From NCBI RefSeq assembly GCF_030586465.1, contig NZ_JAUQYP010000001.1:2507946-2571945 (forward strand): 64,000 bases of DNA. The letters are read 5' to 3'. The notes under the pieces are model-generated. The model was not told the origin of the DNA, searched no databases, and saw only the letters and a program-made list of their open reading frames with translations. Below, one piece after another: positions 1 through 64,000 of the stretch; position 1 is the stretch's first letter, and each line of letters opens with the position of its first letter. This DNA is from Actinotalea lenta (GTDB lineage: Bacteria; Actinomycetota; Actinomycetes; Actinomycetales; Cellulomonadaceae). The position numbers were made by a program, and so were the translations under genes.

Positions 1-434
1 ACTCGAACATCCTGTCCGCGCGTGTCGCACGCGAGACGTACGGGGTGGACAACGTGGTCGCCCGGATCTACGACCCCCACCGGGCCGAGATCTACCAACG
101 ACTCGGCATCCCGACCGTGGCGACCGTCCGCTGGACCGCGGACCAGGTGCTGCGCCGGATGCTGCCGATGGGCGCGACCGACGAGTACCGCGACGCGTCC
201 GGCCAGATCGTCATGGCCCAGGTGGACCTGCACCCCGGGTGGACGGGGCGACCGGTCAGCCACCTGGAGGAGGCCACCGGGGCGCGGGTCGCCTACCTGA
301 CGCGGTACGGGGACGGCATCCTGCCCACCCCGAGCAGCGTCATCCAGGAGAACGACGTGGTGCACGTGCTCGCGCCCGCGACCGAGCTGACCAAGGTCGA
401 GCGCATCTGCACGCGAGTCCCGGAGGTCAACTGA
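1..434 (+). CDS. trkA: TrkA-family potassium uptake regulatory protein, 5'-truncated
   Basis: Cytoplasmic NAD(H)-binding regulator of a Trk/Ktr potassium channel. The reading frame is open from base 3, so the N-terminal part of the TrkA-N Rossmann domain lies outside the window. What remains is the end of TrkA-N (ARVARETYGVDNVVARIYDP) followed by a TrkA-C domain (VAYLTRYGDGILPTPSSVIQENDVVHVLAP), about 143 residues. Its stop overlaps the start of a second TrkA protein, the paired arrangement of M. tuberculosis ceoB/ceoC. The two probably form one hetero-oligomeric gating ring (inference). The ion-conducting subunit is not in the window. Confidence 0.9.
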   Translation, partial: SNILSARVARETYGVDNVVARIYDPHRAEIYQRLGIPTVATVRWTADQVLRRMLPMGATDEYRDASGQIVMAQVDLHPGWTGRPVSHLEEATGARVAYLTRYGDGILPTPSSVIQENDVVHVLAPATELTKVERICTRVPEVN

Positions 435-1108
435 TGCGGGTCGTCATCGCCGGCGCGGGCTCGGTCGGACGCTCGATCGCCAGCGAGCTGCTGGCCGCCG
501 AGCACGAGGTCACGCTGATCGACAAGAACCCCGCAGCGATGCGGGTGGCCTCGGTCGCCGACGCCGACTGGCTGCTCGCGGACGCGTGCGAGCTGTCCGC
601 CCTCGAGCAGGCGCGGGTCGACGAGTGCGAGGTGGTGGTCGCGGCGACGGGTGACGACAAGGTCAACCTCGTGGTGTCGTTGCTGTGCAAGACCGAGTTC
701 GGCGTGCCGCGCACGGTGGCCCGGGTCAACAACCCGCGCAACGAGTGGATGTTCGACGAGGCATGGGGCGTGGACGTGGCCGTCTCGACGCCGCGGATCA
801 TGACAGCCATGGTCGAGGAGGCGGTGGCCGTCGGCGACCTGGTGAAGATCTTCACCTTCCACCAGTCCGGGGCCGACATCCTCGAGCTCACGCTCGCGTC
901 CGACTCCCCGATGGTCGGGACCCTCATCGCCGACGTCGAGTGGCCGCCGGACACCGTGCTGGCGGCGCTCGTGCGCGACACGTCTCCGATCGCCCCCTCC
1001 CCGGAGGACACCCTCGAGGCCGGGGACGAGCTGATCATGGTTGCGGGTGCGGAGGCGGACCTGGACGCGCTGCACGCGCTCCTGGCGTCGCCACGAGCCG
1101 CCACGTGA
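434..1108 (+). CDS. trkA: TrkA-family potassium uptake regulatory protein
   Basis: Second TrkA subunit, 224 residues, complete. The N-terminal Rossmann motif is GAGSVGRS (residues 7-14), followed by the acidic ribose-binding LIDKNP segment. A TrkA-C domain occupies about residues 140-220. The ATG overlaps the preceding TGA, so the pair is translationally coupled. Family knowledge: TrkA proteins bind NAD(H) or ATP and gate a potassium channel at the inner membrane face. The 3' end overlaps the convergent DUF3159 gene by 74 bases, so the two mRNAs would be antisense to each other there. Confidence 0.9.
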   Translation: MRVVIAGAGSVGRSIASELLAAEHEVTLIDKNPAAMRVASVADADWLLADACELSALEQARVDECEVVVAATGDDKVNLVVSLLCKTEFGVPRTVARVNNPRNEWMFDEAWGVDVAVSTPRIMTAMVEEAVAVGDLVKIFTFHQSGADILELTLASDSPMVGTLIADVEWPPDTVLAALVRDTSPIAPSPEDTLEAGDELIMVAGAEADLDALHALLASPRAAT

Positions 1109-1745
1109 GCCACAGGGCCACGGCGAACAACGGCAGCCCCATCGCGAGCTTGGCGGTGCCGAGCGCCGCAACGGCGCCTTCGCCCGCGAGGTAGAGCGGC
1201 ACCTGCACGGCGAGCCGGAGGGCGAACACGGCCGCCATCACCCAGGTCGCCCACCTGAACCGGCGGCGCTCCGCGGCGCGCCCGGGGTCGGTGCGCCACG
1301 CCATGTCCTCACCGCGCAGCAGGGCGACGACGACACCGACGGCGGGCCACCGCGCCGCGATCGACCCCACCATCGCCACCAGGTACCCGAGGTTCGCCAG
1401 CAGGCCGCCGGCGAAGTAGTCCTGCGCCCGCCCCGTCCACCAGGCCCACGCGACACCGATGCCGACGCCCAGGACGCCGGACAAGGCCTGGGTGACGGGC
1501 GTGCGCTGCACCAGGCGGACGAGCACCGCGCCGACCGCCACCACGAGTGCGGTGGCCAGCGCCGGGGTCAGCGCACGGGTCACGACGTAAACGACGACGA
1601 ACACCAACCCGGGGGCGGTGGACTCCACCACGCCCCGCACTCCGCCCACGGCCTCGGCGAACGAGAACTCCTCGCCGACCACGGCCCGCAACCCACGGGC
1701 CGGCACGCCGACGCCGGGACGCTCGGCGGACTGGTCCTCACTCAC
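1035..1745 (-). CDS. DUF3159 family integral membrane protein
   Basis: A 236-residue polytopic membrane protein of unknown function. Five or six hydrophobic segments are visible, for example LVFVVVYVVTRALTPALATA and a conserved TGRAQDYFAGGLLAN loop characteristic of DUF3159 (Rv2693c-like). I chose GTG 1745 because the family begins a short way before the EEFSFAEAVGG segment; longer upstream reading is out of place inside the OB-fold gene. It is the last gene of the dut-DUF3710-OB fold-DUF3159 run and starts 8 bases inside the end of the OB-fold gene, implying coupling. Its 3' end overlaps the convergent trkA gene by 74 bases. Confidence 0.85.
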   Translation of the reverse strand: MSEDQSAERPGVGVPARGLRAVVGEEFSFAEAVGGVRGVVESTAPGLVFVVVYVVTRALTPALATALVVAVGAVLVRLVQRTPVTQALSGVLGVGIGVAWAWWTGRAQDYFAGGLLANLGYLVAMVGSIAARWPAVGVVVALLRGEDMAWRTDPGRAAERRRFRWATWVMAAVFALRLAVQVPLYLAGEGAVAALGTAKLAMGLPLFAVALWLTWRLVATPGARAARPGPPPHPQP

Positions 1746-2133
1746 CGGGCCTCGGCACGAGCTCGTACCGCGGGTTGTACACCGTGGCGTGACCGCTCTG
1801 GTAGCAGACCAGGCCCTCCAGTCGGAGCCGGCGCCCCGGCTCGATCCCGGCGACCTCACGCCGCCCGAGGAACACCACGCGGAGCGACCCGCTGCCGTCG
1901 TAGAGCTCGGCCTCCAGGGCAGGCACCTCTGTCGTGGGGCGCAGCCGGACGCTGCGCAGCACGCCCGAGACCTGCGCCCGCTTCCGGGGAGCCAGCTCGG
2001 CCACGGCCGTGCAGCCGCTCTTGCGGGTCTCCAGGCGTTCCTCGGCCGCCTCGATCTCGTTGCGGGACGCGATCATGCCCCGCAACGCGGAGCGCACGCC
2101 GTTGCGATGGGCGGTGGGGGTCCGCCTGCTCAT
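1738..2133 (-). CDS. OB-fold nucleic acid-binding domain protein
   Basis: A 131-residue protein with an OB fold over about residues 50-125 (RAQVSGVLRSVRLRP, ELYDGSGSLRVVFLGRR, GRRLRLEGLV), like Rv2694c. The N-terminal basic helix (MSRRTPTAHRNGVRSALRGM) is typical of this small actinobacterial family. Its substrate is not known; single-stranded nucleic acid is the usual OB-fold guess. The ATG shares one base with the TGA of the upstream DUF3710 gene, so it is translationally coupled within the dut operon. Confidence 0.85.
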   Translation of the reverse strand: MSRRTPTAHRNGVRSALRGMIASRNEIEAAEERLETRKSGCTAVAELAPRKRAQVSGVLRSVRLRPTTEVPALEAELYDGSGSLRVVFLGRREVAGIEPGRRLRLEGLVCYQSGHATVYNPRYELVPRPGE

Positions 2134-2858
2134 CAGTGCACCTCGGTGATCTCGGGACCGCGCTTGAACGGGTCGATCAGGCCTCTGGCGTCGGGCATCG
2201 ACGGTGCAGGGGCAGCGTCGGGCAGGGTCATCGTCAGCAGCTCCCGGGGTGCGCGCGCCTCCGGCCCGCGTACCACGACGATGTCCGCGAACAGCTCCTC
2301 CAGGACGCGGGCGGCCTCAGGATCCACCGCGGCGCGACCGGTGATGACGCCGCGCAGGAACCAGCGGGGACCGTCCGCGCCGATGAAGCGGGCTGGACGG
2401 TGCCCGGTCCGCCCCTCGGAGGTGCGCACCGGGAGGCGGGCGAGGAGCTCGCGGCCGAACGGCCCGGGCAGGTCGTCCACCGACCCACCCTGCTTCGTGA
2501 CGGACTCGCCGATCTCGGTGCGGATCTCCTCCCAGATCCCCGCGGTGCGCGGGGCAGCGAACGCCTGGACCTGGAGGCTCGAGCCCTCGATCGTCACAGC
2601 GGCTGCGGTGACCACCGAGCCGTTCCCACCGGTCTCCATGCGGAGCTGCATCCCGTCGACGCCTGGTAGCCAGATCGTCCCCAGGTCGATGCGCGAGCCG
2701 CGCTCGGGTCGGTCGGCGACGTCCCACGGGCCACCGGAGGCCACGACCTCCTCCGTCTGCTCGGCGTCCGTGGCGGCCTGGTCGACCGACGCCTCGTCGA
2801 CTCCCTGATCGTGCGGCGGCTGTCCCTCGGACGGCGCGCCACGCCGGAAGATGCCCAC
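2133..2858 (-). CDS. DUF3710 domain-containing protein
   Basis: A 241-residue soluble protein, GTG start. After an acidic, low-complexity N-terminal third (about residues 10-55) comes the DUF3710 region with GTIWLPGVDGMQLRME and RTAGIWEEIRTEI, followed by the conserved GREL, RFIGADGPRWFLRGVI and VVVRGPEARAPRELLTMTLP blocks. Orthologues (Rv2696c) lie immediately after dut in many actinobacteria, as here (38-base gap). Function unknown. The tight linkage with an OB-fold protein and dUTPase hints at nucleotide or DNA metabolism, but that is inference only. Confidence 0.9.
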   Translation of the reverse strand: MGIFRRGAPSEGQPPHDQGVDEASVDQAATDAEQTEEVVASGGPWDVADRPERGSRIDLGTIWLPGVDGMQLRMETGGNGSVVTAAAVTIEGSSLQVQAFAAPRTAGIWEEIRTEIGESVTKQGGSVDDLPGPFGRELLARLPVRTSEGRTGHRPARFIGADGPRWFLRGVITGRAAVDPEAARVLEELFADIVVVRGPEARAPRELLTMTLPDAAPAPSMPDARGLIDPFKRGPEITEVH

Positions 2859-2896
2859 GTCAGCCTCTCCTCCTCAGACTCCTGCGGGAACCGACC

Positions 2897-3391
2897 CTAG
2901 CCATCGGCTCTGGGGGGCGACGGGGGCGCCTCGGCCCACCCGCCGCTCGATCCGAACCCGCCTTCGCCACGCGCCGAGGCGGGGAGGGCCTCGACCGCCA
3001 CGAAACGCGCCCGGCTCACGGGCTGGACGACGAGCTGTGCGATCCGGTCCCCCGCGTGCAGCACCAGGGTCTCGCGCGGATCCGTGTTCAGGAGTGTGAC
3101 CTCTATCTCTCCACGGTAACCGGCATCCACCGTGCCGGGCGCGTTGACGACCGTCAGTCCGTGACGTCTGGCCAGTCCGGAGCGAGGATGGACGAAGCCT
3201 GCGAACCCTGCCGGCAGCGCGAGCCGCACACCTGTCGGTACGGTCGTGCGCTCGCCGGGCGCGAGGACCACGTCGACACGCGTCGACAGGTCCGCGCCGG
3301 CGTCGTCGGGATGCGCGTACGCCGGGAGTGGCACGTCGCCCGACGTGCGGTGCACCAGCACGGGCACGGCGTCGTCCTCGGCGGTCGTCAC
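2897..3391 (-). CDS. dut: dUTP diphosphatase (dUTPase)
   Basis: Hydrolyses dUTP to dUMP and pyrophosphate, keeping uracil out of DNA and supplying dUMP for thymidylate. 164 residues, trimeric dUTPase type. All five motifs are visible in order: DAGADLST (I), PRSGLA (II), GTVDAGYRGEI with the catalytic Asp (III), RIAQLVVQP (IV) and the Gly-rich GEGGFGSSGG (V). The GTG at 3391 is preceded by TACAGT (3405-3400) with 8 bases between, which fits a leaderless promoter and argues against the longer open frame upstream. It heads the operon dut-DUF3710-OB fold-DUF3159. Confidence 0.97.
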   Translation of the reverse strand: MTTAEDDAVPVLVHRTSGDVPLPAYAHPDDAGADLSTRVDVVLAPGERTTVPTGVRLALPAGFAGFVHPRSGLARRHGLTVVNAPGTVDAGYRGEIEVTLLNTDPRETLVLHAGDRIAQLVVQPVSRARFVAVEALPASARGEGGFGSSGGWAEAPPSPPRADG

Positions 3392-3455
3392 GAGCGTCGA
3401 CTGTAGCGGGCGTACGTCGCTGCGTGGACCACCGCCCGGCTGAGAGGATGGCCCC

Positions 3456-3932
3456 GTGAGCAGCCACCCCTCAGTCCGACACCGCGAACGCCTGTGGCCG
3501 GGTCCGTTCGGCTGGGCCATGGTCGTGGTCGCGACAGCCGTAGCCGCCGTCACGCTGTCGCCGCTGAGCCGCACCGCCATGGTGGTGGCCGCGGTGATCA
3601 CGCTCGCCGTGCTGATCCTCGGGATCCTGCTGACCACCCCGACCGTGGCCGTCCGGGGCGGCGAGCTCGTGGCCGGAGCGGCGCACATCCCCGTGCACCT
3701 CCTCGGACGCGCACGGGTCATCGACCGCGCGGCACTGCACGTGGCCCTCGGGCCAGGGTCGGACGCGCGTGACTTCGCGCTCGTGCGCTCGTGGCTCCCT
3801 GGCGCCGTCGTCGTGCCGGTCCTGGACCCGGCAGACCCCACGCCGCAGTGGCTGGTCTCCTCACGCCACGCGGCGGCACTCGCCGCGGCGATCACGGAGG
3901 CTCAGGCGGCGCACTCCGAGCAGATCGGCTGA
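3456..3932 (+). CDS. DUF3093 family membrane protein
   Basis: A 158-residue protein with a two-helix hairpin anchor (about residues 19-35 and 40-60) followed by a soluble domain that ends LVSSRHAAALAAAI, the standard DUF3093 layout (Rv2698-like). Function unknown. The GTG start has GAGGAT at 3444-3449 and 6 intervening bases, so the transcript is likely leaderless. It is divergent from dut, and its 3' end overlaps the convergent DUF4193 gene by 31 bases. Confidence 0.88.
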   Translation: MSSHPSVRHRERLWPGPFGWAMVVVATAVAAVTLSPLSRTAMVVAAVITLAVLILGILLTTPTVAVRGGELVAGAAHIPVHLLGRARVIDRAALHVALGPGSDARDFALVRSWLPGAVVVPVLDPADPTPQWLVSSRHAAALAAAITEAQAAHSEQIG

Positions 3933-4201
3933 CCGTTCCGCTCGCCGGCGAGCTGGCTTCGGTGGTGCACCAGGAAGCAGCTTGCACACGTGAACTCGTC
4001 GGCCTGGCGCGGGAGCACGCGGACCGAGAGCTCCTCGCCGGACAGGTCGGCACCGGGCAGCTCGAAACCCTCAGCAGCCTCCGCCTCGTCCTCGTCGACG
4101 ACACCCGAGTTCTTGTCGGCGCGCCGCGCCTGGAGCTCCTGGAGCGAGTCCTCGGAGAGGTCTTCCTCGGTCTTGCGAGGGGCGTCGTAGTCGGTTGCCA
4201 T
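3902..4201 (-). CDS. DUF4193 family zinc-ribbon-like protein
   Basis: A 99-residue acidic protein. The N-terminus is MATDYDAPRK, the middle is Asp/Glu-rich, and the C-terminal segment carries two CxxC pairs (TCASCF near residue 75 and ICSEC at the end), a probable zinc ribbon. This is the Rv2699c / DUF4193 family, conserved in actinobacteria next to dut and close to sigA. No molecular function is known to me. Monocistronic, with a 148-base upstream gap to the inositol monophosphatase gene in which I see no further gene. Confidence 0.9.
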   Translation of the reverse strand: MATDYDAPRKTEEDLSEDSLQELQARRADKNSGVVDEDEAEAAEGFELPGADLSGEELSVRVLPRQADEFTCASCFLVHHRSQLAGERNGQPICSECAA

Positions 4202-4349
4202 CAGGCGTGTTCACACTCCGTGTCGTCGGTGCCATCCCCGGCATCGCGCGGGGTGGTACGTCGTCAATGCACGACGGCCCTCGTTTGTTCCCAGGGCGGG
4301 CGGCGAGGGGATTGTGCACCATCCCGCTGCGGAATGCACGCGGCTGCGG

Positions 4350-5171
4350 TCACGGTTCGGTGTCGGCGTCCGCTCCGAGCTCCTCGAGGGCCTCGCAGAG
4401 CTCGGCCACCAGCGTCGGCGGCCCCGCCACGGTCATCGCCTCCCCGGCCGGGTTCCCGCGCAGCCCCGTGACCACGCCCCCGACCTCGGTCACCAGCAGG
4501 GCGCCCGCCGCCATGTCCCACGGGTTCAGGCCGCGCTCGAAGTGCCCGTCCAACGCGCCCGCCGCCAGCAGGCACAGGTCGACGGACGCCGCGCCGATCC
4601 GGCGGATGTCCCGCACGCGCGGCAGGAGCGCGGACACCACCCTGCCCTGGGTGCGGCGACGGTCGGCGCGGTACCCGAACCCGGTCCCCAGCAGCGCCCC
4701 GTCGAGGCCACGGTCGGCCATCGCCGGCAACCGCCGCCCGTCCTGCCACGCCCCGGCGCCGGACCCGGCCGTCCACGTGGTCGCATCGGGCACGTTGTGC
4801 ACGCAGCCGGCCAGCTGGGTCCACGAGCCCGGGTCGGGCCGGCCCTGCACGACCGCGATGCTCACGCCGTAGACCGGGAGCCCGTACAGGAAGTTCACGG
4901 TGCCGTCGATCGGATCGACCACCCAGGTCAGTCCGCTCGGACCCGCCTGCAGACCGTCCTCCTCCCCGAGCACCCCGTCGTCCGGTCGCAGCTCGCGCAG
5001 GCGGTCCCGGATCAGCGTCTCCACGGCGAGGTCCATGGCGGTCACCACGTCGGTGGCGCTCGACTTGGTCCCCGCCACGTCCACTCGTTCCGGACCCCGC
5101 CGGATCAGGTCGCCCGCCTCGCGGGCGAGAGCTTCGGCAGTACGCATCAGGTCAGGCACACGGGAGTCCAT
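4350..5171 (-). CDS. suhB: Inositol monophosphatase family protein
   Basis: Mg-dependent phosphatase acting on myo-inositol-1-phosphate or related sugar phosphates; 273 residues. Metal-site motifs: GEEDG near residue 70, WVVDPIDGTVNF (motif A) and NPWDMAAGALLV (motif B). It sits where suhB lies in M. tuberculosis (between the dut block and sigA). The ATG at 5171 is preceded by CAGGAT (5183-5178) at 6 bases, consistent with a leaderless transcript and with a start much shorter than the open frame. Substrate among the IMPase family (inositol-1-P, fructose-1,6-bisphosphate, histidinol-P) cannot be fixed from sequence alone. Confidence 0.9.
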   Translation of the reverse strand: MDSRVPDLMRTAEALAREAGDLIRRGPERVDVAGTKSSATDVVTAMDLAVETLIRDRLRELRPDDGVLGEEDGLQAGPSGLTWVVDPIDGTVNFLYGLPVYGVSIAVVQGRPDPGSWTQLAGCVHNVPDATTWTAGSGAGAWQDGRRLPAMADRGLDGALLGTGFGYRADRRRTQGRVVSALLPRVRDIRRIGAASVDLCLLAAGALDGHFERGLNPWDMAAGALLVTEVGGVVTGLRGNPAGEAMTVAGPPTLVAELCEALEELGADADTEP

Positions 5172-5283
5172 CCGACCATCCTGCCCGACGCGTCGGCGTC
5201 GCGCGGCGGCGGCGCACCGGGGCGCCTGCGTGGCAGCGCGCGCATCAGGTGGCAGTCTCGTACCTGGCCGCGAGGAGGTGCCG

Positions 5284-6441
5284 ATGAGCGAGCTGCGACT
5301 GGTGGGCCTGGACGAGGACGGCGGGAGTGTCGTGCTGGAGGGTCCGAACGGGCAGCGCTTCACCCTGCCCATCGACGACGCACTGCGGGCCGCCGTCCGC
5401 CGGGACCGACCCCAGCTCGAGCAGCTGCGCGCCCAGGCGGCCAGCAGCATGCCTCCCCGGGAGATCCAGGCCCGGATCCGCGCGGGCGTCAGTGCGGACG
5501 ACGTCGCCGAGGCCGCCGGGGTGCCGGTGGAGATCGTGCGGCGCTACGAGGGGCCGGTGCTGGCCGAGCGCGACTGGGTGACGCGCCAGGCACGCGAGAG
5601 CCGCATCGGCCACGAGTCGGACGCGCCGGCCCTGGGTGACCTCGCCGAGGACCGGCTCGCGACCCGCGGGGTGGATCCGGCAACTGTGGGCTGGGACGCC
5701 TTCCGAGACGCCTCCGGCCCCTGGTCGGTCCTGCTGCGCTTCGTGGTCGGGGGCGAGGCGCGGACCGCACGGTGGTCCTTCGACCTGGGCGCCCGCACGC
5801 TGCGCGCGGTCGACGACGAGGCCCGCTGGCTCTCCGAGACCGAGCTTCCGGACGGCGTCGTGCCGCGCAGGCACCTGTCCGCGGTGCGGCACCGCGAGCC
5901 ACCGGCCGGTCCGGACACCGACGTGAGCATGGCGCTGCGACCGGTGCTGGCCGCTGTGGATCGCGAACCGGAGGAGCCGGAGGACCCCGAGGAGGAGAAC
6001 GCGCTGGACAGCACCGAGGCTCTCCTGGCGGACCTGCGGGGCAGGCGGGGCGTGCGGCAACCCTTCGACCCGGACGCGGAGGACGATGGCGACGACTTCG
6101 AAGGCTTCGGTCCGCAGCACGCCTTCGACTTCGAGCACCCGGGGCTGACGATGCCCCCGGCCGCCCACCCCGCGGACTCGCGTCCGCAGGAGGCCGTCGA
6201 CGCGACCGTCCTGGAGATCCCGCGGCGCGGCGACCACGTGCCCGAGCCGGCCGACCGGGCGGAGCCCGACGAGCCGACGGCCGCGTCCGACGGTCCGACC
6301 GCCTCCGCGCCGTCACCGTCCCGTTCGCCGGAGGACACCGGCCGGCAGTCGGAGCCGACGCCCCGACGCCCTCGCGGGCGTAAGGGCCGCGCCTCAGTGC
6401 CGAGCTGGGACGAGATCGTGTTCGGCGCCAAACCGGAGTAG
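5284..6441 (+). CDS. sepH: Septation protein SepH (DUF3071)
   Basis: Actinobacterial cell-division protein that, in Streptomyces and Mycobacterium, binds FtsZ and promotes Z-ring assembly. 385 residues. The conserved N-terminal half contains MSELRLVGLDEDGGSVVLE, a helix-turn-helix-like segment (PREIQARIRAGVSADDVAEA, about residues 58-78) and the RARESR/LGDLAEDRL region. The C-terminal half is a long acidic, Pro-rich disordered tail ending in a basic patch (RRPRGRKGRAS) and SWDEIVFG. A good Shine-Dalgarno (gaggaggt) sits before ATG 5284. Divergent from suhB; 11 bases separate it from convergent tdk. Confidence 0.93.
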   Translation: MSELRLVGLDEDGGSVVLEGPNGQRFTLPIDDALRAAVRRDRPQLEQLRAQAASSMPPREIQARIRAGVSADDVAEAAGVPVEIVRRYEGPVLAERDWVTRQARESRIGHESDAPALGDLAEDRLATRGVDPATVGWDAFRDASGPWSVLLRFVVGGEARTARWSFDLGARTLRAVDDEARWLSETELPDGVVPRRHLSAVRHREPPAGPDTDVSMALRPVLAAVDREPEEPEDPEEENALDSTEALLADLRGRRGVRQPFDPDAEDDGDDFEGFGPQHAFDFEHPGLTMPPAAHPADSRPQEAVDATVLEIPRRGDHVPEPADRAEPDEPTAASDGPTASAPSPSRSPEDTGRQSEPTPRRPRGRKGRASVPSWDEIVFGAKPE

Positions 6442-6452
6442 GCCGGCCCCGG

Positions 6453-7100
6453 TCAGGACACCTCGAACGGGAGCGTGTCCGGTTGCTGCGTCGTCGCGCG
6501 CGCCGCGGCGTGGGTCATGCGCCGCATGTGGTGACGGCGGCACAGCACCTCGTAGCCCACCTCCGCCGCGGCGCCCGTGTCGCCCACCACCACCTGGTCC
6601 CCCTCGACGACCATCGTCCCGCCGACGGTCCTGGCGTTGTGCGTCGCCCGTGCCCCGCACCAGCACAGCGCGGGCACCTGGAGCACCTCGACGCGGTCCG
6701 CGAGCTCGACCAGCCGAGCCGAGCCGGGGAAGAGCCGGGTGCGGAAGTCCGCGGTGATCCCGAACGCGTAGACGTCGATCCCCATCTCGTCGACCAGCTG
6801 GGCGAGCTGCTCGACCTGCTCGGGGCGGTAGAACTGCGCCTCGTCACACACCAGGTAGTCGATCCGTTCGCCGCGGAGCCGGCGACGCACCACGTCGTCC
6901 CAGAAGTCGGTGCCGTCGTCGACCTCCTCGGCGTGTCGCTGCAGGCCGAGCCGCGAGGACAGCACCTCGGCACCGGCACGGTCCTGCCGGGTGTACAGGA
7001 CGCCGCCCCGCCCCGCCGCGGCGTGGTTGTGGTCCAGCTGCAGGGCGAGCGTGGACTTGCCGCAGTCCATCGTGCCGCTGAAGAACACCAGCTCCGCCAC
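6453..7100 (-). CDS. tdk: Thymidine kinase (type II, TK1-like)
   Basis: Salvages thymidine to dTMP with ATP. 215 residues: Walker A GTMDCGKST (residues 9-17), Walker B-like CDEAQFY, lasso and zinc-site cysteines (CWCGARATHNAR and CRRHH near the C-terminus), and FGITADFR in the nucleotide-binding fold. GTG start with a strong ccaggaggt ribosome binding site. With dut it covers two routes to dTMP in this window. Likely the distal gene of, or independent from, the phosphatase gene 29 bases upstream. Confidence 0.96.
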   Translation of the reverse strand: MAELVFFSGTMDCGKSTLALQLDHNHAAAGRGGVLYTRQDRAGAEVLSSRLGLQRHAEEVDDGTDFWDDVVRRRLRGERIDYLVCDEAQFYRPEQVEQLAQLVDEMGIDVYAFGITADFRTRLFPGSARLVELADRVEVLQVPALCWCGARATHNARTVGGTMVVEGDQVVVGDTGAAAEVGYEVLCRRHHMRRMTHAAARATTQQPDTLPFEVS

Positions 7101-7129
7101 GGTGACCTCCTGGGGTGGTTCTCTCGGTG

Positions 7130-8293
7130 TCAGGCGACGAGCAGCGGCACGCGCATCTCGTCCGGCGTGAGCGACCCGTGCATCCCCCGCAGCGTCAGGG
7201 AGTGGGGGGTCTGGGTCCGTGAGTCGGCGACCCCGGCGCGGCCGAGCGCGGCGACCACGAGGTCGCCCAGCATCGGCTCCACGTGCGCGGCGACGTCGCC
7301 GTACCAGCCGAGGTCGATCGCCTCGGCGCGGGTCACCACCAGCGCCCTGTCCCCCAGGACCTCGCGCCAGCGGGTCGCCACACCGGCGGGGTCGGCGCCG
7401 CTGGCGACGTGCACCGCGGCCGCACGCGGCTCACCCGCCACGAGCTCGACGTCACGGGCCAGCTCCGGGACGGAGCCCACGTCCACGAGGTCTGCGGGAT
7501 CGATCTCCACCTGGCCGTGGTCGGCGGTCACCAGGAGCACCGTGCCCGCGGGCATCCCACGGGCGAGCCGCCCCAGCCCGCGGTCCAGCTCGCTCAGCGC
7601 ATCGCCCCACTGCGCCGAACGCCAGCCGTGCTGGTGCCCTGCCTTGTCCACGTCGCCGCAGTAGAGGTACACGAGCCCCGGTTCGCGCAGCGCGCGCAGT
7701 GCGCCGTCCACCCGGTCCTCCCAGGCCACGGCCGAGATGTAGCGGCCGCCCCCCAACGCCGCCCGCGTGAGCCCCGAGCCGCGGAACTCCGGCGGTCCGA
7801 CCGACGTCACCGCAACGTCCTGCTCGGCGACCAGCCGGGTGAGGTTGGGCTCGCGCTGCCAGGCCTCCGGTTCGTCGGCCCCGTCCCACGACACCAGGTT
7901 CGCCAGCCGCCCGGTGCGCGGGTTGCGGACCGTGTAGCCGACCAGACCGGTGCGACCAGCCGCGCGGCCCGTCCCGAGCAGGCCCATCGAGGCGGCGGTC
8001 GTCGACGGGTAGCCGCAGACGAGCTCCCGGGCTTCCGGCAGCCGCCCGCGCAGGAAGGCTGCGTGGCCGGCACGCTCGCGCAGCTGGAGCAGGCCGAGGC
8101 CGTCCACCAGGACCACGCACACCCGGTCCGCCTGCGGGAGGTCGAACCGGCTCCGGGCCCGCGCCGCCGACCCTGCCCATCCGCCGGGCAGGTCGAGGCC
8201 GAGCACGCCCGCCGCCGCCGGGAGCACCTCCCCCAGGCTGCAGCCACCGGGGTCCGGGCCGACCAGCCCCCGTTCCGCCAGGTCCAGCGTCAC
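7130..8293 (-). CDS. Alkaline phosphatase superfamily protein (nucleotide pyrophosphatase/phosphodiesterase-like)
   Basis: 387 residues with the metal-ligand pattern of the alkaline phosphatase/NPP superfamily: VVLVDGLGLLQL (first Asp), YPSTTAASMGLLGTG (Thr nucleophile), YCGDVDKAGHQHG (Asp and His), TADHGQVE (Asp-His) and MHGSLTPDEMRVPLL (final His). No signal peptide, so probably cytoplasmic. Substrate unknown; such proteins hydrolyse phosphodiesters or pyrophosphates. The GTG overlaps the TGA of the upstream DUF5998 gene (GTGA), so the pair is translationally coupled. The same pairing is common in Micrococcales, from memory. Confidence 0.87.
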   Translation of the reverse strand: MTLDLAERGLVGPDPGGCSLGEVLPAAAGVLGLDLPGGWAGSAARARSRFDLPQADRVCVVLVDGLGLLQLRERAGHAAFLRGRLPEARELVCGYPSTTAASMGLLGTGRAAGRTGLVGYTVRNPRTGRLANLVSWDGADEPEAWQREPNLTRLVAEQDVAVTSVGPPEFRGSGLTRAALGGGRYISAVAWEDRVDGALRALREPGLVYLYCGDVDKAGHQHGWRSAQWGDALSELDRGLGRLARGMPAGTVLLVTADHGQVEIDPADLVDVGSVPELARDVELVAGEPRAAAVHVASGADPAGVATRWREVLGDRALVVTRAEAIDLGWYGDVAAHVEPMLGDLVVAALGRAGVADSRTQTPHSLTLRGMHGSLTPDEMRVPLLVA

Positions 8294-8853
8294 CGGGTGG
8301 CCGTCGTCGCCTGCGAGAGCGCCCGTGCGAAATCGACGGCCGCGGTGACGGCCGCGGTGCCCTCGGCCTCGGCCGAGACGCGCACCACGACGTCGTCCGG
8401 TGCGACCGTGCCGGTGTACCCGTGGTCGGCCTCGCAGCTCGGGTCCCCGCAGGTGGCGGGCTCGAGGTCGACACGCCGGACCGCACCCCACCCGAGCGCG
8501 AGGGTGATCTCGGTGGGCGCGGTGCCCGGCACGTGCCGCTCGGGAACCGGCACGACATGCGTCAGGGCCACCGTGTGCATGTGACGCAGCGGCACCGACT
8601 CGGTGGTGGCCGACGCGCTCGACGACGGGTGCTCGGAGTCCGCCGGGTGGTCGTCGACGTGGGCGAGGACCAGGCGTGTCGGGGTGAGCACCAGCACGGT
8701 GACGTGCCGGCGCACCTCGGTGCGGTCGAACGTGGTCTCGGGGTGGACCAGGTGTGCCACGACCTCCTCCCCGCCGAGGGCGACGTCCAGGACGTCGCCG
8801 ACGAGGTCCGGGTAGTAGCCGGCCAGGGTCAGGCTCTCACGCAGGTCGGTCAT
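8290..8853 (-). CDS. DUF5998 family protein
   Basis: 187-residue soluble protein of unknown function. Recognisable features are an N-terminal LRESLTLAGYYPDLVGDVLDVAL, a beta-rich middle (VTVLVLTPTRLVLAHVDDH) and a conserved CGDPSCEADHGYTG loop with two cysteines and a histidine that could bind a metal (inference). ATG 8853 was chosen over longer frames because the family begins with this helix. First gene of a two-gene unit with the phosphatase-superfamily enzyme. Confidence 0.85.
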   Translation of the reverse strand: MTDLRESLTLAGYYPDLVGDVLDVALGGEEVVAHLVHPETTFDRTEVRRHVTVLVLTPTRLVLAHVDDHPADSEHPSSSASATTESVPLRHMHTVALTHVVPVPERHVPGTAPTEITLALGWGAVRRVDLEPATCGDPSCEADHGYTGTVAPDDVVVRVSAEAEGTAAVTAAVDFARALSQATTATR

Positions 8854-8915
8854 GGGACGCACCCGGCCATCCTCGCATCCCCGTACGGGCCCCCGCGCCC
8901 CCTGACGTCCCCCGA

Positions 8916-11600
8916 TCAGGTGGGCAGGGCTCGGCGCCCGGCGTCCACGCGGCCGGCCGGCGCCACCGCGACGTAGGCCGCGAGCACCGCGACGCCCGAG
9001 GGGCCCACCACGACCGGGTGCAGCTCCACCTGCCTCAGGTCCGGCAGGTCGTCGGCCATCACCGACAGGCGCCCGAGGACGTCCTCCAGGCCCCGGACGT
9101 CCAACGGCGGCACGCCGCGGTAGCCGAAGAGCCGCGCCGACGTCCGCACCGAGCGGACCATCTCCGCGACGTCGGTGTCGGACAGCGGCGCCACGCCGTA
9201 CCCCACGTCGCCCAACAGGTCCACGGCGTCGCCCGCGAGCCCGAAGGACAGCACCGGGCCGAACCGCGGGTCCTCGGTCGACCGCAGCACGCACGAAGCG
9301 CCGGGCTCAGCCATCTGCTGCACCCGCCACGGGCCGGCGTCCGGGTGGGCCGCGAGCACACCTGCCATCGCCTCCCGCAACGCGCCCGGGCCCGGTAGGT
9401 CCAGGCGCACGCCGCCCAGGTCCACCCTGTGCCGCAGTCGCGCATTCATGGCGGTCAGCGCGACCGGCCAGCCCAGGCGTTCGGCGGCCCTGACCGCCGC
9501 GTCCGCATCGGCGACCATGGCGCAGGGCCACACCCGGATCCCGTAGCAGGCAAGCAGCCGGGTGGACTCCTCAGCGGTGAGCTCGACCGGCTGCGGGTCA
9601 CCGCCCGCACCGGGCACGAGTCGCTCGAACACGTCGGCGACCAGCGCCCGCGCGCCCGGCCGGTCGACACCCGAGGGTGCGAGCGCGGACCCGTGGTCCG
9701 CGGCACGCCAGGCTGCGTACCGGGTGGTCGCCGCGAGCGCGGCGACCGCGTCCTCCGGGGTGGCGTACGCGGGCACCGTCCGGGGGGTTCCGTCGGGCCC
9801 CGGTGCCGTCAGCTCCGGCGTCAGGCCGGACAGGCCCAGGATGACCGCCACCGTGGGCCGCCCCGCGGCCGCGCTGCGTGCCACGGCCTCCGCGATGCGC
9901 GGGTCCGGGGCCCCGAGGGTGGGCACGTGCACGACGACCACCGCGTCGCAGTCGCCGGCGTGCGTCGCCCGCAGCTCCTCCTCGAGGCGCGCAAGGTCCT
10001 TGGGGCCGTGGCCACCGCCGGGCAGGATCGCGCGCTGCTCAGCCACCGTGAGCCCCGCCGCGGACGCGGCCTCCGCGGTCAGGGCGGCCAGCGCTCCCGA
10101 ACCGGCGAGCACCGCGACGCGCCGTCCGGTCGGCAGCGGCTGGCTGGCGAACAGCTGGGCCACGTCCAACAGCTGGTGCTGGCTGTCCACCCGGACGACG
10201 CCCGACTGGCGCAGCATCTCGTCCAGCGCCCGACGCGGCACCCGGGTGCGCCGGACGGCGTGGCCGGCCGGCACGACGTGCCCGGAGCGGCCCGCGGTCA
10301 CCACGACGACAGGCATCGTCGCCGCGAGCCTGCGCGCGACGCGGGCGAACTTCCGGGGGTTGCCGATCGACTCCAGGTAGAGGCCCGCGACGGTGGTCGA
10401 GGGATCTTGCCGCAGGAACTGCATCAGGTCGTTGCCGGACACGTCCGCGCGGTGTCCCGCGGACAGGAAGGTCGACAGCCCGAGTCCACGGCGCCGCGCG
10501 GATGCCAGGAGCCCGACGGCGAGCGGCGCGGACTGGCAGAACAGCGCCACGCCCCCGGGACGTGGCGCGTCCACCGCGAGCGAGGCGTTGACGGCGGGGC
10601 CGTCCGCCGCGCCTCGCCAGAAGCCGTAGCTCGACGGCCCCAGCACGCGCATGCCCGCTCCGTGCGCCACCCGGAGCAGCTCGCGCTGCCGCTCCAGCCC
10701 CTCTGGCCCGGTCTCTGCGAAGCCACCGGAGATCACGACGACACCGTGTGCCCGCAGGTGCGCGCAGGCCCGCAGTGCGGCTGCCGCCCGGACGGCCGGG
10801 ACGGAGAGCACCACCAGGTCGACCGAGTCGAGTCCCGCCGGGCCCGCCACTGCGTGCGCGCCGGGCACCGGGTCGGCCAGGCCGACGGTGTGCACCTCCG
10901 GACCGTCGCCCGGGCTCGCCAGGTGTCGCGCGACCGCGGTCGCCAGACCCAGGTCGGCCCCCGGGCCGGGTTCGGCGAGCACGAGCACCGAGCGCGGCGA
11001 CAGCAGCCCCGCCATGCTGCGCGCCTCCGCCCGTTGTTCGCGATCCGCCATCACCGCCAGCGACGTCTCCGTCGGGTCGATGCCGAACTCGACCCGCAGC
11101 ACTCCGTCCTCGAGGCGCTGGGTGACCGCGTACCCGGCCTCGCGGAACACCGTGAGCATGCGGTGGTTGTGCGGCAGCACGTCCGCGGTGAAGTGCCGCA
11201 CGCCGCGCTCGCGCGCGGCGGCGGCGAGATGCTCGAGGAGGACCGAGCCGAGCCCGCGACCGTGGTGGGCGTCGGCGACGTTGAACGCCACCTCGGCGTC
11301 CTCCGTGCCGTCCCGGTCGTACCGCGCGACCGCGAGGATCTGCTCGCCGCCCGGCGCGTCTGCCACGGCCACGAACGCGACGCGGTCCCGGTGGTCGACA
11401 TGGGTGAACCGGTGCAGGTCCGCCTCCGGCAACCGCTCCAGGGGGGCGAAGAACCGGAACACCGTGGACTGCTGCGACTGCGCCTCGTGGAAGGCCTGCA
11501 GCGCGTCGGCGTCCTCGGGACGGATCGGGCGGACGTGCGCCGTCCCGCCGTCCCTCAGGACGACGTCGGCCTCCCAGTGCGTGGGGTAGCCCGTCTCCAC
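8916..11600 (-). CDS. GNAT / acyl-CoA synthetase (NDP-forming)-like fusion, Pat-type protein acyltransferase
   Basis: 894-residue multidomain protein. Residues about 10-170 are a GNAT acetyltransferase ([16 protein letters not shown]; acetyl-CoA loop [14 protein letters not shown]). Residues about 185-640 resemble the CoA-binding and ligase domains of ADP-forming acyl-CoA synthetases ([38 protein letters not shown]). The last 230 residues are an ATP-grasp domain ([23 protein letters not shown]). N-terminal GNAT placement matches Streptomyces PatA rather than Salmonella Pat (established). Such enzymes acetylate and inactivate acetyl-CoA synthetase. No cAMP-binding domain is present, unlike mycobacterial Pat. 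A TAGCCT box 6 bases before GTG 11600 suggests a leaderless transcript. Confidence 0.87.
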
Positions 11601-11738
11601 GTCGCCAGGCTAGCCACTCCGAGCGCGCGAGGCGGCCGAGCCCGCGCGCCTGTCGGGGCCGGTCCGCGACGGGGGCCAGAATGGGGTGCCCGCCCGGCAC
11701 CGGCGGGTCATGTCCCGCCGCCCACCCGAGGGAGCCTG

Positions 11739-14192
11739 ATGGCCCGCCGTCCCGGTCCGACCGACGCCGAGGTCAACGAGACCATCGTCGACATCGACGT
11801 CGCCGCCGAGATGGAGGACTCCTTCCTCCAGTACGCGTACTCGGTGATCTACTCGCGGGCGCTTCCCGACGCCCGCGACGGGCTCAAGCCCGTGCAGCGC
11901 CGGATCCTCTACCAGATGGCGGAGATGGGGCTGCGGCCGGACCGCGGGTACGTCAAGAGCGCCCGGGTCACCGGCGAGGTGATGGGCAAGCTGCACCCGC
12001 ACGGCGACCAGGCGATCTACGACGCCCTGGTCCGCATGGCGCAGCCGTTCGCGCTCCGGCTGCCGCTGGTGGACGGGCATGGGAACTTCGGCTCGCTCGA
12101 CGACGGCCCCGCCGCGGCCCGGTACACCGAGGCGCGCCTGGCGCCGTCGGCGATGGCGATGGTCGACGGCCTGTCCGAGGACGTCGTCGACCTGGTGCCC
12201 AACTACGACAACAAGCTCACCCAGCCAGGCGTGCTGCCGGCGGCCATCCCGAACCTGCTCGTCAACGGTGCGTCCGGGATCGCGGTGGGCATGGCCACCA
12301 ACATGGCTCCGCACAACCTGGTCGAGGTCGTCGCCGCCGCCCGGCACCTGGTGGCCCACCCGGACGCGACGCTCGAGGACCTCATGCGGTTCGTGCCCGG
12401 ACCTGATCTACCCGCCGGGGGCAAGATCATCGGCCTCGAGGGCATCCGGGACGCCTACCGCACGGGCCGTGGCTCGTTCCGCACGCGCGCCACGAGCCGG
12501 GTGGAGAACGTCACACCGCGCCGCAAGGGCATCGTCGTGACCGAGCTCCCCTACATGATCGGTCCCGAGCGGGTGATCGAGAAGATCAAGGAGGGCGTGC
12601 AGCACAAGCGCCTGCAGGGCATCGCTGCGGTCACCGACCTCACCGACCGGGAGCACGGTCTGCGCCTCGTGATCGAGATCAAGTCAGGCTTCAACCCGGA
12701 CGCCGTGCTCGAGCAGCTGTACAAGCACACCCCGATGGAAGACTCGTTCGGGATCAACAACGTGGCGCTGGTCGACGGCCAGCCGCGCACCATGGGGCTG
12801 CGCGAGCTCCTCGCGGTCTGGGTCGAGCACCGCCTGTCCGTGGTCCGGCGGCGCTCGCAGTACCGGCTGGACCGTCGCCGGGAACGGCTGCACCTGGTCG
12901 AGGGACTGCTCATCGCGATCGTCGACATCGACGAGGTGATCCAGGTGATCCGCTCCTCGGACACCGCAGACGCCGCCCGCGACCGTCTCATGTCGGTGTT
13001 CGACCTGACCCAGCCCCAGGCCGACTACATCCTCGAGCTGCGGCTGCGGCGGCTGACCAGGTTCTCCACGCTCGAGCTCGAGCGCGAGGCCGACGAGCTG
13101 CGTGAGGAGATCACCGAGCTCGAGGCGATCCTGGCCGACGACGAGCGGCTTCGCACCGTGGTGAGCGACGAGATGGCCGAGGTGACGCAGACCTTCGGGA
13201 CCCCGCGCCGCACGATCCTGCTCGAGCACGCCGGTGGCACGGGGGTCGCCGGAGAGGCGGCCGCGCCCCGCTCGGGAGCCACACCGCTCGAGATCGCCGA
13301 CACGCCGTGCGTCGCGTTGCTGTCCGCGACCGGCCTCATCGCCCGGACGGCGGACGACACGCCGCCGCCCCGCGAGGGGCGCCGCGCGGCCCACGACGTC
13401 ATCGGCGCGACTGTCGCGACCACGACGCGCAGCGACATCGGCGTGGTGACGTCGCGGGGCCGGGTGCTGCGACTGGGCGTCGTGGACCTGCCCGCACTGC
13501 CGCCCACCGACGGTCCGCCGTCGCTGTCCGGCGGTGTGCCCGTCGGCGAGCTGGTCGCCCTCGAGCGCGCAGAACGCGTCGTCGGCCTGACCGCTCTCGA
13601 CCAGGACGCGCCCACCCTTGCGCTCGGCACAGCCACCGGCGTGGTCAAGCGGGTCGCTCGCGACGCGGCGCCTAACCGGGACGCGTGGGAGGTGATCTCC
13701 CTCAAGGACGGCGACGAGGTGATCAGGGCGTTCCCGGTGGCCGACGACGACGAGATCGTGCTCGTGTCCTCTGACGCCCAGCTCCTGCACTTCGCCGCCT
13801 CGGCGGTGCGACCGCAGGGCCGCTCGGCGGGCGGGATGGCCGGGATCAAGCTCGCCGCAGGCTCGACGGTGGTGTTCGCCGGTGTGGTCCCGGCCGGGTC
13901 CGAGGCGCACGTGGTGACCATCGCGGGCGCCGGTGACGCCCTGCCGGGGACTCAGGCCGGCTCGGCCAAGGTGAGCCCGTTCGAGGTCTTCCCCGGCAAG
14001 GGCCGGGCGACCGGCGGCGTGCGCGCCCAGCGGTTCCTGCGGGGCGAGGACGCCCTGATCCTCGCGTGGGTCGGACCCGCACCTGCCCGGGCGTGCGGAT
14101 CAGCAGGTCAAGCGGTCGAGCTCCCCGCCCCCGACGGTCGCCGGGACGGATCGGGCACGGCGCTCGCCGCCCCCGTGCACGCGGTCGGCTGA
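11739..14192 (+). CDS. parC: DNA topoisomerase IV subunit A (GyrA/ParC family)
   Basis: DNA cleavage/rejoining subunit of a second type IIA topoisomerase; 817 residues. The breakage-reunion domain carries the catalytic Tyr129 in AARYTEARL and the QRDR loop [10 protein letters not shown] (residues 86-95). The C-terminal half is a beta-pinwheel (repeats such as [15 protein letters not shown] and [14 protein letters not shown]), and no canonical GyrA box is visible, consistent with decatenase rather than gyrase activity. ATG 11739 has a gagggag ribosome binding site. Its partner parE is convergent with it, one GNAT gene away. The residue equivalent to E. coli GyrA Ser83 is Gln91 here. Confidence 0.93.
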
Positions 14193-14217
14193 CGGGTCCG
14201 GGCGGGGGCCCGCGACC

Positions 14218-15255
14218 TCAGATCTCGACGCTGTACAGCACCCAGCCGTGCGTCGGGCGGTAGCCGAGGCGCTCGTACAGGTCGTGCGCACGGCTCGGGT
14301 TCTCCGAGTCGACGTCGAGCGTCGCGTACGCCATGCCTGCGTCGCGGTACAGCGCGAGCGCGCGCACGAGCAGCGCGGACCCCAGTCCGTGCCTGCGCCA
14401 CCGAGGCACCACGCCGAGCACCGCGGTGAACCCGCTCGCGAAGCCCTGGAGGTCCGCGCCGTGCCGCTGCGACATCAGGTAACCGGCGACCTCGCCGGCC
14501 GTGTCCAGCGCGACGAGGCTCCACTGCGGGGCGTCGTGCGGTCCGTGCACCCAGGCCTGCCAGGACTCCGCGGTGTGCGGCTGGGACCCCCAGTGGTCCA
14601 CGAACGCCGCGTTGTGCGCCTGCCGGACGACCTCGTCGAGCTCCGGTGACCAACCCACCACGTCGATCCCTGGGACGGCGGCGACCTCCGGGAGCGGCTC
14701 CGACAGGTCGCGGCGCATGTCGGTGTACCACCGGATCGGGCTGAAGCCGGCCGCGGCGTACAGCTGGCGGTAGTCCCGTGCGGACTCGCTGACGTACGCG
14801 GCCAGCCGGGCGGGTCCGGACCGGTCGGTCGCCGCGAGCATCTGACGGCCCCGGCCTTCTGTCCAGGCCACCAGGGCGCGGCCCAACCCCCCGCCGCGCC
14901 ACTCGGGGTGCACCCCGCCGAACAGGAACGCCCGCACGCACGACCGGTCGCCAGGGCGGATCTCGACGACCCCGTAGCTGCGCAGCACGCCCGTGTGGTC
15001 GTAGCCCCCGAGCGAGTCGGTGCTCAGCGCGATCCACGGGGAGGTCAGCCACTGCTCGAGCTCCGCCGGTGCGGTGCGACGTGGCGCCGCGTCGGCGACC
15101 TCGATCGCGGCGACCAGGTCGGCGAGCTGCTCCATGTCCCCGACCCGCAGCGGTCGCCAGGTCAACCCGAGGTGCGAGGAGGGCACCTCGAGGACCGCCG
15201 GCGCATCGGCCCGCGACGCGATCGGCGAGTCGGGCCGGACGGGCGGAGGTGTCAC
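14218..15255 (-). CDS. Tandem GNAT-family N-acetyltransferase
   Basis: 345 residues with two GNAT folds. The first (about 30-170) contains GVHPEWRGGGLGRALVAW and the second (about 195-345) contains LGVVPRWRRHGLGSALLVRALALY and ENPSRAHDLYERLGY; both acetyl-CoA binding loops (R/Q-x-x-G-x-G/A pattern) look intact. The general layout resembles mycothiol synthase MshD, but nothing nearby concerns mycothiol, so the substrate is left open. GTG 15255 is preferred over an upstream TTG because TAGGTT (15268-15263) lies 7 bases before it, giving a leaderless start. It sits between convergent parC and parE. Confidence 0.82.
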   Translation of the reverse strand: MTPPPVRPDSPIASRADAPAVLEVPSSHLGLTWRPLRVGDMEQLADLVAAIEVADAAPRRTAPAELEQWLTSPWIALSTDSLGGYDHTGVLRSYGVVEIRPGDRSCVRAFLFGGVHPEWRGGGLGRALVAWTEGRGRQMLAATDRSGPARLAAYVSESARDYRQLYAAAGFSPIRWYTDMRRDLSEPLPEVAAVPGIDVVGWSPELDEVVRQAHNAAFVDHWGSQPHTAESWQAWVHGPHDAPQWSLVALDTAGEVAGYLMSQRHGADLQGFASGFTAVLGVVPRWRRHGLGSALLVRALALYRDAGMAYATLDVDSENPSRAHDLYERLGYRPTHGWVLYSVEI

Positions 15256-15292
15256 AGGGACCAACCTAGAGCCTGTGGCGCCTGCGACGAAC

Positions 15293-17422
15293 TCACGCGT
15301 CGATGACCGCCCGGTCCAGCTGGTCCGCGCCGGCCACGATGAAGTCCCTGCGCGGGGCGACCTCGGAGCCCATCAGCAGCTCGAACACCCGCTCAGCGGC
15401 CGCGGCGTCGCGCGCGGTGACCCGCCGCAGCGTGCGGTGGCGCGGATCCATCGTCGTCTCGGCGAGCTGGTCGGCGTCCATCTCGCCCAGGCCCTTGTAC
15501 CGCTGGATGTCGTCCTTGTAGCGCTTCCCGGCGCGGTCCAACCGCTTGAGGGTCTGCGCGAGCTCGGCCTCCGAGTACGTGTAGAGGTACTCGTTCTTCT
15601 TCGACCCGGCCCCGATCACCTCGACCCGGTGCAGCGGCGGGACCGCGGCGAAGACGCGCCCCGCGTCGACCATCGGCCGCATGTACCGGAAGAACAGCGT
15701 CAGCAGGAGGGTGCGGATGTGGGCCCCGTCCACATCCGCGTCGGTCATCAGCACGACCTTGCCGTAGCGCGCCTGGTCGAGCTCGAACGTGCGTCCGGAC
15801 CCTGCGCCGATCACCTGGATGATCGCCGCGCACTCGGCGTTGCGCAGCATGTCGGAGATCGAGGCCTTCTGGACGTTGAGGATCTTGCCGCGGATGGGCA
15901 GCAGCGCCTGGAAGTCCGAGGACCGGGCGAGCTTCGCCGTGCCCAGCGCGGAGTCCCCCTCCACGATGAACAGCTCGGAACGGTCGACGTCGTCGCTGCG
16001 GCAGTCCGCGAGCTTGGCCGGCAACGCCGACGTCTCGAGCGCGTTCTTGCGCCGGGAGATCTCCTTCTGCTTGCGGGCCGACAGGCGCGCGCGCATCTCC
16101 GCGACCACCTTGTCCAGCACGGTCGCCGACTGGTTCTTCAGGTCCCGCTTGCCCGACGTGAGCAGCGCCGTCAGCTCGCCCTCCACGACCTTGGCGACCA
16201 CCTGCCGCACCGGGCCCGTGCCGAGCACCTCCTTGGTCTGACCCTCGAACTGCGGCTCAGCGAGGCGGACGGTGAGCACAGCGGTCAGCCCCGCCATGAT
16301 GTCGTCCTTCTCGATGCGCTCGCTGGAGTCCTTGGTGGACACCTTCAGCCGGCGCGCGTTGTTCTCCACCTGCTTGCGCACCGTCTTGACCAGGGCCTGC
16401 TCGAAGCCGGTCAGGTGCGTGCCGCCCTTGGGGGTGGCGATGATGTTGACGAAGCTGCGCACCTCGGTCTCGTAGCCCGTCCCCCAGCGCAGCGCGACCT
16501 CGACCTCGCAGTCGCGCTCGACCTCGGTGGAGACCAGGTGCCCCCGGTCGTCGAGCATCGGCACCGTCTCGGTGAACGACCCGCTGCCGGTGAGCCGCCA
16601 GGTGTCCGTCAAGGCCGGGTCGGTGGCCAGGAAGTCCACGAAGTCGACGGCCCCGCCGTCGTGCACGAACTCCTCCACCCATGGCCCGTCCGCACCCGGC
16701 GTGCCGGGCAGGCGACGCTCGTCCCGTACGGTCAGTCGCAGGCCCGGGACCAGGAACGACGTCTGCCGGAGTCGGCCGTGCAGCTCCTCGTCGGAGAACA
16801 CCGCGGTCGCGGGGAACACCTGCCGGTCCGGCCAGAACCGGATCCGGGACCCCGTCACCTTGCGAGGCACCTTCCCGACCGTCGCCAGCTCGGAGTGGTC
16901 CACGAACGGCGTGAAGGCCGACCCGGTCGAGGGACCGGTCGGGCCGTCGGCGAAGGTTCCCGGCTCGCCGCGGTGGAACGTCATCCGGTGCGTCCGGCCA
17001 CTCCTGTCCACCTCGACGTCCAGCCGTTCGGACAGCGCGTTGACGACGCTGGCCCCCACACCGTGCAGCCCACCCGAGGCGGCATAGGAGCCCCCGCCGA
17101 ACTTCCCGCCGGCGTGCAGCTTGGTGAAGACCACCTCGACACCCGTCAGGCCGGTCTTCGGCTCGATGTCCACCGGGATGCCACGGCCGTCGTCGCGCAC
17201 CTCGACCGAACCGTCGGTGTGCAGGATCACCTCGATGTGGGTGCAGTAGCCGCCCAGGGCCTCGTCGACCGCGTTGTCCACGATCTCCCACACGCAGTGC
17301 ATGAGGCCGCGGGAGTCCGTGGTGCCGATGTACATGCCCGGGCGCTTGCGCACCGCCTCGAGCCCCTCGAGCACCGAGAGGTGGCGGGCGGTGTAGCTCT
17401 GCTCGGACAGCGTGCTGGTCAC
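15293..17422 (-). CDS. parE: DNA topoisomerase IV subunit B (GyrB/ParE family)
   Basis: ATPase subunit of topoisomerase IV, 709 residues. GHKL ATPase motifs: EIVDNAVDEAL (Asn ligand), DDGRGIPVD, and GGLHGVGASVVNALS. Transducer domain in the middle, then TOPRIM with VEGDSALGTAK and the metal-binding DADVDGAHIRTLLLT, and the C-terminal QRYKGLGEMDADQL motif. ParE length (about 700) fits. GTG 17422 has TAGGCT (17436-17431) 8 bases upstream, so probably leaderless. The gene is divergent from a small DUF7455 gene. With parC it forms the decatenating enzyme A2B2. Confidence 0.94.
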   Translation of the reverse strand: MTSTLSEQSYTARHLSVLEGLEAVRKRPGMYIGTTDSRGLMHCVWEIVDNAVDEALGGYCTHIEVILHTDGSVEVRDDGRGIPVDIEPKTGLTGVEVVFTKLHAGGKFGGGSYAASGGLHGVGASVVNALSERLDVEVDRSGRTHRMTFHRGEPGTFADGPTGPSTGSAFTPFVDHSELATVGKVPRKVTGSRIRFWPDRQVFPATAVFSDEELHGRLRQTSFLVPGLRLTVRDERRLPGTPGADGPWVEEFVHDGGAVDFVDFLATDPALTDTWRLTGSGSFTETVPMLDDRGHLVSTEVERDCEVEVALRWGTGYETEVRSFVNIIATPKGGTHLTGFEQALVKTVRKQVENNARRLKVSTKDSSERIEKDDIMAGLTAVLTVRLAEPQFEGQTKEVLGTGPVRQVVAKVVEGELTALLTSGKRDLKNQSATVLDKVVAEMRARLSARKQKEISRRKNALETSALPAKLADCRSDDVDRSELFIVEGDSALGTAKLARSSDFQALLPIRGKILNVQKASISDMLRNAECAAIIQVIGAGSGRTFELDQARYGKVVLMTDADVDGAHIRTLLLTLFFRYMRPMVDAGRVFAAVPPLHRVEVIGAGSKKNEYLYTYSEAELAQTLKRLDRAGKRYKDDIQRYKGLGEMDADQLAETTMDPRHRTLRRVTARDAAAAERVFELLMGSEVAPRRDFIVAGADQLDRAVIDA

Positions 17423-17559
17423 GGCGGTCGAGCCTAGACGAGAGCACCGTCACCCTCACGCAGGCGCCCCGCGCTGCCGTGTGCGGCGCCTGCTACGCGG
17501 ACAGCGAACCTGACCCCGCCATCGCTCGCCGGACGCCGATCCCGTGGTTCCATGGGTGC

Positions 17560-17772
17560 ATGACCACGACGACTCTCGCACCGCTCACCGCGGCGGACCG
17601 CTGTGACCGCTGCGGCGCGCAGGCCTACGTCCGCGTCGTCCTCCCGGTCGGGGAGCTGCTGTTCTGCGGGCACCACGCCCGCAAGCACGCGGCCGCCTAC
17701 GCCGACGTCGCCCTCCAGGTCCAGGACGAGACCGATCGCCTGGCCGAGGAGCACGGAGCGGCCCTGCGCTGA
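17560..17772 (+). CDS. DUF7455 small zinc-ribbon-like protein
   Basis: 70-residue protein with CDRCGAQAYVRVVLPVGELL followed by FCGHHARKH: a CxxC plus CxHH set that could bind one zinc ion. This small family is widespread in actinobacteria and often lies near sigA or topoisomerase genes. Function unknown. ATG 17560 chosen as the start of the conserved region. A 14-base-pair hairpin 38 bases after the stop (17810-17839) probably terminates the transcript. Confidence 0.85.
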   Translation: MTTTTLAPLTAADRCDRCGAQAYVRVVLPVGELLFCGHHARKHAAAYADVALQVQDETDRLAEEHGAALR

Positions 17773-17809
17773 CCTGCGACCCGACGACCCGGGCCGACCC
17801 CACGACCAC

Positions 17810-17839
17810 CACCGCCGCCGGCTTGAGCCGGCGGCGGTG
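17810..17839 (+). terminator. Perfect GC-rich hairpin after the DUF7455 gene
   Basis: The 14-base arm caccgccgccggct is followed by TG and then its exact reverse complement. No T-run follows, as is usual in high-GC actinobacteria. Position between a small gene and a membrane-protein gene supports an intrinsic terminator or attenuator. Confidence 0.6.
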
Positions 17840-17871
17840 TCGTACCCCGTCCAGACCTCGCGGAGCCCCCT

Positions 17872-18360
17872 ATCGACGTCGTCACCCTCCTGGTCGGCCT
17901 GGCGATCCTGGTCGGGCTGGTGGGCATCGTCCTGCCGGTCCTGCCCGGCTCACCAGTCATCGCAGGGGCCCTGGTCGTGTGGGCCGTGGCGACCCGGAGC
18001 ACCTCGGCCTGGGTCGTGACGGGGGTCGGCCTGGTGCTGCTGGCGTGCGGCTGGTCGGCCACCTACCTGCTCACCGGTCGGCGCGTCGCATCCTCCGGTG
18101 TGCCACGGTCATCGATCGTCGTCGCCGCTATGGCGGGCGTCGTCGGGTTCTTCGTGCTGCCCGTCCTGGGGCTGCTGGTCTTCTTCCCCGCCGGGTTGTT
18201 CGCCATGGAGTACCGACGGCTGCGCGACCCCGCGAGAGCCTGGGCGTCGGCCTGGCACGCCGTCAAGGCCACTGCGCTGGGCATGCTGATCGAGCTCGGC
18301 CTGGCGCTGCTCGCCGCCGGGGCCTGGCTCATCGCCGTGCTGAGCGGTGTCGGAGCCTGA
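17872..18360 (+). CDS. DUF456 family membrane protein (possible AUC start)
   Basis: About 162 residues, hydrophobic, with the DUF456 signature LVGIVLPVLPGSPVIAGALV, a central GVVGFFVLPVLGLLVFFPAGLFAMEY segment and a final long helix. Homologues start about 16 residues before the LVGIVLPVLPG motif. In this frame there is no ATG, GTG or TTG there; the first standard start is GTG 17920, which would cut off half of the first membrane helix. ATC at 17872 (IDVVTLLVGL) has cggag 6 bases upstream and aligns with the usual family start. I therefore mark 17872 with reservation. The 3' end overlaps the antisense C-terminal tail of the DUF5671 gene by 252 bases. Confidence 0.7.
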   Translation: MDVVTLLVGLAILVGLVGIVLPVLPGSPVIAGALVVWAVATRSTSAWVVTGVGLVLLACGWSATYLLTGRRVASSGVPRSSIVVAAMAGVVGFFVLPVLGLLVFFPAGLFAMEYRRLRDPARAWASAWHAVKATALGMLIELGLALLAAGAWLIAVLSGVGA

Positions 18361-20052
18361 TCCGACGATCCGCAGACCGTCCGGTCCGGAGATCAGCATG
18401 GCGCGCGGCCCGGTGAGACCGGCCACGGCGGCCGTCACGGCCTCGGGCTCCCACGCCGGCCCGTCGGCCGGCCACACATCCACCCTCGCGCCGGTGGCGC
18501 GGTGCACGTACGCGGTCAGGGCGTCGTCGCGCGGGCCGACCAGGAGCACCAGGCGCGGGCCGGTGCGAGCCGCGGGGGGCGGCGCCGCCGCCCGATCCTC
18601 GCGCTGCACCATCCAGTGGTAGCCACTCATCGCACCTGCGGCGACCAGGACCCCCAGTGGCACCCGCAGGTCCCGCACCGTGCCCGAGCCGACGGTCGAA
18701 CGCACGACGTCGTCGATCACGATGAAGGCCGCCACCAGCACGACCACCACGGCCACCAGCCCGGCGACCCCGAAGAGCAGCACCAGGTAGACCCGCCGGG
18801 TGGGCGAGGCGACCTCCCCAGCGGGGTCGGCGCGCCGGGCGCGCTCGACCCGGCGCCAGAACCACCACCACAGCGGTCCGCCGACGACGAGCAGGGTCAC
18901 CGCTGCGAGCACGCCGTTGACGACCGAGCCCACCAGCGGAGCGGGGTTGAGCACGTCGACGAGCGCCACGACGACCAGCGCCACGCCGGTCGCCGCCGCC
19001 GCGAGGGCGATCCCGGACAGCAGGTACTCGTGCACGCGGGTCACCTCGGTGCGCCCTACGGCCGCTCGGGAAGCCAGAGCTGCGCGGTGGTACCACCAGC
19101 TCAGCCCCCCGACCACGCCCATCGCGAGCGGTAGCGCGGTCGCGGCCAGGTACGCGCTCGCCTCCACCTGCCCGGGGTCGCCCACCCACCACTCCAGCGC
19201 GCGGTACAGCGCAAGGCTCGCCCCCGTGAGGGTCACGACGAGCGAGGCCCCGACCCCCACGACGAGGACGTACGCGTGCCACACCGGCCCGGTGGAGAAG
19301 CGCGACAGCCGCCGCACCCAGTGCGGCACCCACAGGAGCACACCGGCGGTCAGCACGCCGGCCGCCTCCGCCACACCCGCCGTCTCGCGGCCACCGTCGA
19401 CCAGCGACGACGTCGGGACGACGAGCGCCAATCCCTGGCCCAGCACTCCGATCAGGCCGGTGAGCGACACGGCCCAGCCGGCGACGGAACCGAGCACCAT
19501 GAGCGCCAACGCACGGGGCTCGTCGAGGGTGCGCCGGGTCAGGCGCCAGTGGACGGCCCACGCCACACCCCAGACGATGACGCCGACGATCGCGCCGGCG
19601 TCGGCCCTCACGTCGCGCAGCGCTGCGGCGACCGCGGTGCCGAGGTACCCCGCTGTGGTGAACGCGAGCACCAACCCTGCGAGCGTCAGGTACACCGTCC
19701 ACGCCACCGAGGCCAGCTCCGTCGGGTCCTCGCGGACCGTCCGACGCGTCCAGACGACCACGAGGGCCAGCAACCCGCCGCCGAACACCGTGAACGTCAG
19801 ACCTCTGGCCAGCGCTCCCCCGGTGTCGGCGAGCACACCTGTGCCGAGCGCCAACCCCACGAGCCCGACGACGCCCATGAGGGTCACCACCAGGAGCCCG
19901 AGCAGCAGCAGGTACTGGAAGAACCGCCGGACGCCGTGGCCACCACCGACGCTGCCGCCCCGCCGTGACGACACCGCTCGCGCCACCAGGACGACGACAA
20001 GCACCGGGATGCCGATCGTGGTCAGGACCGAGACGATGCCGATGCCCCTCAC
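18109..20052 (-). CDS. DUF5671-type polytopic membrane protein with unusual C-terminal extension
   Basis: 647 residues, about twelve to fourteen membrane helices arranged as repeated modules (for example YLTLAGLVLAFTTAGYLGTAV and YLLSGIALAAAATGVALVVVALV, the DUF5671-like pattern of helix pairs separated by basic loops such as RRTLDEPRA). A soluble segment (GPRLVLLVGPRDDALTAYVHR ... LISGPDGLRIVG) follows. The frame then runs on for about 80 low-complexity residues antisense to DUF456 before its TGA at 18109. GTG 20052 overlaps the TGA of the upstream gene. Function unknown. The C-terminal tail may be an artefact of a lost stop or frameshift. Confidence 0.7.
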   Translation of the reverse strand: MRGIGIVSVLTTIGIPVLVVVLVARAVSSRRGGSVGGGHGVRRFFQYLLLLGLLVVTLMGVVGLVGLALGTGVLADTGGALARGLTFTVFGGGLLALVVVWTRRTVREDPTELASVAWTVYLTLAGLVLAFTTAGYLGTAVAAALRDVRADAGAIVGVIVWGVAWAVHWRLTRRTLDEPRALALMVLGSVAGWAVSLTGLIGVLGQGLALVVPTSSLVDGGRETAGVAEAAGVLTAGVLLWVPHWVRRLSRFSTGPVWHAYVLVVGVGASLVVTLTGASLALYRALEWWVGDPGQVEASAYLAATALPLAMGVVGGLSWWYHRAALASRAAVGRTEVTRVHEYLLSGIALAAAATGVALVVVALVDVLNPAPLVGSVVNGVLAAVTLLVVGGPLWWWFWRRVERARRADPAGEVASPTRRVYLVLLFGVAGLVAVVVVLVAAFIVIDDVVRSTVGSGTVRDLRVPLGVLVAAGAMSGYHWMVQREDRAAAPPPAARTGPRLVLLVGPRDDALTAYVHRATGARVDVWPADGPAWEPEAVTAAVAGLTGPRAMLISGPDGLRIVGSGSDTAQHGDEPGPGGEQRQAELDQHAQRSGLDGVPGRRPGSRGVAQPSVLHGEQPGGEEDQQPQDGQHEEPDDARHSGDDDR

Positions 20053-20495
20053 GGTGCCACCCGCCCGCCGCACACGCCGAGGGGCCACGGCGAGCCCGTC
20101 AGACGCCAGGAGCCTGCGTGCCGGATGAGCAGGAAGCGTTCGTCGTGGCTCCACCCTCCGCCGAAGGGGTCATCGGCTCCCTCGGTGATCTCCACCTGCA
20201 CCGTCGCGCCGTCACCGTCGACGGATCGGGAGCGCAGCACGGCCCGGAACCGGTCCGGGACGTATGCCCGGGCGACGTCGGTGACCGTGCACCCGCTCGC
20301 AGGGTCGAACGTCGCCGCGGCGGCCGTCACGTCTCCGCGGGCGAGAGCGGTGAGGTAGTCCTGCACCACGGCGACGGGCGAGCCTGCCTCGACCTTCTCC
20401 GGTCCTCGGGTGAGCGCGACCGCGGTCGCGACACCCACGATCGCGAGCAGCACGACGAGCGCCCCAGCCAGGAGCCGGTTCGGCCTCGTCACCAT
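20049..20495 (-). CDS. Membrane-anchored hypothetical protein (NTF2/DUF4878-like)
   Basis: 148 residues: an N-terminal membrane anchor (RLLAGALVVLLAIVGVATAVAL) followed by an extracytoplasmic domain beginning GSPVAVVQDYLTALARGDVTAAAATFDP, the typical opening helix of an NTF2-like fold. No lipobox cysteine. ATG 20495 follows a ggagg sequence; GTG 20492 is nearly as good. Coupled by a GTGA overlap to the DUF5671 gene downstream, so the two may act together at the membrane. No specific function can be assigned. Confidence 0.75.
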   Translation of the reverse strand: MVTRPNRLLAGALVVLLAIVGVATAVALTRGPEKVEAGSPVAVVQDYLTALARGDVTAAAATFDPASGCTVTDVARAYVPDRFRAVLRSRSVDGDGATVQVEITEGADDPFGGGWSHDERFLLIRHAGSWRLTGSPWPLGVCGGRVAP

Positions 20496-20581
20496 GCCTC
20501 CATGGTCCCGCGTCCGGGAGCCCGGGGTGAGCCGGTTCGTGAGCCGGTCCACGCGGACGCGCGGCGGCGCCCCGAGGTCCC

Positions 20582-20639
20582 TTGACATCTGGCCGTACTT
20601 ATCGATACTCGAGATATCGAATCACGATAAGGAGAGGTC
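20582..20639 (+). promoter_or_regulatory. Promoter and palindromic operator for the DUF2975/XRE pair
   Basis: TTGACA (20582-20587), 16 bases, then GATACT (20604-20609) form a strong -35/-10. Over the -10 lies the inverted repeat TCGATA / TATCGA (20602-20607 and 20615-20620) with XhoI-like CTCGAG in the middle, and a further CGATAA half-site at about 20625. The AT-rich island contrasts with flanking DNA. A strong aaggagagg ribosome binding site precedes ATG 20640. The downstream XRE protein is the natural candidate repressor (inference). Confidence 0.6.
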
Positions 20640-21233
20640 ATGAACACCTCCGCCGGCCGCGGATGGCTCAACGCCGCGGCCACCGTCCTCGGCATCGGTC
20701 TCGCCCTGCTCCTCGCCGCGACGGCCGTCATGGCCGTGCAGGCCGCGCGCGGTGCTCCCGTCTCGTTCCCGCTGTCACCCGAGGCAGCCTTCGGCACGGA
20801 GGCGGGGCCGACGCTCCTGCCCGGCGTCGAGCTCGCACGCGACGCGACCGTGACCGTCCGCCTGCCCGACCCGGCGGCCGCCCAGTCGGCGTGGAGCGTG
20901 CTGCTGTGGCTGCCGAGCACGCTCCTCGCCGGAGCAGCCGTCACCCTCGTCCTCCTCGCCGTCGTGCGGGCACGTCGCGGCGACCCGTTCGGTGGCGGGG
21001 TGGTGACGATCATGCGCACGCTCGGCGTCGTCCTGCTCGTCGGCGGCCCGCTGGTCCAGCTCCTCACGGGCGTCGGCAGCTACCGGCTCGCCGGCACCGT
21101 CCTCGGGCGGGGCGCCGACTTCGCGCCGGCCTTCACGCTCGACGGTCCGATCGTGGGGGTGTGCGTCCTCGCGCTGGCCGAGGTGATCCGGCACGGGCAG
21201 CGGCTCCGCGAGGAGCTGGACGAGGTGATCTAG
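20640..21233 (+). CDS. DUF2975 family membrane protein
   Basis: 197 residues, four membrane helices: about 10-32, 85-107, 122-143 and 165-185. This is the actinobacterial/firmicute DUF2975 layout, whose genes are almost always followed by a very short HTH gene, as here: the next GTG directly abuts its TAG. Function unknown; such pairs are often thought to form a small membrane sensor plus regulator. The upstream promoter is one of the few classical -35/-10 promoters with a ribosome binding site in this window. Confidence 0.85.
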   Translation: MNTSAGRGWLNAAATVLGIGLALLLAATAVMAVQAARGAPVSFPLSPEAAFGTEAGPTLLPGVELARDATVTVRLPDPAAAQSAWSVLLWLPSTLLAGAAVTLVLLAVVRARRGDPFGGGVVTIMRTLGVVLLVGGPLVQLLTGVGSYRLAGTVLGRGADFAPAFTLDGPIVGVCVLALAEVIRHGQRLREELDEVI

Positions 21234-21461
21234 GTGCCGCCGCCCGACAAGCACAACGTCGTCGTCACGCTCGACCGCCTGCTGGAGGCCCGGGACATGA
21301 CGCTCACCGAGCTCGCCGACCGGGTGGGCCTGACGCTGGCCAACCTCTCGGTGCTCAAGAACGGTCGAGCCAGGGCCATCCGGTTCTCGACGCTCTCGGC
21401 CATCTGCGAGGCGCTCGCGTGCCAGCCGGGCGACGTGCTCCAGGTGCGCAACGACGCCTGA
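21234..21461 (+). CDS. XRE-family (YozG-like) transcriptional regulator
   Basis: 75-residue Cro/CI-type helix-turn-helix protein: LDRLLEARDMTLTELADRVGLTLANLSVLKNGRARAIRFSTLSAICEALACQPGD, the standard five-helix HTH-3 fold with the recognition helix at LTLANLSVLKNG. It starts immediately after the DUF2975 stop codon and is therefore co-translated. Small proteins of this type bind short palindromes. The TCGATA/TATCGA repeat upstream of the pair is the probable operator (inference). Confidence 0.9.
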   Translation: MPPPDKHNVVVTLDRLLEARDMTLTELADRVGLTLANLSVLKNGRARAIRFSTLSAICEALACQPGDVLQVRNDA

Positions 21462-21469
21462 CGACGACC

Positions 21470-21497
21470 GGGAGGGTGGCCCCACGGCCACCCTCCC
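21470..21497. terminator. Bidirectional terminator between the XRE gene and sigA
   Basis: A 12-base-pair perfect stem (GGGAGGGTGGCC and its complement) with loop CCAC, placed between two convergent genes. Good position and stability for stopping transcription from both sides. Confidence 0.75.
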
Positions 21498-21516
21498 CGG
21501 GCTGTCGGCGACAGCG

Positions 21517-23055
<1,539 letters not shown>

Positions 23056-23106
23056 AGGGAAACCTTTCGGCTGGACTCGCTGGCACGGCCCGGGAGACAG
23101 ACCCCT

Positions 23107-23112
23107 ATTGTA
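23107..23112 (-). promoter_or_regulatory. sigA -10 element
   Basis: TACAAT on the minus strand, 51 bases before the GTG of sigA. It is one of the best -10 hexamers in the window and lies in a short AT-rich dip, leaving a leader of about 45 bases with a gaaagg ribosome binding site. Confidence 0.55.
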
Positions 23113-23182
23113 ACGTCCGGGGGCTCTGGAACATGCCCGACGCCGGCGGTTCACCCGGTTCGACGACGAGCACCGCGCCCCA

Positions 23183-23572
23183 TCAGGTCGGTTTCACCGC
23201 GAGCACCGGGCACGCAGCGTCCAGGAGAATCCGTTGCGCGTTCGTACCGAGCAGCAGCTTGCCCATCTGGGACCGGTGTCGCAGGCCGATGACGATGAGG
23301 ACCGCTCCGGCCTCCTCCGCGGCGCCGACGATGTCCTCGGCGACGTTCCTGCCCCGCGCCGTCGTGCGCACCTCGACAGGCACCGGCTGGTCGGCCAACC
23401 TCGCACGCAGTGCCTCGGCCTCCTCGCCGGAGCCGGCCACAGCCCCGCCGAACCGACCCCGGTCGGAGAGTACGACCACCAGGTCGCCACCCAGGCGCTG
23501 CGCCTCGGCCAGGCCCGTCGCCAGCGCAGCCTCCCCCTCGGGGGTCGGGACGTAGCCGACGACGACGCTCAT
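23183..23572 (-). CDS. Universal stress protein (UspA family)
   Basis: 129 residues. [15 protein letters not shown] opens the fold and [32 protein letters not shown] carries the G-2x-G-9x-G(S/T)-like ATP-binding pattern, here ending GTNAQ, so the nucleotide-binding version of the fold. Probably a cytoplasmic dimer binding ATP under stress (family knowledge). ATG 23572 has a ggaggt ribosome binding site. It is monocistronic between sigA and DUF4192. Confidence 0.9.
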
Positions 23573-23617
23573 CAGACCTCCATCGAGGCTCGCCTCAGCG
23601 CCGACGGTACCCGAACC

Positions 23618-24691
23618 TCACCCCGGGGGCTCGCGCAGCCAGCCGGGTGGCATGCCGGCCGCCAGGGTCTGCTCGAGGAGGACTGCCAGCCGGTACCCCG
23701 GGTCTGACGCCAGGGCACGTTCCACGAGCACGCCAGCCCGTGCGCCGTCGCCCTGCCACCACGCAGTCATCGCGAGCAGGGTGACCGCCGGGACCGCAGC
23801 GCGGGGACGGTGGCCCGCGACCGCGGCCAGCACGGTGGCGGCAGCTGCGACCCGGTCCGGTGGCGCCACGCCCTCGTTCGGATCCACGAGCTCACGCAGC
23901 GCCGCGGAGATCTCGGAGCCGTCCGATCCCGCGACCACGCGATCGGCGAGGCCCGCCCTCCCGGGGATCAGGTCGAGGAGCACCGCATCGCGCACCAGCA
24001 GGTCGTCGAGCGCGGCCTGGCACCTGCCGAGGGTCGGCGGTACCGGGTCCGCCCCCTCGACGAGGCCTCGCCAGACCTCCAGACCCTCCCGCCGCCAGCG
24101 GGCCAGCGCATCGGCACCGCCAGTCCTGCGCGCTCGGTCCGTCCACCGCTTCGCCGCACGGCGAGCGGACCGGCGCGCTGCTTCGTCCGGCCGCGGCAGG
24201 CGCGCCAGATCCGCCCGGTCATCGACCACGGGCGCGCCGAGCAGCACCATCTCCGCACCGATCCGGGTGGCCTCGAGGTCGGCGAGCGGCCGCCCGCCGG
24301 GCGGACAACACTGCGGGTCCCTGCAGGCCGGCGCGTAGTAGCCGTCCCTGCCGACCACCCAGCACTCGGGCTCGGGCAGGTACGGCTCGCCCGCGTCCGC
24401 GAGGCGCGCGATCGCCTGGTTCCCGGCGGCGTCGAGGTCCGCATTCGTGTAGAGCACGACGACCATGGCCGTCGCACCGTCGTCGAGCAGGTGCCCGACG
24501 AGGGAGCGCGCCACTCGCGGCCCGTGCCCTGGGTGAGCGAGATCCGCGAGATCGACGCGGGCCACGAGGCCCACCCGAGTCCCACCCCGCAGGGACACGG
24601 CCACCACCGACTCTCGTGGTCGGAAGCCCAGCTGGTACGGGATCAGGGCGAGGAGCTCGCGCGGTTCGTTCGTGCGGATCGTGGTCGTCAT
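23618..24691 (-). CDS. DUF4192 domain-containing protein
   Basis: 357 residues. N-terminal LLALIPYQLGFRPRESVVAVSLRGG and VARVDLADLA, then AMVVVLYTN, EPECWVVGRDGYYAP and CCPPGGRPLADLEATRIGAEMVLLG are all classic DUF4192 blocks. The C-terminal part ends with the TLLAMTAWWQGDGARAGVLVERALA region. Function unknown; widespread in actinobacteria. The CRDPQCCPPGG motif offers three cysteines for possible metal binding (inference). Divergent from a lipoprotein gene. Confidence 0.9.
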   Translation of the reverse strand: MTTTIRTNEPRELLALIPYQLGFRPRESVVAVSLRGGTRVGLVARVDLADLAHPGHGPRVARSLVGHLLDDGATAMVVVLYTNADLDAAGNQAIARLADAGEPYLPEPECWVVGRDGYYAPACRDPQCCPPGGRPLADLEATRIGAEMVLLGAPVVDDRADLARLPRPDEAARRSARRAAKRWTDRARRTGGADALARWRREGLEVWRGLVEGADPVPPTLGRCQAALDDLLVRDAVLLDLIPGRAGLADRVVAGSDGSEISAALRELVDPNEGVAPPDRVAAAATVLAAVAGHRPRAAVPAVTLLAMTAWWQGDGARAGVLVERALASDPGYRLAVLLEQTLAAGMPPGWLREPPG

Positions 24692-24802
24692 GCGGGCATC
24701 CCAGCGGCACGCGAGGGCCGGGCGGGCGAATCGACCCTCGGGCCTGTGGAATCCCGCGCGTGCGATCGCTGTGGACAGCCACGACGGCGTACCGTTAGGG
24801 GC

Positions 24803-25405
24803 GTGCCCCCGTCCGCCCGGCGACTGCCCCGGCGCACCCCCGCCCTACGTCGCCGTCGACGCCGTGCGCGGTGGGCGGTCGCCGCAGGGGTCCTCGTCGG
24901 AGCCTTCACGCCGGCACTGGCTGCGTGCTCGCCGCTGCCCGAAGGTCCCAACCCCACGCTCCTTGAACAGGCGGGAGCCTCCGCCGGCCTGCACGCCCCG
25001 GCTCGCTCGTCGGCGCCGTCTGCCGAGGCGCTCGTGACAGCCACGCCCGACGCCCACTCGAAGGTCGGCAGCCTCGCCCCGGGATTTCCCTCGGACCTCA
25101 TCCCGGTCCCGGACGACGCCGTGATCCTGGTCACGTCGGCGGAGCCGATCGGCAACGCCGACGTTCAGGAGATCTCCCTGAACGTGCACACCCAGATGTC
25201 GATCCCGGCAGTCCTCGACCTGTACCGCACGTCGCTCACCGCGGCAGGCTTCACCGAGGTGAGCACCGCCGACGCCGGGCCCACCACCGAGGCGTCCTTC
25301 ACGCGGTCGGGGGGCGACGAGCTGGTCTCCATCGGGGTGGTGGACGACGGCGGGTCGCGCACCATCACGATCGGCGGCCGCGTGCGGGACGCCGGTTCCC
25401 CCTAG
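24803..25405 (+). CDS. Putative lipoprotein of unknown function
   Basis: 200 residues. The N-terminus is very Arg-rich (RRTPALRRRRRRARW) before a hydrophobic segment and a lipobox ALAAC with Cys42, so probably a Tat- or Sec-exported lipoprotein with an extended n-region. The mature part has a Ser/Ala-rich linker and then a compact domain (LIPVPDDAVILVTSAEPIGN ... IPAVLDLYRTSLTAAGFTEV), reminiscent of small actinobacterial lipoproteins. The start GTG 24803 has TACCGT at 24790-24795, 7 bases away, consistent with a leaderless mRNA. Its TAG stop is part of the -10 box of the next gene. Confidence 0.78.
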   Translation: MPPSARRLPRRTPALRRRRRRARWAVAAGVLVGAFTPALAACSPLPEGPNPTLLEQAGASAGLHAPARSSAPSAEALVTATPDAHSKVGSLAPGFPSDLIPVPDDAVILVTSAEPIGNADVQEISLNVHTQMSIPAVLDLYRTSLTAAGFTEVSTADAGPTTEASFTRSGGDELVSIGVVDDGGSRTITIGGRVRDAGSP

Positions 25406-25408
25406 GGT
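25403..25408 (+). promoter_or_regulatory. -10 box TAGGGT that contains the upstream stop codon
   Basis: The stop codon TAG of the lipoprotein gene (25403-25405) is the first half of TAGGGT, which lies exactly 6 bases before GTG 25415. This would give the polyprenyl synthase its own leaderless transcript. Confidence 0.5.
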
Positions 25409-25414
25409 TGAAGC

Positions 25415-26524
25415 GTGAACGACGACGCGCGCGACCTCCTCGCCGGGGTGCGCCGCGCCATCGACAACCTGCTCGCCGCGCACCTGGCCTCGCTGGCCGC
25501 GGAGCTGGACCCGCTCGGGCCAGCATGCACCCCGCTCGTCGACACGCTGTCGGGGACGCTGTCCGGTGGCAAGCGGCTGCGCGCAGCGTTCTGCTTCTGG
25601 TCCTGGCGCGCCCACGCCGCGGCCGGTGGCGCCTCCCCGGCGGACCAGGACCGCGCCCTGAGGGTCGGAGGCGCACTGGAGCTCTTCCACGCGGCAGCGC
25701 TCATTCACGACGACGTGATGGATGCCTCCGACACCCGACGCGGTCGACCCGCAGCCCACCGTGCCTTCGAGACGCGGCACCGCGCAGCACAGTGGTCCGG
25801 CGACGCCGCCCGGTTCGGTGAGTCCGCAGCGATCCTGCTGGGCGATCTCGCGCTGATCACCAGCGAGCGCGAGCTCACCGCAGCGGTCGTCGACCTGGAC
25901 GCCGGCCGGCGGGCCGAGGTCCGGGCGATCTTCGACGAGATGCGGGTCGAGGTCACGGCGGGTCAGTACCTGGATGTGCTCGGCGAGGTCACCCCGTGGG
26001 GCGAGGATCCACGCGCGGACGAGGCGCACGCGCGGGCGGTGGTACGCGCCAAGAGCGCCCGCTACAGCGTCGAGCACCCGTTGACCCTGGGCGCCGCCCT
26101 CGCGGGTGCCGGCCCGGACGACCTCGGACGGCTGCGGCGCGTGGGGTCGGCGCTCGGCGAGGCGTTCCAGCTGCGCGACGACCTCCTTGGCGTGTTCGGC
26201 GACCCCGCGACGACCGGCAAACCTGCCGGTGACGACCTACGGGAGGGCAAGCGCACGCTGCTCGTGGTGCGCGCCGCAGCGCTGGCCGACGAGGCCGACG
26301 CCCGGCTGCTGCGCGACCGCCTCGGCCGCGCCGACCTCACCGAGGCCCAGCTCGACGAGCTCCGCGAGCTCCTGCACGCCAGCGGCGCGGTCGCCGAGAT
26401 CGAGCAGCGGATCTCGGACCTGGCCGAGCCCGCGCTCGCGGAGCTCGGCTCCGCACCCTTGGCCCCAGAGCCGCGCCGGGTCCTGGTCGAGCTCGGTCGC
26501 GCGGCCGTGCACCGCACGATGTAG
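25415..26524 (+). CDS. Polyprenyl diphosphate synthase (trans-isoprenyl synthase)
   Basis: 369 residues; condenses isopentenyl diphosphate with allylic diphosphates to make a C15-C50 prenyl chain (for quinones or carotenoids). First Asp-rich motif DDVMD at residues 99-103, followed by DTRRGRPAAH; second motif DDLLG at 255-259 within QLRDDLLGVFGD, plus the GKRLRAAFC substrate helix and GDDLREGKRTLLV. Equivalent to Rv2173 (idsA2) in position next to the Rv2175c homologue. Residues before the first motif (AALIH) carry no bulky aromatic at -4/-5, suggesting a longer product, which is inference. GTG with leaderless-type promoter. Confidence 0.92.
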   Translation: MNDDARDLLAGVRRAIDNLLAAHLASLAAELDPLGPACTPLVDTLSGTLSGGKRLRAAFCFWSWRAHAAAGGASPADQDRALRVGGALELFHAAALIHDDVMDASDTRRGRPAAHRAFETRHRAAQWSGDAARFGESAAILLGDLALITSERELTAAVVDLDAGRRAEVRAIFDEMRVEVTAGQYLDVLGEVTPWGEDPRADEAHARAVVRAKSARYSVEHPLTLGAALAGAGPDDLGRLRRVGSALGEAFQLRDDLLGVFGDPATTGKPAGDDLREGKRTLLVVRAAALADEADARLLRDRLGRADLTEAQLDELRELLHASGAVAEIEQRISDLAEPALAELGSAPLAPEPRRVLVELGRAAVHRTM

Positions 26525-26529
26525 CGGCG

Positions 26530-26910
26530 TCAGAGGGCGAGGGCCTGGGCGCGACGCCGGATCTCGGTCTTGAACCCCGCGCGCAGCGCCTCGACCGGGG
26601 TCGCCGGACCGCCTGGCAGGCCGGCGAGCGACGCGTCCGGGGTGAACAACCAGGCCACGGCCTCCTCGTCGGAGAAGCCGGAGTCGCGCAGGACTGTGAT
26701 GGTGCCGGTGAGGTAGGGCAGCACGCCGTCGTCGCCGTGCAGCAGCGCCACCGGGACGCCGAGCACCTGGCGTTCCCCGAGCCGCACGGCGATCAGCGAG
26801 CCGTCCGCCAGCATGCGCCGCACCTTGCCGACGTCGGTGCCGAGCCGCTCGGCCACGTCGGGCAGCGGCAGCCAGTCCCCGACCAGGTCCTCCAGTCGCA
26901 CGTCATCCAC
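26530..26910 (-). CDS. Rv2175c-family DNA-binding protein
   Basis: 126 residues with a winged/helix-turn-helix N-terminal domain (LPLPDVAERLGTDVGKVRRMLADGSLIAVRLGERQVLGVPV) and the Rv2175c C-terminal helix bundle. In M. tuberculosis this protein binds DNA and is phosphorylated by the neighbouring kinase PknL on Thr9 in a flexible N-terminal tail (established). Here the protein starts directly with VDDVRLEDLVGDWL, so that tail and threonine are missing, although the kinase is 1.3 kb away. GTG 26910 has TAGGCT 6 bases upstream (leaderless). Convergent with the polyprenyl synthase. Confidence 0.88.
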   Translation of the reverse strand: MDDVRLEDLVGDWLPLPDVAERLGTDVGKVRRMLADGSLIAVRLGERQVLGVPVALLHGDDGVLPYLTGTITVLRDSGFSDEEAVAWLFTPDASLAGLPGGPATPVEALRAGFKTEIRRRAQALAL

Positions 26911-26990
26911 GCTGCCAGCCTAGAGGTCACCCGGACGGGCGTGTGACCGGACCTTTCGCCTCCGAGGCGCGTCGGGTACGTTGCTCAGCA

Positions 26991-27023
26991 GTAACTTCAG
27001 TCACATTGGCAACTTTCGTCACA
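26991..27023 (+). promoter_or_regulatory. Direct repeats of AACTT...GTCACA before the LysM gene
   Basis: AACTTCAGTCACA (26993-27005) and AACTTTCGTCACA (27011-27023) are spaced 18 bases apart, two helical turns roughly on one face. GTCACA direct repeats resemble mycobacterial MtrA sites. The downstream gene is a cell-wall hydrolase, the usual MtrA target class. Assignment is inference. Confidence 0.45.
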
Positions 27024-27037
27024 GGTAAGGACGGACC

Positions 27038-28174
27038 ATGGCCACCGACACGTCGCGCGTTCTCTCCCCGCGGCTGCGGGTCACCGGAGGCGTCGGCGTC
27101 GCACTCGTCGCCGCGAGCGTCGCCACGGCGGCACCGGCGCAGGCGCGCGATCACGTGGTGCAGCCCGGCGACACCGTCTCAGGGCTGGCGGTGCGCTACG
27201 GCACCACGACGTCCGCCATCGTGAGCGCCAACCGCCTGGACCGCCGCGCGCTCATCCGCGTCGGGGAGATGCTGAGCATCCCCGACGCGGCCGCCCCGTC
27301 GCCCGCCCCGGCGCCGCCGACGACGACGACGCACACGGTCCGCACCGGCGAGACGGTCTCGGGCATCGCAGCGCAGTACGGGACAACCGTCGCGGCCATC
27401 GTCGCCGCCAACGGCCTCGACTCGCGCGCCCTCATCCTCGCCGGCCAGGACCTGGTGATCCCGTCGAGCGCGGCACCGCAGGCCACCCCATCTGCCGGGA
27501 GTCCGGCGGTCACCGCCACGACGACCACCTACACGGTCAGAGCCGGTGACACGGTCTCCCACCTCGCGGCCCGCTACGGCACGAGCGTGTCCGCGATCGT
27601 CGCCGCCAACGGCCTCGACGCGCGCGCCTTCATCCGCATCGGCCAGACCCTGCAGGTCCCCACCCGGAGCTCGTCGGTCACCTCGGGCCTCGTCGGGGAC
27701 ACGTTCGCGGGGCGCACGTACCCCGCCGCAACCGTCGCGTCGGCGAATCGGAACAAGGCGGCACTGCTCGAGATCGGCGTTCCGTCCAAGGCGCAGATGC
27801 AGGCCATGATCGTCGCGACCGCCAAGAAGTACGGGGTCGACCCAGCCCTCGCCCAGGCCGTGGCCTTCCAGGAGTCCGGCTTCGACCACACCTCGGTCTC
27901 CCCGGCCAACGCCATCGGCACGATGCAGGTCATCCCGTCCACCGGCGAGTGGGCCTCCGAGCTGGTCGGAAGACACCTGAACCTCCTCGACCCGGCCGAC
28001 AACGTGGTCGCCGGCGTGGTCGTCCTGCGCCAGCTGACCCGGTCCACCGGGGACGTGTCCACCGCGATCGCCGGCTACTACCAGGGCCTGTCGAGCGTCC
28101 GCAGCCACGGCATGTACGCCGACACGCGCCGCTACGTCGCGAACGTCAGAACACTCATGTCGCGGTTCGCCTGA
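27038..28174 (+). CDS. Secreted LysM peptidoglycan hydrolase with lytic transglycosylase (SLT) domain
   Basis: 378 residues. A signal peptide of about 37 residues (hydrophobic core GVALVAASVATAAPAQA) is followed by three LysM domains at about 39-81, 99-141 and 165-207, separated by Thr/Pro/Ala-rich linkers. The last 130 residues form a lysozyme-like SLT domain with the presumed catalytic Glu279 in FQESGFDHTSVSPANAIGTMQVIPSTG. Exported and bound to peptidoglycan. SD aaggacgg before ATG 27038. Directly followed by PASTA kinase pknL, another peptidoglycan-related gene; direct GTCACA repeats lie just upstream. Confidence 0.93.
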   Translation: MATDTSRVLSPRLRVTGGVGVALVAASVATAAPAQARDHVVQPGDTVSGLAVRYGTTTSAIVSANRLDRRALIRVGEMLSIPDAAAPSPAPAPPTTTTHTVRTGETVSGIAAQYGTTVAAIVAANGLDSRALILAGQDLVIPSSAAPQATPSAGSPAVTATTTTYTVRAGDTVSHLAARYGTSVSAIVAANGLDARAFIRIGQTLQVPTRSSSVTSGLVGDTFAGRTYPAATVASANRNKAALLEIGVPSKAQMQAMIVATAKKYGVDPALAQAVAFQESGFDHTSVSPANAIGTMQVIPSTGEWASELVGRHLNLLDPADNVVAGVVVLRQLTRSTGDVSTAIAGYYQGLSSVRSHGMYADTRRYVANVRTLMSRFA

Positions 28175-28209
28175 GTGGTTCGCCGAGCATGCGACCGTAG
28201 ACTGCCGCC

Positions 28210-30243
28210 GTGGCGACGACCCTGACGGACCCCCTGATCGGCCATCTGGTCGACGGCCGGTACGAGGTCGTGCGCCGGATCGCCCGGGGCGGGATGGCCA
28301 CGGTGTACCTGGCCAGGGACCGCCGCCTGGACCGCGACGTCGCCCTCAAGGTCATGCACCCCCACCTGGCCGAGGGCACGTCCGGCTCGGAGTTCGTCGC
28401 AAGGTTCCGCCGCGAGGCGAAGACCGCGGCACGCCTCGCCCACCACGGTCTCGTCGGTGTGCTCGACCAGGGTGTCGACGGCGACATGTCCTACCTCACG
28501 ATGGAGTACGTCGAGGGCACGAACCTGCGCCGGCGGCTAGGCGAGCTGGGGGCGCTGAGCGTCGGCGAGTCGCTCCGGGTCGCGGCCGACGTGCTCGACG
28601 CGCTCACCGTCGCCCACCAGGCCGGGCTCGTGCACCGGGACATCAAGCCGGAGAACGTCCTGATCGGCACGCGCGAGCAGATCAAGGTCGCCGACTTCGG
28701 CCTCGCCCGCGCCATCACCGAGGTCACGTCGACCACCACCGGGACCATCCTGGGGACCGTCGCGTACCTCGCTCCCGAGCTCGTGTCCACGGGTTTCACC
28801 GACACGCGCACCGACGTGTACGCGGTGGGCATCCTGCTGTACGAGATGCTCACCGGCGCGCAGCCGTTCACCGGAGCGACCCCGATCCAGGTCGCCTACC
28901 AGCACGTGCATGCTGAGATGCCGGCTCCGTCGGACCGGGTCACGTGGCTCCCGATCGAGGTCGACGAGCTCGTCGCGTCGCTCGCGGCGCGCGACCCGGA
29001 CGACCGCCCCCACGATGCCGCCGCAGCCTTGGAGCTCGTGCACCGGGTGCGGGCCTCGCTCGACGAGACGACCCTGGGACGGCGGGCCGACGTCCCGGTC
29101 GTCGACGGCGCCGAGGTCGGCCGCAGCGGGCAGCACCAGGAGCCGGTCGAGGACGAGCACGCGGGAGCCGCGGGCGACGTGGTGGCCACCGTGGACGGTC
29201 CGGTCGCCGGGGACGACCCGGACGCGACCACGCGGCTCGAGGTCGAGCCCGCCCGCGAGCCGACCACGGACCTCGGCATGAGCCGCACCATCGCCCTGAC
29301 GATCGGCCAGGGTCTCGAGGCGCGGACCGAGGCGCCTGCGTCCCGGCGGCGCCGGGTGTGGCCGTTCCTGCTGCTCGCCCTCGTGCTTGCGCTGGCGGGC
29401 GGGGGCTGGTGGTACGCGGCCGCGGGCCCCGGAGCGTGGACGACCGTCCCCGCAGGTCTGGTGAACGCCGAGCTCGCCACCGCGAAGCAGGCGCTCGCCG
29501 CGCACGGCCTCCAGGCCGGTGCGACGACCCCGGTGTTCAGCCCGACCATCCCGAAGGGCTCGGTGGTCTCCACCGACCCGGCTCCCGGGGAGCGCATCCG
29601 CAAGAACGGCTCGGTCGCGCTCGCGGTGTCCAAGGGCCCCGACCTGCGCACGGTGCCGTCCGGCCTCGCGGGCTCGCCGGTGGCCGACGCGGTGGCGGCG
29701 CTCAAGGCGGCGGGGTTCGACGTGCCCGAGCCGCAGCACCAGTACGACGACAGCGTCCCTGCCGGCAGGGTGCTCGGGATCTCCGCCGAGGACGGCGCGC
29801 AGCTCCCGGTGGGGAGCACGGTCACGGTCACCGTCTCGGACGGCCCGAAGCCGGTCACGGTGCCGTCGGTGCTGGGGCAGGATGCGACCGCCGCCAAGAA
29901 GGCGCTCGAAGCCGTCGGCCTCAAGGTCGAGCAGAAGCAGGACTACTCCACCGACTACCCCGAGGGCCAGGTCATGGCCCAGTCCCTTGCGCCCGACACC
30001 GCGGCACACCGCACGGACCACATCATCATCACGATCTCCCAGGGCCCGCCGCTGGTGACGGTCCCCAACGTGTTCGGCGAGAGCGAGAAGCGAGCGACCA
30101 AGACCCTGGAGGACGCCGGATTCCAGGTCAAGGTGACCTATGGGGTGTTCGGGAAGCTCTTCGGTGCGCGCGTCGTGGCGCAGGACCCCGCCGCTGACCA
30201 GCAGGCGCCGCAAGGCAGTACCGTCACGATCAAGATCGGCTGA
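28210..30243 (+). CDS. pknL: Ser/Thr protein kinase with four PASTA domains (PknL-like)
   Basis: 677-residue membrane receptor kinase. Kinase domain, residues about 18-280: Gly-rich loop ARGGMATVYLA, catalytic Lys47, HRDIKPENVLIG with Asp144, DFGLAR at 162-167, and the APE motif seen as APE in LAPELVSTGF. A juxtamembrane region of about 100 residues, a single helix near 383-405, then four PASTA repeats reach the C-terminus (each opening with a V-P-x-V/G pattern). PASTA domains bind muropeptides or lipid II outside the cell. A TAGACT box 6 bases before GTG 28210 indicates a leaderless transcript. Position next to Rv2175c and class II DAHP synthase matches M. tuberculosis pknL. Confidence 0.95.
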   Translation: MATTLTDPLIGHLVDGRYEVVRRIARGGMATVYLARDRRLDRDVALKVMHPHLAEGTSGSEFVARFRREAKTAARLAHHGLVGVLDQGVDGDMSYLTMEYVEGTNLRRRLGELGALSVGESLRVAADVLDALTVAHQAGLVHRDIKPENVLIGTREQIKVADFGLARAITEVTSTTTGTILGTVAYLAPELVSTGFTDTRTDVYAVGILLYEMLTGAQPFTGATPIQVAYQHVHAEMPAPSDRVTWLPIEVDELVASLAARDPDDRPHDAAAALELVHRVRASLDETTLGRRADVPVVDGAEVGRSGQHQEPVEDEHAGAAGDVVATVDGPVAGDDPDATTRLEVEPAREPTTDLGMSRTIALTIGQGLEARTEAPASRRRRVWPFLLLALVLALAGGGWWYAAAGPGAWTTVPAGLVNAELATAKQALAAHGLQAGATTPVFSPTIPKGSVVSTDPAPGERIRKNGSVALAVSKGPDLRTVPSGLAGSPVADAVAALKAAGFDVPEPQHQYDDSVPAGRVLGISAEDGAQLPVGSTVTVTVSDGPKPVTVPSVLGQDATAAKKALEAVGLKVEQKQDYSTDYPEGQVMAQSLAPDTAAHRTDHIIITISQGPPLVTVPNVFGESEKRATKTLEDAGFQVKVTYGVFGKLFGARVVAQDPAADQQAPQGSTVTIKIG

Positions 30244-30298
30244 TCCGAACGCCGGGTCGAGCCGGCGAGTCGGCCGCTCGCGACACCCCGGCGACTGT

Positions 30299-30318
30299 GT
30301 GGTGGGCGGGCCCACCAC
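30299..30318. terminator. Hairpin between pknL and the UPF0104-type gene
   Basis: Nine-base-pair perfect stem (GTGGTGGGC with complement GCCCACCAC, two-base gap) between convergent genes; a plausible bidirectional terminator without a T-run. Confidence 0.55.
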
Positions 30319-30336
30319 CGGCCAGGAGCCCCGCCG

Positions 30337-31365
30337 TCAGGCTGCCGACGGCTGCCGACGGCGGCGAGCGGCGATGCGCCACCACGCCAGCACTCCCGCA
30401 CCGATCGGGATCTCCAGGACCACCATGTACAGCCCGTAGAGCAGCACCGCCGCGACGGCAGCGGCTGCCGGGGCGCCGAGGGCCACCAGCAGCGCGCCCA
30501 CACCGGTCTCCGTCACCCCCAGGCCACCGGGCGTCACCGGCAGGACCGACAGCAGGCGGCCGGCCGCGAACGCGACCAGGGCCACCGTGAGCCCGACCCC
30601 GGCACCGGTGATCGCCAGGCAGCCCACGAGCAGCGCGTACTGGAGCACCAGCTGCACGGCGGCAGCAGCGGACAGCGTGAGCCAACGGTCGACGAGGACG
30701 GCCCTGGACTCCTCGAGTGCCGCGTCGACGCCCCGGGCGACCCGTCCCAGGAGCCCGGGGTGTGCACTTGCGGCGAGCCGACGCCGCACTGCAGGTGCAC
30801 CCAGCACGCCCATGGCTCCCCCGAGGACCACCAGGGCGACGGCGGAGACGGCGACGATCGGGCCCGCAACCGAGGGCAGGCCTCCGGCGCCGATCAGCAC
30901 CACAGCCGTGACGAGGGGTACCGCGAGCCGTGCCGCGGTCATGACGATCGTGGTGACCAGGGTGTACGTGGAGAAGTCGGAGCGCCCGAACCCCCAGGAA
31001 CGCAGCATCGCCCAGTTCACGGCGACGCTGACCGGACCGCCGACCGGGACGGAGCTCGCCACCGCGCTGCTGCCCGCGTTCAATGCGACGGCCCTGCGGT
31101 AGCCGAGCCCGGGCAGGGCGCCGGTCTGCACGACGCTGTGCGCGAGCACCGTCGTGAACCAGAGGCCGCCGAGTCCCAGGAGCGCGGCGGGGGCGATCCC
31201 ACGGACGAGGTCACCCACCGCGGGCCACGTCGTCCCGGCGATTCGCGGGAGGAAGGCAACCATGGCCACCAGGACCGCGACGCCGAGCACACCGGTGACG
31301 AGGCGTCGCAGCAGAGCGGGCCGGGTGGCCGACCGCACCTCTGCCGGGATCTCGTCCCCGCTCAT
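30337..31365 (-). CDS. Lysylphosphatidylglycerol synthase-like (UPF0104) membrane protein
   Basis: 342 residues with about eight membrane helices. Conserved features of the flippase-like domain without a synthetase domain: SSAVASSVPVGGPVSVAVNWAMLRSWGF and VLPVTPGGLGVTETGVGALLVALG. It may move a lipid or polyprenyl-linked substrate; substrate unknown. ATG 31365 overlaps the TGA of the PIG-L deacetylase gene upstream (ATGA), so the two are coupled, which suggests a shared lipid-linked sugar pathway (inference). Confidence 0.85.
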   Translation of the reverse strand: MSGDEIPAEVRSATRPALLRRLVTGVLGVAVLVAMVAFLPRIAGTTWPAVGDLVRGIAPAALLGLGGLWFTTVLAHSVVQTGALPGLGYRRAVALNAGSSAVASSVPVGGPVSVAVNWAMLRSWGFGRSDFSTYTLVTTIVMTAARLAVPLVTAVVLIGAGGLPSVAGPIVAVSAVALVVLGGAMGVLGAPAVRRRLAASAHPGLLGRVARGVDAALEESRAVLVDRWLTLSAAAAVQLVLQYALLVGCLAITGAGVGLTVALVAFAAGRLLSVLPVTPGGLGVTETGVGALLVALGAPAAAAVAAVLLYGLYMVVLEIPIGAGVLAWWRIAARRRRQPSAA

Positions 31366-32201
31366 CGCGGCTCGGGGAGTCGCAGGCCGGCGCCGTCGAG
31401 GGCGGCCAGCGGACTGGACACCGCCTCCAGCAACCCGTCGAGGATCTCCTGGCCCTCGTGGCCCCGGTGGATGAACCACTCCCGGCCGAGCACCGCGGCG
31501 AAGACCGGGCTCGGCAGGGCCAGCAGCGCCCGCAGGGTCCGCAGCCCGGGCCGCAGCTGACTGCGGTGCGCGGCGATGGCCGCACGCTTGGCGGGCACGA
31601 ACGCACGCACGTCCACGCGCAGCGTGGTGCGGTCGGGCTCCGGCCCCGGCCGGCGGCGGACGCCGCCGGGCAACAGCGGGAACCACGGCGTGCCGGCGAG
31701 CAGGACCCTGGGGTCGACAGTCGCCTCAAGGACCAAGGGCGTTCCGGCCAGGCGCGCCGCTCGGATGCCCACGCGGTGGACCTGGAGGTGGTCCGGGTGC
31801 CCGTAGCCCCCCGCAGGGTCGTACACGGTCAGCACGTCCGCCTCTTCCCGCCGCAGGACCGCGGCCAGACGCTCGGCCGCAGGCTCGACGTCGACGTGCG
31901 CGAAACCGTCCCGGCCCGAGGCCGCGCCGTCGATCCCGGAGTCCAGGTAGCCCAAGATCTCGTGCCGGGCGCAGCCCATCGCCCGCGCGGCGTCGGCGAG
32001 CTCACGCGCACGCCGCTCCGCCAGCTCGGCTCCGGTCCCCAGCCGCGGGTCAGCCAGTCCCTGCTCCCCCGCCGTCGCGGTGACCAGCACCGTCCGGTGG
32101 CCGGCGGCCGCCAGCGCCGCGAGAGTGCCAGCCGTCAGGAGCGCCTCGTCGTCCGGGTGCGCGTGGAACGACACGATGGTGCGGCGCGGACGCTCACCCA
32201 T
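31362..32201 (-). CDS. PIG-L/LmbE-family deacetylase
   Basis: 279 residues. The zinc motif is SFHAHPDDEALLTAGTLAAL (AHPDDE), with the second His in GYGHPDHLQVHRVGI (HPDH). The family removes N-acetyl groups from sugars such as GlcNAc-Ins (mycothiol), GlcNAc-PI or antibiotic intermediates. Substrate is not predictable here; its coupling to a UPF0104 membrane protein suggests a membrane lipid-linked sugar. Start ATG 32201 lies inside the end of a 29-codon upstream frame (32194-32283). Confidence 0.9.
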   Translation of the reverse strand: MGERPRRTIVSFHAHPDDEALLTAGTLAALAAAGHRTVLVTATAGEQGLADPRLGTGAELAERRARELADAARAMGCARHEILGYLDSGIDGAASGRDGFAHVDVEPAAERLAAVLRREEADVLTVYDPAGGYGHPDHLQVHRVGIRAARLAGTPLVLEATVDPRVLLAGTPWFPLLPGGVRRRPGPEPDRTTLRVDVRAFVPAKRAAIAAHRSQLRPGLRTLRALLALPSPVFAAVLGREWFIHRGHEGQEILDGLLEAVSSPLAALDGAGLRLPEPR

Positions 32202-32283
32202 CGCGCTTCGCTCGCCCCCGGGCCGGCTCGTCGGCCCTCCGTCGCAGGGGTCGCTGCGTCCCGCGCTGCGTCCGGTTGGGCAT
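32194..32283 (-). CDS. Possible 29-residue basic leader peptide before the PIG-L gene
   Basis: A short frame beginning MPNRTQRGTQRPLRRRADEP and ending KRDG, with eleven Arg/Lys in 29 residues. Its TGA overlaps the first codons of the PIG-L gene, which would couple their translation. It follows a TATACC -10 (32321-32316) and a weak agaagcgggg ribosome binding site. It could be simply the mRNA leader read in one frame; low confidence. Confidence 0.25.
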   Translation of the reverse strand: MPNRTQRGTQRPLRRRADEPARGRAKRDG

Positions 32284-32388
32284 GCTGTCCCCGCTTCTCA
32301 TCATCGGATGGCAGGGGTATAGCACCGCACTTGGCTGGGAGTTCGCTGGGAGCCGGCCCCGACGGCCCGCCGTGCGGAGGTCGGCGAC

Positions 32389-33054
32389 GTGCGCGAGGCT
32401 CGTGCGGTGACCGGCCTCATCGACCAGCTGCTCAACGCCCCCGGCTGGCTCGTGCTCGTGGTCACAGGGCTGGCCGTGTTCGCCGAGGACGCCCTGTTCG
32501 TGGGCTTCGTCGTCCCCGGCGAGACCGTTGCAGTGCTCGCGGGTGTGGCGGCCGAGCGCGGCCAGACGAGCCTCGCGGCCGCGATGGCCGTGGTCGTGGC
32601 GGCCGCGGTCGCCGGCGACTCGGTCGGCTACGAGGTGGGCAAGCACCTCGGGCAGCGGCTGATGCGCATCCGACCCCTGGTGCACCGGCAACGGCGTATC
32701 CGGCAGGCCCAGGACTACCTCGCGCGCCGCGGCGCACCCGCGGTGTTCCTCGGCCGCTGGACGGCGTTCTTCCGTGCCGTGATGCCGGCGCTGGCCGGAA
32801 CGGCCCGCATGCCGTACGGGCGGTTCCTGGCGTTCAACGCCCTCGGCGGTCTCACCTGGGGCGTCGCAGTGGTCACCGTGGGGTATCTGGCCGGCGCCTC
32901 CTACGCCCGCGTCGAGCACACCTTCGGGCGGTACGCCGCGCTGGCGGTCGCCGGGATCGTGCTGGTCGCCGTCGCCGTGATCGCCATCCGGCGGCACCGC
33001 AGCGACACCCGGGACCCCGCCGATCACGGGTGTGCCGAGCCACCGTCGGCCTGA
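32389..33054 (+). CDS. DedA family membrane protein
   Basis: 221 residues, DedA/SNARE-associated fold (undecaprenyl-phosphate or phospholipid flippase family). Conserved blocks: VFAEDALFVGFVVPGETVAVLAG (E and the PGE motif), AAVAGDSVGYEVGKHLGQRL, FLGRWTAFFRAVMPALAGTARMPYGRFLAFNALGGLTWG (the R-x-x-x-A/P-x-x-AG motif of the family). Four to five membrane segments. GTG 32389 has ggagg at proper spacing; GTG 32407 is an alternative. Divergent from the PIG-L gene. Confidence 0.92.
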   Translation: MREARAVTGLIDQLLNAPGWLVLVVTGLAVFAEDALFVGFVVPGETVAVLAGVAAERGQTSLAAAMAVVVAAAVAGDSVGYEVGKHLGQRLMRIRPLVHRQRRIRQAQDYLARRGAPAVFLGRWTAFFRAVMPALAGTARMPYGRFLAFNALGGLTWGVAVVTVGYLAGASYARVEHTFGRYAALAVAGIVLVAVAVIAIRRHRSDTRDPADHGCAEPPSA

Positions 33055-33113
33055 GACCCCGGCGGCCGTCCTCCGCGCGGTCAGGACCACCCGCGCGCGC
33101 TCGTGCCCTCGGG

Positions 33114-34466
33114 TCACCTCTCCCGGAGCATCTCTGCGACCTGGAACGCCATCTCCAACGACTGCTGGTGGTTGAGTCGGGGGTCCACGAGGGTCTCGTA
33201 GCGCCTGGCCAGCCCCTCGTCGTCGATCTGCTCCGAACCACCCAGCACCTCGGTCACGTCGTCGCCCGTGAGCTCGACGTGCACACCGCCGGGCACGGAG
33301 CCCGCCGCGCGGTGCACCGCGAAGAAGCCGCGGACCTCGTCCAGGACGTCTTCGAGCCGACGCGTCTTGTACCCGCTTGCCGAGGTGATCGTGTTGCCGT
33401 GCATCGGGTCGCTGACCCACGTGACCGGCCGCCCGGACGAGGTCACCTTCTCCACCAGCGGCGGCAGGGCGTCGCGGATGCGCGAGGCGCCCATCCGGGT
33501 GATGAAGGTCAGGCGACCCGGCTCGTCGTCGGGGTTCAGCTTGTCCATGAGGGCCAGCGCGTCGTCCGGGGTCGTCCCCGGCCCCAGCTTGACCCCGATC
33601 GGGTTGCGCACCCGCGACAGGAAGTCGACGTGTGCGCCGTCGAGCTGCCGGGTCCGCTCGCCGATCCAGATGAAGTGTGCCGAGCAGTCGTAGGCCGTCC
33701 CGGTGCGTGAGTCGATGCGCGTGAGCGGCCGCTCGTAGTCGAGCAGCAACGCCTCGTGGCTCGAGAAGAACTCGACCGTCCGCAAGGCGTCGAAGTCCGC
33801 CCCCGCGGCCGCCATGAACCGGATCGCCCGGTCGATCTCGCCGGCCAGGTGCTCGTAGCGGGCGTAGGCCGGGTTCGCGGTGAAGCCCCGGTTCCACTCG
33901 TGCACGCGCCGCAGGTCGGCGAACCCGCCCTGGGTGAAGGCCCGGATGAGGTTCAAGGTGGCCGACGACCGGTGGTACGCCGCAAGCATCCGGAACGGGT
34001 CCGGCCTGCGTGCGTCCGGCGTGAAGTCGTGCGCGTTGACCGCGTCACCGCGGTACGCCGGCAGCGTCACGCCGTCACGGGTCTCGACGTCCGACGAGCG
34101 CGGCTTGGCGTACTGTCCGGCCATCCGGCCCATCTTCACGATGGGCAGGCTCGCGCCGTACGTGAGCACCACAGCCATCTGCAGGATCGTCTTGATCTTG
34201 TTGCGGATGTTGTCTGCCGTGACGTCCGCGAACGTCTCCGCGCAGTCGCCGCCCTGGAGCAGGAACGCCTCGCCGCGGCCCGCCGCAGCCAGTCGCTGCG
34301 TCAGGACGTCCGCCTCGCCGGCGAACACGAGCGGCGGCTCGCACGCCAGCTGGGCGGTGGCATCCGCGACGGCGGCAGGATCCGGCCAGGCCGGCTGCTG
34401 CTCCGCCGGCAGGTGACGCCACAGGTCGAGACTCTCGACCAGGCCAGGCTCCGGCTCGACGCTCAT
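33114..34466 (-). CDS. aroG: 3-deoxy-7-phosphoheptulonate synthase, class II (DAHP synthase)
   Basis: 450 residues; condenses PEP and erythrose-4-phosphate in the first step of the shikimate pathway. Class II motifs: LLQGGDCAETF (metal-binding Cys), YGASLPIVKMGRMAGQYAKPRSS, DAHDFTP-type VNAHDFTPDARRPDP, HFIWIGERTRQLDGAHV, GVKLGP, and WVSDPMHGNTI. Plant-type class II enzymes are typical of actinobacteria (Rv2178c). The start ATG overlaps the stop of the upstream pfp gene (ATGA), so carbon flow from fructose-6-phosphate and aromatic synthesis are co-translated. Confidence 0.96.
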   Translation of the reverse strand: MSVEPEPGLVESLDLWRHLPAEQQPAWPDPAAVADATAQLACEPPLVFAGEADVLTQRLAAAGRGEAFLLQGGDCAETFADVTADNIRNKIKTILQMAVVLTYGASLPIVKMGRMAGQYAKPRSSDVETRDGVTLPAYRGDAVNAHDFTPDARRPDPFRMLAAYHRSSATLNLIRAFTQGGFADLRRVHEWNRGFTANPAYARYEHLAGEIDRAIRFMAAAGADFDALRTVEFFSSHEALLLDYERPLTRIDSRTGTAYDCSAHFIWIGERTRQLDGAHVDFLSRVRNPIGVKLGPGTTPDDALALMDKLNPDDEPGRLTFITRMGASRIRDALPPLVEKVTSSGRPVTWVSDPMHGNTITSASGYKTRRLEDVLDEVRGFFAVHRAAGSVPGGVHVELTGDDVTEVLGGSEQIDDEGLARRYETLVDPRLNHQQSLEMAFQVAEMLRER

Positions 34467-35680
34467 GCCGAGGCGGGCTTGAACGGCTGGCCGATGTCGG
34501 CGAGCAGATCGGTGAACCACTGCTGGTGCACGTCGAAGGCCTTGCCCCCCGCGATCCTGGGGAACTCGATCGCCCGCAGCACGTTGCCGCGCTCCTCGTC
34601 GTGCCCGATCACTCCGGCCTCGCCGCGCAGTGCGCACTCGACCGCGAGGTCCGTCATCGACTTGATGAGCCGCAGGTCCTCGGGGTTCGCGGCAGCGGCC
34701 CGGGAGTAGTAGCCGGACTTCTGCACCATGACCTTCTCCGCGCCGAGCTTCGAGGCGAACTGCTTGGCGAACCACCGGCCGGGGTTGATCGTGTCCAGCT
34801 TGACGTGCCCGAACGCATCCCGCTGCACCTCCTCGCCCGCGGCCTCGAGCTGCTCGACGATCTCGTGCATGCCGGCGCCCTCGGACAGGAAGATGTTGAC
34901 GTTGCCGATCTCGTCCATGACGCCCTTGAGACGCGCCGCCTCGGCGTCGATGTCCAGGGCCAGCTCGGGCAGGAAGACGGCGTGCACGTCCCACCGCTCG
35001 CGGCTCAGGCCCAGGCTCGGGACCCACTCCTGGGTGTCCAGCCAGCGACGGTAGTCCGCCGCGGTGGCGGCCGTCAGCCACCCGCAGTGCCGGCCCATCA
35101 CCTCGTGCACGATGAGCATCCGGTTGCCCGACCGGTGCTCGCCGATGATGTTCCGGGCGAAGCCCGCCCCCTGCTCGGCGGCGGTCCAGGCGCCCAGCGA
35201 CTGCTTGATCGGCACCACGTCGTTGTCGATCGTCTTGGGCAGGCCGACGACCGTCAGGTCGTAGTCGTGCTCCTTGAGGTACGCGGCCAGGTCCGCGGCG
35301 GTGGTGTTGGTGTCGTCGCCGCCGATCGTGTGCAGGACGTCCACGCCGTCGGCCTGGAGCTGCTCGGCGGCGACCTGCAGGGGGTTCTGGCCCTCGGCGA
35401 CCAGGCCACGCTCGACGCAGTCGGCGACGTTGGTGAGCTTGACCCGGGAGTTGCCGATGGGGCTGCCACCGAACCGGTGCAGCAGGCCCGCCTTGGCGCG
35501 CGCCTCGTCGCCGACGACGATCTTCGTACCCGTGAGCAGGCCGTGGTAGCCGTGCTGGTACGCGATGATCTCGATCTCGGGTGCGATCTCCGTGTAGCGC
35601 TCGATCAGGCCGCCCACCGCAGAGGACAGGCAGGGCGCGAACCCGCCGGCGGTGAGCAGGGCGACGCGGCGAACCGGCAT
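34463..35680 (-). CDS. pfp: Pyrophosphate-dependent 6-phosphofructokinase
   Basis: 405 residues; interconverts fructose-6-phosphate and fructose-1,6-bisphosphate with PPi. PPi specificity is indicated by GGDDTNT (residues 120-126, second Asp where ATP enzymes have Gly) and PKTIDND (148-154, Lys in place of Gly). Catalytic Asp152 lies in TIDND; MGRHCGWL and the EGAGMHE loop follow. ATG 35680 is preferred over GTG 35689 because ggaagg lies 9 bases before it. In an operon with aroG (overlap) and probably with the acyltransferase 94 bases upstream. Confidence 0.95.
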   Translation of the reverse strand: MPVRRVALLTAGGFAPCLSSAVGGLIERYTEIAPEIEIIAYQHGYHGLLTGTKIVVGDEARAKAGLLHRFGGSPIGNSRVKLTNVADCVERGLVAEGQNPLQVAAEQLQADGVDVLHTIGGDDTNTTAADLAAYLKEHDYDLTVVGLPKTIDNDVVPIKQSLGAWTAAEQGAGFARNIIGEHRSGNRMLIVHEVMGRHCGWLTAATAADYRRWLDTQEWVPSLGLSRERWDVHAVFLPELALDIDAEAARLKGVMDEIGNVNIFLSEGAGMHEIVEQLEAAGEEVQRDAFGHVKLDTINPGRWFAKQFASKLGAEKVMVQKSGYYSRAAAANPEDLRLIKSMTDLAVECALRGEAGVIGHDEERGNVLRAIEFPRIAGGKAFDVHQQWFTDLLADIGQPFKPASA

Positions 35681-35774
35681 GACAGGCACCTTCCGTAGAA
35701 CGGCTCTCGAACCCCGGCAGGATGCCCGACGGCGGCGCCCGTGGGCGGGCCGGACGTCCCGGGGTGATCGCCGA

Positions 35775-36566
35775 TCAGTCTACTGACGCCTCGTCGGGCT
35801 CCTCCGGAGGTCCCGGCACCTGGACGTCCGGCGCGCTGCGACCCCCGGGCGCCCCCGCCTGGGACGGCCGGTCCTGGTCGACGGGCTTGCCGGCAGCGAT
35901 CCGGGCCTTGGCGGTCGCGGCGTACATGTCGACGTACTCCTGACCGGACAGACTCATGAGGGCGTACATGATCTCGTCCGTCACCGACCGCAGGATGAAC
36001 CTGTCGTTCTCCATCCCCTGGTACCTGGAGAAGTCCAGCGGTTCGCCGATCACGACGCCGATCCGCATGAACTTCGGGATCACGCGACCGATCGGCTGTG
36101 CGACGTCGGTGCCGATCATCGCGACCGGGATCACCGGGACCCCGGCCTCGAGTGCGAGCCGGGCGACTCCCGTCTTGCCGCGGTACAACCGGCCGTCGGG
36201 GCTCCGCGTGCCCTCCGGGTAGATCCCGAACAGGTTGCCCGACTCCAGGACCCCCAGACCGGTGCGAAGCGCCGCCTCGCTGGCCTTGCCGCCGCCTCGG
36301 TCCACGGGAATCGTCCCCACGCCGCGGAAGAAGCCCGCCTTGAGGCGTCCCTTGATCCCGGTCCCGGTGAAGTACTCGGCCTTGCCGATGAACCGGATCT
36401 TGCGTGACAGCACCAGCGGTAGCACGAAGGAGTCGATCACCGCGAGATGGTTGCTCGCCAGGATGGCGCCCCCGGTGTTCGGCACATGGTCCAGACCCCG
36501 CACCCACGGGCGGAACATGGCACGCAGCAGCGGGCCGATGACCATCTTCATCAGCCAGTAGAACAC
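35775..36566 (-). CDS. plsC: 1-acyl-sn-glycerol-3-phosphate acyltransferase (PlsC family)
   Basis: 263 residues. Motif I NHLAVID (HX4D), motif III FGIYPEGTRS, motif IV VPVIPVAMIGT; N-terminal amphipathic/hydrophobic helix MKMVIGPLLRAMFRP. Makes phosphatidic acid or acylates a related lipid at the inner membrane face (family knowledge; Rv2182c-like). A Pro/Gly/Asp-rich tail of about 40 residues follows the domain. GTG 36566 has a tggaggtgag ribosome binding site. Divergent from a small membrane protein gene. Confidence 0.9.
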   Translation of the reverse strand: MFYWLMKMVIGPLLRAMFRPWVRGLDHVPNTGGAILASNHLAVIDSFVLPLVLSRKIRFIGKAEYFTGTGIKGRLKAGFFRGVGTIPVDRGGGKASEAALRTGLGVLESGNLFGIYPEGTRSPDGRLYRGKTGVARLALEAGVPVIPVAMIGTDVAQPIGRVIPKFMRIGVVIGEPLDFSRYQGMENDRFILRSVTDEIMYALMSLSGQEYVDMYAATAKARIAAGKPVDQDRPSQAGAPGGRSAPDVQVPGPPEEPDEASVD

Positions 36567-36631
36567 TCACTCACCTCCACTGCGCGCCCCGACGTCGGCA
36601 CGGGCAATGGGACGACTCTAGAGTGCTCGGC

Positions 36632-37126
36632 ATGAGTCCACGTGGTGTCCCGTCGGGCGAGCCGCCCGACGAGCCCGACCTCGACGCCCAATGGCGCGAC
36701 ATCGTCGCCCGGTTGGGTGACCTCGAGGACGGTGCGGCGCCCGACCGCGCTCCCGCCGACGAGGGCCGGACCGACGACGTCGCGGACGAGCCGCCACCCG
36801 AGGACGGCCCCGAACGCCGCGCGACCGCGTCCCCTGACCCCCGTTCCTGGGCGCCCGACCCGGCCGTGGAGGAGGCGGAGGAGCACTTCGTCCCACCGGA
36901 TCCGGGGCCGGTACTCGGCGGTGACCCGCTCCTGACCATGGCGTGGGTCGCCGTGCTCGCGGTCCCGGTACTGGCGATCGTCGCGCTGGTCGCGTGGCGG
37001 GACATCCCGGGCTGGCTGCTCGAGGTGTCCGGTGTGGCGTTCCTGCTGGGCCTGGGCGTGCTGCTGTGGCGGATGCCGCACCATCGGCCACCCGGCGGCG
37101 AGGACGACACCGGGGCCGTGGTCTGA
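36632..37126 (+). CDS. Conserved actinobacterial membrane protein, acidic N-terminus
   Basis: 164 residues: a disordered acidic N-terminal 100 residues (with the short conserved helix LDAQWRDIVARLGDLE) followed by two membrane helices, about 105-124 and 128-148. Function unknown; similar proteins sit beside the acyltransferase gene in Micrococcales. TAGAGT (36619-36624) lies 7 bases before ATG 36632, indicating a leaderless start and favouring it over GTG 36623. Confidence 0.72.
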   Translation: MSPRGVPSGEPPDEPDLDAQWRDIVARLGDLEDGAAPDRAPADEGRTDDVADEPPPEDGPERRATASPDPRSWAPDPAVEEAEEHFVPPDPGPVLGGDPLLTMAWVAVLAVPVLAIVALVAWRDIPGWLLEVSGVAFLLGLGVLLWRMPHHRPPGGEDDTGAVV

Positions 37127-37153
37127 GGAGACGGGCGACTCAGCGGGCCCGGG

Positions 37154-38113
37154 TCACTGCTCGACCTTCTCCGGTCCGATCCGGGCCAGGTCCGCAGCGC
37201 CGACGATCCCCGCGTCGTTGCCCATCGACGCCAGCTCGATCCGCGCCTCGGGCCGGAACCCTCGCGCGGACAGCGCGCCCAGGAAGGCCTCCTTGGCCGG
37301 CTCGAGGAGCAGCTCCCCGGCCTCCCCCACGCCACCGCCGATCACGATCAGCGCCGGGTCCAGCAACGCGGCCACCGACGCGGAGCCCTCGCCGATCCAC
37401 CGGCCGAGCTCGGCCAGCAGCGAGACCGCGAGCGGGTCGCCCTCCTGCGCAGCGACGGTGATCGCCGGGCCCTTGATCTTGCCGCCGCCGGACAGCTCGA
37501 CCATCCGGGTGGCGCTCTCCGGGAGGTTGGCCGCCGCGGTCCGCGCGGACCGGACCAGCGCGCGCCCGGAGGCGTACTGCTCCCAGCAGCCGTGCAGCCC
37601 GCAGCCGCACAGGTGCCCGTCCGGCACGACCCGCATGTGCCCGACCTCGGCAGCGACTCCGAAGGCACCGCGGACCAGCCGACCGGCCACGACCAGCGCG
37701 CCACCGAGACCCGTGCCGATGGTCAGGAGCACCATGTCCTGCACGTCGCGACCGACCCCGAACCTGAACTCCGCCCAGCCCGCGGCGTTCGCGTCGTTCT
37801 CCACGACGATCGGCACCTGGGTGCCGAGCCCCTCGGCGACCCTCCGGCGCAGCGGGTGGTCCCGCCACGGCAAGTTCGGGCACAGCAGGACGGTGGCCTG
37901 GTCGGAGCTGATGAATCCGGGGGCGGCGAGCCCGATCGCACCCACCTCATAGGACGACGCCAGCTCCCGGACGACCTCGATCACCCCGGCGTCCACGCTC
38001 TGCGCGTCCGTCGCGTCCGTGGTCACCCTGACCTGGGCCAGGATCGCACCCTCGTCGTCGACGACCCCGGCGGCGATCTTGGTGCCGCCGATGTCCACCC
38101 CGATCGCGTGCAT
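37154..38113 (-). CDS. glk: ROK-family glucokinase
   Basis: 319 residues; phosphorylates glucose with ATP and in actinobacteria also serves carbon-catabolite control. Phosphate loop VDIGGTKIAAGVVD (residues 6-19), substrate motif ENDANAAGWAE with Asp catalytic base, TIGTGLGGALV, and the ROK zinc motif HLCGCGLHGCWEQYASG. ATG 38113 sits about 140 bases from divergent fadD. It is convergent with the small membrane protein gene. Confidence 0.93.
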   Translation of the reverse strand: MHAIGVDIGGTKIAAGVVDDEGAILAQVRVTTDATDAQSVDAGVIEVVRELASSYEVGAIGLAAPGFISSDQATVLLCPNLPWRDHPLRRRVAEGLGTQVPIVVENDANAAGWAEFRFGVGRDVQDMVLLTIGTGLGGALVVAGRLVRGAFGVAAEVGHMRVVPDGHLCGCGLHGCWEQYASGRALVRSARTAAANLPESATRMVELSGGGKIKGPAITVAAQEGDPLAVSLLAELGRWIGEGSASVAALLDPALIVIGGGVGEAGELLLEPAKEAFLGALSARGFRPEARIELASMGNDAGIVGAADLARIGPEKVEQ

Positions 38114-38254
38114 GGGCCGCCTCTCGTCTCGCTCCACGACCCGCACCTGCAGGTCGCCGCCAGGCAGGGTACCGACACCGAGGCCTCGCGCGCCGGGACC
38201 GTCCGCCTCGGCTATCGTCGTCGCACTGTCCGTCCCGTTGTCGATGGAGTCAGC

Positions 38255-40087
38255 ATGGATGGGGCCATCCCGGCCGAGCACGTCACACCGGCCCTGGCGG
38301 CCACCGCACCCGGGGAGAACCTCGCCGGCCTGCTGGACGCTCGCGTGGCGCGCGCGGGTGAGGCACCGCTCATCGAGGTCAAGCAGGACGACGGCACCTG
38401 GCAGGTGCTCAGCGCCCGCGAGGTGCAGCTGCGGGTCCGCGCCGTGGCCAAGGGGCTCGTCGCGCACGGCGTGGCGCCCGGGGACCGGGTCGGGATCATG
38501 AGCCGGACCCGGTGGGAGTGGACGCTGCTCGACTTCGCCGCGTGGACCGCCGGCGCCGTCCCCGTGCCGCTGTACGAGACCAGCTCGCCGGACCAGGTGG
38601 CCTGGATCGCGTCCGACGCCGACGTGCACCTGGTGGTGGTGGAGACCGCGACCCATGCCGCGGTGGTCACCGAAGCGCGACCTCAGGCCCCGTCCGTGAG
38701 CGATGTCCTGGTGCTGGAGGACGGGGCGATCGACACGCTCGTCGCTGCAGGGGTGGACGTGCCGGACGCCGAGATCGAGCGTCGCTCGGCCCTCGCCGGC
38801 GCCGACGACCTCGCCACGATCATCTACACCTCCGGGACGACCGGGCGCCCCAAGGGCGCAGAGCTCACGCACCGCAACTTCATCGGGCTGACCCGCAACG
38901 CCCTCGCCAGGCTGGGTGAACAGGTGTGCCCGCCGGGGTCACGGACGCTGCTGTTCATGCCCCTCGCCCACGTGTTCGCGCGCTTCATCGAGGTCCTCGT
39001 GGTGCCGGCCGACGCCGTGCTCGGCCACACCCCCGACACCTCGAGCCTCCTGGACGACCTCCAGGCGTTCCGGCCCACGTTCATCCTTTCGGTGCCGCGG
39101 GTGTTCGAGAAGGTCTACAACGCCTCGGAGCAGAAGGCCGCGGCCGGCGGCAAGCGCGGGATCTTCCAGCGCGCCGCCAAGACGTCGATCGTCTACTCCC
39201 GCGCCCTGGACACCGAACGCGGACCGGGCCCGTGGCTCCGGCTGCAGCACAAGGTCGCGGACGTTCTCGTGCTCCACAAGCTCCGTGCCGCCCTCGGCGG
39301 GCAGGCCGCCTGGGCGATCTCCGGCGGAGCGCCCCTCGGTGAGCGCCTCGCGCACTTCTACCGGGGTGTCGGCCTGCGGGTCCTCGAGGGCTACGGCCTC
39401 ACAGAGACGACCGCCCCGACCAACGTCAACATCCCCGACCTCACCAAGATCGGCACGGTGGGACCTCCGCTGCCGGGCACCGGTATCCGGATCGCCGAGG
39501 ACGGCGAGATCCTCGCGAAGGGCGAGGGGGTCTTCCTCGGGTACCACAACAACCCGGAGGCGACCGCCGAGGCCCTGGTGGACGGCTGGTTCCGCACGGG
39601 GGACCTCGGTTCGATCGATGCCGACGGCTACGTGCGCATCACCGGGCGCAAGAAGGAGATCATCGTCACTGCCGGTGGCAAGAACGTCGCCCCCGCGACC
39701 CTCGAGGACCGGCTGCGCGGGCACCCGTTGGTCAGCCAGGTCGTGGTCGTGGGCGACCAACGGCCGTTCATCGGCGCACTGGTCACGCTCGACGCCGACG
39801 CCCTGCCCGGCTGGCTGGCGACGCACGACCTGCCGGACATGGACGTCACGGCAGCCAGCGAGCACCCGGGCGTGCGCGCGGCGCTGGATCGAGCCGTCGA
39901 ACGGGCCAACGACGCCGTGTCGCGGGCCGAGTCCATTCGCAAGTACACGATCCTGACGACCGACTTCACGATCGAGAACGACCTGCTGACCCCGTCGCTC
40001 AAGGTGAAGCGAGCCAAGGTGCTCGAGGAGTTCACCGACGTGATCGACGAGCTCTACGTGGACACCCGGCAGGCCGCGGGCAGCTGA
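38255..40087 (+). CDS. fadD: Long-chain fatty acid--CoA ligase (FadD15-type AMP-binding enzyme)
   Basis: 610 residues; activates fatty acids through acyl-AMP to acyl-CoA. AMP-binding signature TIIYTSGTTGRPKGAELTH (about residues 188-206), YGLTETTAPTN, and the GWFRTGDLGSIDADGYVRITGRKKEIIVTAGGKNVAP block with catalytic Lys region. ATG 38255 has ggag 6 bases upstream; a TATCGT box near 38213 may be its -10. Orthologous in position to Rv2187 in mycobacteria. Overlaps nothing; two bases separate its stop from the convergent Cys-rich gene. Confidence 0.94.
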   Translation: MDGAIPAEHVTPALAATAPGENLAGLLDARVARAGEAPLIEVKQDDGTWQVLSAREVQLRVRAVAKGLVAHGVAPGDRVGIMSRTRWEWTLLDFAAWTAGAVPVPLYETSSPDQVAWIASDADVHLVVVETATHAAVVTEARPQAPSVSDVLVLEDGAIDTLVAAGVDVPDAEIERRSALAGADDLATIIYTSGTTGRPKGAELTHRNFIGLTRNALARLGEQVCPPGSRTLLFMPLAHVFARFIEVLVVPADAVLGHTPDTSSLLDDLQAFRPTFILSVPRVFEKVYNASEQKAAAGGKRGIFQRAAKTSIVYSRALDTERGPGPWLRLQHKVADVLVLHKLRAALGGQAAWAISGGAPLGERLAHFYRGVGLRVLEGYGLTETTAPTNVNIPDLTKIGTVGPPLPGTGIRIAEDGEILAKGEGVFLGYHNNPEATAEALVDGWFRTGDLGSIDADGYVRITGRKKEIIVTAGGKNVAPATLEDRLRGHPLVSQVVVVGDQRPFIGALVTLDADALPGWLATHDLPDMDVTAASEHPGVRAALDRAVERANDAVSRAESIRKYTILTTDFTIENDLLTPSLKVKRAKVLEEFTDVIDELYVDTRQAAGS

Positions 40088-40089
40088 GC

Positions 40090-40323
40090 TCACCCAGCAC
40101 GCCGGCGCGGTTCCAGACGCAACGGCGGCACGAGCCCGGAACGAGCCAGCACGTCGATCGCCCCCCGCTCCGCGGCGTCGAGGTCCGGTGGCGCGGCGTA
40201 CGCCGAGGCTGCGCCGTCCGGCAGCGCCGGGGCGTCCAGGGGCATACCGGCGGTCAGGAACGTCACCACGCAGTCCGCACAGGCATCGCCGCGCACCGCG
40301 CACTGTCCACAGTCGATGAGCAT
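40090..40323 (-). CDS. Small cysteine-rich conserved protein
   Basis: 77 residues. The N-terminus LIDCGQCAVRGDACADCVVTF contains two CxxC pairs (Cys5, Cys8, Cys14, Cys17), suitable for a zinc or iron-sulfur site, and the C-terminal half has LDAAERGAIDVLARSGLVPPLRL. Recurrent in actinobacteria, function unknown to me. TAGCGT (40336-40331) lies 7 bases before the ATG: a leaderless promoter facing that of the exonuclease gene. Confidence 0.78.
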   Translation of the reverse strand: MLIDCGQCAVRGDACADCVVTFLTAGMPLDAPALPDGAASAYAAPPDLDAAERGAIDVLARSGLVPPLRLEPRRRAG

Positions 40324-40431
40324 GACCGGGACGCTAGCGCCGGGGTCCGACACGCCAGGGCGGAGGGCACGGGCGTCGACACGCCCACGGGCACCGAGGG
40401 CGTGTCCGCGCCTGGACCTAGCGTGTCGGAC

Positions 40432-42264
40432 ATGCCCGATCCCCGGTCGTCGCCCGTGCAGCCGACGCTCGACGACCTCGGCACCCCGCTGTCCGACGTC
40501 ACGTTCGTCGTCGTCGACCTGGAGACCACGGGCGGCAGCCCGTCGGCCGCCGCCATCACGGAGGTCGGAGCGGTCAAGGTGCGCGGTGGGCAGGTGCTCG
40601 GGGAGTTCCAGACCCTGGTCAACCCGGGCGGCCCCGTCCCGGCCCAGATCACGGCGCTGACCGGGATCAGCACCGCGATGGTCGCGACCGCCCCCGGCAT
40701 CGGGTCCGTGCTGCCGGCGTTCCTCGAGTTCGCCCGGGGCGCCGTCCTGGTCGCCCACAACGCCCGGTTCGACGTCGGGTTCCTCAAGGCGGCTGCTCGC
40801 GACCTCGGGCACCCGTGGCCCGGCTTCGCGGTGCTCGACACCGTGGCGCTCGCGCGCCGAGCCGTCACCCGCGACGAGGTCCCGAACCACAAGCTCGGCA
40901 CCCTGGCCGCCTTCTTCCACGCCACCGTGACGCCCGACCACCGGGCGCTGAGCGACGCGCGCGCCACCGTGGACGTGCTGCACGCGCTGCTGGGCAGGCT
41001 CGGACCCCTGGGTGTGACGCACCTGGAGGATCTGGCCACAGCCACCGATCCGGTGCCCGCCGCGCGGCGTCGCAAGCGCCACCTCGCCGACGGCCTTCCC
41101 GACGGGCCGGGGGTCTACCAGTTCGTCGACGCCCGCGGCGAGGTCCTCTATGTCGGCACGGCGACGTCGATCAGGCGCCGGGTGCGTTCCTACTTCACCG
41201 CCGCGGAGCACCGCCGACGGATGACCGAGATGGTCGGCCTCGCGGAGCGCGTCGTGCCCGTGGTCTGCGGCACCGTCCTGGAGGCGCGGGTGCGCGAGCT
41301 GCGCCTGATCGCCGAGCACGCACCGCGGTACAACCGCCGCTCCCGCTTCCCCGAGCGCATGCCATGGGTACGGCTCACGGCCGAACCCTTCCCTCGGCTG
41401 TCGGTGGTCCGCGAGGTGCGGGCTGACGGGGACCGCGTCGAGGCGCACGTCGGGCCGTTCGCCGGGCGGGCTGCCGCGCAGCGAGCCGTGGAGGCCCTGC
41501 AGGCGACGTTCGACCTGCGGCGGTGCACCACGCGCCTACCGCGGATACCGGCCGCGGCCGCCAGCGCCTGCGCCCTCGCCGGGATGGGGCGGTGCGCGGC
41601 TCCGTGTGTCGGAGGTGTGGACGCCGCCGGCTACGGCGAGCTGGTCGACCGCGTCCGGGCGGCGATGGTGAGCGACCCGGGGCCGGTGGTCGCCCACCAC
41701 GCCGAGCGGATCGCGGCCCTGGCCGGCCAGGAACGCTTCGAGGAGGCGGCCGCCGTGAGAGACCGCCTCGACGCCTTCCTGCGGGGCGCGGCCCGGGCGC
41801 AGCGGGCCACGCGTGCGGCGCAGCAGGCGCAGCTGCTCGCGGCTCGCCCGCACGACGGTGGCTGGGAGCTCGTCGTCGTCCGGCACGGGCGACTGGCCGC
41901 AACGGCGACGAGTCCGCGCGGCGTGCACCCACGAGCCGTGCTGGACACCCTCGTGGCCACGGCCGAGCACGTGGCGCCGCCGCGCGCCCCGGCGACCGCG
42001 GCACACCCCGAGGAGACCGAGCTCGTGCTGTCCTGGCTCGAGGAGCCGGGCGTCCGGTTGGTCGAGGTCGACGACGGCTGGGAGTGCCCCGTGCGCGGCG
42101 CGGAGGCGTTCCGCGAACCGGGTGCGGTCGCCGCTGCCGTGCACCACGGCCCATCGGTCCCGGTGGCAGGTCGGGACCGCCCCGCCAACCGGGGCACGCC
42201 CGCTCTTCGCGACGCGCGCGACGCCGCACCGCAGTGCGCGCTCGCCGCACCGGGCACGGCATGA
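40432..42264 (+). CDS. DEDD 3'-5' exonuclease / GIY-YIG UvrC-like fusion
   Basis: 610 residues. Residues about 20-190 form a DnaQ-type exonuclease: VVDLETTG (ExoI), HNARFDVGFL (ExoII), and HRALSDARATVDVL (ExoIII, DEDDh type). Then a GIY-YIG domain from about residue 220 (GVYQFVDARGEVLYVGTATSIRRRVRSYF), the UvrC-like cysteine-containing middle, and a UVR helix pair (EERFEEAAAVRDRLDAFL type). Same architecture as Rv2191 and, in its nuclease half, E. coli Cho. Likely DNA repair (inference). ATG 40432 is chosen because TAGCGT at 40419-40424 ends 7 bases before it. Confidence 0.88.
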   Translation: MPDPRSSPVQPTLDDLGTPLSDVTFVVVDLETTGGSPSAAAITEVGAVKVRGGQVLGEFQTLVNPGGPVPAQITALTGISTAMVATAPGIGSVLPAFLEFARGAVLVAHNARFDVGFLKAAARDLGHPWPGFAVLDTVALARRAVTRDEVPNHKLGTLAAFFHATVTPDHRALSDARATVDVLHALLGRLGPLGVTHLEDLATATDPVPAARRRKRHLADGLPDGPGVYQFVDARGEVLYVGTATSIRRRVRSYFTAAEHRRRMTEMVGLAERVVPVVCGTVLEARVRELRLIAEHAPRYNRRSRFPERMPWVRLTAEPFPRLSVVREVRADGDRVEAHVGPFAGRAAAQRAVEALQATFDLRRCTTRLPRIPAAAASACALAGMGRCAAPCVGGVDAAGYGELVDRVRAAMVSDPGPVVAHHAERIAALAGQERFEEAAAVRDRLDAFLRGAARAQRATRAAQQAQLLAARPHDGGWELVVVRHGRLAATATSPRGVHPRAVLDTLVATAEHVAPPRAPATAAHPEETELVLSWLEEPGVRLVEVDDGWECPVRGAEAFREPGAVAAAVHHGPSVPVAGRDRPANRGTPALRDARDAAPQCALAAPGTA

Positions 42265-42293
42265 TGGCCCCAGCCGAGCAGAAGGGCACGAGC

Positions 42294-42575
42294 ATGATCA
42301 CCGCCATCGTCCACATCGACACCGACCCCGGTCGCATCCCCGAGGTCGCGCAGGCCGTGGCGGAGCTCGCCGGCGTCACGGAGGTGTACTCCGTGACCGG
42401 CGAGACCGACCTCATCGCGATGGTCCGGGTCCAGGAGCACGAGCAGCTCGCCGACGTCATCGCCGACCGGGTGAGCAAGGTGAAGGGCGTGCTGCGCACG
42501 CAGACCTACATCGCGTTCCGCGCCTACTCGCGCGGCGACCTGGAGGCCGCCTTCTCCCTGGGGCTCGACGGCTGA
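42294..42575 (+). CDS. Lrp/AsnC ligand-binding (RAM/SAM) domain protein
   Basis: 93 residues: a stand-alone C-terminal AsnC_trans_reg domain without a helix-turn-helix (MITAIVHIDTDPGRIPEVAQAVAELAGVTEVYSVTGETDLIAMV ... LRTQTYIAFRAYSR). Family members bind amino acids at dimer interfaces. It lies directly before convergent trpD, and in actinobacteria such genes often sit there, so an aromatic amino-acid link is possible (inference). ATG 42294 with agaaggg ribosome binding site. Confidence 0.88.
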   Translation: MITAIVHIDTDPGRIPEVAQAVAELAGVTEVYSVTGETDLIAMVRVQEHEQLADVIADRVSKVKGVLRTQTYIAFRAYSRGDLEAAFSLGLDG

Positions 42576-42584
42576 GGAGACGCC

Positions 42585-43634
42585 TCAGGCGCGCGAGGCG
42601 GCGATCCAGCGCTCGAGCACCCCGGCCGCGGCGCCGCTGTCCACGGACGCGGCGGCGTGGCCCAGGCCGGCCCGCAGCCGGGCGACGAGATCCCCCTGAC
42701 CGGTCCCCGGCAGCGAACCGTCGGCCGTCAGGGCGGCCGCGGCATTGAGCAGCACCGTCTGGCGCACCGGCCCCGGCTCCCCCGCGAGCACGCGCCGGAC
42801 CACGCCGGCGTTGAACGCCGGATCGGCGCCCCGCAGGTCTGCGAGGTCCAGTCGGTCCAGTCCGAGCTCCGCGACGGGGTCCACGACCTGCTCCTCGATC
42901 CGGCCCTCTCGGACCCACCACAGGTCCGCGGGACCGTTCGCGGCGAGCTCGTCGAGGCCCTCGTGACCGCGGAACACCAGGGCGGAGACGCCGCGCCTGG
43001 CCAGCACCCCGGCCATCAGCGGCGCCAGACGGCGGTCGGGACAGCCGATCGCGTAGGCCCGCGGCTGGGCGGGGTTGGTCAGGGGACCCAGGACGTTGAA
43101 CGCGGTGGGGACGCCCAGCTCCTTGCGGGCCTGGCCGGCGAACCGCATCGCCGGGTGGAACACCGCCGCGAAGCAGAAGGTGATCCCCACCTCGGACGCC
43201 AGCTCGGCCACTCGCGCAGGGTCGTGGTCGAGCCTCAGCCCGAGCTCCTCGAGCACGTCGGCCGTCCCGCTCGACGACGTTGCGGCCCGGTTGCCGTGCT
43301 TGACCACCCGCACCCCGGCCCCGGCGGTGACCAACGCCGCCATCGTCGAGATGTTCACGGTGTGCTTGAGGTCGCCACCCGTCCCGACCACGTCGACGGC
43401 GGGCCCCGGTACCTCGATGCGGACCGCGTGAGCGAGCATCTCGTCAGCGAGCCCGGCGAGCTCCTCGACGGTCTCGCCCTTCGCCCGCAGCGCCACCAGG
43501 AAGCCCGCGAGCTGCACGGGCGTCGACTCTCCCGACATCACCTGGCCCATGGCCCAGCGCACCCGCTCGGCGTCCAGGTCCTCACCGGCGAGCAGGCTGC
43601 GCAGCAGTGCCGGCCAGGTGAGCCGGGTGCTCAC
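42585..43634 (-). CDS. trpD: Anthranilate phosphoribosyltransferase
   Basis: 349 residues; transfers phosphoribose from PRPP to anthranilate in tryptophan synthesis. PRPP-binding [35 protein letters not shown], the [29 protein letters not shown] block and [10 protein letters not shown] all conserved. GTG 43634 overlaps the stop of the receiver-like gene upstream (GTGA), so the two are translated together. The rest of the trp pathway is elsewhere. Confidence 0.96.
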
Positions 43635-44065
43635 GCCGAGACCCGCAACATCCCGGCGACGGTCTCGGCGAGCTCGAACGGGTCGATCGGCTGCGCGACG
43701 ACCTTCTCCGCCTCGGACCACGAGGCGAGCCAGGCGTCGGCAGGCCTCGCGATGAGCAGCAGGACCGGCGGGGCGTCGTAGATCTCGTCCTTGACCTGCC
43801 GCGCGAGGCCCATGCCGCCCGCCTTGCCGGCCTCCCCGTCCAGGACGAGCAGGTCCAGGCCGCCCGCGCGGACCGCGTCGAGCGCGGCGCTGAGGGTGGC
43901 GGCCTCGTGCCACTCGACGGTCGGCAGGTCCGGGCCGAGGCTGTGACCGATGGCGCCGCGGACGGCCGACCGCGTCTGCACGTGGTCGCTGTACACCAGG
44001 ATCCGCGCGACCGACGCGCGCGCCTCCACCTCGCTCGACCGGTCCTGATCCTCGCTGCTCACCAT
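43631..44065 (-). CDS. Atypical response-regulator receiver domain protein
   Basis: 144 residues, a single receiver-like fold: [20 protein letters not shown] (first strand, with SD where the acidic pair normally is), [22 protein letters not shown] (phospho-acceptor Asp plausible), [13 protein letters not shown] (no Thr/Ser at the switch position) and [15 protein letters not shown] (Gln in place of the invariant Lys). No output domain. Probably phosphorylation-independent. It is translationally coupled to trpD and divergent from ctaE. ATG 44065 or the next codon GTG are both possible. Confidence 0.78.
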
Positions 44066-44231
44066 GCCGCCTCGCTCGTTCGTCCGGGACGCGCACCGCC
44101 CGTGGTCCGGCGATGCCGCACCGGCATCTTTCCACGACGGGCGGGCAGGAGACGACGCGATCCGCGACTCGCCCCGACCGATTCCAGGACTTAGGACCCA
44201 CGAATGGCTGATGTCCGCCATAATGGCCACC

Positions 44232-44870
44232 GTGTCCACCGCCACCGCCGCCCCGACTGTCCGCCCAGAGCTGAGCGTCCACCGGCCGAACCCCGTCGCG
44301 GTCGGCACGATCGTGTGGCTCTCCAGCGAGCTGATGTTCTTCGCCGGGCTGTTCGCGATGTACTTCACGATCCGCTCGGCGGTCCCGCAGCTCTGGCCGC
44401 AGGAGAGCAGCCTGCTCGACCTGCCCTACTCGACGATCAACACCACGGTGCTGGTGCTCTCGTCGGTCACCTGCCAGATGGGCGTGTGGGCGGCCGAGCG
44501 CTTCCAGCCGGCCCGGACCGGGGCGCTGTGGAAGGTCAACCGCTGGGGCATGCAGGAGTGGATGACCCTCACCTTCCTCATGGGCGCTGTCTTCGTCGCG
44601 GGTCAGGTGCACGAGTACGCGACCCTGTCCCACGAGGGCCTGACGATCTCGTCCAACCCCTACGGCTCGGTGTTCTACCTGGCCACCGGCTTCCACGGGT
44701 TGCACGTCATCGGTGGACTGATCGCCTTCCTGTTCCTCCTGGGGCGGTCCTTCTCGGCGCGACGCTTCGGCCACTACGAGGCGACGAGCACGATCGTGGT
44801 GTCCTACTACTGGCACTTCGTCGACGTCGTCTGGGTCGCGCTGTTCACCTCGATCTACCTGATCAAGTGA
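44232..44870 (+). CDS. ctaE: Cytochrome c oxidase subunit III
   Basis: 212 residues, five membrane helices (actinobacterial length). Blocks: [88 protein letters not shown] and [26 protein letters not shown] 44232 is chosen because CATAAT (44219-44224) lies 7 bases before it (leaderless) and the protein then begins [15 protein letters not shown], as in homologues; ATG 44223 overlaps that box. First gene of ctaE-qcrC-qcrA-qcrB, the usual actinobacterial bc1-aa3 supercomplex operon. Confidence 0.94.
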
Positions 44871-44916
44871 CCGCACCCGACCACCACCCCGCCGACCCCG
44901 AGACGAGGTTCTGTTC

Positions 44917-45702
44917 GTGAAGGCGATCGCCGCCCGCCGGCACCACCGGTTCGCACCTGTGGTGCTCCTCGCCCTTGCCCTGCTCACGACCGGCGTCCTG
45001 TACGCCGCCTTCACCCCGGGACCGGCCCAGGCCGCGTCGGCTCCCACCCAGGACGACCTCACCGCGGGCAACAACCTGTTCCGGGCCAACTGCGCCACCT
45101 GCCACGGCATGAACGCCCAGGGGCGGCCGGGCGTCGCGCCGTCCCTGATCGGCGTGGGCGCGGCCGCGGTCGACTTCCAGGTCTCCACCGGGCGCATGCC
45201 GCTGATGAACCAGGGCGCCCAGGCACCCGCCAAGCCGGTCATCTTCACGGAGGAGCAGATCCGCCAGATGGCGGCCTGGGTCGCCTCCCTCGGCCCCGGC
45301 CCTGCGGTCCCCGCCCCGGAGGAGGTCGATCCGGCCAAGGGCGACGCGGCGCAGGGCATGGAGCTGTTCCGCACCAACTGCGCGATGTGCCACGGCGCCG
45401 TCGGGCAGGGTGGTGCGCTGACCAACGGGAAGTACGCGCCGAACCTGGGTAAGGCGTCGCCCACCACGATCTACGAGGCGATGGTGACAGGCCCCCAGTC
45501 CATGCCGGTGTTCAACAACGCCACGATCACTCCCCAGGAGAAGCGCGACATCATCGCCTACCTGCAGGCCCAGAAGGCCGGCTCGCCGGGCGGCGTGACG
45601 CTCGGCTCGATCGGCCCGGTGTCGGAGGGCCTGTGGGCGTGGTTGCTGGGAATCGGCGCCCTGATCGGCGCCGCAGTCTGGATCGGAGCGAAGTCCTCAT
45701 GA
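44917..45702 (+). CDS. qcrC: Cytochrome bc1 complex diheme cytochrome c subunit
   Basis: 261 residues. N-terminal signal anchor ([18 protein letters not shown]), two cytochrome c domains each with a heme site (CATCHG about residue 63 and CAMCHG about residue 158), and a C-terminal membrane helix ([19 protein letters not shown]). This fused diheme c1-type subunit passes electrons directly to the aa3 oxidase, so no separate soluble cytochrome c is needed in this phylum. GTG 44917; its TGA overlaps the ATG of qcrA. Confidence 0.95.
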
Positions 45703-46721
45703 GCGACGAGTCGACCGAGGTCGGCCTGCCCGTCGAGCAGCACGCGCTGCCGCAGCGGTTCGAGAATCCCGGCCTCCCGGAGCACCATCCGCGACTGACG
45801 GACGTGGACGACGGTGCCGCGAAGCGATCCGAGCGCATCGTCGTCGTGCTGTTCATGCTCTCCGCGCTGGGCACGATCGGCGCGATCGTCGCCTACTTCA
45901 CCGTGCCGCCGGGCGCGACCATCGCCAGCATCCGGCTATCCACCATGCTCATCGGGTTCGGGCTCGCCGCGACCTTCATCTTTGCCGGAGCCGCGTCCGT
46001 GCACTGGTCGAAGTCGCTGATGAACGACCACGAGAAGATCGAGTACCGGCACCCGATGGTGTCGGACACCGAGACGCGAGAGCAGGCGTCCGAGATGTTG
46101 GCCGACGGCATGTCGGACACGGGCCTGAGCCGACGGGGCGCGATCAAGGGAGCCATGATCACCGCGGTCGCGCTGGCACCCCTCGGCTTCGCGGTCCCAC
46201 TGATCGGGAGCGTCGGCGGGGACTGGGACATCTCGAAGTTCCGGCACACCATGTGGAAGAAGGGGCTTCGCCTCACGCACGACCCGACCGGCAGGCCGAT
46301 CAAGGCCTCCGACGTCACGATCGGCTCGGCGGTGCACGTCATCCCGGAGGGTCTGAACAAGCTCGAGCATCCCCTGGACGAGAAGTCCAAGGCGATGGTG
46401 CTCGTGATCCGCCTCGACCCCCGCGACCTGCACGAGGCCCCGGACCGCGAGGGCTGGTCCTACGAAGGCATCGTGGCCTACTCCAAGGTCTGCACCCACG
46501 TCGGGTGCCCGGTGGCCCTGTACGAGCAGCGCACGCACCACCTGCTGTGCCCGTGCCACCAGTCGACGTTCGACATCTCCAACGGCGCCAAGGTGATCTT
46601 CGGGCCCGCGGACCGCCCGCTGCCCCAGCTCCCGATCACCGTGGACACCGAGGGGTATCTCGTGGCGCAGTCGGACTTCCACGAGCCTGTCGGACCGAGC
46701 TTCTGGGAGCGTCTGAAGTGA
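45699..46721 (+). CDS. qcrA: Cytochrome bc1 complex Rieske iron-sulfur subunit
   Basis: 340 residues with three membrane helices in the N-terminal half (two near 50-95 and one near 150-172, after SRRGAIKGAMITAVALAPLGF), then the Rieske domain. The 2Fe-2S ligands are in CTHVGCPVALYEQ and CPCHQSTFD. Length and three-helix anchor are typical of actinobacterial QcrA. It overlaps both neighbours (ATGA with qcrC, GTGA with qcrB). Its cluster depends on Fe-S assembly; erpA lies 7 kb away. Confidence 0.95.
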   Translation: MSDESTEVGLPVEQHALPQRFENPGLPEHHPRLTDVDDGAAKRSERIVVVLFMLSALGTIGAIVAYFTVPPGATIASIRLSTMLIGFGLAATFIFAGAASVHWSKSLMNDHEKIEYRHPMVSDTETREQASEMLADGMSDTGLSRRGAIKGAMITAVALAPLGFAVPLIGSVGGDWDISKFRHTMWKKGLRLTHDPTGRPIKASDVTIGSAVHVIPEGLNKLEHPLDEKSKAMVLVIRLDPRDLHEAPDREGWSYEGIVAYSKVCTHVGCPVALYEQRTHHLLCPCHQSTFDISNGAKVIFGPADRPLPQLPITVDTEGYLVAQSDFHEPVGPSFWERLK

Positions 46722-48400
46722 GCACCAACGCCCGCGACGCCGGCGCTCTCGCCCCCCCGCTGGACTACCTCGACCAACGCACCGGGCTGGCGAAGGTCCT
46801 CAAGGAGTTCTCCCGCAAGATCTTCCCCGACCACTGGTCCTTCCTGCTGGGCGAGATCGCGCTGTTCTCCTTCATCGTCCTGCTGCTGACCGGGACGTTC
46901 ATCTCCCTCTTCTTCGTGCCCAGCATGGACGAGGTCACGTACTCGGGGCCCCTGGCCACGATGCAGGGCGTGGAGATGTCCAAGGCCTTCGACTCGACGC
47001 TGCACCTGTCCTTCGAGGTGACCGGTGGGCTCCTGATGCGTCAGATGCACCACTGGGCGGCGCTGATCTTCATCGGCGCCATCGTGGTGCACATGTTCCG
47101 GATCTTCTTCACGGGCGCATTCCGCAAGCCGCGGGAGATCAACTGGATCATCGGCTTCACCCTCCTCATCCTCGGGCTCGCCGAAGGGTTCTCCGGATAC
47201 TCCCTGCCGGACGACGTGCTCTCGGGGAACGGCCTGCGCATCACGGACGGCGTGGTCAAGTCCATCCCGATCATCGGGAGCTATCTGTCGTACTTCATCT
47301 TCGGCGGCGAGTTCCCCGGTCAGCACATCATCCCGAGGCTGTTCACCGTGCACATCCTGCTGGTGCCGGCCCTGATCCTCGGCCTGATCGGGCTGCACCT
47401 GTTCCTCGTCGTCCTGCAGAAGCACACCCAGTTCCCGGGGGCCGGACGGACGAACAAGAACGTGGTCGGCTACCCCATCTTCCCGGTGTACGCGGCCAAG
47501 CAGGCCGGGATGTTCTTCATCATCTTCGGCGTGCTCGCCCTCATGGGCGCGACGATGACGATCAACCCGGTGTGGAACTACGGGCCGTACGACCCCTCCC
47601 CCATCTCTGCCGGTGCACAACCCGACTGGTACATGCTCTTCCTCGAGGGAGCGCTCCGTCTGACGCCCGGCTTCCTCGAGGTCGTCATAGGCGGGTACAC
47701 GCTGTCGCTGAACATCCTCATCCCGGCGGTCGTCGTTCCGGGCCTGCTGTTCACGAGCATGGCGCTGTACCCCTTCATCGAGTCGTGGGCCTCGGGCGAC
47801 AAGCGTGAGCACCACGTCCTGGACCGCCCCCGCAACGCACCCGTGCGCACCGCCCTGGGGTACTCGCTCCTGTCGGTCTTCCTCGTGCTCGTGCTGGCCG
47901 GTACCAACGACATCATCGCCACCCACTTCAGTCTCTCGATCGAGGCGATCACCTGGACCTTCCGGGTGTTGATCTTCGTGCTTCCGGTCGTCACGTTCAC
48001 GGTCGCCAAGCGGGTCGCGCTCGGCCTGCAGCGCAAGGACCGCGAGATGGTCCTGCACGGGCACGAGACCGGCAAGATCGTCCGGTTCGACACCGGCGAG
48101 TACATCGAGGTCCACCAACCCTTGGACGAGGAGGAGCGGTGGTTGCGCGTCCAGCACGAGCCGCGCCGTCCGATCCCGCTGCTGCCGGCCCAGAACGAGC
48201 GGGGAGTGCGTCGCCCCGGGTACCGGCGCGACGCGATCCGTTCGCGCGTCTCGCGCTTCTTCTACGCCGATCGCGTGGAGCCCGTCACACCCGCCGAGCT
48301 GGCTGCCGCACAGGCGCACGGTGGCCACGACGAGATCTCGGCCTCCCAGCACGACGCGCCCGAGCTGACGGCCACGCGCGAGGGCTCCTCCGCCGGCTGA
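46718..48400 (+). CDS. qcrB: Cytochrome bc1 complex cytochrome b subunit
   Basis: 560 residues. Heme-ligand His pairs are in [23 protein letters not shown] and [19 protein letters not shown]; the quinol-site motif PEWY is PDWY here ([14 protein letters not shown]), as in other actinobacteria. A long hydrophilic C-terminal tail of about 110 residues follows the last helix. QcrB is the target of the telacebec class in mycobacteria (established). A very stable hairpin follows the stop codon. Confidence 0.96.
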
Positions 48401-48410
48401 GGCATCTCAC

Positions 48411-48456
48411 ACGGACGAAGGGCGCCGCGGGGACTCCCCGGGCGCCCTTCGTCCGT
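48411..48456 (+). terminator. Strong terminator after qcrB
   Basis: A 16-base-pair perfect stem (acggacgaagggcgcc and its exact complement) extended inside by CGGGG/CCCCG around ACT. It is the longest perfect hairpin noticed in the window and starts 11 bases after the qcrB stop. Confidence 0.85.
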
Positions 48457-48597
48457 CGCGGAGGCCCGACCGAGGAGTCCATGATCACCCCGCGAGACGG
48501 GAGCCCGCTCGCCTCGCGGACCTCGCCGCACGGAGGCAGAGTGGGGACCAAGGCGCCCGTCACGGGCGCACGCGCGAACGACCTGGAGGAGCCTGGA

Positions 48598-49224
48598 GTG
48601 GCTGACTACGTCCTTCCCGACCTGCCCTACGACTACGCGGCGCTCGAACCGCACATCTCCGGGCGGATCATGCAGCTGCACCACGACAAGCACCACCAGG
48701 CCTACGTCTCGGCGGCCAACACCACGCTGGACAAGCTCGCCTCTGCGCGCGAGTCCGGCGACTTCGGTGCCGTGATGGGCCTGGAGAAGACCCTCGCGTT
48801 CAACCTCGGCGGTCACGTGAACCACTCCGCCTTCTGGCAGAACCTGTCGCCCCACGGTGGCGACAAGCCGGTGGGCGAGCTTGCGCAGGCCATCGACGAC
48901 CAGTTCGGCTCGTTCGACAAGTTCATGGCGCACTTCACGGCTGTGGCGACGAGCATCCAGGGCTCGGGCTGGTCCATCCTCGCGTGGGACTCGATCGGGC
49001 AGAAGCTCGTGATCTTCCAGCTCTACGACCAGCAGGGCAACATCCCGCTCGGGATCGTGCCGATCGTGCTGCTCGACATGTGGGAGCACGCCTTCTACCT
49101 CGACTACACCAACGTCAAGGGCGACTACGTCAAGGCGTGGTGGAACATCGTCAACTGGGCTGACGCGCAGGAGCGCTTCGCCCGCGCCACGGCGCAGACC
49201 AAGGGCCTCATCGTCCCGAGCTGA
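48598..49224 (+). CDS. sodA: Superoxide dismutase (Mn/Fe family)
   Basis: 208 residues; converts superoxide to oxygen and peroxide. Metal ligands: His28 in [11 protein letters not shown], His in [14 protein letters not shown], and the Asp/His pair in [21 protein letters not shown] and the Gln in [11 protein letters not shown] occur at the positions that distinguish metal use; manganese or cambialistic is likely. GTG 48598 with ctggagga ribosome binding site; an in-frame ATG at 48481 would add 39 low-complexity residues and is rejected. No signal peptide, so cytoplasmic. Sits between two respiratory operons. Confidence 0.96.
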
Positions 49225-49240
49225 CGCGCAGCGCACGCAG

Positions 49241-49268
49241 GTGCCCGGTCCCCGAGGGGGCCGGGCAC
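49241..49268. terminator. Terminator after the superoxide dismutase gene
   Basis: Stem GTGCCCGG with its complement CCGGGCAC, extended by TCCCC/GGGGG, 16 bases after the stop. Lies in the 144-base gap between convergent sodA and ctaF. Confidence 0.75.
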
Positions 49269-49368
49269 TGTGCTGTCCTCACCCGCTCCGGACCTGGAGC
49301 ACCTCCCGGGGGCCATCGCATGACGTCGAGATGGTGCCGACGCCCTGCGCTGTCCTGGTGCGGACGGC

Positions 49369-49767
49369 TCAGTGCGCGTGCTGGCCGCGGGAGAACTCGA
49401 AGATCCAGCCCACGAGGCCGAGGAACGCCACGATCACGCCCGGGACGAGCAGCCACCAGCCCACGGCCAGGGCGAGGAACCCGATCGCGGCACCCGCGCC
49501 CACGACCAGAGGCCACCAGCTCCAGGGGCTGAACGTGCCCAGGTCCCCGGCGCCGTCGGAGATCTCGGCCTGAGGGTCGTCCTCGGGCATGCCGCCGCTG
49601 CGGCGGTCCACGACGAGCATGTAGAAGGTGAGCATGCCGGTCAGGCCCGCGCTGAGCAGCAGCGCTCCCATACCGACGGCCTCACCGTGGCTCCACACCC
49701 CGTAGACCACGCCCACCACGAGCAGGAAGCCCGTGAGGATGGCCAGGACGCGCGAAGACGCCTTCAT
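49369..49767 (-). CDS. ctaF: Cytochrome c oxidase subunit IV (actinobacterial)
   Basis: 132 residues with four membrane helices (about 7-26, 32-51, 83-100, 104-122) and the conserved [16 protein letters not shown] segment; C-terminus [10 protein letters not shown]. Small accessory subunit needed for assembly of the aa3 oxidase. ATG overlaps the ctaD stop (ATGA). Last gene of ctaC-ctaD-ctaF. Confidence 0.93.
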
Positions 49768-51593
49768 CGCTGCTCATCCTCCTCGTCGCGCTCGATCACA
49801 ACTTCCTCGTCGCCGCCCGAGTCGTCGATCACCACCGCCGTGGCCTGCTCCTTGGCTGACGCGCCCTCGTCCAGCGTCCGCTGGGCTCCCTCCGGGCTGC
49901 CGTCGAGGTCGGGACCGCCGAAGAAGGGGAACGACGACGGTGGCACATGGTCCATCGCCGCGACCTCGGGGTGGTGCAGGTCGAAGGCCGGCCGCTCGGA
50001 CCGGATCCTGGGCAGCGAGGTGAAGTTGTGCCGCGGAGGCGGGCAGGAGGTCGCCCACTCCAGGGAGGCGCCGTAGCCCCAGGGGTCGTCGACGGCGACC
50101 TTCGGGGCGTTGCGGGCCGTGATGTAGACGTTCCAGAAGAACGGGAGCATCGACAGCGCCAGGATGAAGGCGCCGATCGTGGAGATCTGGTTCATCGTCG
50201 TGAACCCGTCCTCCGGGATGTAGTCCACGATGCGCCGCTGCATGCCCTTCACGCCGAGCCAGTGCTGGATCAGGAACGTGGTGTGGAATCCGATGAACAG
50301 CAGCCAGAAGTGCAGCTTCCCGAGCCGCTCGTTGAGCATCTTCCCGGTGAACTTGGGCCACCAGAAGTAGAAACCCGCGAACATCGCGAAGACCACGGTG
50401 CCGAACACGACGTAGTGGAAGTGCGCGACCACGAAGTAGGTGTCGGACAGCTGGAAGTCCAGTGCGGGGCTGGCCAGGATCACCCCGGTCAGCCCGCCGA
50501 AGAGGAAGGACACCAGGAAGCCCACCGACCACAGCATCGGCGTCTCGAACGTGAGCTTGCCGCGCCACATGGTGCCGATCCAGTTGAAGTACTTCACGCC
50601 GGTCGGCACCGCGATGAGCATCGTCATCAGGGCGAAGAAGGGCAGCAGAACGGCGCCGGTGACGTACATGTGGTGCGCCCACACGGTCACCGAGAGCGCG
50701 GCGATCGCGATCGTCGCGTAGACCAGCCCCTTGTAGCCGAACACCGGCTTGCGGCTGAACACGGGGAAGATCTCGGTCACGATGCCGAAGAACGGCAGCG
50801 CGATGATGTAGACCTCCGGGTGGCCGAAGAACCAGAACAGGTGCTGCCACAGGATCGCCCCGCCGTTCGCCGCGTTGAACACCTGGGCGCCAAGGCGCCG
50901 GTCGGCCCCCAGGGCGAACAGCGCGGAGGCCAGCGGAGGGAACGCCATGAGGATCAGGAGCCCGGTCACCAGGGTGTTCCAGGTGAAGATCGGCATGCGG
51001 AACATCGTCATGCCCGGTGCGCGCATGGTCAGGATCGTCGTGATGAAGTTGACGGCACCGAGGATCGTGCCGAATCCCGCCAGGGCGAGGCCGAAGACCC
51101 ACAGGTCGCCGCCCAGGCCCGGTGAGTTCACGGCGTTGGACAACGGCGCGTAGGCGAACCAGCCGAACGACGCCGCGCCCTGCGGGGTGAAGAAGCCCGA
51201 CACGGTGATGAGCCCGCCGAACAGGAACAGCCAGTACGCGAAGGCGTTCAGGCGCGGGAAGGCGACGTCGGGCGCCCCGATCTGCAGGGGCATGATCACG
51301 TTGGCGAAGCCCGCGAACAGCGGCGTCGCGAACAGCAGCAGCATGATCGTGCCGTGCATCGTGAACAGCTGGTTGTACTGGCTGTGGCTGACGATCTGGA
51401 TGCCGGGCTCGAAGAGCTCGGCGCGGATGAGCAGTGCCATCACGCCGGCGAGCAGGAAGAAGAAGAACGACGTCCCGAGGTAGAGGTAGCCGATCGTCTT
51501 GTGATCCGTGGTGGTGACCCACGAGACGATCACCTTGCCCACAGGCTTGCGCTGCGGGACGCTCGCCGCGAGTGCCTGGGTCTGGGTGGCCAT
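49764..51593 (-). CDS. ctaD: Cytochrome c oxidase subunit I
   Basis: 609 residues, twelve helices. Heme a and a3/CuB ligands: [29 protein letters not shown] (proton-channel Glu and the His-Tyr cross-link region), [10 protein letters not shown] and [18 protein letters not shown]-terminal hydrophilic extension of about 60 acidic residues ([12 protein letters not shown] to the end) is typical for actinobacteria. ATG 51593 shares one base with the ctaC stop. Reduces O2 to water and pumps protons. Confidence 0.97.
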
Positions 51594-52471
51594 CAGCCCT
51601 CCTGCTTCGGGGTCGTCGGGTTGGCACCCGGATGGTCTGCCGGGTTGAGGTCCAGCCCCAGCTTTCCGACCTGCCCGGCCGACCGCAGCCGCTCCATCTG
51701 GGCCTGGTACTCCTCCGGGCTGACCACGTCCACCTGGAAGAGCATCCCGGAGTGGTACTCGCCGCACAGCTCGGCGCACTTGCCCAGGTACATCCCCTTG
51801 CGCTCGGGCACGATCTGGAACGTGTTCGTCCGGCCGGGGATCAGATCCTCCTTGTAGAGGAATGCCGGCACCCAGAACGAGTGGATCACGTCGCGCGACT
51901 CGAGCTTGAACTCCACGCGCTTGCCGAGCGGCAGGTACAGCGTCGGCAGCCGTGGGTCACCGAGCTTGACCGTGCCCGGGTCGTCGATCTGCGTGCCGGA
52001 CTCCCACACGCCGGAGTCCAGGTAGTTGAAGTCCCAGCTCCAGCGCTTGCCGATCACCTCGATCGTGACGTCGGGCGTCTTGGACGTGTCCTTGATCGCC
52101 GACATGTCACGCTCGGTGTAGAAGTACAGGACGCCGATCATGAACAGCGGCAGCACCACGTACATGATCTCCAAGGGGACGTGGTACCGCGTCTGGATGG
52201 GCAAGGTGTCGTCGTCCCGGCGCTTGCGATAGACCACGACGGACCAGATGATCAGCCCCCACGTGATCACGCCGACCGCCAGCGCGGCGGTCCACGTGCC
52301 CGTCCAGAGATGCGTGATCCGGCCGGTCATGTTGGTGACCTGCCCGTTGTCGTAGCCCGGCAGGAAACCGCGTCGTGTGTCGGCGGAGCATCCGCTCAGC
52401 AGCACGGCGGCGGCGACTGCCAGCACCACGAGCCGGGAGGTCCGACGACCCCGAGGCTGTTGCACGTCCAC
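51593..52471 (-). CDS. ctaC: Cytochrome c oxidase subunit II
   Basis: 292 residues. Lipoprotein-type signal ([16 protein letters not shown], lipobox Cys near residue 30), two membrane helices (about 53-75 and 101-120), then the CuA cupredoxin domain with [12 protein letters not shown] and the ligand set [12 protein letters not shown]. Start GTG 52471 follows aaagg; GTG 52465 is equally possible. The only protein product between it and the divergent NifS-like gene is regulatory DNA of about 140 bases. Confidence 0.95.
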
Positions 52472-52614
52472 CCTTGCCTTTCCGAGAGCCCGAGTCGCAG
52501 CACCGCCGCAGACCCGGGACCTTCGTCCCTGGGTGCCCACCCTAGCGTGCCTCGTCCCACAACGAGACCCGATCCGGATCGCGTGGCGCGCGGCCGGCGA
52601 TCTAGGTTGGCCCC

Positions 52615-53724
52615 GTGACCTCCCGGGTATACCTCGACGCACGAGCGCCGCTGCACCCGGCGGCACGAGCCGCGATCCTCGAGGCGCTGGACGACGGCTG
52701 GGCAGACCCCGGGCGGCTGCACTCGGAGGGTCGCCGTGCTGCTGCGCTCGCCGACCGGGCCAAGGAGACGATCGCCGGGCACCTGGGGGCGCGGCCGGCC
52801 GAGCTCCGGCTCACCCCCACGCACACCGCGTCGCTGCACCGGGCCGTGGTCGACGTGGTGGCGGCCCGCCGACGGCTCGGCGGGCGCGTGGTGCACTCCG
52901 CCGTGGAACGTGCTGCGCTGCTCGCCGCCGCGGATCAGGCCGAGCCGGTGTCCGTCCCGGTGCGGAGCGACGGACGTGTCGACCTCGACGCATGGCGCGC
53001 GGCCCTCGCGGAACCGGCCGCGCTGGCCGCGCTGCAGCACGCCAACCCTGAGGTCGGAACCATCCAGCCGCTGCCCGAGGCCCACGAGGCCGCTGCCGCG
53101 GCCGGGGTGCCGCTGCTCGTCGACGCGGGCGCGACCATCGGTCATGTCCCCGCTCCCCCAGCGTGGGACCTGCTCGCGGCCGACCCGGCGTCGTGGGGTG
53201 GCCCAGCGGGCCTCGGCGTCCTCGCGGTGCGCCCCAGGGTCCGGACGCGCGCCACCGGGCCTGCCGACGAGGAGCCGTGGGTCGGCGTCAGTCTGCCGCT
53301 CCTGGCCGGTGCGGCCGCAGCGCTGGATGCCGTCGCATCCCGCCGTGCCGAGGCCGCGCCGAGACGCCGTGTCCTGCTCGAGCGGATCCGCGCCTGCCTG
53401 GGGACGATCCCCGACGTCGAGGTGCCGGGCGACCCGGCGACGGGCCTGCCGCACGTCATGACGTTCTCGTGCCTGTACGTCGACGGCGAGGCCCTGCTGA
53501 CCGAGCTGGACCGTCGAGGCGTGGCGGTGGGTTCCGGCTCGGCCTGCACCGCCAGCACGCTGGAACCCAGTCACGTGCTGGTCGCGATGGGTGTCCTGAC
53601 GCACGGCAACGTCCGTCTCACGCTCCCGGTCGACGTCACCGACGAGCAGGTCGACACGCTGTGCGCGGCCCTGCCGGACGCGGTGGCCGCCGTCCGCGCG
53701 ATGCTCGGGACCTCGGGGCTGTGA
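52615..53724 (+). CDS. NifS/IscS-like class V aminotransferase lacking the PLP lysine
   Basis: 369 residues, clearly of the cysteine desulfurase fold: VYLDARAPLHPAARAAI, PGRLHSEGR, HSAVERAALL, HANPEVGTIQPL, LVDAGATIGHVP (PLP-Asp170 kept) and the mobile cysteine loop GSGSACTASTLEPSHVLVAMG (Cys311 kept). The Schiff-base site that reads S-x-H-K-x-x-GPKG in active enzymes is DPASWGGPAG: Lys is Ser193 and its preceding His is Ala192, with no gap; the PLP-contacting Gln is also lost. So ordinary PLP chemistry seems impossible. Its TGA overlaps the GTG of tusA; in Streptomyces I recall the two as one fused protein. TAGGTT 6 bases before GTG 52615 suggests a leaderless mRNA. Confidence 0.88.
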   Translation: MTSRVYLDARAPLHPAARAAILEALDDGWADPGRLHSEGRRAAALADRAKETIAGHLGARPAELRLTPTHTASLHRAVVDVVAARRRLGGRVVHSAVERAALLAAADQAEPVSVPVRSDGRVDLDAWRAALAEPAALAALQHANPEVGTIQPLPEAHEAAAAAGVPLLVDAGATIGHVPAPPAWDLLAADPASWGGPAGLGVLAVRPRVRTRATGPADEEPWVGVSLPLLAGAAAALDAVASRRAEAAPRRRVLLERIRACLGTIPDVEVPGDPATGLPHVMTFSCLYVDGEALLTELDRRGVAVGSGSACTASTLEPSHVLVAMGVLTHGNVRLTLPVDVTDEQVDTLCAALPDAVAAVRAMLGTSGL

Positions 53725-53984
53725 TCGTCGACGCCCGGGGCGACCGCTGCCCGATGCCGATCATCCGGCTCGCCCGCGCCGCGGCCGGCGCCAATCCGGG
53801 AACGGCCGTGACGGTGCTGTGGACCGACGCGGCGGCGCGCCACGACATCGCGGCGTGGGCCCGGATGCGCGGGCACCGGGTCGTCGGCGAGGAGGTCGCA
53901 GAGCCCGCTGACGGGCACCAGGCCTGGGCGACGACGGTCCTGCTGGGCGGTGCGGGCACGACGACGGCGGCCACCCTCAGGTGA
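53721..53984 (+). CDS. tusA: TusA-family sulfur carrier protein
   Basis: 87 residues. VDARGDRCPMPIIRLARA has the sulfur-carrying Cys in the conserved CPxP motif, and the rest fits the TusA/SirA beta-alpha fold. Receives persulfide sulfur from a desulfurase and hands it on (family knowledge). Here its coupled partner upstream is the Lys-less NifS homologue, so the real sulfur source is unclear. A GC-rich hairpin overlaps its stop codon. Convergent with erpA. Confidence 0.88.
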   Translation: MIVDARGDRCPMPIIRLARAAAGANPGTAVTVLWTDAAARHDIAAWARMRGHRVVGEEVAEPADGHQAWATTVLLGGAGTTTAATLR

Positions 53985-53994
53985 CCGCCGTCGT
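53961..53994. terminator. Hairpin overlapping the tusA stop codon
   Basis: Outer stem ACGACGGCGG with complement CCGCCGTCGT, inner CACC/GGTG, loop CTCA. It covers the last codons and stop of tusA and lies between convergent tusA and erpA, so it could end both transcripts. Confidence 0.6.
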
Positions 53995-54010
53995 GGGCCC
54001 GGTGGTCAGC

Positions 54011-54361
54011 TCAGCTGAACGAGCCGCCGCAGGCGCAGGAGCTCGCGGCGTTCGGGTTGTCGATCGTGAAGCCCTGCTTCTCGATGGTGTCTGCGAAGTC
54101 GATCGTGGCGCCCTCCAGGTAGGGCACGCTCATCCGGTCGACGACGACCTCGACCCCGTCGAAGTCCCGCAGCGCGTCGCCGTCGAGCGACCGCTCGTCG
54201 AAGTACAGCTCGTAGATCAGCCCGGAGCAGCCACCCGGCTGCACCGCCACGCGGAGCCGAAGGTCGTCCCGCCCCTCCTGCTCCAGGAGGCTGCGGACCT
54301 TGGCCGCAGCGACGTCGGTGAGGATGACGCCGTGCGTGGCGGTCTGCGTGGTCTCGGTCAT
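54011..54361 (-). CDS. erpA: Iron-sulfur cluster insertion protein ErpA (A-type carrier)
   Basis: 116 residues, HesB/IscA fold. Cluster-binding cysteines are in QPGGCSGLIYEL and the C-terminal SSCACGGSF (three Cys in total, C-x(n)-CxC). Carries Fe-S clusters from the SUF scaffold to apo-targets. ATG 54361 opens the conserved MTETTQTATHGVILTDVAAAKVRSLL. In this window the probable clients are NadA (4Fe-4S) and QcrA (2Fe-2S), which is inference. The 142-base gap upstream separates it from the glycerate kinase-like gene. Confidence 0.94.
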   Translation of the reverse strand: MTETTQTATHGVILTDVAAAKVRSLLEQEGRDDLRLRVAVQPGGCSGLIYELYFDERSLDGDALRDFDGVEVVVDRMSVPYLEGATIDFADTIEKQGFTIDNPNAASSCACGGSFS

Positions 54362-54503
54362 GGCCCCTCCGCGGGTCGCGTGGTTCGTACTCCCGAAGAA
54401 CAACCGGCGGGCGCCGGGTCTTCCCTCCCCAGGGTACGACCTCCCGGCACGTGCGCCTAAAGGACCGGACCCGGGACCGTCGCCGCGCCGCCGGCGTCCC
54501 GCG

Positions 54504-55640
54504 TCAGCGGGACCAGGTCCGGGCCACGCGTGCGGCTCGGTCCACCAGCGCGCCGGCGACGTCGTCGAGCTCCTGCCACGGCGTCGAGCCGTCCGTCAGC
54601 GGGTACACCCCGGACAGCCCTTGTGCGGCCCACTCCCGACGCCCCAGGACGGCCTCACCGCTGACGACCACGACGGGCAGCGCATGCGCCGCGGCCGCGG
54701 CCGACGCCGCCGCGAGGGCGGAGTCGTGCAGGACGTGCGGGTCCAGGACGGCCGTGGCGGTCAGGACCAGATCGGCGTCCGCCACGCGGCTGTCCAACCC
54801 GACCAGCGACGCCACGACCTGCGGGCCGGGGACCAGCCGAGCACCCAGCAGTGCCAGGCCGAAGGCCAGACCCCCGCCGGCGCCCGCACCCCGTGCCGAC
54901 GCCGCCGCGCGCACGCGCCCTGGCCCGAGGCCGGAGCCCAGGGCGTGCACCCATCGGCCGACGGCCTGCTCGAGCCCCTGTGCGGCCGCGGGCGCGAGCG
55001 TGAGCGCAGTCGCGTCCGGCACCGCCAGCAGCGCGCTCGCCCCGTGCAGGCCGAGCAGCGCGACCTCGGTGTCCACAGCGACGATCAGATCCCGGCCGGC
55101 CAGGCGCGCCGAGGTGGCTTCGAGGAGCGCCGGGAGGTCGGCCGAGCCTGCCGCCATGGCTGCCTCGAGCTGCGCGCCGCCGTCAGCTACCTGGGCGTGC
55201 CCACCGAGCGCCGCCAGCAGGCCGGCTCCGGCGTCGTGCGCGACCAGGCCCCCCACGCCCATGACGACCCGTCGCGGGTCGAGCTCCAGCGCGGCGTCCA
55301 GCAGTCCCGCGGCGGGCGCCGAGCTCACGGGCGCGCGAGCGCCGGACGTCGCCCGGGCACCCAGCACCTCGGCGACCTCGACCACGACCGTGCCGTCCGG
55401 CAGCCGGAGCAGGCCGGCCGGTGTCGGCTCGCCGGCCGTCCCCGCCACCGTCACGGGCACCAGGTCACCGCCCACACCGCGATGGACGGCCGCGACAAGG
55501 CCGCTCCCCCCGTCGCCGAGCGGCACCTGCTCGAGCCGGTCCGCAGGCGCCCCCCGAGCCCACCCGTCGGCGAGCAGCCTCGAGACCTCGACGGCCGGCA
55601 GGTCCCGCCCGAGCCGGTCGGTGGAGACGAGCACGTGCAT
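54504..55640 (-). CDS. Glycerate kinase family protein with degenerate motifs
   Basis: 378 residues of the GlxK/GarK-type glycerate kinase fold (start MHVLVSTDRLGRDL, GDGGSGLVAAV, AASARGAGAGGGLAFGLALLGARLVPGPQ). Two signature motifs are eroded: GGSxTNDGGxG is GVGGLVAHDAGAG, and TGEGRLDxQT..GK is LTATAVLDPHVLHDSA. The latter lacks the Gly-Glu-Gly, Arg and Lys that bind substrate and phosphate. It may be a pseudokinase or act on something else. CAGGAT 6 bases before ATG 55640 suggests a leaderless mRNA. Divergent from nadA. Confidence 0.8.
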   Translation of the reverse strand: MHVLVSTDRLGRDLPAVEVSRLLADGWARGAPADRLEQVPLGDGGSGLVAAVHRGVGGDLVPVTVAGTAGEPTPAGLLRLPDGTVVVEVAEVLGARATSGARAPVSSAPAAGLLDAALELDPRRVVMGVGGLVAHDAGAGLLAALGGHAQVADGGAQLEAAMAAGSADLPALLEATSARLAGRDLIVAVDTEVALLGLHGASALLAVPDATALTLAPAAAQGLEQAVGRWVHALGSGLGPGRVRAAASARGAGAGGGLAFGLALLGARLVPGPQVVASLVGLDSRVADADLVLTATAVLDPHVLHDSALAAASAAAAAHALPVVVVSGEAVLGRREWAAQGLSGVYPLTDGSTPWQELDDVAGALVDRAARVARTWSR

Positions 55641-55724
55641 CCCGCCATCCTGCCCGCTCCCGGGACCGCATCGGTCACCGGACGACCGATCCGCCGCCAC
55701 GAGCCGGTGTGGGACAATCCCGGG

Positions 55725-56933
55725 GTGTCCGCTACGTTCACCGAACCGCGTCCGTCGGGTGCTCTCCTGCTGCTCGGAGAGGGGTCGGACCTGCGCTCCG
55801 AGCGGGGCGTGGAGTGCACGGGCGCACTGCCGCCCGCCTCCGACCCGGACCTCGTGGAGCGAGCCCGGGTGGCCAGGGCCGCGCTCGGCGACCGCGCCTT
55901 CGTGCTCGGCCACCACTATCAGCGGGACGAGGTCATCGCGCTGGCCGACGTCACGGGCGACTCCTTCAAGCTCGCGCGCGAGGCCGCGGCCCGGCCGGAC
56001 GCCGAGTACGTGATCTTCTGCGGCGTGCACTTCATGGCGGAGTCGGCCGACATCCTCACCCACGACGGCCAGGCCGTGGTGCTGCCCGACCTGCAGGCCG
56101 GCTGCTCGATGGCGGACATGGCCGACATCGCCCAGGTCGAGGAGGCCTGGGAGGTGCTCGCCGACGCGGGCGTGGCCGACCGCACCGTCCCGGTCACCTA
56201 CATGAACTCCACGGCGGCGATCAAGGCCTTCACCGGCCGGCACGGTGGCACGGTGTGCACGTCGTCGAACGCGCGGGTCGCGCTGCAGTGGGCCTTCGAC
56301 CGCACGGGCGGCGTCGACGGCGACGGCAAGGTGCTGTTCATGCCGGACCAGCACCTGGGCCGCAACACCGCCGTGCTCCAGCTCGGGATGGGTCTGGAGG
56401 ACTGCGTCGTGTACGACCCGCGGCGGCCGGCTGGCGGCCTCACGGAGCGCGAGCTCCGCGACGCACGGATGATCCTGTGGCGCGGGCACTGCTCGGTGCA
56501 CGGCCGCTTCTCCGCGGAGAACGTGGCCCAGGTCCGCGAACGGGTGCCCGGGATCCACGTCCTCGTGCACCCCGAGTGCAAGCACGAGGTGGTCGCTGCC
56601 GCCGACCAGGTCGGCTCGACCGAGCACATCATCCGCGCGCTGGACGCCGCGGAACCGGGCAGCGCCTGGGCGATCGGCACCGAGCTCAACCTGGTGCGGC
56701 GGCTCGCCGCGAGCCACCCGGAGCTCGCGGTGCACTACCTGGACTCCACGGTCTGCTTCTGCTCCACCATGAACCGCATCGATCTGCCGCACCTCGTCTG
56801 GGCGATGGAGGAGCTCGCTGCAGGTCGCGTGGTCAACCGCATCACGGTGGACGCGGACGACGCGCACTGGGCCCGCGTGGCCCTCGACCAGATGCTCGCG
56901 CTCCCCGCACCCGCACCCACCACGGCCGGCTGA
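55725..56933 (+). CDS. nadA: Quinolinate synthase NadA
   Basis: 402 residues; condenses iminoaspartate with dihydroxyacetone phosphate in NAD synthesis using a 4Fe-4S cluster. Triplicated fold with the long (actinobacterial) N-terminus: LGHHYQRDEVIALADVTGDSFKLA, FCGVHFMAESADIL, DLQAGCSMADMAD, YMNSTAAIKAFTGRHGGTVCTSSNA, MPDQHLGRNTA, WRGHCSVHGRF, VHPECKHEVV and STVCFCSTMNRI. Cluster cysteines fall in the second and last of the Cys-containing motifs. GACAAT (55713-55718) lies 6 bases before GTG 55725. nadB and nadC are not adjacent. Confidence 0.95.
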   Translation: MSATFTEPRPSGALLLLGEGSDLRSERGVECTGALPPASDPDLVERARVARAALGDRAFVLGHHYQRDEVIALADVTGDSFKLAREAAARPDAEYVIFCGVHFMAESADILTHDGQAVVLPDLQAGCSMADMADIAQVEEAWEVLADAGVADRTVPVTYMNSTAAIKAFTGRHGGTVCTSSNARVALQWAFDRTGGVDGDGKVLFMPDQHLGRNTAVLQLGMGLEDCVVYDPRRPAGGLTERELRDARMILWRGHCSVHGRFSAENVAQVRERVPGIHVLVHPECKHEVVAAADQVGSTEHIIRALDAAEPGSAWAIGTELNLVRRLAASHPELAVHYLDSTVCFCSTMNRIDLPHLVWAMEELAAGRVVNRITVDADDAHWARVALDQMLALPAPAPTTAG

Positions 56934-56973
56934 GCGCGCCGGAGCTGAGCAGCGTGCCGAAGGAGGCACCGCG

Positions 56974-57573
56974 ATGACCACCGTCCCGCCGATGCGCGTG
57001 GGGATCTTCGTCTTCGAGGACGCCGAGGAGCTGGACGTCGTCGGACCCTACGACGTGCTCGCGGCATGGGCGCAGATCAGCGAGCTGCGCCCGGAGGTCG
57101 TGCTGTTCTCGACCGACGGCGCAGGCGTCCGGCTCGCCAAGGGGCTGAAGATCGTGCCCGACTGCGCGACGGCCGAGGTGGGCCCCCTGCACGTCCTGAT
57201 CCACCCGGGTGGCCAGGGAACGCGCCGCCTCGCGCTGGACAGCGACCACCTGGCATGGCTGCGTCAGATGCGCCGATCCACGCCGCTGATCGCATCGGTG
57301 TGCACCGGCGCCCTTCCGCTTGCCGCGGCGGGCCTGCTCGCGGGCCGCCCGGCCACCACGTACTGGGACGCCTTCGACGAGCTCGCCCGCCTCGACCCGA
57401 GCGTCCTGGTCGACACCGACGCGCGGTTCGTCGACGACGGTGACGTGGTGACGTCGGCGGGGGTGTCCGCCGGGATCGACATGGCTCTGCACCTGGTGGC
57501 GCGTCTCGAGACGGTCACGGTCGCGCGGGCGGTCAAGCGCGCCATCCAGTACGAGCCCGAACCGCCGGTCTGA
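56974..57573 (+). CDS. DJ-1/PfpI family protein (isonitrile hydratase-like)
   Basis: 199 residues. RVGIFVFEDAEELDVVGPYDVLAAW opens the class I glutamine amidotransferase-like fold; the nucleophile elbow is IASVCTGALPLAAAGLL, and VVTSAGVSAGIDMALHLV closes it. Resembles the ThiJ/InhA subfamily without an AraC domain. Substrate unknown; relatives hydrate isonitriles or act on glycated molecules. ATG 56974 with a gaaggagg ribosome binding site, 40 bases after nadA, so probably cotranscribed with it. Confidence 0.88.
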   Translation: MTTVPPMRVGIFVFEDAEELDVVGPYDVLAAWAQISELRPEVVLFSTDGAGVRLAKGLKIVPDCATAEVGPLHVLIHPGGQGTRRLALDSDHLAWLRQMRRSTPLIASVCTGALPLAAAGLLAGRPATTYWDAFDELARLDPSVLVDTDARFVDDGDVVTSAGVSAGIDMALHLVARLETVTVARAVKRAIQYEPEPPV

Positions 57574-57586
57574 GTACCCTGCCCGG

Positions 57587-58117
57587 GTGGCCCGCACCCT
57601 GCACCTCGCCCGGACGTTCTACCGACCGCGTCGGCCGGTCCCGGGCATGGGAGTCCTGGACACCTCGGTGACCAGGATGCGCGTGACACTGACCGACCTG
57701 GACATCTACCTGCACGTCAACAACGGCGCGTACCTGCAGATGATGGACGTCGCGCGCACCAACTACCTGGCCGACCTGGGCGCGTTCGGCACGCTGCGCG
57801 CGCGTGGTTGGTACCCCGTCGTCGCGGCGTCGACCATGACGTACAAGCGGTCGCTGCGACTCGGTGAGCGCTTCGAGATCGCCACCCGGGTGCTGAGCTG
57901 GGACCACCGGGTGATCTATCTCGAGCAGGTCTTCCGGCGGAGCGACGCACACGTCGCGCGCGGCCTGGTGGCCGGCCGGTTCCTGCACCGCGGCGGTGCC
58001 CGGATCGCCGCCCCCGACGTCGTGGCGGCACTGCGGCCGGGGTTGTCGGCACCCGAGCTGCCCGCGGACGTGCGCGCGTGGGCGAGCGCCGTGGACGTGG
58101 CGCACCGCGGCGACTGA
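57587..58117 (+). CDS. Hotdog-fold acyl-CoA thioesterase
   Basis: 176 residues. The DLDIYLHVNNGAYLQMMDVAR motif (Asp-x-x-x-H-x-N near the first helix) is that of the 4-hydroxybenzoyl-CoA thioesterase / THEM6-like group. Hydrolyses acyl-CoA thioesters in the cytoplasm; substrate unknown. TACCCT (57575-57580) is 6 bases before GTG 57587, giving a leaderless start, although the gene is only 13 bases from the preceding stop. Confidence 0.87.
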   Translation: MARTLHLARTFYRPRRPVPGMGVLDTSVTRMRVTLTDLDIYLHVNNGAYLQMMDVARTNYLADLGAFGTLRARGWYPVVAASTMTYKRSLRLGERFEIATRVLSWDHRVIYLEQVFRRSDAHVARGLVAGRFLHRGGARIAAPDVVAALRPGLSAPELPADVRAWASAVDVAHRGD

Positions 58118-58131
58118 TCTGCCGGCGCGCC

Positions 58132-59496
58132 CTACAGCGACGCGGCCCGCACCAGGAGCAGCGCCTCGGCCAGCACGACCTTCTCCAGCTCGCCCAGGTG
58201 CACCGACTCGTTGGCCGCGTGCGCTCGTGAGTCGGGGTCCTCCACGCCGGTGACCAGGATCGCGGCGTCCGGGAACACCTCGGTGAGCTCGGCGATGAAG
58301 GGGATGGAACCCCCCACACCGATGTCCACCGGCTCCACGCCCCAGGCCTCGGTGAACGCCTGCCGCGCCGCCTGCATCGCCGGGGTGTCGCCGGCGGCCG
58401 CGAACGACTTGCCCTGCTCGCCGTCGGTCACCGTCACCCGGGCGCCGAACGGAGCATGCCGCTCCAGGTGGCTCCGCAGCGCAGCGGCGGCCTCGGCCGG
58501 ATCCTGACCAGGGGCGATCCGCACGGAGAGCCGGGCGCGAGCACTGGCCGCAATCGTGTTCGAGGCCTCCGCGACCGACGTCACGTCCATGCCGATCACG
58601 GAGATCGCCGGTCGGGTCCACAGCCGGGCGGTCAGCGGCCCCGTACCGGCCAGACGAACCCCGGGCAGCACCCCCGCGTCGGCCCGCATCGCCGTCTCGT
58701 CGTAGTCGACGGACGGGTCGGGCGACCGGGTCAAGCCGTCCACGGCGACCGAGCCGTCCTCGTCGTGCAGCGTGGCGATCAGCCGGGCGAGCAGTGTCGG
58801 CGCGTCGAGCACCGGCCCCCCGTACATGCCCGAGTGCACCGCGTGCTCGAGCACCGCGACCTCGACCTCGCAGTCCACCAGACCGCGCAGGCCGACGGTG
58901 AGCGCGGGCACGCCGACCTTCCAGTTCACCGAGTCGGCGACCACGATGAGGTCGGCCGCGAGCCGCTCGCGGTACGTGTGCAGGAACTCCACGAAGGTCG
59001 GACTGCCGACCTCCTCCTCGCCCTCCACGAAGACGGTCACGCCCACGGGCAAGTCGTCGCCGAGCGCGCGCAGCGCCCCCAGGTGGGCGACGATGCCCGC
59101 CTTGTCGTCGGCCGCTCCCCTTCCGTACAGCCGTCCGCCGCGCTCGGTCGGCTCGAACGGCTCGGTGTCCCAGTCCTCGCGTGGCCCCGGGGGCTGCACG
59201 TCGTGGTGGGCGTAGAGCAGCACCGTGGGCGCTCCGGCCGGTCCCGGACGGTGACCGACCACGGCGGGGCGTCCGACCCGCCCGTCCGCGGTCGTCACGG
59301 TCAGCACCTCGGCCGGCACCCCGACCTCACCGAGCAGGTCGGCGACCATCCGGGCGCTGCGCGCCACCTCGGCCTGGTCGAAGGCCGGGCTCGACACGCT
59401 CGGGATCCGGGCGAGCTGCTCGAGGTCGGCCCGGACGCGGGGGAAACCGGCGGCGACGCGGTCACGCAGCCCGGACGGTACGGGGGTCTGGCTCAT
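58132..59496 (-). CDS. M20-family dipeptidase / peptidase
   Basis: 454 residues; zinc exopeptidase. Metal ligands: LLYAHHDVQPPG (His), YGRGAADDKAGI (bridging Asp), VEGEEEVGSPTFVEFL (catalytic Glu-Glu) and a downstream IVVADS, with dimerisation-domain HSGMYGGPVLD and final GGSIPFI...HAANESVHLGE. Cleaves dipeptides or related amide bonds in the cytoplasm. ATG 59496 is preferred to GTG 59505 because TAGCGT (59509-59504) lies 7 bases before it. Convergent with the thioesterase gene. Confidence 0.92.
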   Translation of the reverse strand: MSQTPVPSGLRDRVAAGFPRVRADLEQLARIPSVSSPAFDQAEVARSARMVADLLGEVGVPAEVLTVTTADGRVGRPAVVGHRPGPAGAPTVLLYAHHDVQPPGPREDWDTEPFEPTERGGRLYGRGAADDKAGIVAHLGALRALGDDLPVGVTVFVEGEEEVGSPTFVEFLHTYRERLAADLIVVADSVNWKVGVPALTVGLRGLVDCEVEVAVLEHAVHSGMYGGPVLDAPTLLARLIATLHDEDGSVAVDGLTRSPDPSVDYDETAMRADAGVLPGVRLAGTGPLTARLWTRPAISVIGMDVTSVAEASNTIAASARARLSVRIAPGQDPAEAAAALRSHLERHAPFGARVTVTDGEQGKSFAAAGDTPAMQAARQAFTEAWGVEPVDIGVGGSIPFIAELTEVFPDAAILVTGVEDPDSRAHAANESVHLGELEKVVLAEALLLVRAASL

Positions 59497-59583
59497 GGCC
59501 GCCACGCTACCGGCCCCGCCGCGGGGACCCGGGCCGGTGACGTCCCGTCGAGGTCGCCCGTCACGCTCGTCTACCCTGGAGGG

Positions 59584-60144
59584 GTGCCTCCCACGTCAGC
59601 CGACAACGACCACGCCAGCACGACCGGCAAGGGCCGACCGACCCCGAGCCGGAAGGAACGCGAGGCCGCGCGCAAGCAGCCACTGGTCCCCAAGGATCGC
59701 AAGCTCGCGGCGCGGCAGGCACGCGAGGCGTCCAAGCGGCAGCGGGACCGCGAGTACGAGGCGCTCAAGACCGGCGACGAGCGCTTCCTGCCCGCGCGCG
59801 ACAAGGGCCCGCAACGCCGCTGGGTGCGCGACTACGTGGACGCGCGGCACAACATCGGCGAGTGGTTCCTGCCGTTCGCACTCTTCGGGTTCATCGGCAT
59901 GACGCTGACCACGACCTATCCGGTCGTGGGTCTCGTGATGGTCGTCGTGCTCTATGCCGGCCTGCTGGTGGCGGTGGTGGACGCGTTCGTGCTGGCCCGA
60001 AAGCTGCGCGCGGGACTGAGCGCCAAGTTCGGCGAGCAGCGGGTGCAGCGCGGCCTGCGCCGCTACGGCCTGATGCGCGCGTACCAGCTGCGCCGGCTGC
60101 GGCTGCCCAAGCCACAGGTGGGGCGCGGCCAGTTCCCCTCCTGA
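59584..60144 (+). CDS. DUF3043 family membrane protein
   Basis: 186 residues. A charged, Lys/Arg-rich N-terminal half (PTPSRKEREAARKQPLVPKDRKLAARQAREASKRQR-type heptads, likely coiled coil) leads to RRWVRDYVDARHNIGEWFLPFAL, two membrane helices (about 100-115 and 118-140) and a basic tail. All are DUF3043 hallmarks. Function unknown; restricted to actinobacteria. TACCCT 6 bases before GTG 59584 (leaderless). Its 3' end overlaps convergent yczE by 82 bases. Confidence 0.88.
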   Translation: MPPTSADNDHASTTGKGRPTPSRKEREAARKQPLVPKDRKLAARQAREASKRQRDREYEALKTGDERFLPARDKGPQRRWVRDYVDARHNIGEWFLPFALFGFIGMTLTTTYPVVGLVMVVVLYAGLLVAVVDAFVLARKLRAGLSAKFGEQRVQRGLRRYGLMRAYQLRRLRLPKPQVGRGQFPS

Positions 60145-60845
60145 CCCGTCGACGCGGGCCCGACCTCCCGGCGTCCGGCGGGGCGCGTGAACACCGGTAA
60201 CCACCCGTGCACGAGCGGCCCGACGGCCGCCGCGTAGAGGACGGTGCCAGGACCCACCGTCCCGCCGAGCAGCCAGCCGACGGCCACGACGGTCACCTCG
60301 ATCCCGGTCCGCACCAGGCGCAGGGACCAGCCGGTCCGGGCGACCAGCCCGGTCATCAGACCGTCACGCGGGCCAGGGCCGAGCTGCACGCCGACGTACA
60401 GGGCCGTCGCGAGCCCGTTGAGCGCCACTCCGCCCAGGAGCATGGTGACGCGAAGTCCGAGCGGCGCGGGGTCACCGAGGCGCCCGAGCAGGGCGAGGGC
60501 GGGGTTGACGGCGGCACTGATCACCAGGACGTTCGCCACCGTTCCCACGCCGGGCCGCTGACGCAGCGGCGCCCAGCACACCAGGACCGCCGCCCCGGTC
60601 ACGGCGGTCACGAGGCCGAAGCTTGCCCGCGTGTGCGCGGCCAGGCCCTGGTGCAGCACATCCCAGGGCATGCTGCCCAGCCCGGAGCGCACCACGAGCG
60701 CGATGGACACCGCGTAGGCCACGAGCCCGGTGAGGAGCTGCACCACCCGGGCCGTCACCGGGCAGACCCCGCCGTCGTCCGGCCCTGCCGGAAGAGCCGG
60801 CGCGGCGGCGGCGACCGGTGGCCGCGACGGTCCCCGCGGGCCCAT
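60063..60845 (-). CDS. yczE: YczE/YitT-like integral membrane protein
   Basis: About 260 residues, five or six helices. LVRSGLGSMPWDVLHQGLAAHT and LYVGVQLGPGPRDGLMTGLVARTGWSLRLVRTGIE are diagnostic of YczE. The start is uncertain: ATG 60845 is given, but GTG 60758 just before the first helix and ATG 60947 are alternatives. A membrane protein of unknown transport role, paired with the divergent MocR regulator YczR as in many actinobacteria (established association). Overlaps DUF3043 at its 3' end. Confidence 0.82.
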   Translation of the reverse strand: MGPRGPSRPPVAAAAPALPAGPDDGGVCPVTARVVQLLTGLVAYAVSIALVVRSGLGSMPWDVLHQGLAAHTRASFGLVTAVTGAAVLVCWAPLRQRPGVGTVANVLVISAAVNPALALLGRLGDPAPLGLRVTMLLGGVALNGLATALYVGVQLGPGPRDGLMTGLVARTGWSLRLVRTGIEVTVVAVGWLLGGTVGPGTVLYAAAVGPLVHGWLPVFTRPAGRREVGPASTGQEGNWPRPTCGLGSRSRRSWYARIRP

Positions 60846-60948
60846 GCCGGCACCACCGACGTGGCCACCCGCTTCTCCGATGCGTCCAGACGCGCCACTC
60901 CGCTCACCATCGCCCCATGATCTGCGGCCAGTCTGTTGCTCTTCCATA

Positions 60949-60968
60949 GCCACTTCCGAAAGAGTGGC
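60949..60968. promoter_or_regulatory. Palindrome between yczE and yczR
   Basis: GCCACT (60949-60954) and its complement AGTGGC (60963-60968) flank an 8-base spacer, ending 3 bases before ATG 60972. It lies in the divergent promoter region and may be an autoregulatory site for the MocR-type regulator; the weak -10 AAGAGT of yczR falls inside it. Confidence 0.4.
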
Positions 60969-60971
60969 CTG

Positions 60972-62396
60972 ATGTCAACCTCGGACCGCCGGATCGCCGG
61001 ACCCGCGCTGGCGCGCCTCGTCGGCCGGGTACCCACGGGGGTGCCTGCCTACCTGGGCCTCTCCGACGCCGTGACGCGTGCCGTGACGGACGGTGCACTG
61101 CCGGTCGGTACCAGGGTGCCCAGTGAGCGGGAGCTGGCGGGCGCCCTCGGCCTGTCGCGCACCACGATCTCCGCCGCCTACCAGCAGCTGCGAGAGCGTG
61201 GCCTGCTCCGCACCCGGCAAGGCTCGGGGAGCGTCACCACACTGCCCGACGCCGGGCCCGGCGCGACACTGCTGCCCTCCGACGACGCCGGGCCCGTGGA
61301 CCTGGCCACGGCGGCACCCGCCGCGCCACCGGCCCTCGTCGGCGCGGCGCGGCGCGCCATGGACCGCCTCCCGCACCACATCGGGGGCGGCGGGTACGCC
61401 CAGCTCGGCCTACCGGAGCTCCGGGCGCACCTCGCCGACCGCTACACGGCACGCGGCATCCCGACCACGGCAGACCAGATCCTCGTCACGTCCGGGGCAC
61501 AGGGAGCCACGAGCCTCCTGGCCGCCGCCCTGGTGGGCCCCGGCGACCGGGTAGCTGTGGAGAACCCGGCCTACCCGCACACCCTCGCCGCGATCCGCGC
61601 GGCAGGTGCCAGACCGGTCCCGGTCCCGGTGCACCACGCCGGGCTGGACCTCGAGCTGCTCGAGGCGACCGTCCGCCGCGCGGCACCCGGGCTCGTGCAC
61701 ATCACCCCGGACCACCACAACCCGACCGGGACCTCGCTCGATCCCGAGGCCCGCGAGCGGCTGCGCCGGATCGCCACGCGGCACCGCACGCCGGTGATCG
61801 GCGACGAGACGCTGAGCGACCTCACCCTGGAGGGTCCGCCGCCCGAACCGTTCCTCGGACGGGACCCGGACGAGCACCTGGTGGCCGTCGGCTCGGCGTC
61901 CAAGAGCTTCTGGGGTGGCCTGCGCCTGGGGTGGATCCGGGCGCACCGGGACCTCATCCTGCGACTGGGCCAGGCGCGCGTGCACCGCGACCTGGGAGCA
62001 CCCGTGCTGGACCAGCTCGTGCTGGTCGAGCTCCTCGCGGATGCGGACGCGCTGCTCGCCGAGCGGAGAGCCGAGCTGCGCACCCGACGCGACGCCCTGG
62101 TGGAGGCGATCGAGCGGGCGCTGCCCTGGCAGGTCGCGGTCCCGGCGGGCGGGCTGTCCGTCTGGGTGGACCTCGGCGCGCCGCTGTCCTCGGCACTGGC
62201 AGCCGTGGCGCCTCGCCACGGCGTGCGCGTCACACCGGGCTCGGCGTTCGGGGTGGACGGTGGCTTCGAGACCCGGATGCGACTGCCGTTCGCGGCTCCC
62301 GCGGAGCACCTGGTCCGCGGCGTGACCGCACTCGCCTCCGCCTGGGCGACGCTGGGCCCCCGCGCAGCCGCCCAGACCGAGACGATCCCCGTCTGA
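60972..62396 (+). CDS. yczR: MocR-type GntR/aminotransferase regulator (YczR/PdxR-like)
   Basis: 474 residues: an N-terminal GntR winged helix (PSERELAGALGLSRTTISAAYQQLRERGLL, about residues 45-80) joined to a fold-type I aminotransferase domain. The PLP lysine is Lys311 in GSASKSFWGGLRLGW, and substrate Asn/Asp sites are HHNPTGTSLD and IGDETLSDLTL. MocR proteins sense PLP or an amino acid and control a neighbouring gene; divergent yczE is the expected target. Compare the Lys-less NifS homologue at 52.6 kb: here the lysine is intact. Confidence 0.92.
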   Translation: MSTSDRRIAGPALARLVGRVPTGVPAYLGLSDAVTRAVTDGALPVGTRVPSERELAGALGLSRTTISAAYQQLRERGLLRTRQGSGSVTTLPDAGPGATLLPSDDAGPVDLATAAPAAPPALVGAARRAMDRLPHHIGGGGYAQLGLPELRAHLADRYTARGIPTTADQILVTSGAQGATSLLAAALVGPGDRVAVENPAYPHTLAAIRAAGARPVPVPVHHAGLDLELLEATVRRAAPGLVHITPDHHNPTGTSLDPEARERLRRIATRHRTPVIGDETLSDLTLEGPPPEPFLGRDPDEHLVAVGSASKSFWGGLRLGWIRAHRDLILRLGQARVHRDLGAPVLDQLVLVELLADADALLAERRAELRTRRDALVEAIERALPWQVAVPAGGLSVWVDLGAPLSSALAAVAPRHGVRVTPGSAFGVDGGFETRMRLPFAAPAEHLVRGVTALASAWATLGPRAAAQTETIPV

Positions 62397-62403
62397 CCAC
62401 GGG

Positions 62404-62610
62404 TCATGCCTCCCGGAGGGGAACCTCCTGCCCGACCCGGTCCTCGCCCGACAGCAGCTGCGCGGCGAGGACGTCGTGCGCGAGCGAGCGCCAGTGCTCG
62501 CCCAGCCACTGCTCGGCGTCGAAGCGGTTGGTGAACACCGGGCTGACGGGCCGGTCCAGCGCTCGACCCCGTGCCCCGACGAACTCCCAGCGCCACTGGG
62601 CCCTGCTCAT
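62404..62610 (-). CDS. Small conserved hypothetical protein downstream of pyrD
   Basis: 68 residues: MSRAQWRWEFVGARGRALDRPVSPVFTNRFDAEQWLGEHWRSLA... with several Trp and a final acidic stretch. The ATG overlaps the pyrD TGA (ATGA), so translation is coupled. Similar short proteins (Trp-rich, FTNRFDAEQWLGEHW block) are found widely in actinobacteria; function unknown to me. Confidence 0.75.
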   Translation of the reverse strand: MSRAQWRWEFVGARGRALDRPVSPVFTNRFDAEQWLGEHWRSLAHDVLAAQLLSGEDRVGQEVPLREA

Positions 62611-63626
62611 CGCTCTCCCTCGGCCAGCTCACGGTGGATCCGCGCCGCCCAGAACGGCCCCCGGTAGATCAGACCGGTGTACCCCTGCACGAGGTCGGCC
62701 CCGGCCGCCAGGTAGGCGCGCACGTCGTCCGCGTCACTGATCCCGCCCACCCCGATGATCGTCCGGCCGGCGCCCAGCCGACCACGAAGCAGCCGGACGA
62801 CCTCCAGCCCCCGGGGTAGCAGCGGCGGCCCGGACAGCCCGCCCTGACCCAGGTCGTGGGCGATCGTGGTGTTGACGGCGACGACGCCGGCGAGATCGAG
62901 CTCGGTCACGAGATCCGCGACCGCGATGACGTCCTCGTCGACCAGGTCCGGGGCGATCTTGACGAGCAGCGGAACCGCACCGGGCCCGGTGGCCTCGTCC
63001 GCCGCGGATCGCGTGGCGGCCAGCAGGGGGCGCAGCGAGTCGACGGACTGCAGGTCCCGCAGCCCGGGGGTGTTCGGCGAGGAGACGTTGACGACCAGGT
63101 AGTCCGCCCATGGAGCCAGCAGGCGGGCAGATGCCGCGTAGTCCTGCGCGGCGCGGTCGGCCGGAGTCGTCCTGTTCTTCCCGATGTTCACACCGACGAC
63201 GTACCGGCGTCCGGCCGACGTGCTGCGCAGCCTGTGGAGCCGCTCCGCCATGGCGGCGGCGCCGGCGTTGTTGAACCCCATCCGGTTGCGCAGCGCCTGC
63301 TGGTCCACCACCCGCCACAGCCGTGGCGCTTCATTGCCGGGCTGCCCGGCGGGGGTCACGGTACCGACCTCGACGAAACCGAACCCGAGCATCGTCATGC
63401 CCGGCACCCCGACCGCGTCCTTGTCGAACCCCGCGGCGAGCCCCAGCCGCCCCGGCACACGTCGGCCGAGCACCAGGACCGAGGGGCCGGGCGGCGCGCA
63501 CCGGCGGCGCAGCAGGCCGGAGAGCACGGGTACCGCGGCCACCGCCCTGATCAGACCGAAGGCCAGCCGATGGGCGAGCTCGGGATCCATCCGCCGGAAC
63601 ACCAGACGGAACAGCAGCGCGTACAC
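62607..63626 (-). CDS. pyrD: Dihydroorotate dehydrogenase (quinone), class 2
   Basis: 339 residues; oxidises dihydroorotate to orotate and passes electrons to quinone. N-terminal membrane-associating helices (ALLFRLVFRRMDPELAHRLAFGLIRA) mark class 2. FMN-binding blocks LGLAAGFDKDAVG, RMGFNNAG, INIGKNRTT-type GVNIGKNRTTPAD, catalytic Ser in VNVSSPNTPGLRDL, VAVNTTI and GVGGISDADDV. GTG 63626 has TAGGTT 6 bases upstream, whose TAG is the stop of the preceding gene. Third pyrimidine gene in the window after dut and tdk. Confidence 0.95.
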   Translation of the reverse strand: MYALLFRLVFRRMDPELAHRLAFGLIRAVAAVPVLSGLLRRRCAPPGPSVLVLGRRVPGRLGLAAGFDKDAVGVPGMTMLGFGFVEVGTVTPAGQPGNEAPRLWRVVDQQALRNRMGFNNAGAAAMAERLHRLRSTSAGRRYVVGVNIGKNRTTPADRAAQDYAASARLLAPWADYLVVNVSSPNTPGLRDLQSVDSLRPLLAATRSAADEATGPGAVPLLVKIAPDLVDEDVIAVADLVTELDLAGVVAVNTTIAHDLGQGGLSGPPLLPRGLEVVRLLRGRLGAGRTIIGVGGISDADDVRAYLAAGADLVQGYTGLIYRGPFWAARIHRELAEGER

Positions 63627-63635
63627 GCGGGCAAC

Positions 63636-64000
63636 CTACCCGGCGGCGGCGTCCAGGGCCGGGGACGTCCGGGATCCCGTGCGACGCAACCACCACATGC
63701 CGAGCATCGGCAGCACGAGCGGCACGTAGCCGTACCCCTGCCCGTAGTCGGACCAGACCGTCGCGTCCGCGAACAGGTCGGAGCGCACGATCGAGAGGGT
63801 CCCCACCGTGAGCACCCCGGCCAGCTCGACGCTCACGGCGGCCCACGCCACCGCCCGCCACGCTCCGCGACCCCGTGCGAGTGCCACCGTGGCAACCACG
63901 TACACCACGGCGGCCACGGCCGACAGCAGGTAGGCCAAGGGCGCGGCAGCCAGGTCGGTGGCGATCTGCACGGCCGAGCGAGCGCTCGCAGCGACGGCGA
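63636..64000 (-). CDS. Conserved integral membrane protein upstream of pyrD, start possibly outside window
   Basis: At least 111 residues from GTG 63971, with three or four helices and the conserved LFADATVWSDYGQGYGYVPLVLPMLGMWWL ending seen in a widespread actinobacterial family. The frame stays open to the window edge (preceded by AVAASARSA), so the true start could be beyond 64000. Function unknown. Nine bases from pyrD. Confidence 0.8.
   Translation of the reverse strand, partial: AVAASARSAVQIATDLAAAPLAYLLSAVAAVVYVVATVALARGRGAWRAVAWAAVSVELAGVLTVGTLSIVRSDLFADATVWSDYGQGYGYVPLVLPMLGMWWLRRTGSRTSPALDAAAG

Follow-up and report, generated by a model that had tools for sequence, protein, structure and literature searches.

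The window, a 64,000-nucleotide stretch of the Actinotalea lenta genome, harbours on its forward strand a GTG-initiated gene (52615..53724) for a protein of 369 amino acids of the IscS/NifS type that lacks the catalytic lysine: a putative pseudo-desulfurase, delineated by its open reading frame, PF00266 and NCBIfam matches, alignment, an AlphaFold model and structural matches. Neither internal stops nor frameshifts interrupt the reading frame. Its TGA stop overlaps the GTG start of a second gene on the same strand (53721..53984; shared letters GTGA), which encodes a TusA-family sulfur carrier: the product scores 59.4 bits with PF01206, whose cut-off is 28.6, and contains a CPMP motif, an instance of CPxP. 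Both the overlap and the intact motif had been described in an initial annotation of this DNA and are borne out here. Upstream and divergent lies the open reading frame of ctaC (cytochrome c oxidase subunit II; 51593..52666, minus strand), recognized from the list of open reading frames and a domain match. As this frame, in its listed extent, overlaps the desulfurase-like gene, the true ctaC start probably lies inside it. Downstream and convergent is erpA, encoding an A-type Fe-S carrier (54011..54403, minus strand; open reading frame and domain matches).

The product of the desulfurase-like gene matches PF00266, the aminotransferase class V fold, at 95 bits. The initial annotation proposed a NifS/IscS match along the protein: NCBIfam NifS/IscS models do match over most of its length, but with scores far below their cut-offs. 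TIGR03402 gives 181.8 bits against 530.75 and TIGR02006 gives 119.6 against 643.2, so that equivalog level is reached in neither case. The AlphaFold model has a pLDDT of 92.3 and a pTM of 0.92, and IscS/Nfs1 chains come out on top for it in both Foldseek and VIA-align: an IscS/NifS fold is thus predicted.

Alignment with E. coli IscS, to which the protein is ~29% identical, reveals a divided active site. Thr71 (T76 in IscS), Asp170 (D180), Cys311 (C328) and Arg334 (R354) are retained, and Arg99, Pro145, Ala173, Asp190, Ala192 and Ser193 replace H104, N155, Q183, S203, H205 and K206, respectively. The PLP Schiff-base lysine of a type I desulfurase is therefore missing, as are the PLP-site residues His104, Gln183 and Ser203; the mobile-loop catalytic cysteine is in place. 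The lost S203, H205 and K206 fall within codons 190-199 (DPASWGGPAG; 53182..53211, plus strand), Arg99 is encoded at 52909..52911 (plus strand) and Cys311, invariant in the 252 aligned members of the protein family, at 53545..53547 (plus strand). The central observations of the initial annotation, namely a desulfurase homologue without its lysine, the numbering of Cys311, Asp170 and Ala192-Ser193, an ungapped 190-199 block and the loss of the PLP-contacting glutamine, hold up in this alignment, which adds to them the replacement of the His104, Asn155 and Ser203 equivalents. The only lysine in the protein, Lys50, sits at the position of IscS Arg55.

Asn144 was considered as the equivalent of IscS Asn155 and rejected: it aligns with Asn154, and the Asn155 position is occupied by proline in the window protein and by glycine in 107 of the 140 members that lack the lysine (hereafter Lys-less). 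Arg334 is consequently the sole residue left that could bind a substrate carboxylate. In the desulfurase SspA, R340 and N150 bind the substrate carboxyl group, according to the available part of PMC7188994, and R340 would be the counterpart of Arg334. The accessible portion of PMC9978102 reports that E. coli IscS R354K retains full activity, that H104Q, Q183E and K206A are each without desulfurase activity, and that K206A still binds some PLP. Since the window protein is altered at all three positions, H104, Q183 and K206, it should not be a desulfurase. As K206A still holds some cofactor, loss of the lysine is by itself no proof that PLP is absent; its absence is suggested instead by the joint loss of several contacts.

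Matches to the gene are present at E 1e-40 in 187 of the 221 genomes of the window's taxonomic family, with none in the other 34, and in 172 of the 196 good-quality genomes; no internal stop occurs in the rows of this taxonomic family among the matches listed. An even draw of the order yields matches at E 1e-42 in 105 of 396 genomes (none in 291), a class draw in 215 of 394 and a phylum draw in 91 of 396, many of the last at 32-48% identity only. Some of the weaker matches in the class and phylum draws may be other desulfurases. A plasmid search at E 1e-40 gave no match to the family, and viral contigs scanned with one exact 27-base pattern, a weak test, gave none. Elsewhere, two matches in family f45 (G656:C2:639009-640130 and G718:C2:359142-360236) carry one TGA each and represent pseudogenes, frameshifts or sequencing errors; the G656 match (L273) is lysine-bearing (Lys-bearing).

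In the window's taxonomic family, sequences were read for 99 of the 187 genomes with a match; the order draw contributed 35 more, taken from 34 of the 71 genomes outside that family that had a match. Kribbia (L078) was assigned to the order on the basis of its NCBI name and of where it falls in the tree, beside family f17. The starting set comprised 269 loci with a match of at least 90 bits, of which 17 were dropped to leave 252 aligned rows: the window's own gene again (L005), two same-genome repeats (L036, L037), a Lys-less fragment (L027) and a Lys-bearing one (L086), eight rows judged to be canonical IscS-like, all with His-Lys (L002, L030-L035, L258) and four distant rows, none with His-Lys (L087-L090). 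L258, from the window's order, clusters with the canonical outgroup with support 100 in the IQ-TREE subset. Three of the distant rows (L087, L088, L090), from Endomicrobia MAGs, represent a separate Lys-less IscS/NifS homologue with SV in place of His-Lys and the cysteine kept; in L087 the gene (3929-5257, plus strand) is followed by an open reading frame (5328-5726, plus strand) that looks IscU-like by eye, an arrangement reminiscent of the IscS-IscU pair of A. fulgidus. In L089 the lysine site reads His-Gln. Within the aligned family the lysine is absent from 140 of 252 members and present in 112. Its absence is a trait of the window's order, where all 135 sampled aligned members, spread over seven taxonomic families, lack it; outside the order this is true of 5 of 117, comprising two Jatrophihabitans MAGs, one Pseudonocardiales MAG and one member each from f40 and f51.

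The outgroup and the deep branches carry the lysine, and the Lys-bearing state is therefore likely to be ancestral, with loss as the direction of change. FastTree combined with Fitch counting yields two changes in lysine state, the node uniting 136 Lys-less rows having a support of 0.03; an IQ-TREE subset of 41 Lys-less and 64 other members, with the trait columns left out, needs four changes, of which the starred branches force only one. Twenty-four Lys-less members, belonging to families f5, f15, f17 and f18 and including the five from outside the order, have His99. Because this is the state of Lys-bearing members, it suggests that the lysine was lost first and that Arg99 and its partner Asp193 arose later.

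A lysine elsewhere in the homologues, a possibility raised by the initial annotation, was sought: no replacement is conserved in the domain of Lys-less members, and the richest column has lysine in 7 of 140. As many as 110 of the 140 have no domain lysine whatever, and in Lys-bearing members the mean is 1.5 lysines in addition to Lys193 (none in 26 of 112), counts to be read with caution, as the high-GC proteins of this family are lysine-poor anyway. Selection had been argued from the undecayed frame, and the substitution rates agree. Pairwise NG86 estimates, whose absolute values are rough on high-GC genes, give a median dN/dS of 0.131 (0.082-0.238; 25 independent pairs) for the Lys-less gene, pointing to purifying selection, and 0.146 (0.071-0.277; 28 pairs) for the Lys-bearing gene; for tusA the values are 0.168 beside Lys-less and 0.116 beside Lys-bearing partners. 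A pair of Lys-less genes from loci devoid of tusA (L228-L229) gives 0.130. Decay of the Lys-less gene is disfavoured by these low ratios together with the conservation of its residues.

Cys311, predicted earlier to be conserved where the lysine is absent, is found in 140 of 140 Lys-less members, as are Asp170, Asn144 and Arg334, and also Asp8, Trp29, Glu146, Gln151, Arg210, Ala234, Arg259, Gly272, His280, Gly302, Gly308, Leu322 and Gly331. Further residues are typical of the group: Arg99 (114/140), Asp190 (123/140), Asp193 (103/140), His70 (103/140) and Ala173 (120/140). Trp194 (131/140) is also common in Lys-bearing members (94/112). The SWGGP block of the window protein, suspected to be the conserved state, is not: most Lys-less members have D190, D193, W194 and G195. 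The IscS His104 equivalent is changed in 116 and the Gln183 equivalent in 137 of the 140. Asp193 accompanies Arg99 in 103 of 114 cases and His99 in none of 24, a co-occurrence that is consistent with a salt bridge between Arg99 and Asp193, though one that tracks phylogeny and does not amount to many independent events. Positions 99 and 193 are variable in the Lys-less members of f5, f15, f17 and f18 and in the five outsiders. All 112 Lys-bearing members have Cys311, Arg334 and His99, and 100 have Gln173.

The coupling to TusA asserted by the initial annotation stands as a linkage. By blastp, 117 of the 140 Lys-less loci and 102 of the 112 Lys-bearing ones have a same-strand TusA gene next door, every one with CPxP, and ctaC is divergent upstream at 135 of 140 and 95 of 112, respectively. 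Natural fusions to TusA comprise 23 aligned Lys-bearing proteins (Streptomyces, family f37) and one Lys-less protein, L245, whose AlphaFold model (pLDDT 78.1, pTM 0.68) is weak and was set aside. The partnership proves dispensable, however. Blastp showed no TusA at the other 23 Lys-less loci, 19 of which were counted as TusA-less; those not counted are L244 (TusA without the motif cysteine), L075 (contig end), and L234 and L256 (no far-side erpA). The gap to erpA at the TusA-less loci is 23-169 bases in 18 of 19 and 1,445 in L243. All 19 keep Cys311, Arg99, Asp170, Asn144, Trp194 and Arg334; at position 193, 18 have Asp and one has Glu. A search for the TusA domain at E 1e-3 in 25 chosen genomes, which include three with a blastp TusA next door (L235-L237), detected none in G116, G329, G303 and G277, which are drafts with a completeness of 99-100%. 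Three of these, G116, G329 and G303, are the source of Lys-less proteins analysed here (L229, L238, L239) and belong to the genomes behind the 19 TusA-less loci. Since the pocket and the cysteine are intact at TusA-less loci, delivery to TusA is not the whole job of the protein and TusA is not its sole acceptor.

Further TusA-related frames were encountered. The window's genome has two additional, adjacent TusA-domain frames on a different contig (G000:C2:202497-203284), and in G262, G022, G032, G368, G571 and other genomes the domain occurs within frames of ~750-910 amino acids, perhaps as part of a larger fused protein. One genome, G368, has two copies of the Lys-less protein (L243 and L244), the L244 copy having a GCGCTC loop and an adjoining TusA-like frame without CPxP.

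With the E. coli IscS-TusA complex (PDB 3lvj) the window family shares the fold, the mobile-loop cysteine, the partnership with TusA and the residues at the D52 and R55 positions, which belong to the IscS-TusA interface according to the available part of PMC2854127. The D52 position is Asp or Glu in 131 of 140 Lys-less members and the R55 position Arg in 136, and these residues (D47 and R50) are no more relaxed at the 19 TusA-less loci; 20 other columns differ between these loci and the rest, several of them in 281-287, 312-316 and at 330. Further TusA contacts of E. coli IscS differ. Arginine occupies the W45 position in nearly all members (138 of 140 Lys-less, 110 of 112 Lys-bearing); in E. 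coli IscS the W45R change lowers TusA-dependent tRNA modification to ~5%, as reported in the accessible text of PMC2854127. The E49 position is variable. At R220, 91 of the 112 Lys-bearing members but few Lys-less ones have Lys or Arg; at R237, Arg occurs in 97 of the 112 Lys-bearing members, and Asp or Glu takes its place in 107 of the 140 Lys-less ones. E. coli IscS is moreover a PLP enzyme whose His104, Asn155, Gln183, Ser203, His205 and Lys206 are all replaced in the window protein.

On the evidence of sequence comparison, the family has lost the lysine with no substitute, has replaced its pocket, conserves the cysteine under purifying selection, is linked to TusA and persists at loci with no neighbouring TusA. 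We give about an even chance to the reading that it is a PLP-independent pseudo-desulfurase in which Cys311 is the working thiol that takes and passes on sulfur. The ancestor would have been an actinobacterial desulfurase working with an adjacent or fused TusA, which in the window's order, or early within it, would have lost the Schiff-base lysine along with most other PLP contacts. The old cofactor pocket may then have been rebuilt around Arg99, Asp190 and Asp193, with Asp170, Asn144 and Arg334 retained. Sulfur would probably reach Cys311 as a persulfide, donated by a true desulfurase of the SufS-like or IscS-like kind or by a small persulfide, and Cys311 would hand it to TusA where present and to other acceptors where TusA is absent; the persulfide, its donor and its acceptors are all presumed. 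Two candidate donors, the SufS-like L274 and the IscS-like L275, named by eye from their sequences and both with His-Lys, are encoded in the window's genome. A thiol carrier is favoured because the mobile-loop Cys and Arg334 survive, as does part of the surface that would face TusA.

Rival readings differ chiefly in the task assigned to the cysteine and the pocket. Cys311 might be a ligand in Fe-S assembly or a docking point, as in a scaffold resembling A. fulgidus IscS, and not a sulfur carrier. That archaeal protein, ~29% identical to the window protein, has likewise exchanged the catalytic lysine, for Asp, shows no desulfurase activity and uses its cysteine as a ligand to the IscU cluster, as the available part of PMC7585200 describes; its Gln183 position is Ala, as in the window protein, a Lys-to-Asp change like its own is seen in the 103 Lys-less proteins with Asp193, its structures (4hvk, 4eb5, 4eb7 and the D199K mutant 4r5f) are among the close structural matches, and erpA lies next door to tusA in the window. 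Nevertheless erpA is convergent on the opposite strand, the immediate neighbours are ctaC, tusA and erpA with no IscU in that immediate neighbourhood, and A. fulgidus IscS keeps both the GPKG block and the His of SAVEH, the equivalent of His104, where most Lys-less members have Arg; on balance the scaffold seems rather unlikely. That the new pocket is conserved suggests some ligand, or a chemistry, beyond the needs of a plain relay. Arg99, Asp190, Asp193, Asp170 and Arg334 may bind a small sulfur compound in a PLP-free enzyme, with Cys311 as the sulfurtransferase nucleophile, an idea that gains some weight because a simple relay explains neither the pocket nor the TusA-less lineages, in which pocket and cysteine are constrained independently of a neighbouring TusA. 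The conservation could equally be structural, the ligand is so far only postulated, and the variability of positions 99 and 193 in f5, f15, f17, f18 and the outsiders weighs against it, so that we regard such an enzyme as unlikely. It is likewise doubtful, and to the same degree, that a desulfurase fold has become, across seven families of the order, a cofactor-free sulfurtransferase with a new sulfur substrate and TusA as an optional acceptor.

An inactive subunit that forms a mixed dimer with a true desulfurase, regulating it or steering it to TusA, is distinctly unlikely: L274 and L275 are encoded on the same contig but far off, at C1:2065180 and C1:2861035 against C1:2560560 for the window gene. 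The notion of a vestigial remnant, an enzyme that was lost and now persists by chance or decays slowly, draws on the patchy distribution (the 34 and 291 genomes without a match) and on the loss of TusA in several lineages; it is very improbable, given the presence of the gene in most good-quality genomes of the taxonomic family, free of internal stops among the matches listed, a dN/dS as low as in Lys-bearing relatives and the complete conservation of Cys311, Arg334, Asp170 and Asn144.

A desulfurase fold without its lysine is not new in itself: it is already known from A. fulgidus, where the mobile-loop cysteine is likewise kept, and, by description, from IscS1 of Methanosarcina acetivorans, which also misses the catalytic lysine and is paired with IscU (PMC7585200, in the part available). 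The linked partner of the window protein is instead TusA. What is new is a bacterial, TusA-linked Lys-less family that spans seven families of an order, has Lys-bearing relatives in a matching neighbourhood and possesses a differently rebuilt pocket. These relatives, the actinobacterial members from Micromonospora and Streptomyces with adjacent or fused TusA, belong to the same protein family at ~47-54% identity and, by contrast, retain Lys193, which defines the group, as well as His99 and mostly Gln173; the aligned Streptomyces proteins are single fused chains, unlike the separate frames of the window. A literature search to which subscription journals were mostly closed returned no paper recognized as describing this family, and none on the combination of desulfurase, TusA, actinobacteria and fusion. 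The Lys-less desulfurases found described, as far as the accessible text of PMC7585200 goes, are archaeal and tied to IscU, whereas the window family is bacterial and tied to TusA. Lys-bearing and Lys-less members together constitute a natural before-and-after series for the passage from a PLP enzyme to a PLP-free protein. For genome-based accounts of sulfur metabolism the family also carries a caution: IscS/NifS-like matches of this kind are not to be counted as cysteine desulfurases.
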